64,000 nucleotides of DNA. Origin: Polaromonas sp. Lineage in GTDB: Bacteria > Pseudomonadota > Gammaproteobacteria > Burkholderiales > Burkholderiaceae_C. The DNA lies in assembly GCA_021737975.1 (NCBI GenBank), contig JAIPCZ010000007.1:35010-99009 (forward strand). The letters run 5' to 3'. The position numbers and the translations under genes are program-made. Positions 1 to 64,000 of the stretch are shown here, in pieces (position 1 is the first letter of the stretch; every line of letters begins with the position of its first letter). The notes beneath the pieces were generated by a model that had not been told where the DNA came from, made no database searches, and saw only the letters and a program-made list of their open reading frames with translations.

Positions 1-231
1 GTGCAGGTCGGCCACAGCCACTTGTAATCCGGCGACCTGGGCCTGCAGCGCGGCAACCGAGGGCGGCTCCGACCCCATGGCATCGGCCAGCGGATTGACC
101 GGCGGCGCCACCGAAGGTTTCTTGCCAACGTTTTGCCACAGTTTTTTGGCCCCGTTGGCCACCTTGGGCGCGTTTTCAATCACATCGCCCCAGGGCACCA
201 TTTTCAACACTGACAGCCAGCCGATCGCCAT
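1..231 (-). CDS. Hypothetical protein, 5' part only (runs off the left edge): MAIGWLSVLKMVPWGDVIENAPKVANGAKKLWQNVGKKPSVAPPVNPLADAMGSEPPSVAALQAQVAGLQVAVADLH...
   Basis: Reverse complement is open for all 77 codons from ATG (229-231) to the window edge; heptad-like C-terminal end. Absent from the ORF track because it has no stop inside the window. Confidence 0.7.
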   Translation of the reverse strand, partial: MAIGWLSVLKMVPWGDVIENAPKVANGAKKLWQNVGKKPSVAPPVNPLADAMGSEPPSVAALQAQVAGLQVAVADLH

Positions 232-374
232 TCATTCACTCCTCAAGATAAGTCACAAGCCTAACTGAAACCACAATCCCCGATAATCCACAGATTGACC
301 ATGCTGACCAAATAGACTGGATCAAACATGCCATGGTCAGGCACTTTTTACCAAAACCGTTCTCATAACACCCC

Positions 375-1508
375 ATGACACAGCCTCATCCTGTTGCTAT
401 CTCCCCTGTTGAAGACATCGTGGCCGACCTGCGCGCCGGTCGCATGGTCATCCTGGTTGACGAAGAAGACCGCGAAAACGAGGGCGACCTGGTGATGGCC
501 GCCGAGCATGTGACGGCCGACGCGGTCAACTTCATGGCCCGTTTTGGCCGCGGCCTGATCTGCCTGACCCTGACCCGCAAGCGTTGCGAACTATTGCAAC
601 TGCCGCCCATGACAGTGCGCAATGGCGACAAGAAGGGCACGGCCTTTACCGTCTCCATTGAGGCCGCCGAGGGCGTCACTACCGGCATTTCGGCCGCTGA
701 CCGGGCCCAAACCGTTCGAGTTGCGGTGGCCCGCGACGCCAAGCCCGATGACTTGATTCAACCCGGTCACATCTTTCCCCTGCAAGCCGTCGAAGGCGGC
801 GTTCTCATGCGCGCGGGCCATACCGAAGCCGGCTGCGACCTGGCGGCCATGGCCGGTTGCGAACCGGCCGCCATGATTTGCGAGATCATGAAAGACGACG
901 GCACCATGGCGCGCCTGCCGGACCTGCAGCTTTTTGCCGCCGAGCACGGCCTCAAGATCGGCACCATCGCCGATTTGATTCACCACCGCAGCAGCACCGA
1001 GTCCCTGGTAGAGCACTTGGGGGAGCGGCCGATGAAGACCGCTTTTGGCGACTTCACGGCGCATGCCTTCAGGGACAAAACAGCCCATGGAGTGCATCTG
1101 GCGCTGGTCAAGGGCCAGTGGGGTGCCGGCGAGGCCGTGCTGGCGCGTGTGCACGAGCCCTTGTCGGTCCTCGACGCCCTTGAAGTGGGCCGCACCATGC
1201 ACTCGTGGAGCCTGGACGCCAGCCTGGCGCGTGTGGCCTCGGAGGGCAAGGGCGTGGTGGTGTTTTTGAATTGTGGTGAAAGCGCCAACCAGTTGCTGGC
1301 CCAGTTTGACGGCACGGCCCGGGCCAGTCACGGCCCGGAGCGCGGCCGCATGGACCTGCGCACCTACGGTGTTGGCGCCCAGATCCTGCGCGAATGCGGC
1401 GTCCATAAAATGACCTTGATGGGCAACCCCCGGCGCATGCCCAGCATGACCGGCTATGGCCTGGAAATTGTCGGCTACGTGACCGCCAAAACCCCATTTT
1501 CTGAATAG
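375..1508 (+). CDS. ribBA: RibBA-like: 3,4-dihydroxy-2-butanone-4-phosphate synthase with a degenerate GTP cyclohydrolase II-like C-terminal domain
   Basis: DHBP synthase motif [17 protein letters not shown]; followed by ribH and nusB; the C-terminal half lacks the GCHII Zn cysteines. Confidence 0.93.
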
Positions 1509-1518
1509 AAAGTTCCCC

Positions 1519-1995
1519 ATGCTGATCGCAAACCAGGGCGCGCTTGCTGCCACCGACCCCCGCCTGAACGGGAAAAAACTCACCATTGGCATCGTCCAGG
1601 CGCGCTTCAACGCCGACATCACCAACGCGCTGGCGCAGGCCTGCCACGGCGAACTGCTGGCTTTGGGCGTTGAGGAAAAAAATATTACCCTGGTTCAAGT
1701 CCCAGGCGCCCTGGAGGTGCCCGTGGCGCTGCAGGCCATGGCCGAGCAACTCAAGTACCACGCGCTGGTGGCCTTGGGCTGCATCATTCGCGGTGAAACC
1801 TACCACTTTGAACTGGTCGCCAACGAGTCTGGCGCCAGCGTCAGCCGGGTTGCGCTGGACTACCAGATTCCGATTGCCAACGCCATCCTCACCACCGAGG
1901 ACATGGCCCAAGCCGTGGCCCGGCAAACCGACAAGGGCCGCGACGCCGCCCGCGTGGCCGTTGAAATGGCCAACCTACTGGAAGAAATTGAATGA
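1519..1995 (+). CDS. ribH: 6,7-dimethyl-8-ribityllumazine synthase
   Basis: [24 protein letters not shown] motifs; context. Confidence 0.95.
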
Positions 1996-2522
1996 GCGAA
2001 TCTAGCCACCCCAGTCCCTCCACCCGGCCACCGCGCCAACCGCGCAAGGGGCTGACCAGCACCGGCGTGCGCAAGGCGGCAAGCAAGTCCGACCGCTCAC
2101 GCGCCCGTGAATTTGCCGTGCAGGCGCTGTACCAGGTGCTGGTGGGCAAGAACGATGTCGATGCCGTCGATGCCTTCACCCGTGACCTGGCGGGTTTCAG
2201 CAAGGCCGACAGCGTGCATTTTGACGCCTTGCTACATGGCAGCGCCGAACAGGCAGCACAGTTGGACGCGCTGATCCTGCCCTTGCTTGACCGCAAGCTC
2301 GCAGAGATTTCGCCGGTTGAGCATGCGGTGATGTGGATTGGCGCCTATGAATTGCAGCACTGCCTGGACGTGCCCTGGCGCGTGGTGCTCAATGAATGTG
2401 TGGAACTGGCCAAGGAATTTGGCGGCACCGACGGCCACAAATACGTGAACGGCGTGCTCAACGGTCTGGCCCGGCAATTGCGCGAGGCCGAAGTGGCCGC
2501 CGACCAGGGCAACACACGCTAG
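1992..2522 (+). CDS. nusB: Transcription antitermination protein NusB
   Basis: [14 protein letters not shown] ... [32 protein letters not shown] overlap with ribH. Confidence 0.95.
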
Positions 2523-2529
2523 CCTGTCC

Positions 2530-3714
2530 ATGAGAATCTCACAGCGCGCCCAGCACATCGAGCCGTTTTATGTGATGGAGGTGGGCAAGGCCGCCAGCGC
2601 CGTGGCGGCGCAGGTGGCACAGTCAGACGCGCCCATGATCTTCCTGAACATTGGCGAACCCGACTTCACCGCCCCGCCCCTGGTGCAGGAGGCGGCCGCG
2701 CGCGCCATCCACGCCGGCTTGACCCATTACACCCCGGCCACGGGCCTGCCCGAGTTGCGCGAGCGCATCAGCGGCTGGTATCACAGCCATTTCGGGGTGA
2801 CCGTGCCGGCCAGCCGCATTGTGGTCACGGCCGGCGCCTCGGCTGCACTGCAACTCGCCTGCCTGGCCCTGATGGAAACCGGCGACGAGGTGCTGATGTC
2901 CGACCCCAGCTACCCGTGCAACCGGCATTTTGTGACGGCTGCGGACGCCACGCCGGTGCTGATCCCGACGACGGCGGCAGAGCGTTTTCAGCTCAGCGCC
3001 GACAAGGTGCTCGAGGCCTGGAACCCGCGCACGCGCGGCGTGCTGATGGCTTCGCCCTCCAACCCCACCGGCACCTCGATGGCCCCGGGCGAATTGCGCC
3101 GCATTCACGAACTGGTGAGCCAGCGCGGCGGCATCACCCTGATGGACGAGATTTACCTGGGCTTGAGCCATGACGAAGCCTATGGCCAGACGGCCCTGGC
3201 GCTGGATGACCAGATCATCAGCATCAACAGCTTCAGCAAATACTTCAGCATGACCGGCTGGCGCCTGGGCTGGATGGTGATGCCCGAGCCACTGGTCCCG
3301 GTGATCGAACGGCTGGCGCAAAACCTGTTCATTTGCCCCAGCACCCTTGCCCAATACGCGGCACTGGCCTGTTTTGAGCCCGAGAGCCTGGCCGAGTTTG
3401 AGCGCCGCCGAGCCGAGTTCAAGGCGCGCCGCGACTACTTTATTCCTGCGCTCAACGCGCTCGGATTACGTGTGCCGGTGATGCCCGACGGTGCCTTTTA
3501 TGCCTGGGCCGACTGCGCGGCTGCCTGTGAAAAATTGGGTGTGAGCGGCAGCTGGGACCTGGCCTTCGCGTTGATGCACCGGGCCCATGTGGCGGTGACC
3601 CCGGGTCGCGACTTCGGCCATGCCGAGACCGCGCATTTCATCCGTTTCTCCACGGCCAATTCGATGCCCCAGCTTCGCGCCGCCATCGACCGGCTCAAGG
3701 TGCTGCTGGCATGA
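2530..3714 (+). CDS. PLP-dependent aminotransferase, class I/II
   Basis: INSFSKYFSMTGWRLGW PLP-lysine motif; SNPTGT. Confidence 0.93.
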   Translation: MRISQRAQHIEPFYVMEVGKAASAVAAQVAQSDAPMIFLNIGEPDFTAPPLVQEAAARAIHAGLTHYTPATGLPELRERISGWYHSHFGVTVPASRIVVTAGASAALQLACLALMETGDEVLMSDPSYPCNRHFVTAADATPVLIPTTAAERFQLSADKVLEAWNPRTRGVLMASPSNPTGTSMAPGELRRIHELVSQRGGITLMDEIYLGLSHDEAYGQTALALDDQIISINSFSKYFSMTGWRLGWMVMPEPLVPVIERLAQNLFICPSTLAQYAALACFEPESLAEFERRRAEFKARRDYFIPALNALGLRVPVMPDGAFYAWADCAAACEKLGVSGSWDLAFALMHRAHVAVTPGRDFGHAETAHFIRFSTANSMPQLRAAIDRLKVLLA

Positions 3715-4139
3715 GCACGCTGCATCCCGGCAAGGAGACCTTCGGCTGGCGGGTGCGCGTTTACTGGGAAGACACCGATGCCGGCGGCATCGTGTTTTAT
3801 GCCAATTACCTGAAGTTTTTCGAGCGCTCGCGCACCGAATGGTTGCGTGCCCGAGGCATCAACCAGCAGGCCTTGAAGGAGGCCACCGGCGGCATGTTTG
3901 TGGTGGGTGAGGCGCGGGTGCGTTTTCTCAAGAGCGCCCGGCTCGACGATGAACTTCTGGTTACAACTTCGCTGCTGGATGCCGGGCGCGCCTCCATGAC
4001 AATCCAGCAACAGGCCTTGTTAACGACAGCTGCCGGGCCTTTGCTGCTGTGCGAGGCCACCATCCGTGTCGGCTGGGTGAATGCCAGCACGCTGAAACCT
4101 GACAGAATTCCCGCACCCATCCTCCACGCACTCACATGA
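3711..4139 (+). CDS. ybgC: Tol-Pal-associated acyl-CoA thioesterase YbgC
   Basis: YWEDTDAGGIVFYANYLKFFERSRTEWL hotdog-fold motif; precedes tolQ. Confidence 0.95.
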   Translation: MSTLHPGKETFGWRVRVYWEDTDAGGIVFYANYLKFFERSRTEWLRARGINQQALKEATGGMFVVGEARVRFLKSARLDDELLVTTSLLDAGRASMTIQQQALLTTAAGPLLLCEATIRVGWVNASTLKPDRIPAPILHALT

Positions 4140-4146
4140 ACAACGC

Positions 4147-4839
4147 ATGAACCAAGACCTTTCCATATTTCAACTGGTGCTCAATGCCAGCCTGGTGGTG
4201 CAAGGCGTGATGCTGCTGCTGATCAGCGTGTCGATCGCCAGTTGGGCCGCCATTTTCCGCAAACTGTTCTCGCTGGGCAAGGTGAAGGCACTTAACGACA
4301 GTTTTGAGCGCGAATTCTGGTCGGGCAGCAGTCTGAACGACCTGTTTGCGGCGGCCGCCCAGAACGCCCGCAACGGCGGCCCGATGGAGCGAATTTTTGC
4401 CAGCGGCATGCGCGAATTCCAGAAATTACGCGAGCGCCACATCACGGACGCCGGCACCCTGATGGACGGCGCCCGGCGCGCCATGCGGGCCAGCTTTCAG
4501 CGCGAAATGGACGTGGTGGAAACCCATTTGTCGTTTCTGGCCTCGGTCGGCTCGGTGTCGCCCTATGTGGGCCTGTTTGGCACGGTTTGGGGCATCATGC
4601 ACGCCTTTACCGGCTTGGCCGCGCTGACCCAGGTGACGCTGGCAAGCGTGGCACCCGGCATTGCCGAGGCGCTGGTGGCCACCGCCATTGGCCTGTTTGC
4701 CGCCATTCCGGCGGTTGTGGCCTACAACCGCTTTGCGCGTGACATCGACCGCATCGCGATCCGTCTGGAAACCTTCATTGAAGAGTTTTCCAACATCCTG
4801 CAGCGCAATGTGGGCGCGCAGTCCGCTTCGGGGCACTGA
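4147..4839 (+). CDS. tolQ: TolQ, Tol-Pal proton channel subunit
   Basis: SVSPYVGLFGTVWGIMHAFTGLA; between ybgC and tolR. Confidence 0.96.
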   Translation: MNQDLSIFQLVLNASLVVQGVMLLLISVSIASWAAIFRKLFSLGKVKALNDSFEREFWSGSSLNDLFAAAAQNARNGGPMERIFASGMREFQKLRERHITDAGTLMDGARRAMRASFQREMDVVETHLSFLASVGSVSPYVGLFGTVWGIMHAFTGLAALTQVTLASVAPGIAEALVATAIGLFAAIPAVVAYNRFARDIDRIAIRLETFIEEFSNILQRNVGAQSASGH

Positions 4840-4841
4840 CC

Positions 4842-5261
4842 GTGGCCGCCGTCGTGAGCCGCGGCCGCGGACGCCGCACCATCAACGAGATCAACATGGT
4901 GCCCTTCATCGACGTGATGCTGGTGCTGTTGATCATTTTCATGGTCACCGCGCCCCTGATTTCTCCCAGCATGATCGACCTGCCCAGTGTTGGCAAGGCG
5001 GCCGGCCAGCCCGACCAGGTGATCCAGATCGTGATCGGCAAAGACGAGGCGCTGCAGCTCAAACTCAAGGACAAGACCACGTCGCTGCGCCTGCAGGACA
5101 TCACCAGCGCCGTCAGGCAGGCCCAGGGTTCGGTGGTCAACACGGCGGTGGTCATCAGCGCCGACAAGTCCGTCAAATATGAGGCCGTGGTGCGCGTCAT
5201 GGACACGCTGCAGCGCGCCGGCATTGCCCGTGTCGGCCTTTCGGTGCAACTGGCACCCTGA
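4842..5261 (+). CDS. tolR: TolR, ExbD/TolR family
   Basis: INMVPFIDVMLVLLIIFMVTAPL. Confidence 0.96.
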   Translation: MAAVVSRGRGRRTINEINMVPFIDVMLVLLIIFMVTAPLISPSMIDLPSVGKAAGQPDQVIQIVIGKDEALQLKLKDKTTSLRLQDITSAVRQAQGSVVNTAVVISADKSVKYEAVVRVMDTLQRAGIARVGLSVQLAP

Positions 5262-5270
5262 ACCATCACC

Positions 5271-6143
5271 ATGCACGCTGCGGCTGACCGACTTGAATTT
5301 GCGCCGCCGGCCCTCCCCGGGGTCGTGCGTGCCTTGCTGCTGGCGCTGCTGGCGCATGGTCTGCTGGTGGCCGCACTGACCTGGGGCGTGCACTGGAAAC
5401 GCGAGGCCCAAGTCATCACGGCAGAAGCCGAGCTCTGGGCCGCAGTCCCCGTGGAAGCCGCACCGCGCCTGCAGGAACCCTTGCCCGATCCCGTCCAGCC
5501 CGAGAAGCCCGAGCCGGTCATCGAGGCCCCGCCGCCGTCCATACCGGTGGTGGCCCCGCCCAAGGTCGATATCGCGCTTGAGCAGGAGAAACAGCGCCAG
5601 CAAAAACAACAGCAGCTTGCGCTTGAAAAGCAGCAGAAAAAACTCAAACAGGACAAGCTGCAGCAACAGAAAGCGCTGGAAGAAAAGCGCAAGGCCGAGC
5701 AGCTCAAACAGGCCCTGGCCGACAAGGCCAAACTGGCGCAAGAAAAAAAGCTGGCAGAGCAAGAAGCCCGACGCCTCGAAGCCCAGCGCGCCGAGAATTT
5801 GAAACGCATGAGCGGCCTCGCCGGTGCCAGCGGCAGCGCGACGTCCAGCGGCACCGCGCTCAAGTCGGCCGGCCCGTCCGCCAGTTATGCCGGGCGCGTG
5901 ATTGCCCGCGTCAAGCCCAATATCGTGTTCACCGAAGCCATCAGCGGCAACCCGACCGCCGTGGTTGAAGTGCGCACCTCAGCCGACGGCACCATCATTT
6001 CGCGCAAACTCACGCAATCCAGCGGCGTCAGGGACTGGGACGAGGCAGTGCTGCGGGCCATTGACAAGACCGAGGTGCTGCCCCGAGATACCGATGGCCG
6101 CGTGCCTTCGCCGCTGTTGATCAGTTTCCGGCCGAAGGATTGA
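5271..6143 (+). CDS. tolA: TolA cell envelope protein
   Basis: N-terminal TM, long K/Q/E/A coiled coil, TonB-like C-terminal domain; context. Confidence 0.92.
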   Translation: MHAAADRLEFAPPALPGVVRALLLALLAHGLLVAALTWGVHWKREAQVITAEAELWAAVPVEAAPRLQEPLPDPVQPEKPEPVIEAPPPSIPVVAPPKVDIALEQEKQRQQKQQQLALEKQQKKLKQDKLQQQKALEEKRKAEQLKQALADKAKLAQEKKLAEQEARRLEAQRAENLKRMSGLAGASGSATSSGTALKSAGPSASYAGRVIARVKPNIVFTEAISGNPTAVVEVRTSADGTIISRKLTQSSGVRDWDEAVLRAIDKTEVLPRDTDGRVPSPLLISFRPKD

Positions 6144-6144
6144 T

Positions 6145-9100
6145 TTACTCGTAAACAATCTCGGCTGTGCCGGGTGCGGCCTGCGCCCACCAGCTCGCCA
6201 GCGCGGCATTGCTGGGATAAAACCTGGCCTGCTCGCCCAACTGCAATTCCGCCCGGGCGGCGCCCTCTTCACCCTGACAGTTCAAGGCAAGTCGCACGGC
6301 CAGACCGCGCCACAGGTCGCCCTGCTCGGTGACCTCTTTTTGCGCCGGAAAATCACGCAGAAGCCGGGCCATGTCCAGCTTCAAGCCCTGGGGTCCGGTC
6401 GGGGCGGACACGCGCAGGTATTTGCCAAAGCGGCAGCGCGCCTGCTCGAGGTCCCAGATTTGTGTCACCGTCAGTTGCATGCCGCCCGAAAAGCGGTCGG
6501 GCTGCTGCTTGCCCATGACAATGACCAGCTCATCGTCCCTGAGCAGGTCCTTGTGCGCGTTGATCAGCGCCTCATCGGCCCGGGCTTCGATCACGCCCGA
6601 CGTGTCGTCGAGCTTGAACAGCGCCAGTTTGCCGCGCTGGCCGTTGATGACGCGAAAGTCGGTGATGATGCCCGCGAGCAACTGCGGCTCGCGCGTGTCG
6701 ATCAGCTCGGCAATCGGGCGCTTGGCAAAACGCCGTACCTCGGTCACCACCTCATCGAACAAATGTCCGGACAAATAAAAGCCAACTGCAGTTTTTTCGT
6801 AGACCAGGCGTTCCTTCACGCCCCAGGGGGTGGCTTGCACCAGTTCGGGCTCTTGTGTGCTGGAGCCGTGCGCGTCGCCGTCACCCATGTCAAACAGACT
6901 GCACTGGTTGGCATTGGCCAGCGCCGCCGCGCCAAACTCGAACGCCAGATCGACGCTGGCCAGCAGGCTGGCCCGGTTGAGCGCGATGGCATCAAACGCC
7001 CCGGCCTTGATCAGCGCCTCGACCGTGCGTTTGTTGATACGACTGCGGTCGACTCTTGCACAAAAATCAAACAGGCTCCTGAACGGCCCCACCGTGTCGC
7101 CATTCGGACCCACACCCCGGCCTTCGCGGGCCGCCACGATGGCCTCGATGGCTTGCTGGCCGCTGCCCTTGATGGCGCTCAGGCCATAACGGATCAGCTT
7201 GTCCGAAATCGGCTCGAAACGGCTCACGCCACGGTTCACGTTCGGCGGCTCGAACGTCAGCCCCATCTTGAGCGCGTCTTCCAGCAGGACCTTGAGCTTG
7301 TCGGTGTCGTCCATTTCCACCGTCATGTTGGCGCAAAAGAACTCGGCCGTGTAGTGCACCTTGAGCCAGGCGGTGTGGTAGGCCAGCAGTGAATAGGCCG
7401 CGGCGTGCGACTTGTTGAAACCATAGCCGGCAAACTTCTCCATCAGGTCGAAGACTTCGTCGGCCTTGTCCTGGTTGATGTCGTTTTTCAAGGCACCGTC
7501 ACGGAAGATCTGCCGGTGCCGTGCCATCTCGTCGGCGTCTTTCTTGCCCATGGCGCGGCGCAGCATGTCGGCGCCGCCGAGCGAATAACCGCCCAGGATC
7601 TGCGCGGTTTGCATCACCTGCTCCTGGTAGACCATGATGCCGTAGGTCTCCGAGAGCATATTGGCCACCAGTGGATGCGGGTACTCCACCACCTCGCGGC
7701 CATGTTTGCGCGCCACGAAGCTCGGAATCAGGTCCATGGGGCCGGGCCGGTACAGCGCGTTGAGCGCGATCAGGTCTTCCAGGCGCGTGGGTTTGGCGTC
7801 TCGCAGCATGCCCTGCATGCCGCGCGATTCAAACTGGAACACCGCCTCGGTCTTGCCGTCCTGAAACAGCTTGTAGGTGGCCTTGTCATCGAGCGGCAAG
7901 TTCTCGTAGGCAAAGTCTTCCTGGCCCGGATGGCGCTGCCGAATGAATTCGCGCGCGATCTCCAGAATCGTCAGGGTCGCCAGGCCCAAAAAGTCGAACT
8001 TGACCAGCCCCACGGACTCGACGTCGTTCTTGTCGTACTGGCTCACCGCCGAGTCGCTGCCGGGCTGCTGGTACAGCGGGCAAAAGTCGGTGAGTTTGCC
8101 CGGCGCAATCAGAACGCCGCCGGCGTGCATGCCGACATTGCGCGTCATGCCCTCCAGCTTGCGCGCCAGCTCCAGCAGCGTGCGCACGTCTTCTTCCCTG
8201 GCTTCGCGCTCGGCCAGAATCGGCTCGGCCTCCACCGCATAGACCAGCTTGTCGTCCTTCTTGCGATCGGGGGGCGGCAGTTGCAGGGTCACCGCGACGC
8301 CGGGCTTGTTGGGAATCAGCTTGCTGATGCCGTCGCAAAAGGTGTAGCTCATGTCGAGCACCCGGCCCACGTCCCGGATGGCCGCGCGCGCTGCCATGGT
8401 GCCGAAGGTGGCTATCTGGCTGACCGCGTCCTTGCCGTATTTTTCCTTCACGTAGTCAATGACCCGGTCGCGGTTGCCCTGGCAGAAGTCGATGTCGAAG
8501 TCGGGCATGGAAACCCGCTCGGGGTTCAAAAAACGCTCGAACAACAGGTTGTACTGCAGCGGGTCGAGGTCGGTGATCTTGAGGGCGTAGGCCACCAGCG
8601 AACCGGCGCCGGAGCCGCGCCCCGGGCCGACCGGGCAGCCGTTGTTTTTAGCCCAGTTGATAAAGTCACCGACAATCAAAAAGTAGCCCGGAAAGCCCAT
8701 TTTTAGGATGGTGTTGAGTTCAAACTCGAGCCGCTCCACATAACGCGGCATCTCCTTTTCCCGCTGCGCGACATCGGGGTACAGATGCGCCATGCGCTCC
8801 TTGAGCCCTTCGTGCGAGGCATAACGAAAATACTCGTCCGCCCCCATCACCACGCCATTGACCGGTGGAATCGGAAAATCAGGCAATTGCGGCTTGCCCA
8901 GCACCAGACTCAGGTTGCAGCGCCGGGCGATCTCGGCACTGTTCGCAAGCGCCGAGGGCACATCGGCAAACAGGGCCTGCATCTCGGCGCCGGTCTTGAA
9001 ATACTGGTCACGCGTGAAACGCCGCACCCGGCGCGGATTGGCGAGCATTTCACCCTCGGCAATACACACCCTTGCCTCGTGCGCCTCGAAGTCTGCCGGG

Positions 9101-9708
9101 GCCTGAAATTGAACCGGGTGTGTTGCCACCACCGGCAGGCCCGAGCGCAACGCCAATTGCACCGCCGACCTCACCTGCAGTTCGTCTTCCGGGCGACCTG
9201 CGCGCTGCAGTTCCAGGTAAAAGCGGTGCGTGAAAACTCCCGCCAACTGCAGCGCGGCGTCCAGGGCACGGGTTTCGTCGCCTTGCAACAGTGCCTGACC
9301 CACCGGGCCTGCCTGTGCGCCTGACAGGCAGATGAGCCCGCCATTGAGCTCCTTTAGCCAGGCCAGGCCCACGGTGGCCTGCACCTTGCCGCCGTTTTGC
9401 GTCCAGGCGCGCGCCAGCAGTTCGGACAGATTCAGGTAGCCGGCGTGGCTTTGCACCAGCAACAGCACGCGCGAGAGTTGCCCGAGTTCCTTGCCCAGCC
9501 CCTCCAGCCAAACCTCGGCGCCGATGATGGGCTTGACCCCGCGCTTGCGTGCTTCCTTGTAGAACTTGATCGCCCCGAACAGATTGCTCAGGTCGGTGAT
9601 GGCCAGCGCCGGTTGACCGTCCGCGGCAGCGGCCTTGACCACCTCGTCGATGCGGGTCGTGCCATCGATGACCGAAAATTCAGTGTGCAGGCGTAAGTGA
9701 ACAAACAT
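6145..9708 (-). CDS. dnaE: DNA polymerase III alpha subunit
   Basis: MFVHLRLHTEFSVIDG PHP domain, PDFDIDFCQGNRDRVIDYV. Start refined from 9741 to ATG at 9708. Confidence 0.97.
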   Translation of the reverse strand: MFVHLRLHTEFSVIDGTTRIDEVVKAAAADGQPALAITDLSNLFGAIKFYKEARKRGVKPIIGAEVWLEGLGKELGQLSRVLLLVQSHAGYLNLSELLARAWTQNGGKVQATVGLAWLKELNGGLICLSGAQAGPVGQALLQGDETRALDAALQLAGVFTHRFYLELQRAGRPEDELQVRSAVQLALRSGLPVVATHPVQFQAPADFEAHEARVCIAEGEMLANPRRVRRFTRDQYFKTGAEMQALFADVPSALANSAEIARRCNLSLVLGKPQLPDFPIPPVNGVVMGADEYFRYASHEGLKERMAHLYPDVAQREKEMPRYVERLEFELNTILKMGFPGYFLIVGDFINWAKNNGCPVGPGRGSGAGSLVAYALKITDLDPLQYNLLFERFLNPERVSMPDFDIDFCQGNRDRVIDYVKEKYGKDAVSQIATFGTMAARAAIRDVGRVLDMSYTFCDGISKLIPNKPGVAVTLQLPPPDRKKDDKLVYAVEAEPILAEREAREEDVRTLLELARKLEGMTRNVGMHAGGVLIAPGKLTDFCPLYQQPGSDSAVSQYDKNDVESVGLVKFDFLGLATLTILEIAREFIRQRHPGQEDFAYENLPLDDKATYKLFQDGKTEAVFQFESRGMQGMLRDAKPTRLEDLIALNALYRPGPMDLIPSFVARKHGREVVEYPHPLVANMLSETYGIMVYQEQVMQTAQILGGYSLGGADMLRRAMGKKDADEMARHRQIFRDGALKNDINQDKADEVFDLMEKFAGYGFNKSHAAAYSLLAYHTAWLKVHYTAEFFCANMTVEMDDTDKLKVLLEDALKMGLTFEPPNVNRGVSRFEPISDKLIRYGLSAIKGSGQQAIEAIVAAREGRGVGPNGDTVGPFRSLFDFCARVDRSRINKRTVEALIKAGAFDAIALNRASLLASVDLAFEFGAAALANANQCSLFDMGDGDAHGSSTQEPELVQATPWGVKERLVYEKTAVGFYLSGHLFDEVVTEVRRFAKRPIAELIDTREPQLLAGIITDFRVINGQRGKLALFKLDDTSGVIEARADEALINAHKDLLRDDELVIVMGKQQPDRFSGGMQLTVTQIWDLEQARCRFGKYLRVSAPTGPQGLKLDMARLLRDFPAQKEVTEQGDLWRGLAVRLALNCQGEEGAARAELQLGEQARFYPSNAALASWWAQAAPGTAEIVYE

Positions 9709-9803
9709 GGGACTTCTAGTATGATGAATCAGGAAAATCAAACGGCAAGGATGGCGTTTGCTGCCAATACTTGGATTGTAAGAACACCCATAAGGCGACT
9801 AAC

Positions 9804-10463
9804 GTGAAGATTCTCGTGGTTGATGATCATGCGCTCGTGCGGGAAGGGCTTTGCCAGGTGCTTCAGGGCCTGGACCCCCTGGAAACCACGCACGTGCTGC
9901 AGGCCGCCACGTGCACCCGGGCGCTGGAGCTGGCCCATTTCAATCCAGACCTGGATCTTGTGTTGTTAGACTACCTGCTACCTGACATGAATGGCCTGGC
10001 CGGCCTGGAAATCTTTGGCCAAAGACACCCTGAGCTACCCGTCGTTATTTTGTCAGGCTCGGCCAACCCGACGGTGGTTCAGCAAGCCATGGAACTCGGA
10101 GCGGCTGGTTTTGTCACCAAGTCGAGCTTGAGCGACACCCTGCTCAACACACTGCGGCGGATATTGGCCGGGGAACTTTTTCAGCCCGCCGACTTCAGCC
10201 CCCTGAGCCAACCGGTCGCTGGGTTGCAGAGCAAATTAACCACACCGCCCGTGCTCAGCCCGCGGCAGCAAGATGTGCTTCTTCTTCTCATCAATGGTCT
10301 GACCAACCGGCAGATTTGCGAGAGACTGTCGCTGGGTTCGGAAACCGTGAAATTCCATGTCAGTAATATTTTGCGCATCTTTGGTGCCAGCACCCGAACC
10401 CAGGCCGCGCTGGAGGCCAAGCGCTGGGGTTATGACCCGGTCTCGGTACCGGAGTCACGCTGA
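9804..10463 (+). CDS. Two-component response regulator, LuxR/NarL-type (REC + HTH)
   Basis: KILVVDDHALVREGL, LVLLDYLLPDMNG, C-terminal LSPRQQDVLLLLINGLTNRQICERLSLGSETVKFHVSNIL. Probable GTG start at 9804; ATG at 9771 is the alternative. Confidence 0.93.
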   Translation: MKILVVDDHALVREGLCQVLQGLDPLETTHVLQAATCTRALELAHFNPDLDLVLLDYLLPDMNGLAGLEIFGQRHPELPVVILSGSANPTVVQQAMELGAAGFVTKSSLSDTLLNTLRRILAGELFQPADFSPLSQPVAGLQSKLTTPPVLSPRQQDVLLLLINGLTNRQICERLSLGSETVKFHVSNILRIFGASTRTQAALEAKRWGYDPVSVPESR

Positions 10464-12391
10464 TCCATCAACAAATGACGCAGCAAGTTGCGCAATTTGG
10501 CCGGGCGCACAGGTTTGTGCAATAGCGTCAATTGCGCCAGCTGGGCCGCCTGGATAAGGGCCGGATCGGTGTCCCCACTGATGAGACAGGCCGGCACCGG
10601 ATAGGTCAGTTGCTGGCGCAACTGTGCCACCACGCGTATCCCGTTCAGAGGCTCATTCAGGCGGTAGTCACTGATGATCAGGCAGGGCAACACACCTTGT
10701 CGAATCAAAATTTGAGCGCTATGCAGGTCGCTCGCCTCGGCCACCACCATGCCCCAGCTTTGCAACAAACCCACCAGTGCCTGGCGCACCATGTCATCGT
10801 CCTCAACCACCAGCACCGTCCCTTGCGGCAAGTCGGATGTTTGGGGCGTGTCAAGGACCGGCGCCAAAGCCTGGTCCCGATTGGGACCCACCCTGGGCAC
10901 CTTGACGCAAAAACGCGTTCCCACACCCAAGCGCGACGAAAGCTCCAGGGGATGCGTCAACAGCCGGCAGCTCCGCTGCACAATGCTCAGACCCAGACCC
11001 ATGCCCAGGCTGCGTTGCCTTGCTGGATTGTCGACCTGGTAAAACTCTTTGAAAACATCATTCTGATGTTCGGGTGCAATGCCCAGGCCACTGTCCCACA
11101 CCTCGATGCTGGCCTGCGGCTTGTTGCCAGGGCAGCGGCACGCGACCAGCACCCCGCCCGTTTCGGTATAACGCAAGGCATTGCCCACCAGGTTGAGCAA
11201 AATGCGATAGAGCAGGGCCGGGTCAGTTCTAACCCAAACCGAGCAAGGCCGAATCCGCAACTTCAGGCCCCTGTCCTGGGCCAACGGCGCCAGATCACGC
11301 ATGAGACGTTCGAACAACTCCATCAGGGGAAATTTTTCAAACCGGATCTGGACGGCTTTGGCCTCCAGTCGGGAAATATCGAGCAAGCCGTCGAGCAGAT
11401 TTTGCATCGCGTTCACCGAGGCCTGCAGGTTGCCGACCAGTTGACGGGTCTGCCCGTCGTGCGAAAGCTGGGCCAGGCGCGCGATAAACATGCCCAGGGC
11501 ATGCACCGGCTGGCGCAAATCATGGCTGGCGGCGGCCAAAAACCGCGACTTGGCCTGGGTTGCCAGTTCAGCCTCCTCCTTTTTCTCACGCAAGGCCTGA
11601 GTCACCGTGGCCACCTGGTCCTCGAGGTCCTGGCGCACGCCAGCCAGACGACCTGCCATCTGCATCAGGTTCCTCTGCAAGTCGATGAGCGGATCCCGTG
11701 GCGGCGTCAGCGCCTGCACTTCCGCAGCGGCGGCAAAATCGCCGTGCCCGATGCGCTCCACGAGATGCGACACCCGCATCAGCGGACGAATCACACCGGC
11801 ACTGAGTCTGACTGCCAACACCAAGCCAAACAGCAGCCCGAGGGCGCTGATCAGACCGCCAAGCAAAAGAATTTCCCTTTGTTGCGCTGCCACGGACTCG
11901 CGTGAGAACTGCACCACCACCTGACCCAGGGGCGTGGTTTGCGCCGCGCCCGTTTGGTTCGAGTCCTCGTACAAATCGTCGTGCTTGATACCGCTTGCAA
12001 AAACCGGTTGTGTCAGCATATCGAACGAGCCCAGCGCATCGAAGCTGTGTGCCTCTTCGCTGGAAGGCGGTGGTGAAGAGGCCTCTCCCAGAGCCTTGCC
12101 AGCGCTCGCCAGGACTTGGCCCTGCGTGTCAAAAATTTCAACCCAGCGCAAGTCGGGCTCCCTTAAGGCGCCGCGCGCCAGCGCTTGCAACTGCTGCTTG
12201 TTGGCGGCGAACAAGCCGAATTCACTGGCCAGAGCCAACTGGCGTGCCACCGAACGGTTGCGCAGCTGGTAGGCCTGGGTGATGTCGTCAAAACGGGTGA
12301 TCAAAAAGACCAAAGACAGCAACACGCTCAGCAGGGACACGGGCAGCAGGGCTGCCACCAGCATCCGGACCCGAATGTCCGGTGTTTTCAT
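10430..12391 (-). CDS. Hybrid sensor histidine kinase (TM-periplasmic-TM, HAMP, HisKA, HATPase, C-terminal REC)
   Basis: AASHDLRQPVHALGMF H-box; GMGLGLSIVQRSC; REC VLVVEDDDMVRQAL ... IISDYRLN. Confidence 0.94.
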   Translation of the reverse strand: MKTPDIRVRMLVAALLPVSLLSVLLSLVFLITRFDDITQAYQLRNRSVARQLALASEFGLFAANKQQLQALARGALREPDLRWVEIFDTQGQVLASAGKALGEASSPPPSSEEAHSFDALGSFDMLTQPVFASGIKHDDLYEDSNQTGAAQTTPLGQVVVQFSRESVAAQQREILLLGGLISALGLLFGLVLAVRLSAGVIRPLMRVSHLVERIGHGDFAAAAEVQALTPPRDPLIDLQRNLMQMAGRLAGVRQDLEDQVATVTQALREKKEEAELATQAKSRFLAAASHDLRQPVHALGMFIARLAQLSHDGQTRQLVGNLQASVNAMQNLLDGLLDISRLEAKAVQIRFEKFPLMELFERLMRDLAPLAQDRGLKLRIRPCSVWVRTDPALLYRILLNLVGNALRYTETGGVLVACRCPGNKPQASIEVWDSGLGIAPEHQNDVFKEFYQVDNPARQRSLGMGLGLSIVQRSCRLLTHPLELSSRLGVGTRFCVKVPRVGPNRDQALAPVLDTPQTSDLPQGTVLVVEDDDMVRQALVGLLQSWGMVVAEASDLHSAQILIRQGVLPCLIISDYRLNEPLNGIRVVAQLRQQLTYPVPACLISGDTDPALIQAAQLAQLTLLHKPVRPAKLRNLLRHLLMDQRDSGTETGS

Positions 12392-13332
12392 GGCCGCTGC
12401 TCCATGCGCCTTAACGCAAGGGTCAGGGCCTTCACATCGAATGACAAGCCCAGCACCCTGGCCACCTGCTCGTTGACGCTGATTTCAAAATCAAGGGGCT
12501 CCAGAGCCAGCTCAGGCAAGACCCGATTGGCCAGCACACCAATCGCCCACCGTCCCGCCTGTGAGCCCGCCTGGGTGGGTGTGCTGTACAAGGCCAGCAT
12601 GGCACCCGCGCGCGCATAGGCGGGGGAAAAGGCGACCAGCGGGACCTTGTGACGGATCGTGGTCATCAGAATATTCTGAATGCTGTTGCTGTTGAAAACC
12701 AGCGGGTCAGCGAGCGCCAGCATCACATCGCTGTTCTCCAGGACAGACTGCAACGCCGGAAATAATGAGCTGCTGTCGTCCACACTGGCTTCCTGGAAGA
12801 CCAGTCCGTTGGCGCTGGCCAGCGGTCGCAAAGCCAGTGCCCGAGTCAAAGAATCAGGCCCCCACAGAATACCCACGCGTTTTGCCTGCGGCAGCGCCAG
12901 ACGAATCAGCGCCAACTGGCGTTGCAACGGCTGATCCAGGTAAAGCGCGTTGAACTGGGGAGACACCTTGCGCCCTGACTCGCGCAGGACGCGCTCAAAG
13001 CTGCTGCGTGGCACCAGCGCGCTCAACACCGGGGCCATCAGCTTAGCCCGAGCCAGGCTCGCTGCGGCCTCGGTTCCCAGCGCGACAAACGCCTGGGGAT
13101 TGCGCGCCGTCACCTGCGCATTGGCAGCGGTCCATTCGTTCACGTTCATCTGCTGGACGTCAGCACGCGGCACACCGGCAAGCTCGACGCTGGTGATGAA
13201 GGCGTTCGCGGCAGCCGCATAGGCCGCGGTGCTGTCACTGCTGACAATCACCACGCGCAACTCGGCATGGGCCCCGCTCGCGATCAGCCACAGCGCCAAC
13301 ATGGCCAGCATTGAGCGCGACAAGGCCAGCAT
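12388..13332 (-). CDS. Periplasmic ABC-type substrate-binding protein, uncharacterised (PF04392-like)
   Basis: Signal peptide ending GAHA; LPQAKRVGILWGPDS; 4-bp overlap with the downstream kinase. Confidence 0.8.
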   Translation of the reverse strand: MLALSRSMLAMLALWLIASGAHAELRVVIVSSDSTAAYAAAANAFITSVELAGVPRADVQQMNVNEWTAANAQVTARNPQAFVALGTEAAASLARAKLMAPVLSALVPRSSFERVLRESGRKVSPQFNALYLDQPLQRQLALIRLALPQAKRVGILWGPDSLTRALALRPLASANGLVFQEASVDDSSSLFPALQSVLENSDVMLALADPLVFNSNSIQNILMTTIRHKVPLVAFSPAYARAGAMLALYSTPTQAGSQAGRWAIGVLANRVLPELALEPLDFEISVNEQVARVLGLSFDVKALTLALRRMEQRP

Positions 13333-13343
13333 GTCGCCAGGCC

Positions 13344-15332
13344 CTAATTGTCGAGCCGCAATGTCAGGAAAGCACGCCTGCGAAACTCGAATTCCGGGGC
13401 AAAGTCGAGGTAAGGCTCACCCAGGTTTTGCACCACCAGCGCGAATTCACCGCGCCGGACACCCCAGCGCAAAGCCTTGGCCAGGCGCACATCCGTGCGT
13501 GTGAACGCCCGGTTGGTGTCGCTTGAGCCCTGAAGAGAAGTCGTTCCGCCGTCCTGATGAAGCACGGACAGTTCCAGGTCAGCCGGCAAGCTCTGTGTAA
13601 AAAACAAGGTGCTCGCCAACTTGGGAACAACAAAGTCCAGGCTCGAATCAGACCGCGGATTTGAAACGGAAATGCGCGTTCGGGCCTGGTTAAAGCCCAC
13701 CTGCGCACCCTGCCAGGGCTTCCAGTTGAGTTGGTATTCAAGCCCGCGAATTGAAAAGCCTTCGCTGTTGTAAAAATCCGCGGGGGTCGACGGCAACAGG
13801 GACGATCCTGGCGGTAACGGGTAGCGCAGTCGTTCGACAAAGCCACTCACCTTTTCGTGGAACAGCCGCACATCCAGCGTGGCACCCCATTGCGGCACAC
13901 TCGCGAGGTAACCCAACTCGCGTGCCACCAGGCTCTCGGGCTGGAGGTTGCCACGCGACAGAGAAGTCACCTGAAGCGGCAAATTGCCGTAGCTGTAGCG
14001 GACATTGCTGCTGGTCTCGAACACGCTGGGAGGGCGAAACGCCCGGCTGACGCCGGCACGCACGGTGTGCCCTGGCGACACATGCCAGTTGAGCATCAGG
14101 CGAGGCGCCAGGCTGAAACCAAACCGGCTGTGCTGCTCACCCATGAAGCCCGCGTTGAGCAGCCAGTCGGGTGACAGGCGCCACTCGGCGTTGGCAAACA
14201 AGCGCTTGAAGTCGGTCACCAGCGCCTCGCTGCTGTTGTACAAGGGCTCGGATGTCACCTGCTCGCGCCGCCATTCACCACCCCAGACCACCCGCAGCCC
14301 GTCACCTTTGCGAAACGTGTGCTGCAGGGTCACTGAATCGTTGACGGAATTGCCCCTTGCAGACACATCGATACTGTCATTGATACCAAGTGGAAGCAGC
14401 GAGTAGGCAAACGAATCGCGGTAATCTTCCTGCGTGCGAGACAAGAGGAGCGCCAGGTCCTCGTTCGGCCCCAGCGTGCGATGCCAGTCGATCTGCATAA
14501 ACCCCGATTCATAAAAGCCGTCACGCGGTGGTGAACCCGCCTGCCCCGCAAATCCCCGCCCGGCATCGATCCCGAGCATACCAGCACGAAATTGCACCTC
14601 GTCGTCCAGAGACGCTCGCCAGTCCGAGCGAAAATTGACGCGGCGCACCTGGTTGTGCCCGTTGGATCCGGCCAGGCCATCGTCAGCGCGGCTGTCCACG
14701 CTGAGGCGAAAACCGGCCTGATCGGTGCGCCAGCCGAGTGCCGCCTGGGCATCGCGAATTCCGTTTTGGCCGGTCGAAATTTTCGCCTGCACACCTTGGG
14801 TGACCTCCGTGTGCTGCGTCACGATATTGACCACACCCAGTATGGCGCGGGCCCCATAGGCCGCCGAATTGGAACCACGCAGCACCTCGATGCGTTCAAT
14901 ATCTTCCAGCGCCACCGACATCAGCCCGGGCCCGACACTGCCAAAGAGGTAAGTCGAGTAAGCCGAACGTCCGTCCACCAGCACCTGCATACGCCCAGAA
15001 TAGCTGTTGAAACCGCCGTGATAAGTGGCTTGGGGCAAGTCGCCCTCAAAGGCGTTGCTGGTCTGGAAACCCGGCACCAGTCGCAACAAATCGGCCACAT
15101 CGCGCGCACCCGAGCGCCGGATCATGTCGCGGTCCAGAATGGTGACGGCGCCGGGTGTTTCGTCAAGGCGCTGCGGCAGCCTGGAGACCGACAGCACGAT
15201 CGGCATCTCGTCAAAAAAATCATTTTCTGACATGGCATGGCCGGACTGTGCCCATGCCGCTGGTGCGCAAAGCAAGCAAAAGGCAATCAGCGCAGCCGCC
15301 CTGACTGCGCCGCTAGTTGATGTTGTTGTCAT
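13344..15332 (-). CDS. TonB-dependent outer-membrane receptor
   Basis: Plug domain DETPGAVTILDRDMIRRSGARDVADLLRLVPGFQ, IERIEVLRGSNSAAYGARAILGVVNIVT; C-terminal aromatic-rich strand ending LTLRLDN. Start refined to ATG 15332. Confidence 0.93.
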   Translation of the reverse strand: MTTTSTSGAVRAAALIAFCLLCAPAAWAQSGHAMSENDFFDEMPIVLSVSRLPQRLDETPGAVTILDRDMIRRSGARDVADLLRLVPGFQTSNAFEGDLPQATYHGGFNSYSGRMQVLVDGRSAYSTYLFGSVGPGLMSVALEDIERIEVLRGSNSAAYGARAILGVVNIVTQHTEVTQGVQAKISTGQNGIRDAQAALGWRTDQAGFRLSVDSRADDGLAGSNGHNQVRRVNFRSDWRASLDDEVQFRAGMLGIDAGRGFAGQAGSPPRDGFYESGFMQIDWHRTLGPNEDLALLLSRTQEDYRDSFAYSLLPLGINDSIDVSARGNSVNDSVTLQHTFRKGDGLRVVWGGEWRREQVTSEPLYNSSEALVTDFKRLFANAEWRLSPDWLLNAGFMGEQHSRFGFSLAPRLMLNWHVSPGHTVRAGVSRAFRPPSVFETSSNVRYSYGNLPLQVTSLSRGNLQPESLVARELGYLASVPQWGATLDVRLFHEKVSGFVERLRYPLPPGSSLLPSTPADFYNSEGFSIRGLEYQLNWKPWQGAQVGFNQARTRISVSNPRSDSSLDFVVPKLASTLFFTQSLPADLELSVLHQDGGTTSLQGSSDTNRAFTRTDVRLAKALRWGVRRGEFALVVQNLGEPYLDFAPEFEFRRRAFLTLRLDN

Positions 15333-15360
15333 GGGGCGTATTCTGCCTTGCCGCGACCGA

Positions 15361-16047
15361 CTAGTCGACAGCCGCAGGTGCCACCACCCGCCCGGCCTCG
15401 ATGGTGATGCTGCGCAGGCATCGCTCCGCCATGGCACGGTCATGGGTGACCAGCAGCAGCGTCGTGCCCAGTTCCCGGTTCAGGTCGAACATCAGGCGCA
15501 TCACCGTCTCGCCGGTGGCGAAGTCAAGGCTCCCGGTGGGCTCGTCGGCCAGCAAGACCGCCGGCTGCACCACAAACGCACGCGCCAGTGCCACCCGCTG
15601 TTGTTCGCCGCCCGAGAGCACCTTGGGGTAAGCCCGCAGGCGCTGGGCCAGGCCCACGCGGTCGAGCATCTCGGTGGCCAGCTTGCGCGCCTGGCGCCGG
15701 CCCGCGAGTTCCAGCGGCAGCATCACGTTTTCAAGCGCCGTCAAGTTGCCCAGCAACTGAAAGCTCTGAAAGACAAAACCCAGCTTCTCAGCGCGCAGGG
15801 CGGCGCGCTCGTCCTCACTCAGGGCAAACAGGTCCTGCCCGGCCAGCCGCACCGTGCCCCGGCTGGGCGTGTCCAGGCCGGCAATGATCGACAACAGGGT
15901 GCTCTTGCCCGAGCCCGAAGCACCGACAATAGCCACGGTCTCACGGGATCGCAGCGAAAAATCAATGTCCTGCAAAATCTCGAGTGTCCCGGTCGCATCG
16001 GTCACCGACTTGAAAACGTGCTCTACCGAGATAATGACATCAGACAT
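15361..16047 (-). CDS. ABC transporter ATP-binding protein (LolD/YbbA type)
   Basis: Walker A GASGSGKST, signature LSGGEQQRVALARAF, Walker B VLLADEPTGSLD. Start refined to ATG 16045-16047 (MSDVIISVEHVFK). Confidence 0.94.
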   Translation of the reverse strand: MSDVIISVEHVFKSVTDATGTLEILQDIDFSLRSRETVAIVGASGSGKSTLLSIIAGLDTPSRGTVRLAGQDLFALSEDERAALRAEKLGFVFQSFQLLGNLTALENVMLPLELAGRRQARKLATEMLDRVGLAQRLRAYPKVLSGGEQQRVALARAFVVQPAVLLADEPTGSLDFATGETVMRLMFDLNRELGTTLLLVTHDRAMAERCLRSITIEAGRVVAPAAVD

Positions 16048-16720
16048 GGATATTTCTTTGCAACAAATGAATGTGAACCGACGCCACTGTATCGCGTTGG
16101 CGGCTGTCCTTGCCAGCAGCGGGATTTGGCGCGGCGTGGCGGCCGCCACAGCACAGCCCGCGCGCCCTGCCCTGCTGGTGCTGGGCGACTCCCTGAGCGC
16201 CGAGTATGGCCTCAGGCGCGGCACGGGCTGGGTGGCACTGCTGGAGCAAAAGCTGCGGGCTGAAAATATCCTTGCCGAGGTGGTCAACGCCAGCATCAGC
16301 GGCGACACCAGTTCAGGCGGCCGCGCCCGCCTGGCGGCGCTGCTGGCGCAACACCGACCCGCGCTGGTGGTGATCGAACTGGGCGGCAACGACGCGCTGC
16401 GCGGCCTGCCGCTCGACCTCACCCGGGACAACCTGCTGGTCATGACGCGCCTGGCACAGCTAGGCGGCGCCAAGGTGGTGTTGCTGGGCATGCAGGTCCC
16501 GCCCAACTACGGGCGAGATTACGCCCAGCGTTTCTCCCGCATGTACGTTGACGTGGCCAAGGTCACCCGGGCGGCCCTGGTGCCCTTCTTTCTCAAGGGG
16601 ATTGCCGATGCCCCCGACAGCATGGCCTGGTTTCAGCCTGACCGCATTCACCCCAGGGAAGAAGCCCATCCGCGCATGCTGGCCAATGTCTGGCCAGCCA
16701 TCAAGAAAGGGCTGCAATGA
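16046..16720 (+). CDS. tesA: Arylesterase / lysophospholipase-like SGNH hydrolase (TesA-like)
   Basis: LVLGDSLSAEYGL, VIELGGNDALRG, DRIHP catalytic block; divergent from a YbbA-type ATPase. Alternative start at 16067. Confidence 0.9.
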   Translation: MDISLQQMNVNRRHCIALAAVLASSGIWRGVAAATAQPARPALLVLGDSLSAEYGLRRGTGWVALLEQKLRAENILAEVVNASISGDTSSGGRARLAALLAQHRPALVVIELGGNDALRGLPLDLTRDNLLVMTRLAQLGGAKVVLLGMQVPPNYGRDYAQRFSRMYVDVAKVTRAALVPFFLKGIADAPDSMAWFQPDRIHPREEAHPRMLANVWPAIKKGLQ

Positions 16721-17769
16721 GCCTGAGTCCCCTCAGCGCGACGGAAGTCATGGCACGGCTGGCAGACTTCGATGCCATCATTGATGCCCGCAGCGAGGAC
16801 GAATACCAGGCCGACCATCTGCCAGGTGCCGTCAACTGGCCCACGCTGAACAATGCCGAGCGTATCGAGATCGGGACCCTTTACAAGCAGGTCAATCCCT
16901 TTGAAGCCAGAAAGCGGGGCGCGGCAATCGCTGCGCGCAACATTGCCGCGCACATTGAGCGGCACGTCATCGACAAGCCCCGCGAATGGCGGCCGTTGGC
17001 CTACTGCTGGCGCGGCGGGCAACGCAGCGGTTCGCTGGCGCTGATCCTGAGCCAGATCGGCTTTCGTGTGACGCTGGTGGAGGGCGGCTACAAGGCCTTT
17101 CGGGCGGCGCTGGTGCAGGACATCGTGGCGCGTGTCCCGAGCCTGTCGTTCCGGGTCGTTTGCGGCCCGACCGGCAGCGGCAAGACACGCCTGCTGCAGG
17201 CCCTGGCCGCGCAAGGGGCCCAGGTGCTGGACCTGGAGGCGGTGGCCAACCACCGCAGTTCAGTGCTCGGTGCGATGCCCGGGCTGGCGCAACCCACCCA
17301 AAAACATTTTGAAACCCTGCTCTGGGACAGATTGCGCCACTTTGATCCGGCCGTGCCCGTCTTCGTTGAAAGCGAAAGCAAGAAAGTCGGCAACTTGTCT
17401 GTGCCGGCCGCGATGATGGAGGCGATGCGCGCCAGCCCCTGCCTGAACCTGCAATTGTCTGATGAGGAGCGGGTGGCGCTGTTGCTGGAAGACTACGACC
17501 ACCTGACGCGCAACGTCGCCTACTTTTGTGAACGGCTGGAAAAGCTCACCGAGCTCAAGGGGCATGAGGTCGTGAAACGCTGGCAAAGCATGGCGCGGGA
17601 AGGTGACTTTGCCACGGTGGTGATGGAGCTGCTGAGCCAGCATTACGACCCGGCCTATCTGCAATCGATGCAGCGAAATTTTGGGCAATTTGCACAGGCC
17701 GATCAGCTGACCCCGACCGACCGGTCAGCCAAGGCGATGGCCGCCCTGGCAAGCCAGTTGCTGGCTTGA
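16717..17769 (+). CDS. mnmH: tRNA 2-selenouridine synthase (rhodanese + P-loop)
   Basis: FDAIIDARSEDEYQADHLPGAVN, YCWRGGQRSGSLA, GPTGSGKTRLLQALA. Confidence 0.94.
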   Translation: MSLSPLSATEVMARLADFDAIIDARSEDEYQADHLPGAVNWPTLNNAERIEIGTLYKQVNPFEARKRGAAIAARNIAAHIERHVIDKPREWRPLAYCWRGGQRSGSLALILSQIGFRVTLVEGGYKAFRAALVQDIVARVPSLSFRVVCGPTGSGKTRLLQALAAQGAQVLDLEAVANHRSSVLGAMPGLAQPTQKHFETLLWDRLRHFDPAVPVFVESESKKVGNLSVPAAMMEAMRASPCLNLQLSDEERVALLLEDYDHLTRNVAYFCERLEKLTELKGHEVVKRWQSMAREGDFATVVMELLSQHYDPAYLQSMQRNFGQFAQADQLTPTDRSAKAMAALASQLLA

Positions 17770-17793
17770 GGAGACGGGGAGCCAGTCAGAGAA

Positions 17794-17961
17794 TCAGGTG
17801 GCCGGTGTGTCTTGCGCCGCCTGGTCGGGGGCGTTTTCCTGGCCCTCAGGACCGCCCTCGCCCGCCTTGCGCTGGGCTTTTTCCTTGAGTTTCTCTTCCT
17901 TTTTCTTCTTTTTTGCCAGTTCTTTCTGACGCTTTTCGTAGCCGTAGTTAGGTGTTGCCAA
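17794..17961 (-). CDS. Small lysine-rich protein, 55 aa, TTG start (M)ATPNYGYEKRQKELAKKKKKEEKLKEKAQRKAGEGGPEGQENAPDQAAQDTPAT
   Basis: Open frame with TTG at 17959-17961 and TGA at 17794-17796, upstream in-frame stop 12 nt before. Shorter than the shortest ORFs in the track. Confidence 0.55.
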   Translation of the reverse strand: MATPNYGYEKRQKELAKKKKKEEKLKEKAQRKAGEGGPEGQENAPDQAAQDTPAT

Positions 17962-18038
17962 GTTGTGCTTTCAAGTTAATACGTTGATTTTAGCCGCCCT
18001 GGTGATGCTGGCCGGGCTGACAGGCTGCCATCCGGCAC

Positions 18039-19244
18039 TCAAGCGCAATGTTGCAAGGCCTGCAACAGGTCAACCTGCAGGTCGGCGGCAGACTCCAGAC
18101 CCATGGAAAAGCGCACCAAAATGCCGCGCTGCAAATGGCCGGGCCAGCTGCTGCGCATGGTCTCTAGCTGGTAAGGCATCACCAGGCTCATGGGGCCGCC
18201 CCAGCTGTAGCCAATCTTGAACAACTGCAGGGCATCGCAAAAAGCATCCACCCGAGCCTGGCTGAAGTCAGGCTTGAAGATCACGCTGAACAGCCCGGCA
18301 GCCGTGCCCGGACCGTCGCCGCACACCGCCTGCCAATGCCGATGACCGGGTGACCCCGGCAGCGCCGGATGCAATACCTGGGCAAACTCGTTGCGCTGCT
18401 GGCACCAGGTCGCCAGGGCACGGGTGGTTTCGTCATGCTGCCGGTAACGCAGCACCAGACTGGGCAGCGCCCGCAGGACACCCTCGGCGTCATTGGCGCC
18501 CACGCCCAGACCGAGGCGCATGTGGCATAGCTTGAGTTGCATGTGCAGGCGTTCATCGGTGGTGATGACGCTGCCCATCAGCACATCGCCACCCCCACTG
18601 GGGTACTTGGTCAGGGCATGAATGCTGATGTCGACTGCCAGCGGTGGCAGATGCCCCGGCTGAAGGTCAAACGGCTTGAAGGCAAGGCCCGCGCCCCAGG
18701 TGTTGTCCAGGGCACAAAGAACCTTTGCCGCCCTGCAAATGCGAACCTGCTCGCAAAGATCGGGGAACTCCAGCGTGACCGAGCCCGCCGCTTCCAGCCA
18801 GACCAGTCGGGTATGCGGCGACAGTTTGGCCGCCAGATCGACGGGGTCCATCGGGTCGAAGTAACGGTGTGTGATGCCCCAATGTGCCAGCTCGCCCTCG
18901 GCCAGGGCTTTGGCGGGGCCGTAAGCATTGTCGGGAATGAGCACCTCGTCACCGCGTTTGAGCAAAGCCAGGCACACCGTCGCGATGGCTGCCAGGCCAC
19001 TGGGCACCAGCAAGCACTGGGCGCCGCCCTCCAGCGTGCAAAGACGCTCTTCGAGGGTGTAGGTGGTGGGGGTGCCGTGCAGACCGTAGGTGTAGGCCGA
19101 TTTGTCTTTCCAGTCAAACTGCCGCATCGCAGCCACATTGGGAAAAAAAACCGTCGAGGCTTTGAACACCCCGGGTTGCGGTGCGGCGAACCCTGAAGGC
19201 GGCAGGTAGGGGTGGTGGATCAGGGTGGTGGTGAGTTCAGCCAT
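18039..19244 (-). CDS. metC: PLP-dependent Cys/Met metabolism enzyme (cystathionine beta-lyase-like)
   Basis: YTLEERLCTLEGGAQCLLVPSGLAAI, SIHALTKYPSGGGDVLMGSV. Start refined to MAELTTTL at 19244. Confidence 0.88.
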   Translation of the reverse strand: MAELTTTLIHHPYLPPSGFAAPQPGVFKASTVFFPNVAAMRQFDWKDKSAYTYGLHGTPTTYTLEERLCTLEGGAQCLLVPSGLAAIATVCLALLKRGDEVLIPDNAYGPAKALAEGELAHWGITHRYFDPMDPVDLAAKLSPHTRLVWLEAAGSVTLEFPDLCEQVRICRAAKVLCALDNTWGAGLAFKPFDLQPGHLPPLAVDISIHALTKYPSGGGDVLMGSVITTDERLHMQLKLCHMRLGLGVGANDAEGVLRALPSLVLRYRQHDETTRALATWCQQRNEFAQVLHPALPGSPGHRHWQAVCGDGPGTAAGLFSVIFKPDFSQARVDAFCDALQLFKIGYSWGGPMSLVMPYQLETMRSSWPGHLQRGILVRFSMGLESAADLQVDLLQALQHCA

Positions 19245-19261
19245 GGCAGAGGCAGGGAGTG

Positions 19262-19786
19262 TCAAACACTCCATTTTTTGATCAGATGCTCGGGACGCAT
19301 GCTGTCGTAACCCTCGAAGGGTTGGTGAATCCACGGGTTGGTCGGCAAGAACTCGACCGAATAATCGGGCGTGAAATTCGACAGCGACTTGGTCCAGATC
19401 ACGGCGCTGCGCAGCTCGGTGATCGGCTTGTAATTGTTCTTGAGCTGATCGATCACGGCATGCAGCGTGAGGCCGGAATCTGCCAGGTCGTCCACCAGCA
19501 GGACCTTGCCGGCAATTTCGCCCTTGGGGGTCGTGATGTAGTGGGCGATGTCAAGGTTGCCCTGCTGCGTGCCTGACCCGGCGCGATAAGAACTGGTGGA
19601 CATGATGGCCAGCGGCTTGTCGAAGACACGCGACAAGATATCGCCGGGACGCATGCCGCCGCGCGCCAGGCAAAGAATGGTGTCGAATTCCCAACCGGAC
19701 TGAAAAATCTTGATCGCCAGTTTTTCAATCAGGCCGTGGTACTCGTCATAACTCACATACAGGTGCTTGCCGTCTTCTGTCAACAT
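19262..19786 (-). CDS. Purine phosphoribosyltransferase family protein
   Basis: CLARGGMRPGDILSR and PRPP loop VLLVDDLADSGLT. Confidence 0.9.
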   Translation of the reverse strand: MLTEDGKHLYVSYDEYHGLIEKLAIKIFQSGWEFDTILCLARGGMRPGDILSRVFDKPLAIMSTSSYRAGSGTQQGNLDIAHYITTPKGEIAGKVLLVDDLADSGLTLHAVIDQLKNNYKPITELRSAVIWTKSLSNFTPDYSVEFLPTNPWIHQPFEGYDSMRPEHLIKKWSV

Positions 19787-19849
19787 AAATGCCCCTTAAA
19801 TAATGATTGCCAACGTGGATCGGATGCCAATAAAAAAGCGGGTTCGGGA

Positions 19850-21238
<1,389 letters not shown>

Positions 21239-21246
21239 CTATAGTT

Positions 21247-22398
21247 TCAATGCATGGCTTGAACAACCCATTGCCCTGCCGCCTCAATCAGCTCGCGGTC
21301 GCAATGGAACTCATCAACTTCACTCTCATGTCCCGGCAGCACACACACCACGATCTCGCCGCGTGCGCGCAAGGCGGCAATGGCCGCATTGAGGCTGGAA
21401 TCGTCTCGCCAGGGGGCGCGAATCGCCGGCTGCAAGGCCCGTGGCGCCACCACGGCCACCAGGGCCTTCAGGTCGAGACTGAAGCCAGCCGCTGGCCGGT
21501 TGCGGCCAAATACCGCCCCCACCTCGTCGTAACGGCCACCGCGCACCAGGGCGTCGCTGGCACCGGGCGCGTACATGGCAAAACGAACGCCGGTGTAATA
21601 CGCGTAACCACGCAAGTCCGCGAGGTCAAAACTGAGCTTGGCCGTCGGCAGGTGCCGCGCCAGATAACGCAGGCTTTGCAGCGCTTCACCCACAGCGGGC
21701 AAGCTCGGCAGGCATTTTTCTGCCTCGGCCAGAACGCTCTCATCGCCATACAGTTGCACCAGCGCCAGCAAGCCCTGTCGCACCGGCTGCGGCAAATCAC
21801 GGGTAAGCGCAGCCAGCTCGGCACTGTCTTTGGCGGCCAGCGCCGCGTGCAAATCAGCCAGTCTTGCCGGGTTCATGGAAACACCGGAGAGCAGTGCCTT
21901 GACCAAACGGGCGTCCGCGAGGTCAATACCAGGCGCTTGCACCTTGGCAGCGCGGAGGCAGTCGAAGGCCAGTGTCAGGATTTCAATGTCGGCCTCGAGC
22001 CCCGCATGGCCGTAAATTTCCGCACCCAGCTGCAAAGGCTCGCGTGTCGCGTGGGGTGCTCCGGAGCGCGTATGCAGCACCGGGCCGCAGTAGCACAGGC
22101 GGGTGACGCCGGCGCGGTTGAGCAGGTGCGCGTCAATACGCGCGACCTGGGGTGTGCTGTCGGCGCGCAAACCCATCATGCGGCCGGAGAGCTGATCGAC
22201 GAGTTTGAAAGTCTGCAGATCGAGGGCCGACCCGGCGCCCGTCAACAGGGATTCGAGGTGTTCCAGCAAAGGCGGTATGACCAGTTCATAGCCGTAGCTG
22301 CGGGCGGTATCAAGCAAGTCGCGGCGAAGTTCTTCGATGTGGCGGGCCTCGGAAGGCAGGACATCGGCAATGTGATCCGGCAGAACCCAAGCGGACAT
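21247..22398 (-). CDS. hisZ: ATP phosphoribosyltransferase regulatory subunit
   Basis: [30 protein letters not shown]; HisRS-like without anticodon domain; adjacent to purA. Start refined to 22398. Confidence 0.93.
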
Positions 22399-22455
22399 GT
22401 GATTTTTAGAGGCTGTTAAATACGCGATTTTACCGGGCAAAAGTCCGGTAATTGG

Positions 22456-22644
22456 TCAAGCCATCCACCAAATCAGCGCCACCCCCAGCAACAGGCTGCA
22501 CAGACCAAAGAATCGCAACTGCCCATCGCTGAGCTTGAGAATCTGGAGAAAGGTCTGGCGCCAGGTGGCCGGTGACATGAACGGCATGAAGCCCTCGATC
22601 ACCAGCACCAGCGCCATGGCCAGCCAAAAAGTGCTGCTGTCCAA
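22456..22644 (-). CDS. DUF2065 family small membrane protein
   Basis: 62 aa, two TM segments, FMPFMSPATWR; sits between hflC and hisZ. Confidence 0.88.
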   Translation of the reverse strand: MDSSTFWLAMALVLVIEGFMPFMSPATWRQTFLQILKLSDGQLRFFGLCSLLLGVALIWWMA

Positions 22645-22658
22645 GCCAGCCCCAGGCT

Positions 22659-23555
22659 TTACTTCTTGGGGCTCGCCGTCAGGCCACCGCGCATGGACTT
22701 GAAGAACTCGGAGCTAGAGGGATCGAGCACCATGACATCGTTCTTGTTGGCAAATGATGCTTTATAGGCATCAAGACTGCGGTAGAACTGGGCAAACTGG
22801 GGGTCGCGGCCAAACGCCTCGGCATACAGCCGTGCCGCCTCGGCATCACCCTCACCCTTGAACTTCTGGGCATCGCGGTAGGCATTGGAAACAGCCACCT
22901 CACGCTGGCGGTCGGCATCGGCGCGAATCTTTTCACCCTCGGCAAAACCGGTGGAACGCAGCTCGTTGGCGACACGCTTGCGCTCGGCTTCCATCCGTCG
23001 GTACACCGATTCGGTGATGGCATCCACATAGTCAACCCGGGTAATACGCACGTCGATGACGTCCACACCCCAGGGCTTGGCGCCCCGCACCTGGCTCAGG
23101 ACCTCGGACTTGACGTCCTGCATGACCTCCTCGCGCTTCGCCGACAGCAGTTCCTTCACGGTGCGTTTGTTGACTTCCTCCTGGAAGGCATTTCGCACCA
23201 CCCGGTTGAGCTGGCTGGCGCCGGCAGCCTCGGTGGTGCCCACGTTGCGGATGTACTCGGTTGGCTCGGAAATGCGCCAGCGCACATACCAGTCGATCAC
23301 CACCCGCTGCTTCTCGGCTGTCAGCACCGGCTCGTTGTCTGTGCTGTCGAGCGTGAGCAGGCGCTTGTCAATGTAAGAGACGTTTTGAAACGGTGGTGGC
23401 AACTTGAAGTTCAAGCCCGGCTCGGTGATCACTTCCTTGATCTGGCCCAAGGCCAGCACCACGCCAAACTGGCGCTGATCCACGACAAAGAGCATCGAGC
23501 TGAGAATAGCCAGCGCAAAAAGGACGCTTGAAAAAATAAATCCTACGCGGTTCAT
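22659..23555 (-). CDS. hflC: Protease modulator HflC
   Basis: SPFH domain; VVDQRQFGVVLALGQI; paired with hflK. Confidence 0.95.
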   Translation of the reverse strand: MNRVGFIFSSVLFALAILSSMLFVVDQRQFGVVLALGQIKEVITEPGLNFKLPPPFQNVSYIDKRLLTLDSTDNEPVLTAEKQRVVIDWYVRWRISEPTEYIRNVGTTEAAGASQLNRVVRNAFQEEVNKRTVKELLSAKREEVMQDVKSEVLSQVRGAKPWGVDVIDVRITRVDYVDAITESVYRRMEAERKRVANELRSTGFAEGEKIRADADRQREVAVSNAYRDAQKFKGEGDAEAARLYAEAFGRDPQFAQFYRSLDAYKASFANKNDVMVLDPSSSEFFKSMRGGLTASPKK

Positions 23556-23564
23556 GCCGGGCTC

Positions 23565-24980
23565 CTATCGGGTTTCACGGGTACGGTCACGTGCCGCGTC
23601 CCGGGCACGTGCATCCGAAATGGCAGCGGCTGCATTGGCCGGACTGGGCGTCGAAGACACAGGCAAGGCGGCGGTATCTTGCGCCACCTGGCCGGTCATT
23701 TGAATGAGTTTGTCCAGCGGCAAGTACAACAGGTTCGAGCCCTGCTTGGAGTCCACCATGATTTTTGTGACGCTGCTGTAGATTTGCTGCATGGCATCGA
23801 TGTACATGCGGTCGCGAGTGACCTGGGGCGCCTTCTGGTACTCGGCGAGCACCGACTTGAAACGCTGTGAATCACCCTGGGCCTGGGCCACGATGCGGGA
23901 CTTGTAGGCGTCCGCCTCTTCCTTCAGGCGGGATGCGGCGCCGACGGCACGGGGAATCACGTCATTGGCATAGGCCTGGGCCTCGTTCTTGGCGCGCTCG
24001 CGCTCCTGGCCCGCCTTGAGCACGTCGTCGAAAGCGGCTTGCACCTGCTCTGGCGGGCGCACACCCCCTTGCTGCAGGTTGATACCCACCACCTCGATGC
24101 CGACCTTGTAGCGGTCAAGAATGGTTTGCATCATGGCGCGCACGCGCGGGGCGATCTGATCACGCTCTTCTGACAGCGCGCTGTCCATCTTCATCTTGCC
24201 GACCACTTCGCGCACCGCGGTCTCGGCGGCCTGCACCACCGCATCGGCCGGGTTTTTGCTTTCAAACAAAAAGGCGCGCGCATCATTGAGCCGGTATTGC
24301 ACCGCGAATTTGATCTCGACAATGTTTTCATCCTCGGTCAGCATCGCCGACTCGCGCAGCCCGGTAGCCTTGATGACCACGTCGCGCCCGACATCGACGG
24401 AGCGGATCTGGGTCACAAAAATGAGCTCGTGGCGCTGGATCGGATAAGGCAGGCGCCAATTAAAACCGGCGCCCACGGTGGCGTTGTACTTGCCAAATTG
24501 CGTGATCACCGCCTGTTGACCCTCCTGCACAATAAAGAAGCCCGTACCCAGCCAGATCAATACCGCCACGCCCGCCACCAGACCCACGCCAAGGCCCGCG
24601 CTCTTCATGTCAGGCTGAAAGCCGCCGCCGCCACCGCCGCCGCCATTGCCGCCGCCGCCACGAATGGGCGTCGCACCGCGACCGCCGCCTTTCACGTTGC
24701 CAAACAAGCCCCCCAATTTGCGGTTGAAGTCGCGCCACAACTCGTCGAGATCAGGCGGTCCCTGGTTGGCACCCCGCCTGGGGCCGGAAGGCGCCTGATT
24801 GGGAGGTGGCGCGTCCGGCGCGGGCTCCGGGGGCTGCTGCGCACCCGGCTTGTCAGCTTCATCGGTCTTGTCGTCCGAGCGTCCCCAGCGGGGATCGTTC
24901 AGATTGAACATGCCCCGTAGTCGGGACGGCAATAAAGCCAGACTCAAAGTCGGTCGTTGAAATTTCATTGCTTCACTCAT
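23565..24980 (-). CDS. hflK: FtsH protease activity modulator HflK
   Basis: Gly-rich N-terminus, GTGFFIVQEGQQAVITQFGKY; translation may start at the internal MFNLNDPRWGR. Confidence 0.94.
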   Translation of the reverse strand: MSEAMKFQRPTLSLALLPSRLRGMFNLNDPRWGRSDDKTDEADKPGAQQPPEPAPDAPPPNQAPSGPRRGANQGPPDLDELWRDFNRKLGGLFGNVKGGGRGATPIRGGGGNGGGGGGGGFQPDMKSAGLGVGLVAGVAVLIWLGTGFFIVQEGQQAVITQFGKYNATVGAGFNWRLPYPIQRHELIFVTQIRSVDVGRDVVIKATGLRESAMLTEDENIVEIKFAVQYRLNDARAFLFESKNPADAVVQAAETAVREVVGKMKMDSALSEERDQIAPRVRAMMQTILDRYKVGIEVVGINLQQGGVRPPEQVQAAFDDVLKAGQERERAKNEAQAYANDVIPRAVGAASRLKEEADAYKSRIVAQAQGDSQRFKSVLAEYQKAPQVTRDRMYIDAMQQIYSSVTKIMVDSKQGSNLLYLPLDKLIQMTGQVAQDTAALPVSSTPSPANAAAAISDARARDAARDRTRETR

Positions 24981-24982
24981 GT

Positions 24983-26185
24983 TTATTTTGGCTCCATTGT
25001 GCCGAAGTCAGCGTCAGCCTCATGACTTGCATGGAAATCTGCCGGCAATGGCAGTGTCGCTTCGTGCGCCTGGATCTTGTCCACCAGCATCTGGCGCAAG
25101 ACAGGCACGCCGTCACCGGTCTGCGCGCTGAGAAAAATCCGGGGGCTTGGCACACCAGCCAGATCGTAAACATCCTGCACCGCGCGGGGGCGCTGCGCCG
25201 GCTCGACCTGATCGAGCTTGTTGAAAACCAGAATCTGCGGAATATCGCCGGCGCCAATTTCAGACAACACGCGCTGCACCTCGGCGATCTGCTCAAGATG
25301 ATTGGGGCTGGAGAAATCAACCACGTGCAAGAGCAGATCAGCGTCCACAGCTTCCTGCAAGGTGGCCTGGAACGCGCTGACCAGACCATGCGGCAAGTCA
25401 CGGATAAATCCCACGGTGTCGGACAAGGAAATGACGCGCCCGAGTTCTCCCAGGTACAGCTGCCGGGTGGTGGTATCTAGCGTGGCAAAAAGCTGGTCGG
25501 CGGCATACACACGCGCCTTGACCAGGGCGTTGAAAAGCGTGGACTTGCCCGCGTTGGTGTAACCCACCAGAGAGATGTTGAAGGCATCGCGGCGCTCGCG
25601 CTGGCGGCGCTGGGTTTGCCGCTGGCGCTTCACCTTGACGAGTCGCTCCTTGATGCGCTTGATGCTGTCCGCAATCATGCGCCGGTCCAACTCGATCTGC
25701 GATTCACCCGGCCCGCCGCGCATGCCGATACCGCCGCTTTGACGCTCCAGATGAGACCAGCGCCGCACCAGGCGTGTGCTCAGATACTGCAGTCGCGCCA
25801 GTTCAACCTGCAGCTTGCCCTCGTGGCTGCGCGCGCGCTGGCCGAATATCTGGAGAATCAAAAGGGTTCGGTCATTGACCGGGAGTTCCAGATGACGTTC
25901 AAGATTGCGTTGCTGGGCCGGGCTCAGGCTCTGGTCAAAGAGCACCTCCTGCACACCCAATTGGCTGGCGAGTTGCTTGATCTCGTCGGCCTTGCCACTG
26001 CCGATAAAGAGCGCGGCGTCGGGGGCTTTGCGCTTGCAGGTCACACGCGCAACCGGCGTCAGGCCGGCGGTCTGGGCTAGCAGACCGAGTTCTTCGAGTT
26101 CGGCATCAAAGAAGGGGAGACCGAAATCAACCCCCACCAGCAGGGTGGGGGTGATGCTGCGGTCAGGCGGCTGCAGGTTGTTCAC
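24983..26185 (-). CDS. hflX: Ribosome-associated GTPase HflX
   Basis: [46 protein letters not shown]. Confidence 0.96.
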
Positions 26186-26411
26186 CCTCTGCGGCTGAAA
26201 AGTTCACGGCCCGACCCGGCACGATGGTCGAGATGGCGTGTTTATAGACCATTTGTGTCACGGTATTGCGCAACAGGACGACATACTGATCGAACGACTC
26301 AATCTGACCCTGCAACTTGATGCCATTGACCAAATAAATTGACACAGGAATATGCTCCCGACGCAATGCGTTCAGAAATGGATCTTGCAAGAGTTGGCCT
26401 TTGTTATTCAC
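26163..26411 (-). CDS. hfq: RNA chaperone Hfq
   Basis: [48 protein letters not shown]. Probable GTG start at 26411. Confidence 0.97.
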
Positions 26412-26529
26412 GATATTCTCCGTGTTCGGAAATTTAAGAAGGGAGAACGATAACACAGTGCCATGGGTGATCCAGGTGGCGCAGGCCTAATTCCTCATGA
26501 AATCCGGAGGCACCCGAAAACAAGCGCAC

Positions 26530-27867
26530 TCAGGCGAGTTTGTCGGCAAACGGGTTGCTTGACGTCTTCATTTCGATGCGCAGCGGCGTGCCCACCAGAT
26601 CGAACTCCTTGCGAAAGCGTCCCTCGAGAAAACGCTTGTAGGCATCGGTCACGTGCTCCAGCGAATTGCCATGAATCACAATGACGGGCGGATTCATGCC
26701 GCCCTGGTGGGCATAACGCAACTTTGGCCGGTACATGCCGGCGCGCTGCGGGCTTTGAAACTGCACCGCTTCCAGCAGCAGCCGCGTCAGCACCGGGGTT
26801 GACATCTTGCAGTTGGCCGCCTTGTAGGCCTGCGCAATGGACGCCCACAAGGGCCCCAGTCCCTGCCGCTTTTGCGCCGAGATGAAGTGCAGGTTGGCAA
26901 ACTTCAAAAAAGGCAGGCGGGTTTCAATGGAGCGCTTGACCAGTTCGCGCTGGTAGTCGTCCACGGCGTCCCATTTGTTGACGGCCAGCACCACGGCGCG
27001 GCCATTTTCCAGGATATAGCCGGCAATATGGGCGTCCTGGTCGGTCACGCCCTGGGTCGCATCGATCAGCAACAGCACCACATGGGCCGATTCAATGGCC
27101 TGAAGGGTCTTGACCACCGAAAACTTCTCGATCGCCTCGAAGACCTTGCCGCGACGGCGCAGGCCAGCCGTGTCGATCAGTTCAAATTTCTGGCCGTTGC
27201 GCTCAAAGGGGACGGAGATCGCGTCGCGCGTGGTACCCGGCAAGTCAAAGGCCACCAGGCGCTCTTCTCCGAGCCAGACGTTGATCAGGGTGGACTTGCC
27301 CACATTGGGGCGCCCAGCCACGGCCAACTTGATGACACCGGGTTGCTCGGGTTCCTGGACCTCGTCCTCGGCCGGCTTCAAGGGCAGCAAGGCGAGGTCG
27401 AGCAACTCGCGGATGCCCTGGCCGTGGGCCGCCGAGACGGCAATCACTTCACCAAATCCCAGTTCATAGAACTCGACCAGTTGGCTGCCCGCAAGCATGC
27501 CTTCGGCCTTGTTGGCAACCATCACACAGGGCTTGCCAAGACGCCGCAGGTAGTTGGCGATGTCATGGTCCTGGGCCGAGACACCGGCGCGCGCATCGAC
27601 CACGAAAATCACCACATCCGCCTCGGCCACCGCCTGGCGGGTTTGTTTGGCCATCTCCTTGTAGATCCCGGCGCTGGCGTCCGGCTCGAAGCCACCGGTG
27701 TCGATCACAATGTATTCGTGCTTGCCCAGCTTGCCGTTGCCGTAATGGCGGTCGCGCGTCAAGCCCGCGTAATCCGCAACGATGGCATCGCGCGATTTGG
27801 TCAGGCGATTGAACAAGGTCGACTTGCCAACGTTGGGTCGGCCGACCAAGGCCAGAACAGGCTTCAT
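26530..27867 (-). CDS. der: Ribosome biogenesis GTPase Der (EngA)
   Basis: Two G domains: [16 protein letters not shown] and [18 protein letters not shown]-like C-terminus. Confidence 0.97.
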
Positions 27868-27895
27868 TCAGTGATATCCGTGAGAAAAGTCAGTT

Positions 27896-29032
27896 TCATT
27901 CAGGCTGGAATCCGTAGACACCGCCATTACGCGTCACCACCACCAGGGTGCCCGCCGCCACCACCGGTGTGACCTCGATCGCCGAACCATCCGTCGACAA
28001 ACGGGTCAGGGGCGTGCCATCAATGCGCGACAAAAAGTGCACCAGGCCCGTGGCATCACCGATCACCACGGAGCGCCCCAGCACCAACGGCGAACTCAGG
28101 CCACGATAACGCAGGCGGTCCGATGTCCAGACAGGTTCTCCGGTGGCGCGCTGCCAGGCCAGGACCCGGCTGTCACCCTCGACGCCATAGACCTGCAGTT
28201 CATCACCCTGCAAACCCACGGCACCTGCCGCGGGCCGTTTCCAAACCAAGGTGCCACGAAGCGCGTCAACACAGCCCACGGCGGTCTGGAAAGCGCGAAC
28301 ACACAGCTCATTGCCCTGACGGCTGGACCCGGCCACCAGGTCCACCAGCCGCTCGATATCGTTGGTGCCCCGCGGCGCGGCCAAGGTCGCGTCCCACAGG
28401 GTGCTGCCGCTCAGGGGGTTCATGCCGAGCAGATGGCCTGACAGTCCCACGACCAAAGTATTGCCGACGGCGGTCAGGATGCCCGCCTGGCGCAACACCA
28501 GCGCCTCACCGGGACGTTGCTGCTGCCAGAGCTTGCGCCCGGTTTTGGCATCAAAGGCCGCCACACTGCGGTCGGCACCCAGCACAAAGACGCGCTCGCC
28601 AGCCACCAGTGGCGCCGTGAAGACCTGCGCGGTCAGGGCCGATCGCCAGAGCACCTGCTCGGCCTCAAGCACCACCAACTCATTGGCCCGTGTGACCACG
28701 GCGCTGAAGCGACCGTCACTGCCGACACCGGCCGCAATCGGCGCGCCGACCTGGGCACGCCATAACACGGCGCCGTTGCGCGCATCGAGCGACAGCACGG
28801 TGCCATCGGCACCCGCAAGCGCCACGGTTTGACCCGTCACTTTGGCCTGCAAAGGAAAATCCACCGGGGCAATTTTGCTCGTCCAGGCGGCGCGCACGCC
28901 CAGCAAGGCCGGGTTGGCGCCCAAATCTGCGGGTTTCAGCGAATCAGATCCACTGGCACAAGCCGACAAGGCTGCCACCAGAACCAGGCCCAGGAATCGG
29001 CGCAGGGTCGCCTCGGAACAAATATTTGCCAT
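27896..29032 (-). CDS. bamB: Outer membrane assembly lipoprotein BamB
   Basis: Lipobox LSACASG, PQQ-like repeats; der-bamB-yfgM-hisS order. Confidence 0.94.
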   Translation of the reverse strand: MANICSEATLRRFLGLVLVAALSACASGSDSLKPADLGANPALLGVRAAWTSKIAPVDFPLQAKVTGQTVALAGADGTVLSLDARNGAVLWRAQVGAPIAAGVGSDGRFSAVVTRANELVVLEAEQVLWRSALTAQVFTAPLVAGERVFVLGADRSVAAFDAKTGRKLWQQQRPGEALVLRQAGILTAVGNTLVVGLSGHLLGMNPLSGSTLWDATLAAPRGTNDIERLVDLVAGSSRQGNELCVRAFQTAVGCVDALRGTLVWKRPAAGAVGLQGDELQVYGVEGDSRVLAWQRATGEPVWTSDRLRYRGLSSPLVLGRSVVIGDATGLVHFLSRIDGTPLTRLSTDGSAIEVTPVVAAGTLVVVTRNGGVYGFQPE

Positions 29033-29037
29033 GATTT

Positions 29038-29715
29038 TTACTTCCCGGCCGCGGTGGCCACTTGATCTTGGGGTCCGGCATCCACACCCAGGGCATTCAG
29101 CTTGACTTCCACCAGACGACGGTACTCGGTGCGCGGATCAAACAGGCGGTAGGCCTTTTCATACTCGGCGACGGCCTTGGCCTTGTCACCCTGCAACATG
29201 AAGACATCGCCCTTGCGATCTGCCACCAACGCTTCAAAACTGCCCGGATAGGTCATGTTCAGCAACTTCAAAGCCTCGTCGAAATTCTTCGACTCCATCG
29301 AGATGGCGGCCAGGCGCAAGCGCGCCAGGGCCTGGTAGCCGGGGTCATAAGACTGCTCAGCCACCCAGGCCAGCGCGGATTTGGCCGCATCGGGCTTGCC
29401 CAGACTCACGTATTGCCTGGCCACCAGCAAGCCCGCCTGCTGCGCATAGGTCGTGGCGGAAAACTTGTCCTTCATGTCGCTGAAGACACGGTCCATACGT
29501 GTGGCGTCCGCCGCCAGCACGGCGCGATCCACCTCGTCATACAGCGCCGCGGCCTGCTGGGCCTGGCTGCGCTGCCAATAATGGTAAAAATTCCAGCTGG
29601 CAAAGGCGCCCATCACGACGATCAGCGCCCAGGTGATGGCATTGCCGTACTGTTTCCAGAAATGCTTGATCTGGTCAAGCTGTTCTTGTTCTTCAAGGTC
29701 TAATTGATTGGCCAT
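29038..29715 (-). CDS. yfgM: YfgM-family tetratricopeptide membrane protein
   Basis: MANQLDLEEQEQLDQIKHFWKQYGNAITW plus TPRs. Start refined to 29715. Confidence 0.9.
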   Translation of the reverse strand: MANQLDLEEQEQLDQIKHFWKQYGNAITWALIVVMGAFASWNFYHYWQRSQAQQAAALYDEVDRAVLAADATRMDRVFSDMKDKFSATTYAQQAGLLVARQYVSLGKPDAAKSALAWVAEQSYDPGYQALARLRLAAISMESKNFDEALKLLNMTYPGSFEALVADRKGDVFMLQGDKAKAVAEYEKAYRLFDPRTEYRRLVEVKLNALGVDAGPQDQVATAAGK

Positions 29716-29728
29716 AGCGGGTATTTCG

Positions 29729-31039
29729 TTAAGCGGCTGATTGTAGGGTGGCGGCCCAGGTCGCCACGTCGGCCAGTGAATGCAATTGCTGCGCGGCACC
29801 GGCATCGCGCAGGGGTTTCACCGTCACCTGGTGGGCCATGATTTCTTCCTGGCCAAAAATCAGGGCAAAACGCGCGCCACTGGCATCGGCCCGTTTGAAT
29901 TGACTCTTCATGCTGCCCATGGCATCGCCCGTGCTGGTGTGCATCTGCACGCTGACGCCGGCGGCGCGCAAACTCTGCAGCGTTGCCAACACCAAGGGCA
30001 AGTCCTGGCGATCGGTCACGATGGCGTAGGCGTCCAGACGCGGACCCACATCGGGCAGGCCGGCCTCCCTGGCCAGTGCCAGAACCCGGTCGACACCCAG
30101 CGCCCAACCGACGGCGGGTGCGGGCTTGCCGCCCAGTTGCTCGAACAAATAATCGTAGCGCCCGCCCGCACAGACCGTGCCCTGCGAGCCCAGGCGATCG
30201 GTGGTGAACTCAAAAACCGTCAGGTTGTAATAATCCATGCCACGCACCAGGCGCGGGTTCACCGTGTAGGCCACCCCGTTGGCCTGCAAAATGCTTGTCA
30301 GTGTCTTGAAGTGCGCCAGCGATTCCACGCCCAAAAAATCTAGCAGCCGGGGCGCCGCCTCGACCAGGGGCTGCATGGCAGGGTTCTTGGTGTCCAGGAT
30401 GCGCAGCGGGTTGCTCTGCAAACGCCGCCTGGCATCCTCGTCGAGCAGTTCCGCGTGTTGCTCAAGATGCGCGATCAAGGCCTTGCGGTGCTCCAGCCGC
30501 TCATGCGCCTGACCCAGGCTGTTGAGCTCCAGACGCACATCGTCAAGACCGATCTCCTGCCACAGGGCATGGGCCATCAAAATAAGCTCTGCATCGACCT
30601 CGGGCCCGGCAAAACCCAGCGCCTCCGCGCCGATCTGGTCGAATTGCCGGTAGCGGCCCTTCTGCGGGCGCTCATGGCGAAACATCGGACCCACGTAATA
30701 CAGCCGTTTGCCACCGTCGTACAACAGGTTGTGCTCCAGCGCCGCGCGCACCACGCCCGCCGTGCATTCCGGGCGCAGGGTCAGCGGGTCGCCATTGAGC
30801 CGGTCCTCGAAACAATACATCTCCTTCTCGACAATGTCCGTCACCTCACCCAGGCCACGAACGAACAAGGGGGTGCGCTCGACGATCGGGGTGCGGATAT
30901 TGCGGTAGGCATAACGCGCCATCAGGGCGCGCACTTTGGCCTCAAGCCACTCGACGGCCGCCGACTCTGGCGGCAAGACATCGTTCATGCCTTTGACAGC
31001 AGTCAGTTTTTCTATTTTCTGTGTTGTGGGTTCGGTCAT
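29729..31039 (-). CDS. hisS: Histidyl-tRNA synthetase
   Basis: [46 protein letters not shown]. Confidence 0.97.
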
Positions 31040-31050
31040 GGCAAATCAAA

Positions 31051-32322
31051 TCAAGGCGTGGCGGCCAGGGACGCGCCGTAACGCTTTTCAACATAGTTCT
31101 CAACAATGGCCTGGAACTCCTGGGCGATTGACTCGCCCCGCAAGGTCATTCGTTTTTCGCCATCGATGAAGACCGGCGCGGCGGGCGCCTCGCCGGTGCC
31201 TGGCAGGCTGATGCCGATGTCGGCCTGCTTGCTTTCGCCGGGACCGTTCACGATGCAACCCATCACGGCCACCTTCATCTTTTCAACGCCGGGGTATTTG
31301 GTGCGCCAGACCGGCATCTGGGCGCGCAGAAAACTTTCAATTTGCTGCGTCAACTCCTGAAACGTGGTGCTGGTGGTGCGCCCGCATCCAGGGCACGCGG
31401 TGACGCTGGGCACAAAAGAGCGCAGTTCCAGGGACTGCAGGATCTCGGCGGCAATCACGACCTCCTGGGTGCGTGACTCGCCCGGCTGCGGGGTCAGGGA
31501 GACGCGTATGGTGTCGCCAATGCCCTCTTGCAACAAAATGGACAGGGCAGCGGCTGACGCGACGGCGCCTTTGGTTCCCATGCCGGCTTCTGTGAGACCG
31601 AGGTGCAGGGCGTAATTGCTGCGCTTGGCCAATTCCCGATACACAGAGACCAGGTCCTGCACGCCGCTGACCTTGCAGGACAAGATGATCTGGTCCGGGT
31701 TCATGCCCAGGTCGACCGCCTGTTGCGCCGATTCGAGCGCCGACGTGATCAGGGCTTCGTACATCACCGGCTTGGCGCCCCAGGGCGGGTTGCGACGGCT
31801 GTTTTGGTCCATCAGATCGGCAAGCAGTTCCTGGTCCAGGCTGCCCCAGTTGACCCCGATGCGAACCGCCTTGTTCCAGCGGATGGCCGCTTCGATCATC
31901 GCGCCGAACTGGCGGTCATGCTTGTCGCCCTTGCCCACGTTGCCCGGATTGATGCGGTACTTGGACAGAGCCTGGGCGCACGCCGGGTAATCGGTCAGCA
32001 GGCGGTGCCCGTTGTAATGGAAGTCACCGATCAGCGGCACGTCGATGCCCATCCGGTCAAGTTGTTCCCGGATGGGCGCGACGGCCTGGGCCGCCTCCGG
32101 GGTGTTGACCGTCAGCCGGACCATTTCAGAGCCCGCCAAGGCAAGTTCCTTGACCTGGATGGCCGTGCCAATCACGTCTACCGTGTCGGTGTTGGTCATG
32201 GACTGAATCCGAACCGGGGCATCGCCACCGACGGTCACACAGCGATCACCCCAGACAATCTTGGCCTGACGCGAGCGGCGCTGCGCCGCGCCAGCCATGG
32301 CGATGGGCAGGTTTTCTTGCAT
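31051..32322 (-). CDS. ispG: 4-hydroxy-3-methylbut-2-en-1-yl diphosphate synthase
   Basis: [45 protein letters not shown]. Confidence 0.96.
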
Positions 32323-33173
32323 TACTTCACCTCAAATCGAGCCACATTGGCCTTGGTCATGGCGGTCACATCCAGACGCTGTCCGCGCACGCTGACCGCC
32401 ACGTCATCCGCGCGACCCAGGACCACCGACAAGGGCAGTGGACCCTGTGATCGCACCTGCTCACCGGCGCCCAGAATTTTCCGCAACTGCAATACCCCTT
32501 GGGCATCGGTGATCTCTACCCAGGACGCGCCATGGGATTCCAGCATCAGGATGGCCGCGTCCCCGCTCGACGCACCCACCGGGGCTGCCGGGCTCGTCTG
32601 GGCGACGGCGGAAGGGGCCTGGGAGCCGGGCAAATCGCTTGGCGGCGGTGCAGGTGCGGCGGCCGGCTCGGCTGCAGGCAGGGCTCGTGGCGCCTCGGTC
32701 GCGTTGACGAGTGGCACGCTGGCAGCCGCGGGGTCCGACTGTTCGCTCTCGGGCAACAAGACAAGCAGCAGGATCCCAAGCAGCAGCAAGATCACGGCCA
32801 GGCCCATCGGACTGGTCAGGCGACTTTTGAATTGCTGCCCGGAAACGGCCCCACCTGTTTTGAACGGAGTATTGAGACCGGAATCATCGGCCTTGAACCG
32901 CGGAATGCCGGTATGCGGCAACGCTGCCAGCACCGCTGTCGGGTCGGTCTTCAGCACCCGACAGACACTTGCCGCCAGGGCCCGCGTGAAGACCGAGTCG
33001 CCCAGGGCTTCATGGCGATCCGATTCAAGCGCCTCGAGTTTGCGCACGGGCACCTTGAGCATCACGGCCAACGCGGCGATGTGGAGCCCCTGGGCCTCAC
33101 GCGCCTTTCTTAATAGAACGCCGGCCGTGACGGGTTTGACAGCCGCATCATCGGCCTGCTGAACTGGATCCAT
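32322..33173 (-). CDS. rodZ: RodZ-like protein (Cro/CI HTH, TM, C-terminal DUF4115-like domain)
   Basis: [33 protein letters not shown]; upstream of ispG. Confidence 0.88.
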
Positions 33174-33183
33174 GGGTCAATTC

Positions 33184-34017
33184 TCACTCATCGAATGCGC
33201 CGCGCCGGTAGGCGGAAGCTTCTTTGGACTGCGGGAAGCGTCGTTCCAACTGGGTGGCCAACTGCAGCAAGGCAACCCGGTCGGCCATTTTGTTTTCAAC
33301 CTTGATGCCCAGCCAAAGCGACTCTGCATTGGCCCAGTCACTGTTGTTCAGCCGGCGGATATAAAACTGCGCCCTCGCAAACTCGGCGTTTTGAAACAGC
33401 AGGTTCGCCAGGTTATAGCCCGTGACGGGGTTCGCGGCATCAAACTCATAAGCTTTGAGCAGGCTCTGCTCCGCCTCACGACGCTGCCCCGCCCTGATCT
33501 GGCACAGGCCCTGCGCCATGTGGGTTTTTGCGCGCTCGCCGTAGCCAGGGTTGGCCAAAGCCATCGAAAAATCGGCCAAGGCTTCGGGGTAGCGTGCCTG
33601 CTGGCATTTCAACCAGCCCAGGTTGTGCAGAATGTTGGGATCGCGCGGTCGCACGGCGAGCGCCTTCATGAAGCTTTCCTGCGCCAGCGACAACTCGTTG
33701 AGGCGCATGTAAATCAGGCCGCGCAGGCTGTAGGCATCGGCGAACTCCGGGTCGGCCGCGAGCGCGAGTTTGACCTCATCGAGCGCGATGTTGGTTTTGC
33801 CCTGCTCCAGGTAGCCCACGGCCAGTTCCACCCTGATGCGCGCCCTTTTGCGGCCGCTGGTTTCATCTGAGTCAGTCACCAGGTCAGCGCGACTGGCACT
33901 GCCCTGGGCAGAATCCGGAACATTGGCGCAGCCCGCTAAAAAGCCCGCGCAGAGCAGCGCCATGAGCGGCCACAGCAACCGCAGGCCCGGCTTGGAGAGT
34001 GACCCAAAAGCACTCAT
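33184..34017 (-). CDS. pilF: Type IV pilus biogenesis lipoprotein PilF/PilW (TPR)
   Basis: Lipobox-like LAGCANV, TPRs ([41 protein letters not shown]); rlmN-pilF-rodZ-ispG order. Confidence 0.88.
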
Positions 34018-35171
34018 GCGCCGGCTCCCTCGGTCTGCGGTTCTGATGCCTGGCCAGTTGACAAGTGCATGTTTCTGTTGCGCTCCATGCGCACCATCAC
34101 CCGGGTTCGGTCCTTGACATCACCCGCCAGTTGTCCACAGGCGGCATCAATGTCGTCACCTCGGGTCTTGCGAATGGTGGTGGTGATTCCTGCCTCACTC
34201 AAGATTTTGGCGAATGCCTGCACGCGTTCCGGTTTGGAGCGCAGCAGGCCAGAGGCCGGGAACGGGTTGAACGGGATCAGATTGAGCTTGCACCAGGCGC
34301 CCGGGTGGGCCTGGATACGCGCCACCAATTGCCGGGCACAGGCGTCAGAATCATTGACGCCATCGAGCATGCAGTATTCGAAGGTGATGAAATCACGCGG
34401 CGCATGCGCCAGATAGCGGTGGCAGGCGGCAACAAGCTGGGCCAAAGGGTACTTCAGGTTGAGCGGCACCAGGGTGTCGCGCAGCGCATCGTTGGGCGCA
34501 TGCAAAGACACCGCGAGCGCCACCGGACAGTCTTGCGCCAGGCGGTCGATCATGGGCACGATGCCCGATGTGGACACGGTCACCCTGCGCCGTGACAAGC
34601 CATAGGCGTGGTCATCGAGCATCACGCGCAGCGCCGGGATCAGGGCGTTGTAGTTTTGCAGCGGTTCGCCCATGCCCATCATCACCACATTGGAGATGAT
34701 GCGTTCGTCACGCTTGAGGTGCCGGCGCAAGAAATGCTCGGCAAACCACAGCTGCGCCACAATTTCAGCTGAGGTGAGGTTGCGGCTGAACCCCTGGTGG
34801 CCGGTGGAACAAAACCGGCACCCGACAGCACAACCCGCCTGGGAAGACACACACAGCGTGCCGCGGTCGGTTTCGGGAATAAAAACGGCCTCGACCGCGT
34901 TGCCACCACCAACATCAAAGAGCCACTTGATGGTGCCGTCGGCCGACATGTGCTGCGACACCACAGGCATCGCCTCGATGTGCGCGACAGACTTGAGTTT
35001 TTCACGCAGCGACTTGGCCAGATCACTCATGTCATCAAACTGACTGGCCCCTTTTTGATGAATCCAGCGAAACAGTTGGACGGCGCGAAAACGCTTTTCC
35101 CCCAACCGCTCACAAAAGGCGGCCAAGCCCTCAAGATCGAAATCAAGCAGATTAGCCGTCATGCCAGTCAT
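34014..35171 (-). CDS. rlmN: 23S rRNA/tRNA adenine-C2 methyltransferase RlmN
   Basis: Radical [41 protein letters not shown]. Confidence 0.97.
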
Positions 35172-35596
35172 TAACGGGAGTAAACGTTCATGCCGGCAAA
35201 GAAAAAAGCAATTTCCACCGCGGCCGTTTCAGCAGCATCGGAGCCGTGCACCGCGTTGGCATCGATGCTGTCGGCGAAATCAGCGCGAATGGTGCCGGCA
35301 GCCGCCTTTTTCGGATCGGTCGCGCCCATCAGGTCGCGGTGCTTCAACACCGCATTTTCGCCTTCCAGCGCCTGGATCATGACCGGACCGGACACCATGA
35401 AATCCACCAGATCCTTGAAGAACGGGCGGGCTTTGTGCACGGCGTAAAAAGCCTCTGCCTCGCCACGCGACAAATGGGCCATCCTGGCAGCCACGATTTT
35501 CAGACCCGCTGCTTCGAAACGGGCGTAAATTTGTCCGATCACGTTCTTGGCAACGGCGTCGGGTTTGATGATGGAGAGCGTGCGTTCAATAGTCAT
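35171..35596 (-). CDS. ndk: Nucleoside diphosphate kinase
   Basis: [36 protein letters not shown] with the His block NAVHGSD. Confidence 0.97.
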
Positions 35597-35697
35597 GGTT
35601 TTTCCTGATAAATATAATTCTCGACCCTTTGGTCAAAGCCTTGGATGTTAACCTGAACCTTGTCCCCTTGACCCGTTCAGGGTGTCAATCTGCCAGT

Positions 35698-36858
35698 TCA
35701 GCGGCCCTTGCCGACGCGCCGTCCGCCCGAGGAACCCGAACCCGCGCCGCGTTTGCTGCCCTGCTCCTGTCTTTGCCGGGTGTAACTGTCGGCGCCAATA
35801 TAGCCAAAATTCGTCTTGAGCGGGTCGGGCTGCGCATTGCTTGCGGCGTTGCCACTGCCGGCATTGGGCTTGTTGCCCCGTCCGCTCTGGGCTCTGCCCG
35901 GCGGGCGACGCCCGCGCAGGGGCGGACGCGGTGAAGACTCGCGCGCCACAGCCTCACCGGCCGCTGGCACTGGCCCGTCCGAGGCGGCTGTGGCTGCAGA
36001 ATTTCTGGCCTTTTGTGTGAGTGAGTTGATGTCGCCAGCGTCAAGTTCCATCCACGCGCCCCGCTTGAGCCCGCGCGGCAGCACCATGGCCCCGTATCGA
36101 ATCCGTATCAGCCGGCTCACCGCGTGGCCAACCGCCTCGAACATCCGGCGCACTTCACGGTTGCGGCCTTCAGAGATGGTGACACGGTACCAGCAGTTCG
36201 CACCCTCGCCGCCACCCTCTTCGATCGAACCAAAGTTGGCGAGCCCGTCGTCGAGCTTGACGCCCTCGAGCAGGCGCTTCTTCTCCTCCTGGTTGAGCGC
36301 GCCCAACACCCGCACCGCGTATTCGCGCTCGAGGCCAAAACGCGGGTGCATCAGGTTGTTGGCCAATTCGCCTGAACTGGTGAAAAGCAGCAAACCCTCG
36401 GTGTTGAGGTCGAGGCGACCGACAGACTGCCATTTGCCCTGAAACAGCTTGGGCAGTTTGCGAAAAACAGTGGGCCGATTTTGCGGATCATCGTTGGACA
36501 CGACTTCACCCGCGGGCTTGTGGTAGGCGATGACACGCGCCGGCGGTGGCTCGATCCTGAATCGGATCGGTTTGCCGTTGACCTTGACATGGTCACCAAA
36601 TTGAACCCGCTGGCCAATGTGCGCGGGCTCGTTGTTCACGGTGATGCGGCCTTCCAGAATCAGCTGCTCCATCTCCAGCCTGGACCCCATGCCGGCCTGG
36701 GCCAAAACCTTGTGCAGCTTCGGCGACTCGGGTTGCGGCGGCAGCACCCGCTTGAGGGGCGCCGAGCCCTGCGCTTCCTCGGCATCAAATTCACCCGAGA
36801 CCACGTCCTCGAACCGGATGGCCAGGGACTGCGGGGCGCCTGGCTCTTCATGCTTCAT
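35698..36858 (-). CDS. rluB: 23S rRNA pseudouridine synthase (RluB-like, S4 domain, basic low-complexity tail)
   Basis: [46 protein letters not shown]. Start refined to MKHEEPG at 36858, overlapping the scpB stop. Confidence 0.93.
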
Positions 36859-37517
36859 CTTGATTCCTTTGATTCCAAATTCGACAAGCCGTCCACGGCC
36901 AACGCGGCATTGGCATCTTCCGACCAATTCAACTCCGGCGTATCGGCCGCGGCATCGTTAGCCTGACTGGTGTCCATTACGCGACCCAGGCTGTCGAAGG
37001 CCGAGCCACTTGCGTCGAGCACCGGCAATTGGTCCAGTGAAGACAAGCCCAAGTCATCCAGAAACTGGCGCGTGGTGGCAAAAAGCGCGGGCCGACCCAC
37101 CGTGTCACGGTGGCCGATTACTTCAATCCAGCCCCGGTCTTCCAGTTGTTTGATCGTCAGCGAATTGACGGTCACGCCGCGAATGTCCTCAATATCGCCC
37201 CGTGTGACGGGCTGGCGATAGGCAATGATGGCCAGCGTCTCGAGCGTCGCACGGGCGTATCGGGGCGGCTTTTCCGGATACAGGCGATCCAGGTAAGTCC
37301 GCATTTCTGCGCAGCTCTGAAAACGCCAGCCGCTGGCCAGGGACACCAGTTCCACACCGCGCTGCGACCAGTCCTGCTGCAATTCGCTCAACAGCAGGCG
37401 AATGCCGGCGAGACTGTGCACTTCTCCCAACAGAAGCTGCATGTCGCGCAGGGGCATGGGTTGTTGGGCACAAACCAAAGCGGCTTCAAGAATGCACTTG
37501 GCATCCAGCGTTTTCAT
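36855..37517 (-). CDS. scpB: Segregation and condensation protein B
   Basis: [29 protein letters not shown]. Confidence 0.95.
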
Positions 37518-37636
37518 GGTGTCGTCGTGTAGAAAACAAGATGCCCGGGGGCATCAAGACAAAGAATGGAAGGAGCGTAACTGTCCGAGCGTTTATCGGT
37601 GACGCGTGCGCCGCTCAAAGAAACTGGAGCAGGCGT

Positions 37637-38590
37637 TCATATATCCTTTTGATTGTACTTGAGACCCAGACGGGTCAGCACGTCCGAAAAATCAGGCGGC
37701 GGCGGGGCCAGAAACGACAGCGGCTGGCCGGTGACGGGGTGCGCAAAAGCGAGCTTGTAGGCATGCAGGGCTTGCCGGGGCATGCCAAGCCCCATGGCGC
37801 CACCGTACAGCGCGTCACCGAGCAAGGGGTGCTTCAGCTGCGCCATGTGCACCCTGATCTGATGGGTCCGGCCGGTGTGCAGGGTGCAGTGCACAAGACA
37901 GGCCTGCGCCGAATTGGCCAGGAGCGCAAAGTCGGTCCGGGCCGCCTTGCCCGGATGGAGGCTCACATCGACCGCGGCCATGCGCAGCCGGTTGACCGGA
38001 TCACGACCTATCGCGGCATCGACCATACGCTTGACCGCGCCAGACCAGGCCCCCTGTCCGATGGCCAGGTACTGGCGTTTCACGTCCCGCGCGGCAATGG
38101 CGCGCACCAGCGCATCCATCACGGCCCGGCTGCGCGCCACAACCATCAGCCCGCTGGTGTCCTTGTCGAGGCGGTGGACGATGCCGGCGCGCGGCAGGTC
38201 GAAGGCCTGGGAGTCGTAGCCCAGCAGGCCATTCATCAAGGTGCCGGACCAATTGCCTGGCGCAGGATGGACCACCAGCCCCGCGGGCTTGTTGATCACA
38301 AGCAAATGCGCATCCACAAAAACCATCTCGAGCGCCATGCTTTCTGCCTTGAAGGCCTGGCTTTGCGGGGTGGGACGCAGCTCGATCACGCCCGCATCCG
38401 AGACCTTGACCTTGTGCGAGGGCTTGACAATTGCCCGGCCGTTGATCAGGACACTGCCGGCTTCGATGAGTTGCTGCAAATAGTTACGTGAAAACTCCGG
38501 CACCAACTCAACCAGGGCGCGATCCAATCGCATACCATGCTGGGCGGGCGCAAAAACCAGGGGCCGCTGCTCCACTTGCGGCTCCAGCAT
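37637..38590 (-). CDS. rluD: 23S rRNA pseudouridine synthase RluD
   Basis: GIVHRLDKDTSGLMVVARS, TGRTHQIRVHMA. Track start 38653 is a TTG; ATG at 38590 (MLEPQVEQRPLVFAP) is an alternative. Confidence 0.95.
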   Translation of the reverse strand: MLEPQVEQRPLVFAPAQHGMRLDRALVELVPEFSRNYLQQLIEAGSVLINGRAIVKPSHKVKVSDAGVIELRPTPQSQAFKAESMALEMVFVDAHLLVINKPAGLVVHPAPGNWSGTLMNGLLGYDSQAFDLPRAGIVHRLDKDTSGLMVVARSRAVMDALVRAIAARDVKRQYLAIGQGAWSGAVKRMVDAAIGRDPVNRLRMAAVDVSLHPGKAARTDFALLANSAQACLVHCTLHTGRTHQIRVHMAQLKHPLLGDALYGGAMGLGMPRQALHAYKLAFAHPVTGQPLSFLAPPPPDFSDVLTRLGLKYNQKDI

Positions 38591-38667
38591 AGAAGCGCCA
38601 TCGAGTTCATCCAGGGACGGTGCGCCCGATATAATCAAGTCTGTTTTTTTCAAGAAAGTCTTTCGCT

Positions 38668-39474
38668 ATGCCTCATGCCAAATTATCTGCCGTCTGCGCC
38701 TGGATGTTGGCGGCTGGCCTTGTCTTTCTGAGCGCATGCTCCACCGCCGTCAAGGACCCCACCGCAGAATGGAGTCCCAACAAGATTTATGCCGAGGCCA
38801 AGGACGAGCTCAGCAGCGGGTCCTATGAAAAAGCCATCGAGCTACTTGAAAAACTTGAAGGTCGTGCCGCCGGAACGCCGTTGGCGCAGCAGGCGCAGCT
38901 TGACAAAGCCTACGCCCACTACAAGGCGGGTGAGCCTGTGCTGGCGATCGCCACGCTCGAGCGCTTCATCAAGTTGCATCCCGCCAGTCCGGCGCTCGAC
39001 TACGCCCTGTACCTCAAGGGCATTGTGAATTTTAATGATGACCTCGGCCTGTTTTCTGCCTTGACGCGCCAGGACCTGGCCGAACGCGACCAGAAGGCCG
39101 CCAAGGACTCCTTTGAATCCTTCAAGGAGCTGGTGAACCGCTTTCCCGACTCGCGCTACGCGCCCGAGGCCAGCCAGCGCATGAATTACATCGTGAACTC
39201 GCTGGCGCAGTCGGAGGTGCACGTGGCGCGCTACTATTTTGAGCGGCGCGCCTATCTGGCTGCGATCAATCGTGCCCAGACGGCCATTACCGACTACCAG
39301 GGGGTTCCGGCCCTCGAAGAAGCCCTGTTCATCATGGTCAAGTCCTATGACGCGCTCGGCATGACGGCGCTGCGCGACGACACCCAGCGCGTGCTTGAAA
39401 AGAACTACCCGAAAACACCTTATCTGGTGCAGGGCTTCAAGTCCAAAAATGATCCGTGGTGGAAGATCTGGTAA
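38668..39474 (+). CDS. bamD: Outer membrane assembly lipoprotein BamD
   Basis: Lipobox LSACST; AEWSPNKIYAEAKDELSSGSYEKAIELLEKLE; divergent from rluD. Confidence 0.96.
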   Translation: MPHAKLSAVCAWMLAAGLVFLSACSTAVKDPTAEWSPNKIYAEAKDELSSGSYEKAIELLEKLEGRAAGTPLAQQAQLDKAYAHYKAGEPVLAIATLERFIKLHPASPALDYALYLKGIVNFNDDLGLFSALTRQDLAERDQKAAKDSFESFKELVNRFPDSRYAPEASQRMNYIVNSLAQSEVHVARYYFERRAYLAAINRAQTAITDYQGVPALEEALFIMVKSYDALGMTALRDDTQRVLEKNYPKTPYLVQGFKSKNDPWWKIW

Positions 39475-39478
39475 CCCC

Positions 39479-40243
39479 ATGAAAACAAAAGCCTACCGAC
39501 TCTCGGCCTCAACCGGGATTCACAAGGGAGATCGCGACTACCAGCAAGATCAGGTCATGGTGATCAGCCACCCGCGCGCCAAGGGATGCCTGCTGGCCGT
39601 GCTGGCTGATGGCATGGGCGGCCGCAGTGGTGGCCGCAAGGCATCGGACCAGGTCATGATGACCGCGCGCCAGCTCTTTGAGCGCTTCGATCCGGCCACG
39701 GACGATCCCGAGGCCATCCTGAAGCAACTGCTGAGCGAGGCGCATACGGTGATCAAGCTGATCGCCATCTCCGCGGAACAGGAGCCGCACAGCACCCTCG
39801 TTGCATTTTTGCTGAACCCTGACGGGGACTGCCACTGGATTCACGCGGGAGATTCCCGCATTTACCATTTCCAGGGCAAACAACTGGTCAAGCGCACGAT
39901 GGATCACTCGTACGTTCAGCTCCTGGTCAATCGCGGAGAACTCACACCAGAGCAGGCCCAAAACCATCCAAAATCAAATATTCTGGTCGGCTGCCTGGGG
40001 TCTGAAAACGATCCCCCTGTCAGCCTGCATCACATCCAGAAGATGCGCGCAGGCGACGTCCTGATGGCCTGCAGCGATGGCATCTGGCATTACTTCACCG
40101 AAGACGAGCTCGGTAGCGTGGTGGAAGCGCTGGCACCCCGGGAAGCCTCAGAGTTTCTGATCGAAAAGGCCCGGTCCCGAGCGCATGGCTCAGGCGACAA
40201 TCTCTCCCTGGTGATCGTGAAATTCGAACCCATGCCCAGCTGA
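39479..40243 (+). CDS. PP2C-family serine/threonine protein phosphatase
   Basis: GDRDYQQDQ, LAVLADGMGGRSGG, WIHAGDSRIYHF, ACSDGIWHYF. Start refined to ATG 39479. Confidence 0.93.
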   Translation: MKTKAYRLSASTGIHKGDRDYQQDQVMVISHPRAKGCLLAVLADGMGGRSGGRKASDQVMMTARQLFERFDPATDDPEAILKQLLSEAHTVIKLIAISAEQEPHSTLVAFLLNPDGDCHWIHAGDSRIYHFQGKQLVKRTMDHSYVQLLVNRGELTPEQAQNHPKSNILVGCLGSENDPPVSLHHIQKMRAGDVLMACSDGIWHYFTEDELGSVVEALAPREASEFLIEKARSRAHGSGDNLSLVIVKFEPMPS

Positions 40244-40298
40244 CCCGCCAGCATTCCATGTGCAGCCGGCTCCAGGCGCGCCGGACTCGCGTCTGGAT

Positions 40299-41396
40299 TC
40301 AGGTCAGGGACGTGTCGACATCCCGACGCCCCAGGGCCAAAAATTCAGCTGATTGCATTTCCTGCAAACGCGACACCGTGCGGGCAAACTCATTCGCCAT
40401 CAGGCCCTCGGTATACAGTCCGGTCGCAGGCACCGCCGCTGAGATGATCAGCTTGACCCGCCGGTCGTAGAGGACGTCCACAAGCCAGGTGAAACGACGC
40501 GCCTCGGATGACATGCGCGGCGCCATTTGCGGCACATTGCTCAGCAGCACCGTATGGAACTGGGTCGCAATTTCAAGGTAATCGTTTTGTGATCGCGGCC
40601 CGCCGCAGAGCGTTTTAAAGTCAAACCAGACCAGACCGCCCGCCTTGCGCAGCGCATGAATCTTGCGCGCCTCGATCTGTAAAGTCGGGTCTTCGTCCTG
40701 GGTTTCAGCCAGGCGCTCGAAAGCGTCGAGCATGGCAGCGTCAGCGACTTCACCCAGAGGGGCGTGATAGAGCGCCAGCTGAGCCAGGGTTTGCCCCCGA
40801 TAGTCAGTCCCGTTGTCCACATTGATCACCTGGAGCTGGTCCTTCAACAAGGCGATGGCGGGCAAAAAACGGTCACGGTTGAGGCCATGGAGATACAGGT
40901 CATCGGGCTTGAAATTGGAAGTGGTCACGAAGCCCACGCCGTGTTCAAACAAGGCCTTCAGCAATCTGTGCAGAATCATGGCATCGGTGATGTCCGACAC
41001 GTGAAACTCGTCAAAACAAATCAGGCGATACTTTTCCGAAATACGCTTGGCCAGCAGATTCAGCGGGTTGGCCGTGCCCTGCATACCGGCCAGCTCGCGG
41101 TGCACCTCGCGCATGAATTCGTGAAAATGCAAGCGTGTCTTGCGCTTCAGGGGCACGGCACTGTAAAAACAATCCATCAGGAAACTCTTGCCCCGACCGA
41201 CGCCGCCGTGCATATAGACGCCGCCCGGAATGGGCGGGCGGTTGATAAGCTTCTTGAGCGCGTTGGAGCGCTGCTCCCGGTACTTTCCCCATTCACGCGA
41301 ACAGGTTTCAAGCACCTGCACGGCGCGCAGCTGCGCCGGGTCCGCGCTGTATCCGCGCGCCAGCAATTCCGCCTGGTAGATTTTTCTGACTGTCAC
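40299..41396 (-). CDS. zapE: Cell division protein ZapE (AFG1-like ATPase)
   Basis: GVYMHGGVGRGKSFLMDCFY Walker A; LICFDEFHVSDITDAMIL. Confidence 0.94.
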   Translation of the reverse strand: MTVRKIYQAELLARGYSADPAQLRAVQVLETCSREWGKYREQRSNALKKLINRPPIPGGVYMHGGVGRGKSFLMDCFYSAVPLKRKTRLHFHEFMREVHRELAGMQGTANPLNLLAKRISEKYRLICFDEFHVSDITDAMILHRLLKALFEHGVGFVTTSNFKPDDLYLHGLNRDRFLPAIALLKDQLQVINVDNGTDYRGQTLAQLALYHAPLGEVADAAMLDAFERLAETQDEDPTLQIEARKIHALRKAGGLVWFDFKTLCGGPRSQNDYLEIATQFHTVLLSNVPQMAPRMSSEARRFTWLVDVLYDRRVKLIISAAVPATGLYTEGLMANEFARTVSRLQEMQSAEFLALGRRDVDTSLT

Positions 41397-41468
41397 TTGG
41401 CACCGATCGTGGAAAAATTGACCACCTTGACGCGCGGATCAAGCCCTTGCAGCCATCTTCGTTCCGAT

Positions 41469-42896
41469 TCAGAAGTTCAGGGTGCGCTTGTCGACCGCCA
41501 GCGCCGCTTCCTTGGTGGACTCGCTTAAGGAAGGATGCGCGTGACACACCCGGGCAATGTCCTCGCTGCTGGCGCGAAACTCCATGGCAAGCACACATTC
41601 GGCGATCAGCTCGCTAGCCATGGGGCCGACAATGTGCACCCCCAGAATTTCGTCCGTGGTGGCGTCAGCCAGCATCTTGACCATGCCGGTGGTGTCACCC
41701 AGGGCACGCGCGCGGCCGTTGGCCAGGAACGGGAAAGTACCCGCCTTGTAGGCCACACCATCGGCCTTAAGCTGCTGCTCGGTGCGGCCGACCCAGGCGA
41801 TCTCGGGGCTGGTGTAAATCACCCAGGGGACGGTGTTGAAATTGACATGGCCGTGCTGTCCGGCAATACGCTCAGCCACCGCCACGCCCTCTTCCTCGGC
41901 CTTGTGCGCGAGCATCGGGCCACGCACCACGTCACCCACCGCCCAGACGCCGGCCAGGTTGGTCTTGCAGTCACCGTCCACCACAATGGCCCCGCGCTCG
42001 TCTAGCTTCAGGCCCACCGCTTCGGCATTCAGGCCCGTGGTGTTGGGCACCCGGCCGATCGACACGATCAGTTTGTCGACGTCGAGAGTCTGGGCTTCGC
42101 CCTTGGCGTTGGTCCAGGCCACACTCACGCCTTTTTTGCCGACCTTGATGTCGCCCACCTTGACACCGAGCTCGATCTTGAGGCCTTGTTTGACGAAGGC
42201 TTTGTGCGCTTCCTTGGCAATCTGCTGGTCAACCGCGCCCAAGAATTCTGGCAAACCCTCCAGAATGGTCACCTCGGAACCCAGACGGCGCCAGACCGAG
42301 CCCATTTCCAGGCCGATCACGCCAGAGCCAATCAGGCCCAGTTTCTTGGGCACGTCGGTCAGCGCCAGCGCGCCTTCGTTCGACAACACCATGGCTTCAT
42401 CAAAAGCCGCACCCGGCAGCGCGCGGGCATTGGATCCGGTGGCCACAATGATCTGCTGACCCACCAGAGTTTCCTCAGCGGCACCAGCGACCTTGATTTC
42501 GTAACCGCCCTCAACCGCCTTCACAAACGAGGCACGACCATGGAAAAAGCTGACCTTGTTCTTTTTGAACAGGTACAGAATGCCGTCGTTGTTCTGCTTG
42601 ACCACGGTGTCCTTGCGCGCCACCATCTTGGCGGCGTCCATGCTCAGGCCCTTGACCGTGATGCCATGGTCGGCAAAGTGGTGGCTGGCCTGCTCGAAAT
42701 GCTCGCTCGACTGCAGCAGCGCCTTGCTCGGGATACAACCCACATTGGTGCAGGTGCCGCCCGGCGCCGGGCCGCCCTTGGCGTTTTTCCACTCGTCAAC
42801 ACAGGCCACGTTCTTGCCCAGTTGGGCAGCGCGAATGGCGGCAATGTAGCCACCTGGGCCGCCACCGATCACGATCACATCAAATTGTTTGCTCAT
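41469..42896 (-). CDS. lpdA: Dihydrolipoyl dehydrogenase (E3 of the 2-oxoglutarate dehydrogenase complex)
   Basis: [44 protein letters not shown]; downstream of odhB. Confidence 0.96.
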
Positions 42897-42969
42897 TTTT
42901 TACTTTCTAACTTCCGCGACTAAGTGCCACGATGATGAATGAAATGCCCACACCAATGACTAGCGGCGT

Positions 42970-43058
42970 GCGTTGGGTGTCTGACGTAGCGAAGTAAAGG
43001 AGGAGGATTGGGGCCAGCCCCAATCCGGGGGACATTCGCGGAGTCAGATACCCAATGC
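42970..43058. repeat. REP/BIME-like imperfect palindrome in the odhB-lpd intergenic region
   Basis: Outer arms GCGTTGGGTGTCTGAC (42970-42985) and GTCAGATACCCAATGC (43043-43058), 14/16 complementary; nested GCGAA/TTCGC; inner perfect 10-bp stem GGATTGGGGC-CA-GCCCCAATCC (43005-43026). Confidence 0.8.
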
Positions 43059-43085
43059 GCGCTGCGGGTTAAAGCGAACTGGTAT

Positions 43086-44363
43086 TCAGATATCGAACAG
43101 CAGGCGCGCCGGATCTTCCAGCGCTTCCTTCATGGCAACCAGGCCGAGCACGGCTTCGCGGCCGTCGATGATGCGGTGGTCGTAGCTCATGGCAAAGTAG
43201 TTCATGGGGCGCACCACCACCTGGCCGTTTTCCACCATAGCGCGGTCTTTGGTGGCGTGAACCCCCAGAATCGCGCTTTGCGGCGGGTTGATGATCGGGG
43301 TGGACATCATGGAGCCGAAGGTGCCGCCATTGCTGATCGAGAAGGTGCCGCCGGTCATTTCTTCCATGCCCAGTTTGCCATCACGCGCCTTGGTGCCGAA
43401 TTCAGCAATTTTCTTCTCGATGTCGGCAAAGCTCATCTGGTCAGCGTTGCGCAAAATCGGCACCACCAGGCCACGGGGTGAACCCACCGCGATACCAATG
43501 TCAAAGAAGCCGTGATAGACGATGTCGGTGCCGTCCACTGACGCATTGAGCACCGGGAACTTTTTCAAGGCGTGGACTGCGGCCTTGACAAAAAAGCTCA
43601 TGAAGCCCAGCTTGACGCCATGCTCTTTCTCAAAACGCTCCTGCATGCGTTTGCGCATGTCCATCACCGGCGCCATGTTGATCTCGTTGAACGTGGTCAG
43701 GATGGCGTTGGTGGATTGCGATTGCAACAGACGCTCGGCCACACGGGCACGCAAACGGCTCATGGGCACACGTTGCTCGGGGCGGCCTTCCAACGAGGCT
43801 GCCAGACTGCTGGCAGGTGCAGCCACCTGGGGCAGCAGGGGCGCGGCCGGTTTGGCAGCGGGCATGGCCGGCGCCACGGCAGCCTTGGGGGCAGCCACGG
43901 CAGCCAGCACATCACCCTTGGTGATCCGGCCGTCCTTGCCCGTGCCGGCCACAGAGCCGGCTGCCAATTGCTTGTCTGCCATCAGCTTGGCCGCGGCCGG
44001 CATGGCCACGCCGGCCATGGCGCCACCGGCTGGCGCCGCCACGACGGCCGCAGCAGTTGGCGCGGCTGCGGCTGCCATCGCCGCAAGCACGGGGGCGACG
44101 GGCGCAGAGGCACCAGCGACCGCCTCTGTATCAATACGGGCGATCAGCTGGTCGGCCGCGACTGTGGTTCCGTTGGGCTCGATGATCTCGACGATCACAC
44201 CTGCGGAGGGCGCGGGAACTTCCAGCACCACCTTGTCGGTTTCCACGTCGATCAGGATTTCATCCACGGCGACAGCGTCGCCGACCTTCTTCTTCCACTG
44301 CAACAAGGTGGCTTCAGCCACGGATTCGGACAGTTGCGGAACTTTGACTTCTACGATTGCCAT
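43086..44363 (-). CDS. odhB: 2-oxoglutarate dehydrogenase E2, dihydrolipoyllysine succinyltransferase
   Basis: Lipoyl motif [15 protein letters not shown]; Ala/Pro linker; [12 protein letters not shown]. Confidence 0.96.
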
Positions 44364-44392
44364 GACAATTCTTTCAAAAATGATCTTGAGGG

Positions 44393-44422
44393 TTTGGGCG
44401 GCGACACATGCGCCAGCCCAAA
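44393..44422. other. Stem-loop between odhA and odhB
   Basis: TTTGGGCGGCG-acacatg-CGCC-a-GCCCAAA: 11-bp stem with one bulged A. Confidence 0.65.
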
Positions 44423-44444
44423 ACGGTGGGTGTCGGGGTCTGCC

Positions 44445-47315
44445 CTATTTGGTCAGGACGAAACCCTTGAGCTTGCCGAAGGCGCCTTCAACCAGCGCCT
44501 TCTGCTGCTCCTGGTGCAGGTGGGAATAACCCACGGCGGGTGAGGCCGAGGCCACCCGGCCGGAGTAACCCAGCTTTTGCCCCTCAAGCATGTTCTCGTG
44601 AATGTAGTGCTGCACAAAGAACCAGGCGCCCTGGTTTTGCGGCTCGTCCTGCGTCCACACCACCTCGGTCGCATTGGGGTACTTCTTCAGTTCGGTGGCA
44701 AAGGCCTTGTGCGGGAACGGATAGAGTTGCTCGACACGAATGATCGCGACATCCTCGCTGCCCTTTTCTTCGCGCTTTTTGGCCAGGTCGTAATACACCT
44801 TGCCGGAGCAGGCCACCACGCGCTTGACCTTGTCGCCCTTGAGCGCTTTTTGATCCGGAATGATCGTCTGAAAGCCCCCCTTGGTGAATTCAGCCAAAGG
44901 AGAGGCCGCATCCTTGTGACGCAGCAAGGACTTGGGCGTGAAGATCACCAGCGGCTTGCGCAGATTACGCACCATCTGACGGCGCAGCACATGGAAGATC
45001 TGGCTGGCCGTGGTCGGCTGCACCAATTGCATGTTGGTGTCTGCCGCCAATTGCATGAAGCGCTCGACACGCGCCGAAGAGTGCTCCGGGCCCTGGCCCT
45101 CGTAGCCGTGCGGCAGCATCATGGCCAGGCCATTGACACGGCCCCACTTGACTTCGCCGGAGGCTATGAACTGGTCGATCACCACCTGGGCGCCATTGGC
45201 AAAGTCGCCAAACTGGGCTTCCCAGATCACCAGCGTGTTGGGGTCGTTGGACGCGTAGCCATACTCGAAGCCCAACACGGCCTCTTCCGACAGGATGGAG
45301 TCGATCACCACAAACGGGGCCTGGTTGTCGGCCACATTCTGCAGCGGCACATAGGTGCCCTCGTCCCACTTTTCGCGGCTTTGGTCATGAATCACCGCGT
45401 GACGGTGGGTAAAGGTGCCCCGGCCACAGTCTTCACCACTCAGGCGCACCGGGTAGCCGCTGGCCACCAGCGACGCAAACGCCATGTGCTCGCCCATGCC
45501 CCAATCCACCGGAATATCGCCCCGTCCCATGGCGGCACGGTCGTCGTAAACTTTCTTCACCAGCGGATGCGCTGTCAGGCTGCCCGGCAGGGTGGTGATC
45601 TTTTCCGCCAGGCGCTTCCATTCGCTCATGGGAATGGCGGTGTCCCCCGCGTCAGTCCACTTCTTGCCAAGGAAAGGCGACCAATCCACCGCGTACTTGC
45701 TCTTGAAGTTGGTCAAGACCGGGTCCACCGTGTGTTTGCCCGCATCCATCGCCGCACGGAAGGCCTTGAACATGTCGTCACCGAGCGTGGCACCCAGGCC
45801 CTGCGCGGCCAGTTTGTCTGCATACAGCTTGCGGGTGCCCGGGTGAGCCGCAATCTTCTTGTACATCAGCGGCTGGGTCAGCGCCGGCGTGTCCTGCTCG
45901 TTGTGGCCCAGTTTGCGGAAGCAAATGATGTCGAGCACCACGTCCTTGCGAAACTCCATGCGGTATTCCAGGGCCCACTGCATGGCCATCACCACGGCTT
46001 CAGGATCATCGCCATTGACGTGCATCACGGGCGCCTCGACGCCTTTGACGATGTCGGTGCAATACAGCGTGGAGCGGTAGTCGCGCGGGTCGGAAGTGGT
46101 GAACCCGATCTGGTTGTTGATGATCAGGTGCACCGTGCCCGCTGTGCTGTAGCCGCGGGTTTGGGCCAGGGCCAGGGTCTCCTGGTTGACACCCTGGCCG
46201 GCAAAAGCCGCGTCGCCGTGCACCAGCACCGGCAGCACCTGGCGGCCCGTCGGGTCGCCACGGCGGTCCATGCGGGCGCGCACCGAGCCCTCGACCACCG
46301 GGTTGACAATTTCAAGGTGCGACGGATTAAACGCCAGGCTCAGGTGCACCGGGCCACCGGGGGTGGTCACGTCGGAACTGAAGCCCTGGTGGTACTTGAC
46401 GTCACCGGCCGGCAGATCTTCGGGCGCCGTGTGGTCAAACTCGGCAAACAAATCAGCGGGCATTTTCCCCAGGGTGTTCACCAGCACGTTCAGGCGACCG
46501 CGGTGGGCCATGCCGATCACGATTTCCTGCACCCCCAAACTGCCGGCCTGCTGAATCAGCTGGTCCATGGCGGCAATAAAACTCTCGCCACCTTCGAGCG
46601 AGAAACGCTTCTGGCCCACATACTTGGTATGCAGGAAGCGCTCCAGGCCCTCAGCGGCAGTCAGCCGCCCAAGAATATGTTTTTTCTGATCTGCCGAGAA
46701 ATTGGGCTTGCTGCGCACGCTCTCGAGTTTTTGTTGCCACCAGCGCTTCTGCGTCTGGTCGGACAAATACATGTATTCCGCGCCGATCGAGCCGCAATAG
46801 GTCTCGCGCAATGCATTGAGCAAATCACGCAGCGACATGACTTCTTTGCCGAAGAAGGTGTTGCTGGTGTTGAACACAGTCTCCTGATCGGCATCGGAAA
46901 AACCATAAAAAGACGGCTCCAGCTCGGGAATCGGCTGGCGCTCGGTGCGCTTCAGGGGATCAAGGTCAGCCCAGCCGGAGCCGACATTGCGGTAAGCCGC
47001 GATCAACTGCTGGACGAAAACCCGCTTGCGCCCGAGATCAGAGTCGGCGCCCGCGGCCACCACCACTTTAGTGCCACCTTGTTTTGCACGTTCGGCAAAG
47101 GCGTTGATGACCGGCTGATGGGGGACGTCCCTGGCATTTGAGCCATCGACGGCGGGCACATGCTGGAGCGCATCAAAATAGTCACGCCAAGTATCCGGAA
47201 CGCTGCCTGGATTGGCCAGGTAGTTTTCATACATCTCTTCGACGTACGGGGCGTTGCCACCAAAAAGGTAGGTGTTCGCCTGATAGGCTTGGTAAACCGT
47301 GTTGGTTTCACTCAT
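44445..47315 (-). CDS. odhA: 2-oxoglutarate dehydrogenase E1
   Basis: VQEIVIGMAHRGRLNVLVNTLGK, HGDAAFAGQG, FTTSDPRDYRST. Start refined to MSETNTVYQ at 47315. Confidence 0.97.
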   Translation of the reverse strand: MSETNTVYQAYQANTYLFGGNAPYVEEMYENYLANPGSVPDTWRDYFDALQHVPAVDGSNARDVPHQPVINAFAERAKQGGTKVVVAAGADSDLGRKRVFVQQLIAAYRNVGSGWADLDPLKRTERQPIPELEPSFYGFSDADQETVFNTSNTFFGKEVMSLRDLLNALRETYCGSIGAEYMYLSDQTQKRWWQQKLESVRSKPNFSADQKKHILGRLTAAEGLERFLHTKYVGQKRFSLEGGESFIAAMDQLIQQAGSLGVQEIVIGMAHRGRLNVLVNTLGKMPADLFAEFDHTAPEDLPAGDVKYHQGFSSDVTTPGGPVHLSLAFNPSHLEIVNPVVEGSVRARMDRRGDPTGRQVLPVLVHGDAAFAGQGVNQETLALAQTRGYSTAGTVHLIINNQIGFTTSDPRDYRSTLYCTDIVKGVEAPVMHVNGDDPEAVVMAMQWALEYRMEFRKDVVLDIICFRKLGHNEQDTPALTQPLMYKKIAAHPGTRKLYADKLAAQGLGATLGDDMFKAFRAAMDAGKHTVDPVLTNFKSKYAVDWSPFLGKKWTDAGDTAIPMSEWKRLAEKITTLPGSLTAHPLVKKVYDDRAAMGRGDIPVDWGMGEHMAFASLVASGYPVRLSGEDCGRGTFTHRHAVIHDQSREKWDEGTYVPLQNVADNQAPFVVIDSILSEEAVLGFEYGYASNDPNTLVIWEAQFGDFANGAQVVIDQFIASGEVKWGRVNGLAMMLPHGYEGQGPEHSSARVERFMQLAADTNMQLVQPTTASQIFHVLRRQMVRNLRKPLVIFTPKSLLRHKDAASPLAEFTKGGFQTIIPDQKALKGDKVKRVVACSGKVYYDLAKKREEKGSEDVAIIRVEQLYPFPHKAFATELKKYPNATEVVWTQDEPQNQGAWFFVQHYIHENMLEGQKLGYSGRVASASPAVGYSHLHQEQQKALVEGAFGKLKGFVLTK

Positions 47316-47451
47316 ATTTCGCTGACTTTCATTTCCCTTGAGGAAACTTTGGCTGGTTAAAGCTGATTGTTGATTAACCTCCCGCGTCACGGCTTAACCG
47401 TTTGGCGGATGCGACAGTGGCGTTGGAAGGGCCGAATGCAGACAAAGAATT

Positions 47452-47471
47452 GTGCCACCGAAAGGCGGCAC
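47452..47471 (-). terminator. Possible terminator/processing hairpin downstream of prpE
   Basis: On the minus strand GTGCCGCC-TTTC-GGTGGCAC (8 pairs incl. one G:U in RNA), followed by a weak T-containing tract. Confidence 0.4.
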
Positions 47472-47511
47472 TTTCCTTACAAACGAACAGAGACCTTGGA
47501 TCAGGCCCGGG

Positions 47512-49407
47512 TCAGCGATTCACCAGATCCTTGATCTGTTGCAGCGCCGCCGGATCGTCCATGGTGGTCAGGTCGCCCGGATCGCGTCCCTCACACACGG
47601 CGGTAATCGCACGGCGCAGGCACTTGCCGCTGCGGGTCTTGGGCAGGACGGTGACAAAGCGCACGCGGGCGGGCCGGGCCACGGCACCCAGGTCGCGGTC
47701 CACCAGCTTCATGATTTCACCCTCCAGCTTGAGCGCGCTGGCCTCATCGGTCACCAGGCTGGCATCCTTGACCACGGCAAACGCCATCGCCACCTGACCC
47801 TTGAGTTGGTCGGCCACGCCGACCACGGCCACCTCGGCCACATTGGGGTGCGCCGAGATGCTTTCCTCGATCTCCCGGGTGCCCAGGCGGTGGCCGGCGA
47901 CGTTGATCACATCATCGGTACGCCCCAGAATGAAGTAGTAGCCATCGGCATCACGCACGCCCCAATCGAAGGTGCTGTAGACCAGCTTGCCGGGCACACT
48001 CTTCCAGTAGGTGTTGACAAAGCGCTCGTCGTCGCGCCACACGGTCTGCATACAACCGGGCGGCAGCGGGCCTTCGATGGCCACCACGCCCTTTTGGTTC
48101 GGGCCTGTCAGTTCTTCACCGGTCTGGTCGTCGAGCAATTTGACGTCGTAACCGTAAACCGCCTTGCCCGGTGAGCCAAACTTGCTGACCGCTTTTTCAA
48201 CGCCGTTGCACAAGGACAAAATGGGCCAACCGGTCTCGGTCTGCCAGTAGTTGTCGATGATCGGCTTGCCCAGGCCCGCGCTGATCCACTGCGCGGTGGG
48301 CTCGTCCAGCGGCTCACCCGCCAGGAACAGGGCGCGCAAACTGGACAGGTCATATTTGGACAGCAGGGCCGGGTCCTGTTTCTTGAGCACACGCACCGCC
48401 GTGGGTGCGCTGAACATCACCGTCACCTTGTATTTTTCGACCAGGCTCCACCAGATGCCGCCGTCCGGGCGGGTCGGCAGGCCCTCGTACATGATGGTGG
48501 CCATGCCAGCAATGAGCGGGCCGTAGATGATGTAACTGTGGCCCACCACCCAGCCGATGTCACTGGTTGAAAAGTAGGTTTCTCCCGGGTTGCCGGCATA
48601 GATGTGCTTCATGCTGGCAGCCAGCGCGACGCAATAACCCCCGGTGTCACGCTGCACACCCTTTGGCTTGCCGGTGGTGCCGCTGGTATAGAGCGTGTAG
48701 CTCGGGTGGGTGGCGTCGACCCACTCGCATGCCACCACCGTGTTGAGGTGCTTGTCGCGCAGCGGGGCCCACAATTTGTCGCGCCCCGCCACCAGCGTCA
48801 TCGGCACCAGGCCTCGATCCACCAGCAGGACCGACTCGGGCTTGTATCTGGAGAGGTTGATGGCTTCATCCAGCAGCGGCTTGTAGCCCACGGCCTTGCC
48901 ACCGCGGGAACCGGCATCGGCACTGATGATGACCCGCGGCTCGGCGTCTTCGATGCGGGATGCCAGCGAGCCAGAGGCAAAGCCACCAAACACCACCGAG
49001 TGAATCGCGCCGATGCGCGCACACGCCAGCATGGCAAAGGCAGCCTCGGCAACCATGGGCATGTAGATCAAAACCCGGTCACCCTTGTTGACGCCCAGAT
49101 CCTTCAGCACCGCGGCCATGCGCTGCACTTCAGCGTGTAATTCACGGAACGAATACACCTTTTCCTGATTGGTCTCGGTCGAAACAAAAATCAGCGCCGC
49201 CTGATCGGCACGGTCCTTCAGATGACGGTCCACGGCGTTGTGGCACAGGTTGGTCACACCGCCCACAAACCATTTTGCAAACGGCGGATTGCTGTAGTCG
49301 CAAATCTGGGTCGGCTGCACCTTCCAGTCGACCAATTGGGCTTGTTCGGCCCAGAAACCGTCACGGTCTGTCAGCGATCGTTGGTGAAATTCGGCGTATG
49401 AGGTCAT
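47512..49407 (-). CDS. prpE: Propionate--CoA ligase (acyl-CoA synthetase)
   Basis: YTSGTTGKPKGVQRDTGGY, GRTDDVINVAGHRLGTREIEE, KTRSGKCLRR. Confidence 0.92.
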   Translation of the reverse strand: MTSYAEFHQRSLTDRDGFWAEQAQLVDWKVQPTQICDYSNPPFAKWFVGGVTNLCHNAVDRHLKDRADQAALIFVSTETNQEKVYSFRELHAEVQRMAAVLKDLGVNKGDRVLIYMPMVAEAAFAMLACARIGAIHSVVFGGFASGSLASRIEDAEPRVIISADAGSRGGKAVGYKPLLDEAINLSRYKPESVLLVDRGLVPMTLVAGRDKLWAPLRDKHLNTVVACEWVDATHPSYTLYTSGTTGKPKGVQRDTGGYCVALAASMKHIYAGNPGETYFSTSDIGWVVGHSYIIYGPLIAGMATIMYEGLPTRPDGGIWWSLVEKYKVTVMFSAPTAVRVLKKQDPALLSKYDLSSLRALFLAGEPLDEPTAQWISAGLGKPIIDNYWQTETGWPILSLCNGVEKAVSKFGSPGKAVYGYDVKLLDDQTGEELTGPNQKGVVAIEGPLPPGCMQTVWRDDERFVNTYWKSVPGKLVYSTFDWGVRDADGYYFILGRTDDVINVAGHRLGTREIEESISAHPNVAEVAVVGVADQLKGQVAMAFAVVKDASLVTDEASALKLEGEIMKLVDRDLGAVARPARVRFVTVLPKTRSGKCLRRAITAVCEGRDPGDLTTMDDPAALQQIKDLVNR

Positions 49408-49506
49408 GGGTTGTCTCCTATGTTTATGAAACTGAATTCATAATTATGAGCGTTGAGCTTGCATGGCCCTGACTCACACCACGCCCATTTCAATAAGTCC
49501 GGTCAA

Positions 49507-50787
49507 TTACCTGGTTTTTAGGTAGGACAAAACCCCCTGCCCCGCGCACACCCCACTGGCCAGGCAGGCGGTTAACAGATAACCACCGGTGGGGGCTTCC
49601 CAATCCAGCATTTCACCCGCGCAAAACACCCCGGGCAAGGACGCCAGCATCAGTTGCCCGGTCATGGCCTCGAACAGCACGCCTCCCGCGCTGCTGATGG
49701 CTTCGTCCAGTGGCCTTGCGGCCGTCACCGTGACAGGCAAGGCCTTGATCGCCTGCGCCAACTGCGCCGGATCGGCCATTTGCGCCTTGCTCAACAACTC
49801 ATGAAGGATGGCCGCCTTGATCCCTTCAATGTGCAGGCGGCTCTTCAGGTGGCTGGAGAGCGAACGCGATCCGCGCGGGTGCCTGACTTCGGCAAGCACC
49901 CTCTCACAGGGCATGTCGGGCAACAAGTCCAGGTGGAAGGTGGCGGAGCCGCAAGCCAGGATGTCGTCGCGCAGCCAACGCGACACTGCATAAATCAGGC
50001 TGCCCTCGACCCCGGTGGCCGTGGCGACAAACTCCCCCTTGCGACTGAATTGTTGGCCTTGCCGGTCGGTAAACGCAATCGCCACGGACTTGAACGGCAC
50101 GCCTGCAAAACGGCTGACAAAATGCGGGCTCCAGCCACTTTTCACATCGAAACCACAATTGGCGGGCAACAGGGGCGCCACTTCCACGCCTTTGGCTTGC
50201 AGCCAGGGCACCCAGGCGCCGGTCGAACCCAGACGCACCCAACTGCCGCCACCCAGCGCCAGCACCACGGCGTCGGCCTGCACCTGGATCGGTCCCTGAG
50301 GCGTGTCAAAGTCCAGCCAGGTCGCAGCCGATGCGGCGTCCAACTCGGGGGCGGACCGCTCCGCCTGATGCCAGCCGGTCCAGCGATGGCGCATGAAAAA
50401 CTTGACCGGCGGGCCATTTTTTGGGTGACGCAGGCGTGTCAGCCAGGCCCGCAGCAGCGGTGCTGCCTTCATTTCTGCCGGAAAAACCCGTCCGGAACTG
50501 CCAACAAAAGTGGCAATGCCGAGCGAAGCTGCCCAGGTGCGCACCTGACCGGCATCAAACCATTTGAAAAGCGCTTCAACTTGCGGGCGCCGTGGCCCAT
50601 AACGCGAGGCAAACGGATCAGCAGCTTCCGAGTGCGTCAAATTCAGCCCGCCCTTTCCTGCCAGCAGGAACTTGCGCCCCACACTGGGCATGGCATCGAA
50701 CAGCAGTACTTGTACGCCTGCACCCGACAACACCTCAGCCGCCATCAACCCTGCCGGACCGGCCCCCACAACCACTACCTTTTTCAT
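49507..50787 (-). CDS. NAD(P)/FAD-dependent oxidoreductase, HI0933-like flavoprotein (TIGR03862-like)
   Basis: VVVVGAGPAGLMAAEVL; GRKFLLAGKGGLNLTHSE; FCAGEMLDWEAPTGGYLL. Confidence 0.9.
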   Translation of the reverse strand: MKKVVVVGAGPAGLMAAEVLSGAGVQVLLFDAMPSVGRKFLLAGKGGLNLTHSEAADPFASRYGPRRPQVEALFKWFDAGQVRTWAASLGIATFVGSSGRVFPAEMKAAPLLRAWLTRLRHPKNGPPVKFFMRHRWTGWHQAERSAPELDAASAATWLDFDTPQGPIQVQADAVVLALGGGSWVRLGSTGAWVPWLQAKGVEVAPLLPANCGFDVKSGWSPHFVSRFAGVPFKSVAIAFTDRQGQQFSRKGEFVATATGVEGSLIYAVSRWLRDDILACGSATFHLDLLPDMPCERVLAEVRHPRGSRSLSSHLKSRLHIEGIKAAILHELLSKAQMADPAQLAQAIKALPVTVTAARPLDEAISSAGGVLFEAMTGQLMLASLPGVFCAGEMLDWEAPTGGYLLTACLASGVCAGQGVLSYLKTR

Positions 50788-50962
50788 TTTCAGCCTTGAT
50801 ATTTTTTAGCAGGCGCCCATTAGAACCGCTCCGAGGGTCCGAGGCACCCCCAGCGCGCCCGCCAGCATGATCTGCCAGAAGCCCGAGGCATGGTGCGCGG
50901 TTTTGGTTTCTGTCACAATTTCATCACTGTATTCTTTTCAAACAATCAATTTAGGAAAAACC

Positions 50963-51295
50963 ATGGCCAGTGAACTGATCAAACATGTGTCCGATGCGTC
51001 GTTCGACGGCGATGTGCTGCAATCCACTGTGCCGGTTCTGGTCGATTACTGGGCGGAATGGTGTGGCCCCTGCAAAATGATCGCTCCCATCCTGGACGAA
51101 GTCTCGGCGGCCTATGAGGGCAAACTGCAGGTGGCCAAAATGAATGTCGATGAAAACCGCGATATTCCCGCCAAGTTCGGCATTCGCGGCATCCCCACCC
51201 TCATGCTCTTCAAATCGGGCCAGCTGGCTGCCACCAAAGTGGGCGCCATGAGCAAAGCCCAGCTGGTGGCCTTTATCGACCAGCAACTGGCCTGA
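50963..51295 (+). CDS. trxA: Thioredoxin
   Basis: [20 protein letters not shown] active site. Start refined to ATG 50963. Confidence 0.97.
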
Positions 51296-51327
51296 TGATC
51301 GCCTGAGCGCCTCTTGCGCACCCGCTC

Positions 51328-51356
51328 GCCCCGGTCAACCGCCCGGGGCTTTTTTC
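51328..51356 (+). terminator. Intrinsic terminator of trxA
   Basis: GCCCCGG-tcaaccgc-CCGGGGC followed by TTTTTT. Confidence 0.85.
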
Positions 51357-51501
51357 CTGTCATAATCCCAATCACTCGCTGCCCCCCATCCAGGGTCAGC
51401 TCGAGCCAGAGGCGCAAAGCCAATGCGACTTGAACCAGCACAAGTCCGTCGCGCCAAAATTTTCCCTCCCGGCAGATTCCAAATACACACCGAGCCACTC
51501 C

Positions 51502-52764
<1,263 letters not shown>

Positions 52765-52788
52765 TCAGGCCAACCACTTCGGCTGCAC

Positions 52789-52794
52789 TATAAT
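52789..52794 (+). promoter_or_regulatory. Consensus -10 element (TATAAT) upstream of rpmE2
   Basis: TATAAT between rho and rpmE2, about 90 nt before the start codon; -35 not clear. Confidence 0.55.
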
Positions 52795-52829
52795 CTAACG
52801 TTTTAGCGAAAAGTACGAACGACTTTTAA

Positions 52830-52849
52830 TTGCGCAATGGGTTGCGCAA
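52830..52849 (+). promoter_or_regulatory. Leader hairpin in the rpmE2 5'UTR
   Basis: TTGCGCAA-TGGG-TTGCGCAA, perfect 8-bp stem with a 4-nt loop, between the -10 and the rpmE2 ATG. Confidence 0.6.
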
Positions 52850-52884
52850 GGGTCGGCGCGGCTAACGCAACTGATGGAGAAATC

Positions 52885-53142
52885 ATGAAAGACGGCATTC
52901 ACCCCAACTACCGCGAAGTTTGCTTCCTGGACTCGTCCAATGGCTTCAAGTTCGTGACCCGCTCTTGCGCCAACGCCAAAGAGAAGATCACAATGGAAGA
53001 TGGCCGCGAACTGCCCCTGTTCAAACTCGACACCTCGAGTGAGTCGCACCCCTTCTATACCGGCACACAGAAATCCGTGGACAACATGGGTGGCCGCGTG
53101 GAACGCTTCCGCAACCGCTTCGGCAAGACTGCTGCCAAGTAA
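52885..53142 (+). CDS. rpmE2: 50S ribosomal protein L31 type B
   Basis: [27 protein letters not shown], no CxxC pairs. Start refined to ATG 52885. Confidence 0.96.
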
Positions 53143-53162
53143 GCAATCCCTAGCGCTTTGCC

Positions 53163-53195
53163 AAAGGCAGCCGGGTTATTCCGAGCTGCCTTTTT
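53163..53195 (+). terminator. Intrinsic terminator of rpmE2
   Basis: AAAGGCAGC ... GCTGCCTTT followed by a T-rich tract. Confidence 0.85.
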
Positions 53196-53231
53196 CTTTG
53201 CGCTGACGCCGGCCCTTCGCCCCACGCCCCC

Positions 53232-54968
53232 GTGAACCAGCCCACACCTGCCATCGTCACGCAAGCCGGCGTCAAGCGCCTGCCACGCCTGGCGCTGCTG
53301 CTGTTTTGCCTGGCCTATGTGCTGCCTGGTTTTTTGGGGCGCTCCCCCTGGAAGCGCGATGACATCAGCACCTATGGCTACATGGCCGAACTGGCTCGTG
53401 GCGCTGCTGACTGGTGGCACCCGGCACTGGGCGGCATGGCGCCTGAGGTCGATGCCTTGCTGCCCTATTGGCTGGGCGCCTGGGCGATCCAACTGGCCCC
53501 CGCCTGGCTGAGCCCCGACCTGGCCACCCGCCTGCCCTTCATGGGACTGCTGGTGCTTGCGCTGGTCGCCACCTGGTACGGCACGTACTACCTGGCACGC
53601 AGCCCGCTGGCGCAACCGGTGGCCTTTGCCTTTGGCGGTGAAGCGCAACCCACGGATTACGCGCGCGCCATTGCCGATGGCGGTTTGCTGGCCTTCATCG
53701 CCTGTCTGGGGCTGGCCCAGCTGGCCCACGAAACCACCCCGGCGCTCACACAGCTGTGTTTTACCGCCTTGCTGTTTTACGCCATGGCCGCCCTGCCCTA
53801 CCGGCCCTTTGCCCCGGGCTTGAGCGCCGCGGTGGCGCTGTTGGGGCTGACACTTTCTGGCGCGCCAGCCTTGGGCCTGTTTTTGGGGCTGGGCGGCACC
53901 GCCCTCTACCTGCTTGCGCCCTCAGCCGAAAGCTCGAACAAAAAATGGCGGGCCAGTGGCCTGGCACTGATGTCGCTGGGCTGCGGCTTGCTGGCACGCT
54001 ATTTGAACTTGTGGCACTGGCGCATCGACCTGCCCCAAGCCGACCTGGCAGAGTGGCAGAGCCTGGGCCGTCTTTTTCTGTGGTTCACCTGGCCCGCCTG
54101 GCCGCTGGCACTCTGGACACTCTGGCGCTGGCGCCGCCAAATCTTCAACATTCGTTTCACCGGTCTGCACCTTTGGCTGCCGATCTGGTTTGTCACCGTG
54201 GCCAGCGCCGCCACATTGACCACCAGTGCCGCGGACCGCTCCCTGCTTCTGGCCCTTCCCGCGCTGGCGGCGCTGGCAGCCTTTGCCCTGCCCACGCTGA
54301 GCCGCAGTGTCAGCGCGCTGATTGACTGGTTTACCCTGATTTTTTTCACCGGCTGCGCCCTGGTGATCTGGGTGGTCTGGATTTCCATGCAAACAGGCTT
54401 TCCGGCGCAACCCGCAGGCAACGTGGCGCGCTTGGTGCCGGGCTTTGTTCACAGCTTCTCGCTGGCACCCTTTTTAATGGCGCTGGCGGCCAGCCTGGTG
54501 TGGGCCTGGCTGGTCAAATGGCGCGTCGGGCGGCACCAGGCGGCGATCTGGAAAAGTGTCGTGCTGCCCGCCGGTGGCGCAGCCCTGAGTTGGTTGCTGC
54601 TGATGACCCTGTGGCTGCCGCTGCTGGATTTCGCCCGCAGTTATGCACCTATGGTCAAAGTGGCCACGTCAGCCATCCAGCAGAGGCCAGGCTGTGTGGC
54701 AACGCTGGGCTTGAACCGGGGTCAAATCGCGGCCTTGCAATTTCATGGCCAACTTCAACTGCAGACACTTGATTCGCGCAACAACTGCCGTTGGCTGATC
54801 GCAGACATCGACACCGCAAGCAAGCGGCCCGACCTCACAGGGGGCCCGGAGTGGCAACTGCGTCGCTCGATGGGCCACCCCGCGGAGCGGAAGGATTCGA
54901 TCTGGTTGTACGAGCGTCGCTTGCAGCCGCCGCCGGCACCACCCGCTGCGGTGGAAAAACAAGGCTGA
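53232..54968 (+). CDS. Multi-TM membrane protein, GT39/ArnT-like putative glycosyltransferase
   Basis: Many TM helices; N-terminal SPWKRDDISTYGYMAELARG resembles the acidic first loop of GT39/PMT proteins. Confidence 0.7.
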   Translation: MNQPTPAIVTQAGVKRLPRLALLLFCLAYVLPGFLGRSPWKRDDISTYGYMAELARGAADWWHPALGGMAPEVDALLPYWLGAWAIQLAPAWLSPDLATRLPFMGLLVLALVATWYGTYYLARSPLAQPVAFAFGGEAQPTDYARAIADGGLLAFIACLGLAQLAHETTPALTQLCFTALLFYAMAALPYRPFAPGLSAAVALLGLTLSGAPALGLFLGLGGTALYLLAPSAESSNKKWRASGLALMSLGCGLLARYLNLWHWRIDLPQADLAEWQSLGRLFLWFTWPAWPLALWTLWRWRRQIFNIRFTGLHLWLPIWFVTVASAATLTTSAADRSLLLALPALAALAAFALPTLSRSVSALIDWFTLIFFTGCALVIWVVWISMQTGFPAQPAGNVARLVPGFVHSFSLAPFLMALAASLVWAWLVKWRVGRHQAAIWKSVVLPAGGAALSWLLLMTLWLPLLDFARSYAPMVKVATSAIQQRPGCVATLGLNRGQIAALQFHGQLQLQTLDSRNNCRWLIADIDTASKRPDLTGGPEWQLRRSMGHPAERKDSIWLYERRLQPPPAPPAAVEKQG

Positions 54969-56259
54969 ACACCGATCCCTTGCCCACCGTGCTCTCAATC
55001 GACAAGTTGGCCCCGTGGCGCTGCGCCACATGCTTGACGATGGCGAGGCCCAGGCCGGTGCCCCCTGTTTCACGCGAGCGGCTGCGGTCAACCCGGTAAA
55101 AGCGCTCTGTCAGGCGGCCCAGGTGCTCAGCCGCAATCCCGGGGCCGGTGTCAACCACCGAAAAAACCACGCAAGCGTCTGCCCGCTGCCGGACACTGAC
55201 CGTGATGTGTCCCCCGGGCGGGGTGTAGCGCACGGCGTTGCTGACCAAATTTCCCATGGCACTGAGCAGTTCACTGGCGGTGCCAGCCAGGAAACCGTCA
55301 AAGGCGCAGTCAAAAACAAACTGGTGGTCAGTCTCGCTGGCCTCACCCATCACTTGGGACAGCGCCTGCGCGTCAGTCTCGAGCTGGCGCATCAAGACCG
55401 GCACCGACACCCGGGACTCCACCCCGGGAGGGGGGCTGCCTTCGAGTTTTGACAGTGTCAGCAAATCGCTCACCAGGGTTTGCATGCGGTCAGCCTGCTG
55501 CGCCATCAGCGCCAGATACTGTTGACGCTCGGACTCGTCGAGCCTGAGCGTTTGCAGGGTTTCCACAAAACCTGCCAGGACCGTCAAGGGGGTGCGAATT
55601 TCGTGCGACACATTGGCCACGAAGTCGCGGCGCATGGCCTCGGCCTGCTCCAGCACCGTGATGTCACGCGACAGCAGCAGTTTGCGTCCGTCACCATAGG
55701 GATGAAGCTGTACCGACAGGGTGACCGGTCGCGCCGGGCTGCTGTCTCGCCCGGGCATGGTCAGGCTGCTGCCAAAGTCGCCCTTCGCCAAATAAGCGGC
55801 AAAGCCGGGTTCGCGCACCAGGTTGCCAATGGTCTGCATCAGGTCACGTTGCAGATCCAGACCGAAATGCGCTGCAGAGGTCTGGTTGCACCACTCGATG
55901 CGCGCCTCGCCATCGAGCAGCATGACGCCATTGGGCGAGACCTGCAGGGCCGATAAAAAATCATGCAGACGCGCCTGGCTTTCAAGCGTCTGACGCTCGC
56001 GCTGGCGCAAGGCGCGACGCACCCGGGTGGTGATGTCGCCCCAGACGCCAGACACCGCGCCGCCCTCGGCGCTGCCGCCGAGGCGCAGCCAGTTCAGGAA
56101 TATGCCGGCTCGTGCACTGTCAACCAGGAACCAAATGGAGGCAGCAAGCACCAGACTGACCGGCACGGCCTGACCACCGGGCCAATGCGTGTCAAGCCAC
56201 CAGCCCAACAGGCCAGCCGTCAGCAGGCACCCCAAAAAAAGAACAAAACGACCCAGCAT
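54835..56259 (-). CDS. phoR: Phosphate regulon sensor histidine kinase PhoR
   Basis: FVANVSHEIRTPLTVLAGFVETLQ; RFYRVDRSRSRETGGTGLGLAIVKHV; downstream of phoB. Confidence 0.94.
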   Translation of the reverse strand: MLGRFVLFLGCLLTAGLLGWWLDTHWPGGQAVPVSLVLAASIWFLVDSARAGIFLNWLRLGGSAEGGAVSGVWGDITTRVRRALRQRERQTLESQARLHDFLSALQVSPNGVMLLDGEARIEWCNQTSAAHFGLDLQRDLMQTIGNLVREPGFAAYLAKGDFGSSLTMPGRDSSPARPVTLSVQLHPYGDGRKLLLSRDITVLEQAEAMRRDFVANVSHEIRTPLTVLAGFVETLQTLRLDESERQQYLALMAQQADRMQTLVSDLLTLSKLEGSPPPGVESRVSVPVLMRQLETDAQALSQVMGEASETDHQFVFDCAFDGFLAGTASELLSAMGNLVSNAVRYTPPGGHITVSVRQRADACVVFSVVDTGPGIAAEHLGRLTERFYRVDRSRSRETGGTGLGLAIVKHVAQRHGANLSIESTVGKGSVFSLVFPPQRVVPAAAASDARTTRSNPSAPRGGPSSDAVATPGPL

Positions 56260-56272
56260 AAAGGCGCCAGAC

Positions 56273-56980
56273 TCAGGCCGACTTTGTCAACAAGGCTTGC
56301 ACGGTCAGGCGATAGCCCGCACCGCGCACGGTTTCCACCATCTGCCCAGCTTCGCCCAAGGCCTCACGCAGGCGCTTGACATGCACATCCACGGTGCGCT
56401 CCTCGATGAAGACGTGGTCGCCCCACACCTTGTCGAGCAACTGCGACCGGCTGTGCACACGCTCGGCATGCGTCATCAGGTAATGCAGCAACTTGAATTC
56501 GGTCGGCCCCAGCTTCAGCAACTGCCCCTGGAACGTGACGCGGTAAGTTCCGGCATCAAGACACAAGTCACCCACGTTCACCTGACCTTCATCCTGCTCG
56601 GGCGCGCGCCGGCGCAGCACGGCACGGATGCGTGCCAGCAGTTCCTTGGTGGAGAACGGTTTGGCAATGTAGTCGTCAGCGCCGGCATCCAGACCCGCCA
56701 CCCGGTCGACCTCGTCACCACGCGCAGTGAGCATGATGATGGGCACCGCCTTGGTACGCGGGTGAGAACGCCAGCGTTTGGCCAACGACAAGCCACTCTC
56801 CCCGGGCAACATCCAGTCGAGCAAGATCACGTCGGGCAACACGGCATCCAACTCCACTTGGGCCGTGGCACTGTCCATGGCCCAGACCGGGCGAAAGCCG
56901 TTGTGCCGCAGATTGACCGAAATCAGTTCGGCAATGGCGGGCTCATCCTCAACCACCAGCACGCAAGGCACACGTCTCAT
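56273..56980 (-). CDS. phoB: Phosphate regulon response regulator PhoB
   Basis: REC VLVVEDEPAIAELI, DVILLDWMLPGESGLSLAKRW; OmpR-type winged helix; pairs with phoR. Confidence 0.95.
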   Translation of the reverse strand: MRRVPCVLVVEDEPAIAELISVNLRHNGFRPVWAMDSATAQVELDAVLPDVILLDWMLPGESGLSLAKRWRSHPRTKAVPIIMLTARGDEVDRVAGLDAGADDYIAKPFSTKELLARIRAVLRRRAPEQDEGQVNVGDLCLDAGTYRVTFQGQLLKLGPTEFKLLHYLMTHAERVHSRSQLLDKVWGDHVFIEERTVDVHVKRLREALGEAGQMVETVRGAGYRLTVQALLTKSA

Positions 56981-57678
56981 TTCAGCACCGACTCGATGTC
57001 TTCCAGCGAGGTGTGTCGCACATCGGCGCCCTTGACAATGTAGATGATCAATTCGGCAATGTTCTTGGCGTGATCACCAATGCGCTCAATCGCCTTAGCC
57101 AAAAACAGCAGGTCCAGGCTGGGCGAAATCATCCGCGGGTCTTCCATCATGTAGGTGATGAGCTTGCGCACAAAACCGTCGAATTCCTGGTCAATCAAGT
57201 TGTCTTCCTTGAGGATCGCCAGCGCTGCCGCAGTGTCGAGCCGGGCAAAGGCATCAAGCGACTTGCGCAGCAGGCCCGAGGCCATGTCAGCGGCCACACG
57301 CAACTCAATCGATGGCAGCGAGCGCGGCGCACCGCTTTGGATGATGGAGCGCACCATGCGGGCAATTTTCTCGGCCTCATCACCGACCCGCTCCAAATTG
57401 GCGGTGGCTTTGGATATCGCGATCAACAGGCGCAAATCGCGCGCGGTGGGCTGGCGCCTGGCAATGATGCTGGAAAGTTCGCGGTCAATCTCGACCTCCA
57501 TGGCGTTGACGTTGACCTCAGCGGCCGTGACCTGGTCGGCCACCTCCACGCTGAATTGCGACAAAGCGTAAATGGCTTGGCGAATCTGCGACTCGACCAG
57601 ACCGCCGAGCTCCATCACGCGGGTGGAGACCGAACTGAGTTCGCTGTCGAATTGACTTGATAAATGTTTCTCGCTCAT
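56977..57678 (-). CDS. phoU: Phosphate transport regulator PhoU (copy 1)
   Basis: MSEKHLSSQFDSELSSVSTRVMELGGLVESQIRQAIYAL; 4-bp overlap with phoB. Confidence 0.95.
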   Translation of the reverse strand: MSEKHLSSQFDSELSSVSTRVMELGGLVESQIRQAIYALSQFSVEVADQVTAAEVNVNAMEVEIDRELSSIIARRQPTARDLRLLIAISKATANLERVGDEAEKIARMVRSIIQSGAPRSLPSIELRVAADMASGLLRKSLDAFARLDTAAALAILKEDNLIDQEFDGFVRKLITYMMEDPRMISPSLDLLFLAKAIERIGDHAKNIAELIIYIVKGADVRHTSLEDIESVLK

Positions 57679-57899
57679 GTAAATCCCTTGTTGTCCTTGT
57701 TGCTAAACCGAAACATGCTGGTCATGTCGTCTTCTGTTTCCTAGCGCGTGGGCTTCATGAAAATAATGCCATTTGGCTCATACCTGTCGAGTTCACCGAA
57801 AAACATACGCAAAAAATAGACAACGCTGTTCGATGACCTGAACCTGTAGCTAGCCGTCAGAATAATAAAGCCCATTGCAATCCCCCACCCGCGACACCC

Positions 57900-57940
57900 A
57901 GAACCAGAACCAGAACCAGCACCAGCACCAGCACCAGCAC
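57900..57940. repeat. Hexanucleotide short tandem repeat ~(AACCAG)3(CACCAG)3
   Basis: cagaaccagaaccagaaccagcaccagcaccagcaccagcac in the phoU / 58322 divergent intergenic region. Confidence 0.85.
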
Positions 57941-58145
57941 ATTGTCATCTTTTACCTGTGTCCTCGCTGCCAAGAAAATGGCACCCAAAACCCGGATGCC
58001 GTGGCGACCAGACCAGGCCTGATCAAACCATTTTTAATGAGGAATCCTCAGACTGAACGCAATAACTGACGCAAGCTGTGTAAGTCGACACCGGCTAATT
58101 TACGACCAAAATAAGTCAACTTTGTGACAAGTCAGGCATTTTTTT

Positions 58146-58163
58146 GATTCATCGAGATGAATC
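58146..58163. promoter_or_regulatory. 18-bp inverted repeat, candidate operator
   Basis: GATTCATC-GA-GATGAATC, 13 bp upstream of the Pho box. Confidence 0.5.
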
Positions 58164-58176
58164 CATCACCATTCAG

Positions 58177-58194
58177 GTGTCATTGAACTGTCAT
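58177..58194 (+). promoter_or_regulatory. Pho box upstream of the small gene + ppk2
   Basis: GTGTCAT-TGAA-CTGTCAT, near-consensus PhoB site with 11-bp repeat spacing. Confidence 0.8.
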
Positions 58195-58321
58195 CAAAAT
58201 AGGTGCTCTGTCGGCTATGCTTGCGCAAAAACAATAACAACGGCTCCCCAGTCTGCCATGCTTTTGATCAATCGCTTGCAATGTCTGGACCATCTTTAAC
58301 CCTGTCGAATGGAATTGAACC

Positions 58322-58606
58322 ATGCTTGCCATCAAAAAAGCCCGCAAACTGATAGAAAACAACCCCAACGATACCGCCGCAAAAATCATTGCGGCGCTGG
58401 TGCTGGCACTCGAAAGCGAGACCTCCCTGTCGGTCGCACAACTGTACTCACTCGACGACAAGCGCTTCGAACTCGCGCTTGAAATCCTGAACGAATGGCG
58501 ACTGGACCGGCACTATGCCAGCAAACTGCGCCTAGTCGATTCCAGCGCCGTGGCACAGGGTTTGGTCAACGCTGCCCCAGCTGCGTCAGTCCCAAAGTCG
58601 GTCTGA
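58322..58606 (+). CDS. Conserved-looking hypothetical protein, 94 aa, upstream of ppk2
   Basis: Protein-like sequence MLAIKKARKLIENNPNDTAAKIIAALVLALESETSLSVAQLYSLDDKRFELALEILNEWRLDRHYASKLRLV; between Pho box and ppk2, same strand. Confidence 0.8.
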   Translation: MLAIKKARKLIENNPNDTAAKIIAALVLALESETSLSVAQLYSLDDKRFELALEILNEWRLDRHYASKLRLVDSSAVAQGLVNAAPAASVPKSV

Positions 58607-58639
58607 GCTTGAACCGTTCAAAAAACGCAGGAGTCAAGT

Positions 58640-59557
58640 TTGGAACTGAATGAAGAAACACTGATCCAGCGCATCCGCCGCGATCTGGCCGACAGCAACG
58701 ACGAAGAGTTTGAGCTCGAACTTGAAGACCACAACCTTGATGAGGCGGGCGAGAGCGGCCTGGACGTGACGTCCGAGGCCTACCGTAACAGTCGAAAACA
58801 GTACTTCCGTGAGTTGTTCCGGCTGCAGGGTGAGTTGGTCAAACTGCAGGATTGGGTGGTCAAAACCGGTCAGAAAATTGTGATCTTGTTCGAGGGACGC
58901 GACGCCGCCGGCAAGGGCGGCACCATCAAACGCATCACCCAACGACTGAACCCGCGGGTATGCCGGGTGGCTGCTTTGCCGGCACCCAATGCCCGCGAGC
59001 AAACCCAATGGTATTTTCAGCGCTATGTGGCACACCTGCCCGGCGCCGGTGAAATGGTGTTGTTCGACCGCAGCTGGTACAACCGGGCGGGCGTGGAACG
59101 CGTCATGGGCTTTTGCTCTGACGAACAGTACGAAGAATTTTTCCGCTCGGTACCCGAGTTTGAAAAAATGCTGCTGCGCTCGGGCATCACCCTGATCAAG
59201 TATTGGTTTTCCATCTCGGATGAAGAGCAGCAGATCCGGTTTTTAGGGCGCATTCACGACCCGCTGAAACAGTGGAAACTGAGCCCGATGGACATGGAGT
59301 CACGCCGCCGCTGGGAGGAATACACCAAGGCCAAGGAGGTCATGTTCGAGCGCACCCACATTCCGGAGTCACCTTGGTGGGTGGTGCAGGCGGACGACAA
59401 GAAAAAGGCCCGGCTCAATTGCATTCACCACCTGCTGGGCCGGTTCGATTACCACGAAATCACACACCCACCGATCATGCTGCCGCCGCGCGAGCGCAAC
59501 GAAGACTACGTGCGTCTGCCGGTTCCCAACGAAATCCTGGTGCCGGAAGTCTATTGA
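58640..59557 (+). CDS. ppk2: Polyphosphate kinase 2 family protein
   Basis: VILFEGRDAAGKGGTIKRITQRLNPRVCRVAALPAPN; LFDRSWYNRAGVERVMGFC. Starts with TTG preceded by AGGAG. Confidence 0.95.
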   Translation: MELNEETLIQRIRRDLADSNDEEFELELEDHNLDEAGESGLDVTSEAYRNSRKQYFRELFRLQGELVKLQDWVVKTGQKIVILFEGRDAAGKGGTIKRITQRLNPRVCRVAALPAPNAREQTQWYFQRYVAHLPGAGEMVLFDRSWYNRAGVERVMGFCSDEQYEEFFRSVPEFEKMLLRSGITLIKYWFSISDEEQQIRFLGRIHDPLKQWKLSPMDMESRRRWEEYTKAKEVMFERTHIPESPWWVVQADDKKKARLNCIHHLLGRFDYHEITHPPIMLPPRERNEDYVRLPVPNEILVPEVY

Positions 59558-59609
59558 GAACAAATCAAAAACCGCGCGCACTTCGAAAGACTGACCGCCA
59601 ACACCTGAC

Positions 59610-59819
59610 TCAGGATTTCTTCAGCAGCCCGATCACTTCGGCATCTTCAAGCGCATCGAAGTACTGGTAACACGGCCTGTCCGCCCGGGAGCACGCGGGC
59701 GCTTCCAGGTAAATCCCCTCGACGACCCACTTAGCGACCCTGGCCAAGGTCTCGGGTGCAAGCCCGCCAGCGCTTGCGCCGGTCACCCGACAATTGTTCA
59801 AAGCTTGCGAAAATGTCAC
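59610..59819 (-). CDS. Possible small hypothetical protein (69 aa, GTG start)
   Basis: Open frame ending CYQYFDALEDAEVIGLLKKS looks protein-like; the predicted start falls inside the pstS Pho box, so the true start may be internal or the ORF spurious. Confidence 0.35.
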   Translation of the reverse strand: MTFSQALNNCRVTGASAGGLAPETLARVAKWVVEGIYLEAPACSRADRPCYQYFDALEDAEVIGLLKKS

Positions 59820-59830
59820 GTAATTGTCAC
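59813..59830 (+). promoter_or_regulatory. Pho box upstream of pstS
   Basis: ATGTCAC-GTAA-TTGTCAC with TACACT (-10-like, 59841-59846) ten nt downstream. Confidence 0.85.
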
Positions 59831-59885
59831 ACTCTCTACATACACTTCCCGTTGTGGATTTGAATCAACAACCGAAAGGACTCAC

Positions 59886-60920
59886 ATGAACTTGAAACGT
59901 ACCCTGCTCAAAACCGTGGCTGCTGCCGCGTTTGCCTCCATTGGCATGGGCGCTGCCCTGGCTGCTGACATCACCGGCGCCGGCGCCACATTCCCGTTCC
60001 CCATCTACGCCAAATGGGCTGAGGCTTACAAGAAAGAAACCGGCACTGGCCTGAACTACCAGTCCATCGGTTCCTCGGGCGGTATTCGCCAGATCCGCGC
60101 CAAAACCGTGGCTTTCGGCGCCTCCGACGCGCCGGTCAAGGGTGAAGAACTCGACAGGGACGGCATGGTGCAGTTTCCCGCCATCATCGGCGGCACCGTT
60201 CCAGTGTTCAACCTTGACGGCTTCAAGTCTGGCGATCTGCGTGTGACCGGCCCCGTGCTGGCCGAAATGTTCATGGGCAAAATCAGCAAGTGGAACGATC
60301 CCAAGCTGGCCGCGCTGAACCCGGGCAAGAAGTTGCCTGACACGACCATCACCGTTGTCCACCGCGCCGACGGCTCGGGCACCACCTTCAACTGGACGGA
60401 TTACCTTAGCTCGGTCAGCAAAGAGTGGAGCGATACCGTGGGCAAAGGCGCTGCCGTGAAATGGCCGGCGCCCACCTCTGTGGGCGGCAAGGGCAACGAA
60501 GGTGTGGCTGCCAACGTGACCCGCTCCAAAGGTTCGCTGGGCTACGTGGAATACGCCTACGCCAAGAAGAACAACATCTCGGTGTTGGCGCTGGAGAACA
60601 AAGACGGTAAGTACATCATGCCTGATGACGTGACCTTCGCCGCCGCAGCTGCCGGTGCGGACTGGTCCAAGGCCCCTGGCATGGGAATTTCGCTGGTGAG
60701 CCAGCCCGGTGCCACTGCCTACCCGGTCGTCACAGCTTCTTTCATCTTGATGTACAAGGAGCCCGCAAACAAGGCCGAAAGCGCCGAAGTGCTGAAGTTT
60801 TTTGACTGGGCTTTCAAGAGCGGCAAGGGCCTGGCCACCGAGCTGGACTATGTGCCGCTGCCCGACAGTCTGACCAAGCAGATTCGCGAGCGTGTCTGGA
60901 CCCAGGTCAACACCAAGTGA
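59886..60920 (+). CDS. pstS: Phosphate ABC transporter substrate-binding protein PstS
   Basis: Signal peptide; ADITGAGATFPFPIYAKWAEAYKKETG; HRADGSGTTFNWTDYLS. Start refined to 59886. Confidence 0.97.
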   Translation: MNLKRTLLKTVAAAAFASIGMGAALAADITGAGATFPFPIYAKWAEAYKKETGTGLNYQSIGSSGGIRQIRAKTVAFGASDAPVKGEELDRDGMVQFPAIIGGTVPVFNLDGFKSGDLRVTGPVLAEMFMGKISKWNDPKLAALNPGKKLPDTTITVVHRADGSGTTFNWTDYLSSVSKEWSDTVGKGAAVKWPAPTSVGGKGNEGVAANVTRSKGSLGYVEYAYAKKNNISVLALENKDGKYIMPDDVTFAAAAAGADWSKAPGMGISLVSQPGATAYPVVTASFILMYKEPANKAESAEVLKFFDWAFKSGKGLATELDYVPLPDSLTKQIRERVWTQVNTK

Positions 60921-60952
60921 TTGTTCAGCGCGCCGGATAAACCCGGACCACA

Positions 60953-60985
60953 ACCACCAGCACACCACAAGTTTGCTGGTGGTTT
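60953..60985 (+). other. Intercistronic stem-loop between pstS and pstC
   Basis: AACCACCAGCA-(11 nt)-TGCTGGTGGTT, perfect 11-bp stem, no U tract. Confidence 0.7.
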
Positions 60986-61018
60986 GATGTTCTCTCACCG
61001 ACTATTCAGGGAGCCCTT

Positions 61019-62026
61019 ATGCCAGCAGCAGTCACCATGAATTCAACCCCTGCCACCACCTTAAATAGCGACCTGCCCAGTGCATCCATGGTGGCAGTCG
61101 CCCGCAAGCAGCGCCTGCAAGATGTCATCTTCCACCGCCTGACGCAATCTTTTTCGCTCATGGTGCTGGTGGTGCTGGTCGGCATCCTTGTTTCGTTGTT
61201 CGTCAACGCCTGGCCCACGTTTGCCAAATTCGGCGCCCATTTCCTCTGGTACGTGGAGTGGGACATCATCAATGAAGAATTCGGTGCCGCGATTTCCATC
61301 GTCGGCACGGTCATTAGCGCGGGCATTGCCTTGATTTTTGCGGTGCCGCTGGCGTTTGGTATCGCCGTGTTCCTGACCGAAACCTGCCCGGTGTGGTTGC
61401 GCCGTCCACTGGGCACGGCCATCGAACTGCTGGCAGCCGTGCCTTCGATCATTTACGGCATGTTTGGCCTGTTCGTGTTTGCGCCGGTTTACGCAGACTA
61501 TTTGCAGGTGCCGTTGCAAAGCGTGCTCGGTGGCATGCCGCTTGTGGGCTGGCTGTTTGGTGGCGCCACCAACGGCCTGGGCATCCTGGCTGCAGGCATC
61601 ATTCTCGCGTTCATGGTGCTGCCTTTTGTGGCCGCCGTGATGCGCGACGTGTTCGAGATCACGCCGCCCATTCTGCGCGAATCGGCTTACGCCCTGGGCT
61701 GCACCACTTGGGAAGTGGTGGGCAAAGTGGTGCTGCCTTACACCCAAAAAGGCGTCATCGGCGGCATCATGCTGGGCCTGGGACGCGCGCTGGGCGAGAC
61801 CATGGCGGTCACCTTCGTGATTGGCAACGCCAACCGTTTGCCGACCTCGCTGTTCTCCCCCGGCACGTCCATTGCCTCGGTGCTGGCCAACGAGTTTGGC
61901 GAGGCGGAAGGCTTGCACTTCAACACCTTGTTTGCCCTCGGTTTCCTGCTGTTCTGCATCACGTTTGTGGTGCTGGCCATGGCCAAGCTGTTGATCATGC
62001 GGGCCGAAAAGGCCAAGGGCACCTAA
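61019..62026 (+). CDS. pstC: Phosphate ABC transporter permease PstC
   Basis: Multi-TM; ESAYALGCTTWEVVGKVVLPYTQKGVIGGIMLGLGRALGETMAVTFVIGN. Confidence 0.96.
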   Translation: MPAAVTMNSTPATTLNSDLPSASMVAVARKQRLQDVIFHRLTQSFSLMVLVVLVGILVSLFVNAWPTFAKFGAHFLWYVEWDIINEEFGAAISIVGTVISAGIALIFAVPLAFGIAVFLTETCPVWLRRPLGTAIELLAAVPSIIYGMFGLFVFAPVYADYLQVPLQSVLGGMPLVGWLFGGATNGLGILAAGIILAFMVLPFVAAVMRDVFEITPPILRESAYALGCTTWEVVGKVVLPYTQKGVIGGIMLGLGRALGETMAVTFVIGNANRLPTSLFSPGTSIASVLANEFGEAEGLHFNTLFALGFLLFCITFVVLAMAKLLIMRAEKAKGT

Positions 62027-62071
62027 GGCGGCCTGCCACGCTCCTGCAGCACTCAAGCAAAGAACACCACC

Positions 62072-62929
62072 ATGCAACTGAACTCCTCCCCCCTGTACCG
62101 CAGCCGCCATCGCACCAACCTGATTGGGCTGACGCTTTCGATGGCCGCCATGACCCTTGGCCTCATCGCACTGCTCTGGATCCTTTTTGTGCTGTTTTCC
62201 AACGGCATCGCAGCGCTGGAGCTTAGCCTGTTCACGCAGGACACACCTGCCCCCGGTTCCGAGGGCGGCGGTTTGCGCAACGCGATCGTCGGCAGCCTGA
62301 TGATCGTGGGTCTGGCGGTGCTGGTGTCCACACCCGTCGGCGTCCTGGCTGGCATTTACCTCACCGAATACGGCGACACCAGCAAGACCGCCGAGTTCAC
62401 CCGTTTTGTGACCGACATCATGCTGTCGGCCCCGTCCATCGTGCTGGGCCTGTTTGTATACGCCATCGCCGTGGCCACAGTGGGCAACTTCTCTGGTTAC
62501 GCGGGCAGTTTGGCGCTTTCGCTGATCGCGATTCCCGTGGTCATGCGCACTACCGAAAATATGCTGCGCCTGGTGCCCGGCAGCTTGCGCGAGGCGGCTT
62601 TTGCGCTGGGCGCACCACGCTGGAAAGTATCCACCATGGTCACGCTGCGCGCCGCCAAAAGCGGCGTGATCACGGGCTTGCTGCTGGCCGTGGCGCGCAT
62701 CAGCGGCGAGACGGCGCCCCTGCTGTTCACCGCGTTGAACAACCAGTTCTTCAGCACCAACATGAACGCGCCCATGGCCAACCTGCCTGTGGTGATCTTC
62801 CAGTTCGCCATGAGCCCCTACGACAACTGGATTGACCTGGCCTGGGGCGGTGCGTTGCTGATCACCCTGGCCGTGCTGGCGCTCAACATCCTGGCCCGCA
62901 TTTTTTTCCGCGAAAAAGTTCGCGCCTGA
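62072..62929 (+). CDS. pstA: Phosphate ABC transporter permease PstA
   Basis: REAAFALGAPRWKVSTMVTLRAAKSGVITGLLLAVARISGETAPLLFTA. Confidence 0.96.
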   Translation: MQLNSSPLYRSRHRTNLIGLTLSMAAMTLGLIALLWILFVLFSNGIAALELSLFTQDTPAPGSEGGGLRNAIVGSLMIVGLAVLVSTPVGVLAGIYLTEYGDTSKTAEFTRFVTDIMLSAPSIVLGLFVYAIAVATVGNFSGYAGSLALSLIAIPVVMRTTENMLRLVPGSLREAAFALGAPRWKVSTMVTLRAAKSGVITGLLLAVARISGETAPLLFTALNNQFFSTNMNAPMANLPVVIFQFAMSPYDNWIDLAWGGALLITLAVLALNILARIFFREKVRA

Positions 62930-62956
62930 CATCCCTCTTCGAATCTGGACATCACC

Positions 62957-63763
62957 ATGAACGCTACTGCTCCTGCACAAGCCCCTTCTCCAACGACAGA
63001 CGCGCCCAAGAAAAATGCGCTGGAAGTGCGTAATCTCGATTTCTTCTACGGTAAATTCCAAGGCCTCAAAGGCGTCAATCTGAACATTGAAGAACGCAAG
63101 GTGACCGCCTTCATTGGCCCCTCGGGCTGTGGTAAGTCGACGCTGCTGCGCACCTTGAATCGCATGTACAGCCTGTACCCCGGCCAGCGCGCCGAAGGCG
63201 AAATCACTTTCTACGGTCAAAACATCCTGGACCCCAAGCAGGACCTGAATCTGCTGCGCGCCCGTATCGGCATGGTGTTTCAGAAGCCCACCCCGTTTCC
63301 CATGACCATCTACGACAACATCGCCTTCGGTGTGAAGTTGTATGAAAACCTGAACAAGGACGACATGGACGAGCGCGTGGAATGGGCGCTGTCCAAGGCC
63401 GCGTTATGGAACGAAGTGAAAGACAAGCTCGGACAGAACGGCATGAGCCTCTCGGGAGGCCAGCAGCAGCGCCTGTGCATTGCGCGCAGCGTCGCCGTCA
63501 AACCCTCGGTACTGTTACTGGATGAGCCGACCTCGGCCCTTGATCCGATTTCCACCGGCAAGGTGGAGGAACTGGTGCACGAGCTCAAGAGCGAGTACAC
63601 GATTGCCATCGTCACGCACAACATGCAGCAGGCTGCCCGCTGCAGCGACTACACCGCCTACATGTACCTGGGCGAACTGATCGAATTCGGCTCCACCGAT
63701 CAGATATTCTTGAAACCGAACCGTCAGGAGACCGAGGACTACATCACCGGCCGTTTCGGTTGA
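62957..63763 (+). CDS. pstB: Phosphate ABC transporter ATP-binding protein PstB
   Basis: [51 protein letters not shown]. Confidence 0.97.
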
Positions 63764-63778
63764 TCAGCAGCAAAAAGC

Positions 63779-64000
63779 ATGTCAGACAAACACCTGTCCT
63801 CACAGTTCGACGCGGAACTTTCTTATGCTTCTGCCCTGGTCATGGAACTGGGTGGTCTGGTTGAGTCGCAAGTCCGCCAAGCCATTTACGCCTTGGAGCA
63901 GTTCAACGGGGAAGCCGCCCGCCAGGTGATGGCGGCCGAGGCCAATGTCAATGCGATGGAGGTGGACATCGACCGTGAGATCTCCCGCATCATTGCCTTG
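63779..64000 (+). CDS. phoU: PhoU copy 2, N-terminal part (runs off the right edge)
   Basis: MSDKHLSSQFDAELSYASALVMELGGLVESQVRQAIYALEQFNGEAARQVMAAEANVNAMEVDIDREISRIIAL; 74 open codons, absent from the ORF track because truncated. Confidence 0.93.
   Translation, partial: MSDKHLSSQFDAELSYASALVMELGGLVESQVRQAIYALEQFNGEAARQVMAAEANVNAMEVDIDREISRIIAL

Follow-up and report, generated by a model that had tools for sequence, protein, structure and literature searches.

Bacterial binding proteins that lack a permease can serve as signalling partners of membrane-bound enzymes. In LuxP-LuxQ, TorT-TorS and NspS-MbaA, the partner of a permease-less binding protein is a kinase or cyclase, whose periplasmic domain receives the signal, and the protein YfiR represses the YfiN cyclase. 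Proteins of the PF04392 family are normally transporter components. The BarA/GacS-type kinases govern lifestyle switches in many bacteria and their trigger is poorly understood, short carboxylates having been proposed as BarA signals. In Pseudomonas, the kinase PA1611 works with RetS and HptB (PMC5812489, PMC4866733, PMC5992135), while its signal is given as unknown in a review (PMC5812489). The PA1612-PA1611 operon is co-transcribed with fabAB, fabA expression is unaffected by deletion of PA1611, and the counterpart of PA1611 in Pseudomonas putida KT2440 is PP_4173 (PMC3462791). Among outer-membrane receptors, TOL_0244 shows a sevenfold increase on C28 alkane and is similar to OmpS, which is implicated in alkane detection (PMC6304351).

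Here we describe a locus from a 64,000-nucleotide stretch of a Polaromonas sp. genome, referred to as the window, in which a TonB-dependent receptor, a PF04392 binding protein and a sensor kinase are encoded side by side. The sensing module formed by these genes is real, widespread and apparently undescribed, since a search of open-access PMC full text gave no description of a receptor-PF04392-sensor module. The window carries the Burkholderiaceae form of the module, characterized by a NahK-like kinase core and a LuxR-type regulator. The original prediction had called the module uncharacterised, which apparently holds for the full gene set, although PA1611, the kinase found with the set in Pseudomonas, has already been studied.

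Organization of the locus

In the list of open reading frames, three genes form a tight run on the minus strand, namely the receptor (13344-15332), the binding protein (12388-13332) and the hybrid kinase (10430-12391), with a gap of 11 bp between the first two and an overlap of 4 bp between the last two. The gene of a NarL/LuxR-type regulator (9804-10463) lies on the plus strand and converges on the kinase, the 3' ends of the two overlapping tail to tail by 34 bp. Gene coordinates and Pfam domains thus bear out the four genes and the domain types proposed from the sequence beforehand, and the predicted lack of a permease gene beside the binding protein is likewise found at the window locus.

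The module is flanked in the window by dnaE and by an ABC ATPase gene. The latter (15361-16047, minus strand; Pfam PF00005, 1.8e-34) has the same orientation as the receptor gene and precedes it with a spacing of 28 bp, which amends the original prediction, and the order ATPase then receptor also occurs in two other loci (L039, L040). It is divergent from the gene of a TesA-like esterase (15361-16720 for the pair), and because of this position the ATPase looks to be of the YbbA/LolD type. Since no permease adjoins it, the ATPase was rejected as the transporter of the binding protein, and it is probably a neighbour and not part of the mechanism. Promoter and terminator scans remained at chance level. 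Beyond the module, the window encodes MnmH (tRNA 2-selenouridine synthase; 16717-17769, 493.5 bits), near which no selenophosphate synthase gene was noticed; a selenoprotein hidden in a reading frame beside MnmH was considered and rejected after the frames were read. The genome of origin is a 2.6-Mb assembly, about 70% complete, with three Plug-domain receptors and with TonB-like proteins encoded elsewhere in it.

The receptor and the binding protein

The receptor has 662 amino acids and contains Plug (9.4e-22) and TonB_dep_Rec barrel (7.2e-24) domains, the only two that Pfam finds in it; an N-terminal STN signalling domain is missing, as had been anticipated. A TonB-box-like segment, PIVLSV, is present at the mature N terminus (15186-15203, minus strand) and may act as the TonB box, with conserved P81 and R88 that are kept in 95% and 98% of 58 module receptors, respectively. 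The nearest NCBIfam model is that of the TOL_0244 family (NF053590), matched with 175.1 bits and hence below its cut-off of 645.

The binding protein (314 amino acids) begins with a signal-peptide-like sequence and matches PF04392 (ABC_sub_bind) with 60.2 bits over a cut-off of 25.9 (2.6e-16), so that it carries the domain of an importer protein, but the permease and ATPase that would adjoin an importer gene do not lie next to it. No ABC ATPase adjoins the binding protein in any of the module loci read. The six weakest PF04392 matches belong to canonical ABC loci, where a sensor is missing and an ABC ATPase gene follows about 1.0-1.2 kb downstream, and on the binding-protein tree the six transporter-linked PF04392 proteins form one fully supported group apart from those of the module. 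The nearest solved structures are 3lkv and 6hni, and the AlphaFold model, built on five sequences, reached a pLDDT of 56, too poor for a pocket or fold search. TrpX is the nearest named match; with 45 bits against a cut-off of 390, TrpX-like ligand binding was rejected.

The kinship of the receptor with TOL_0244 and the presence of fabAB next to the gene set in Pseudomonas and in three further loci (L092, L101, L102) are weak hints of an alkane or fatty-acid ligand, which is not claimed here; the fabAB proximity possibly points to a lipid-related compound. In the three loci just named, a sensor gene is missing, and receptor and binding protein precede a TrmO-like gene and fabA-fabB. A second PF04392 protein of the Polaromonas genome is encoded in L038 (contig C14, region 6720-11700). 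It has a 5TM-LYT/SpoIIE phosphatase on one side and, on the other, an MFS protein that carries a long N-terminal extension. An ABC permease is missing here too, and this locus may possibly be another binding-protein signalling unit.

The kinase and the regulator

The membrane-bound hybrid histidine kinase (653 amino acids) is composed of sCache_4, HisKA, HATPase_c and Response_reg domains and has no Hpt domain. Its periplasmic single Cache domain (sCache_4, residues 31-171; 11879-12301, minus strand; PF09984, 3.3e-13) is of the kind found in BarA/GacS, while the unorthodox HisKA-HATPase-REC-Hpt arrangement of those kinases is missing and the receiver (residues 526-637; 10481-10816, minus strand; PF00072, 1e-13) lies at the C terminus. 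An AlphaFold model of residues 1-255 (pLDDT 75) gave Foldseek matches to the sensor domains of WalK, LapD-type proteins and CitA, with DctB also among the neighbours. The catalytic core is closest to the NahK/ErcS family, which it matches over the whole model with 330.6 bits (NF041832), short of the cut-off of 400; the score against the BarA model (NF008318) is 203.7 bits, with a cut-off of 890 that is not reached.

The regulator, which starts with GTG, consists of a receiver (Response_reg, 1.2e-20) and a GerE domain (1.5e-14), and its best NCBIfam model is ErdR (121 bits, below the curated cut-off). It is presumed to be the output of the window kinase. NarL/LuxR-type regulator genes also lie upstream of the module on the same strand in nine loci (L105 to L130) from several unrelated families, so that the linkage with a regulator recurs outside Burkholderiaceae.

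Conservation and exchange of outputs

The order of all four genes is kept in four Rhodoferax metagenome-assembled genomes (L039-L042), two of which are cut at a contig end within the receptor. Identities with the window proteins are 52-58% for the receptor (long matches), 60-62% for the binding protein, 67-81% for the kinase and 77-87% for the regulator, and the convergent overlap of regulator and kinase is retained (25-34 bp). All four genes are also present in two loci from other Burkholderiaceae genera (L029, L030), in one of which the binding-protein gene is broken by an in-frame TGA (L030, 3647-4584), a sequencing error or a sign of decay. The regulator, which the original prediction had included in the module, thus holds the same convergent position in Rhodoferax and is a lineage-specific partner, though LuxR-type regulators recur nearby elsewhere.

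A search of 370 genomes of Gammaproteobacteria found a relative of the binding protein in 88, and about 100 neighbourhoods were read, 71 of them built on strong binding-protein matches. Of these 71 loci, 57 have a receptor gene directly before that of the binding protein and in the same orientation, 67 have an sCache_4-type sensor directly after it, and in 54 the binding protein is flanked by both. Exceptions are several loci with binding protein and sensor but no adjacent receptor, besides the three sensor-less loci mentioned above. Among 398 genomes of the phylum, strong matches were confined to 14, all of them within Gammaproteobacteria and the window's own included. As the arrangement recurs in dozens of genera, its synteny is far beyond chance. 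The synteny predicted for relatives in Burkholderiales is therefore found in Rhodoferax, and its core extends class-wide; the locus is not a novelty of Burkholderiales but a branch of a class-wide module of the BarA/GacS type.

The output attached to the sensor is exchanged within the module. One sensor family is found fused to a NahK-type kinase, to a BarA-type kinase with Hpt, to a GGDEF domain or to a GGDEF-EAL pair, with receptor and binding protein retained. Five further Burkholderiaceae loci (L031-L035) keep receptor, binding protein and sensor and have a GGDEF domain as the output, while across the class the outputs are BarA-like kinases with or without a detected Hpt, GGDEF and GGDEF-EAL; Hpt is present in many of these module kinases, unlike in that of the window. 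At least three changes between kinase and GGDEF output can be placed on the binding-protein tree. The receptor, the binding protein and the Cache sensor can thus be regarded as an input unit that evolution has plugged into phosphorelay or cyclic-di-GMP outputs. In a first mirror-tree run the binding protein seemed to track the sensor rather than the catalytic core, but once NahK-type cores were left out the core correlated as well; the idea that the binding protein follows the sensor specifically was therefore dropped, and the mirror-tree is used only for the co-inheritance of the unit.

Relation to BarA/GacS kinases and to PA1611

The link to BarA/GacS-type kinases was also evaluated in a sample that is blind to the binding protein, in which an even set of 232 genomes yielded 50 full-length BarA-like kinases. 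For 30 of them, a binding-protein gene in the same orientation lies no more than 1 kb away, in 28 cases directly upstream; the random expectation is about 0.0004 per kinase. About 40% of these kinases have no binding protein, which indicates that this sensor type can work without one. The genes that recur beside the module, as identified from sequence, are cysM (22 loci), rlmD (19), pdxJ (16), rnc (14), era (12) and recO (11); since ten BarA/GacS-type kinases without a binding protein (L270 to L288) also lie beside cysM and/or rlmD, many module kinases are encoded in the gene surroundings that are usual for barA/gacS. By hand count, the curated BarA model is matched best by the module kinase in 37 of 50 genomes with the module, and two kinases that adjoin a binding protein (genomes G342 and G409) exceed the BarA cut-off of 890 bits. 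In G664 and G897, the two Pseudomonadaceae genomes analysed in this way, a stand-alone kinase encoded separately gives the best BarA match, whereas the linked kinase is PA1611.

The gene order in Pseudomonadaceae is receptor, binding protein, kinase, fabA and fabB, and the first three are contiguous in all 30 further loci fetched from this family. In one of the loci (L268), two published primers (PMC3462791) match exactly, namely PA1611-UP, located between the kinase stop codon and fabA, and the primer for fabA. These matches identify the kinase as PA1611, and the gene order then makes PA1612 the binding protein and PA1613 the receptor.

A wider interpretation, put forward tentatively and with rather less than even confidence, is that BarA/GacS-type kinases of Gammaproteobacteria were built around, or have repeatedly acquired, a TonB receptor and a solitary binding protein that supply their signal. 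The input of Gac/Rsm would then be a ligand imported into the periplasm and read through a binding protein, an arrangement that PA1611 would have retained and that stand-alone GacS/BarA kinases of Pseudomonas and enterics would have lost. As two ligand-handling genes precede such kinases in many genera, the question of the signal is reduced to a short list of testable proteins, and the module thus offers testable partners both for PA1611 and for BarA/GacS-type kinases.

A periplasmic signature of linked sensors

A set of 73 linked sensors was aligned with the sensors of 15 stand-alone BarA/GacS kinases. The membrane and HAMP parts are similarly conserved in the two groups, whereas eight periplasmic positions are typical of linked sensors, corresponding to E57, F58, F61, N64, E78, I135, D139 and Y141 of the window kinase. 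Seven of them cluster in two segments, residues 57-64 (E57, F58, F61, N64; 12200-12223, minus strand), which are kept in 57-73 of the 73 linked sensors versus 1-5 of the 15 stand-alone ones, depending on the position, and residues 135-141 (I135, D139, Y141; 11969-11989, minus strand). The mean is 6.7-7.9 of eight signature residues in every linked output class versus 1.7 in stand-alone sensors, and the values for eight control positions are 7.8-8.0 in every sensor group; as the signature positions were picked on this same contrast and the sequences are related, p-values overstate significance and weight is placed on the effect size. In addition, the motif AAEYGVIAGN is kept in PA1611 and missing from a stand-alone Pseudomonadaceae kinase (L274). 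The simplest reading of these sequences would be that the signature reflects a constraint imposed by a periplasmic partner.

Proposed mechanism and alternative explanations

The genetic coupling, the missing permease, the exchange of outputs and the signature are observed features, and we assign a probability of roughly 60% to a relay that would account for them, in which a ligand enters through the receptor and is captured by the binding protein, this protein determines the state of the Cache sensor, and a receiver is the target of the kinase. In particular, the TonB-dependent receptor would carry a specific external ligand across the outer membrane, and the solitary PF04392 protein would capture it in the periplasm without delivering it to an ABC permease. 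The binding protein would instead act on the sCache_4 domain and set its state, probably through docking on the part of the sensor near residues 57-64 and 135-141. The hybrid kinase would then alter its phosphorylation and pass phosphate to its own receiver and to a LuxR-type regulator, either directly or with a separate Hpt protein in between; in the window, this regulator would probably be the product of the convergent gene. The original prediction that the binding protein serves the kinase and not a transporter is thus partly supported, by the class-wide synteny, the lack of an adjoining ABC ATPase in module loci, the swapping of outputs and the periplasmic signature.

An unlikely alternative is that receptor and binding protein are an import pair whose permease is encoded elsewhere, with the kinase regulating the import genes and its Cache domain sensing a small molecule directly. 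Cache domains usually bind small ligands, the Foldseek neighbours include CitA and DctB, and the Cache domain is retained in stand-alone BarA/GacS kinases, which have no binding protein. Yet no module locus has an ABC ATPase adjoining the binding protein, the linked sensors carry periplasmic residues that are rare in stand-alone ones, and receptor and binding protein still accompany the sensor where its output is GGDEF or GGDEF-EAL, neither of which is a direct regulator of transcription.

Somewhat less probable still is an inhibitory arrangement similar to that of YfiR, in which the empty binding protein would hold the sensor off until the state of the receptor or of the envelope, and not ligand delivery, frees it. 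The repression of YfiN by YfiR offers a precedent, and receptors of the TOL_0244 type pair, in the same gene order, with YfiR/HmsC and a CHASE8 sensor, but YfiR and PF04392 are different families and the binding protein retains its PF04392 match. Loci of this second kind were read directly (L162-L181; for example L164, 659-5496, and L162, 2467-8220), in which a TOL_0244-type receptor is followed by YfiR/HmsC and then by a CHASE8 sensor with a hybrid-kinase or GGDEF-EAL output, and they represent a parallel receptor-adaptor-sensor design.

That the binding protein simply feeds an ABC importer encoded elsewhere, next to the kinase by historical accident in a gene-dense locus, would agree with the usual role of PF04392 proteins and with TrpX as the nearest named match (45 bits, cut-off 390), but is very improbable given that the adjacency recurs in dozens of genera and in different genomic neighbourhoods, that the tree places module proteins apart from transporter-linked ones, and that 30 of 50 BarA-like kinases sampled independently of the binding protein adjoin one.

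Comparison with known systems

The relay proposed above shares elements with several described systems. FecA-type TonB transducers have an STN domain and an adjacent sigma/anti-sigma pair, whereas the window receptor is STN-less and is accompanied by a kinase and a regulator. The TOL_0244/OmpS receptors provide its nearest NCBIfam model, but with 175 bits against a cut-off of 645 it falls outside that family, and most TOL_0244-type loci read encode YfiR in place of the PF04392 protein. YfiBNR and the receptor-YfiR-CHASE8 loci resemble the module in joining a periplasmic adaptor to a sensor with GGDEF or kinase output, in some cases beside a TonB receptor; they differ in that YfiR/HmsC (PF13689) and CHASE8 take the places of PF04392 and sCache_4, and the window locus does not belong among them.

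On the side of the kinases, NahK/ErcS is the best family for the core and receiver of the window kinase, just as ErdR is the best model for its regulator, but the window kinase receives its input through a membrane-anchored sCache_4 domain and has no NosP gene next to it. BarA/GacS kinases of the Gac/Rsm system have a homologous sCache_4 sensor, from which the window kinase departs by its lack of Hpt, its score of 203.7 against 890 bits and its location outside the barA neighbourhood. The PA1613-PA1612-PA1611 set shares with the window the order of receptor, binding protein and a BarA-type sCache_4 sensor with HisKA, HATPase and REC but no Hpt, so that the window locus has the composition of a PA1611-group operon, namely a REC hybrid kinase without Hpt together with a PF04392-type protein and a TonB receptor. 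The kinase is 29.5% identical over its length; the core of PA1611 is closer to BarA than to NahK, no LuxR regulator is seen adjacent to it, and the Pseudomonas set precedes fabAB, whereas that of the window lies beside dnaE.

Finally, LuxP-LuxQ, TorT-TorS and NspS-MbaA are encoded in operons that are not known to include an outer-membrane receptor and rely on unrelated sensor domains and binding-protein families. The pairing of a binding protein with a sensor would be common to these systems and to the window locus, which adds to it an outer-membrane receptor.
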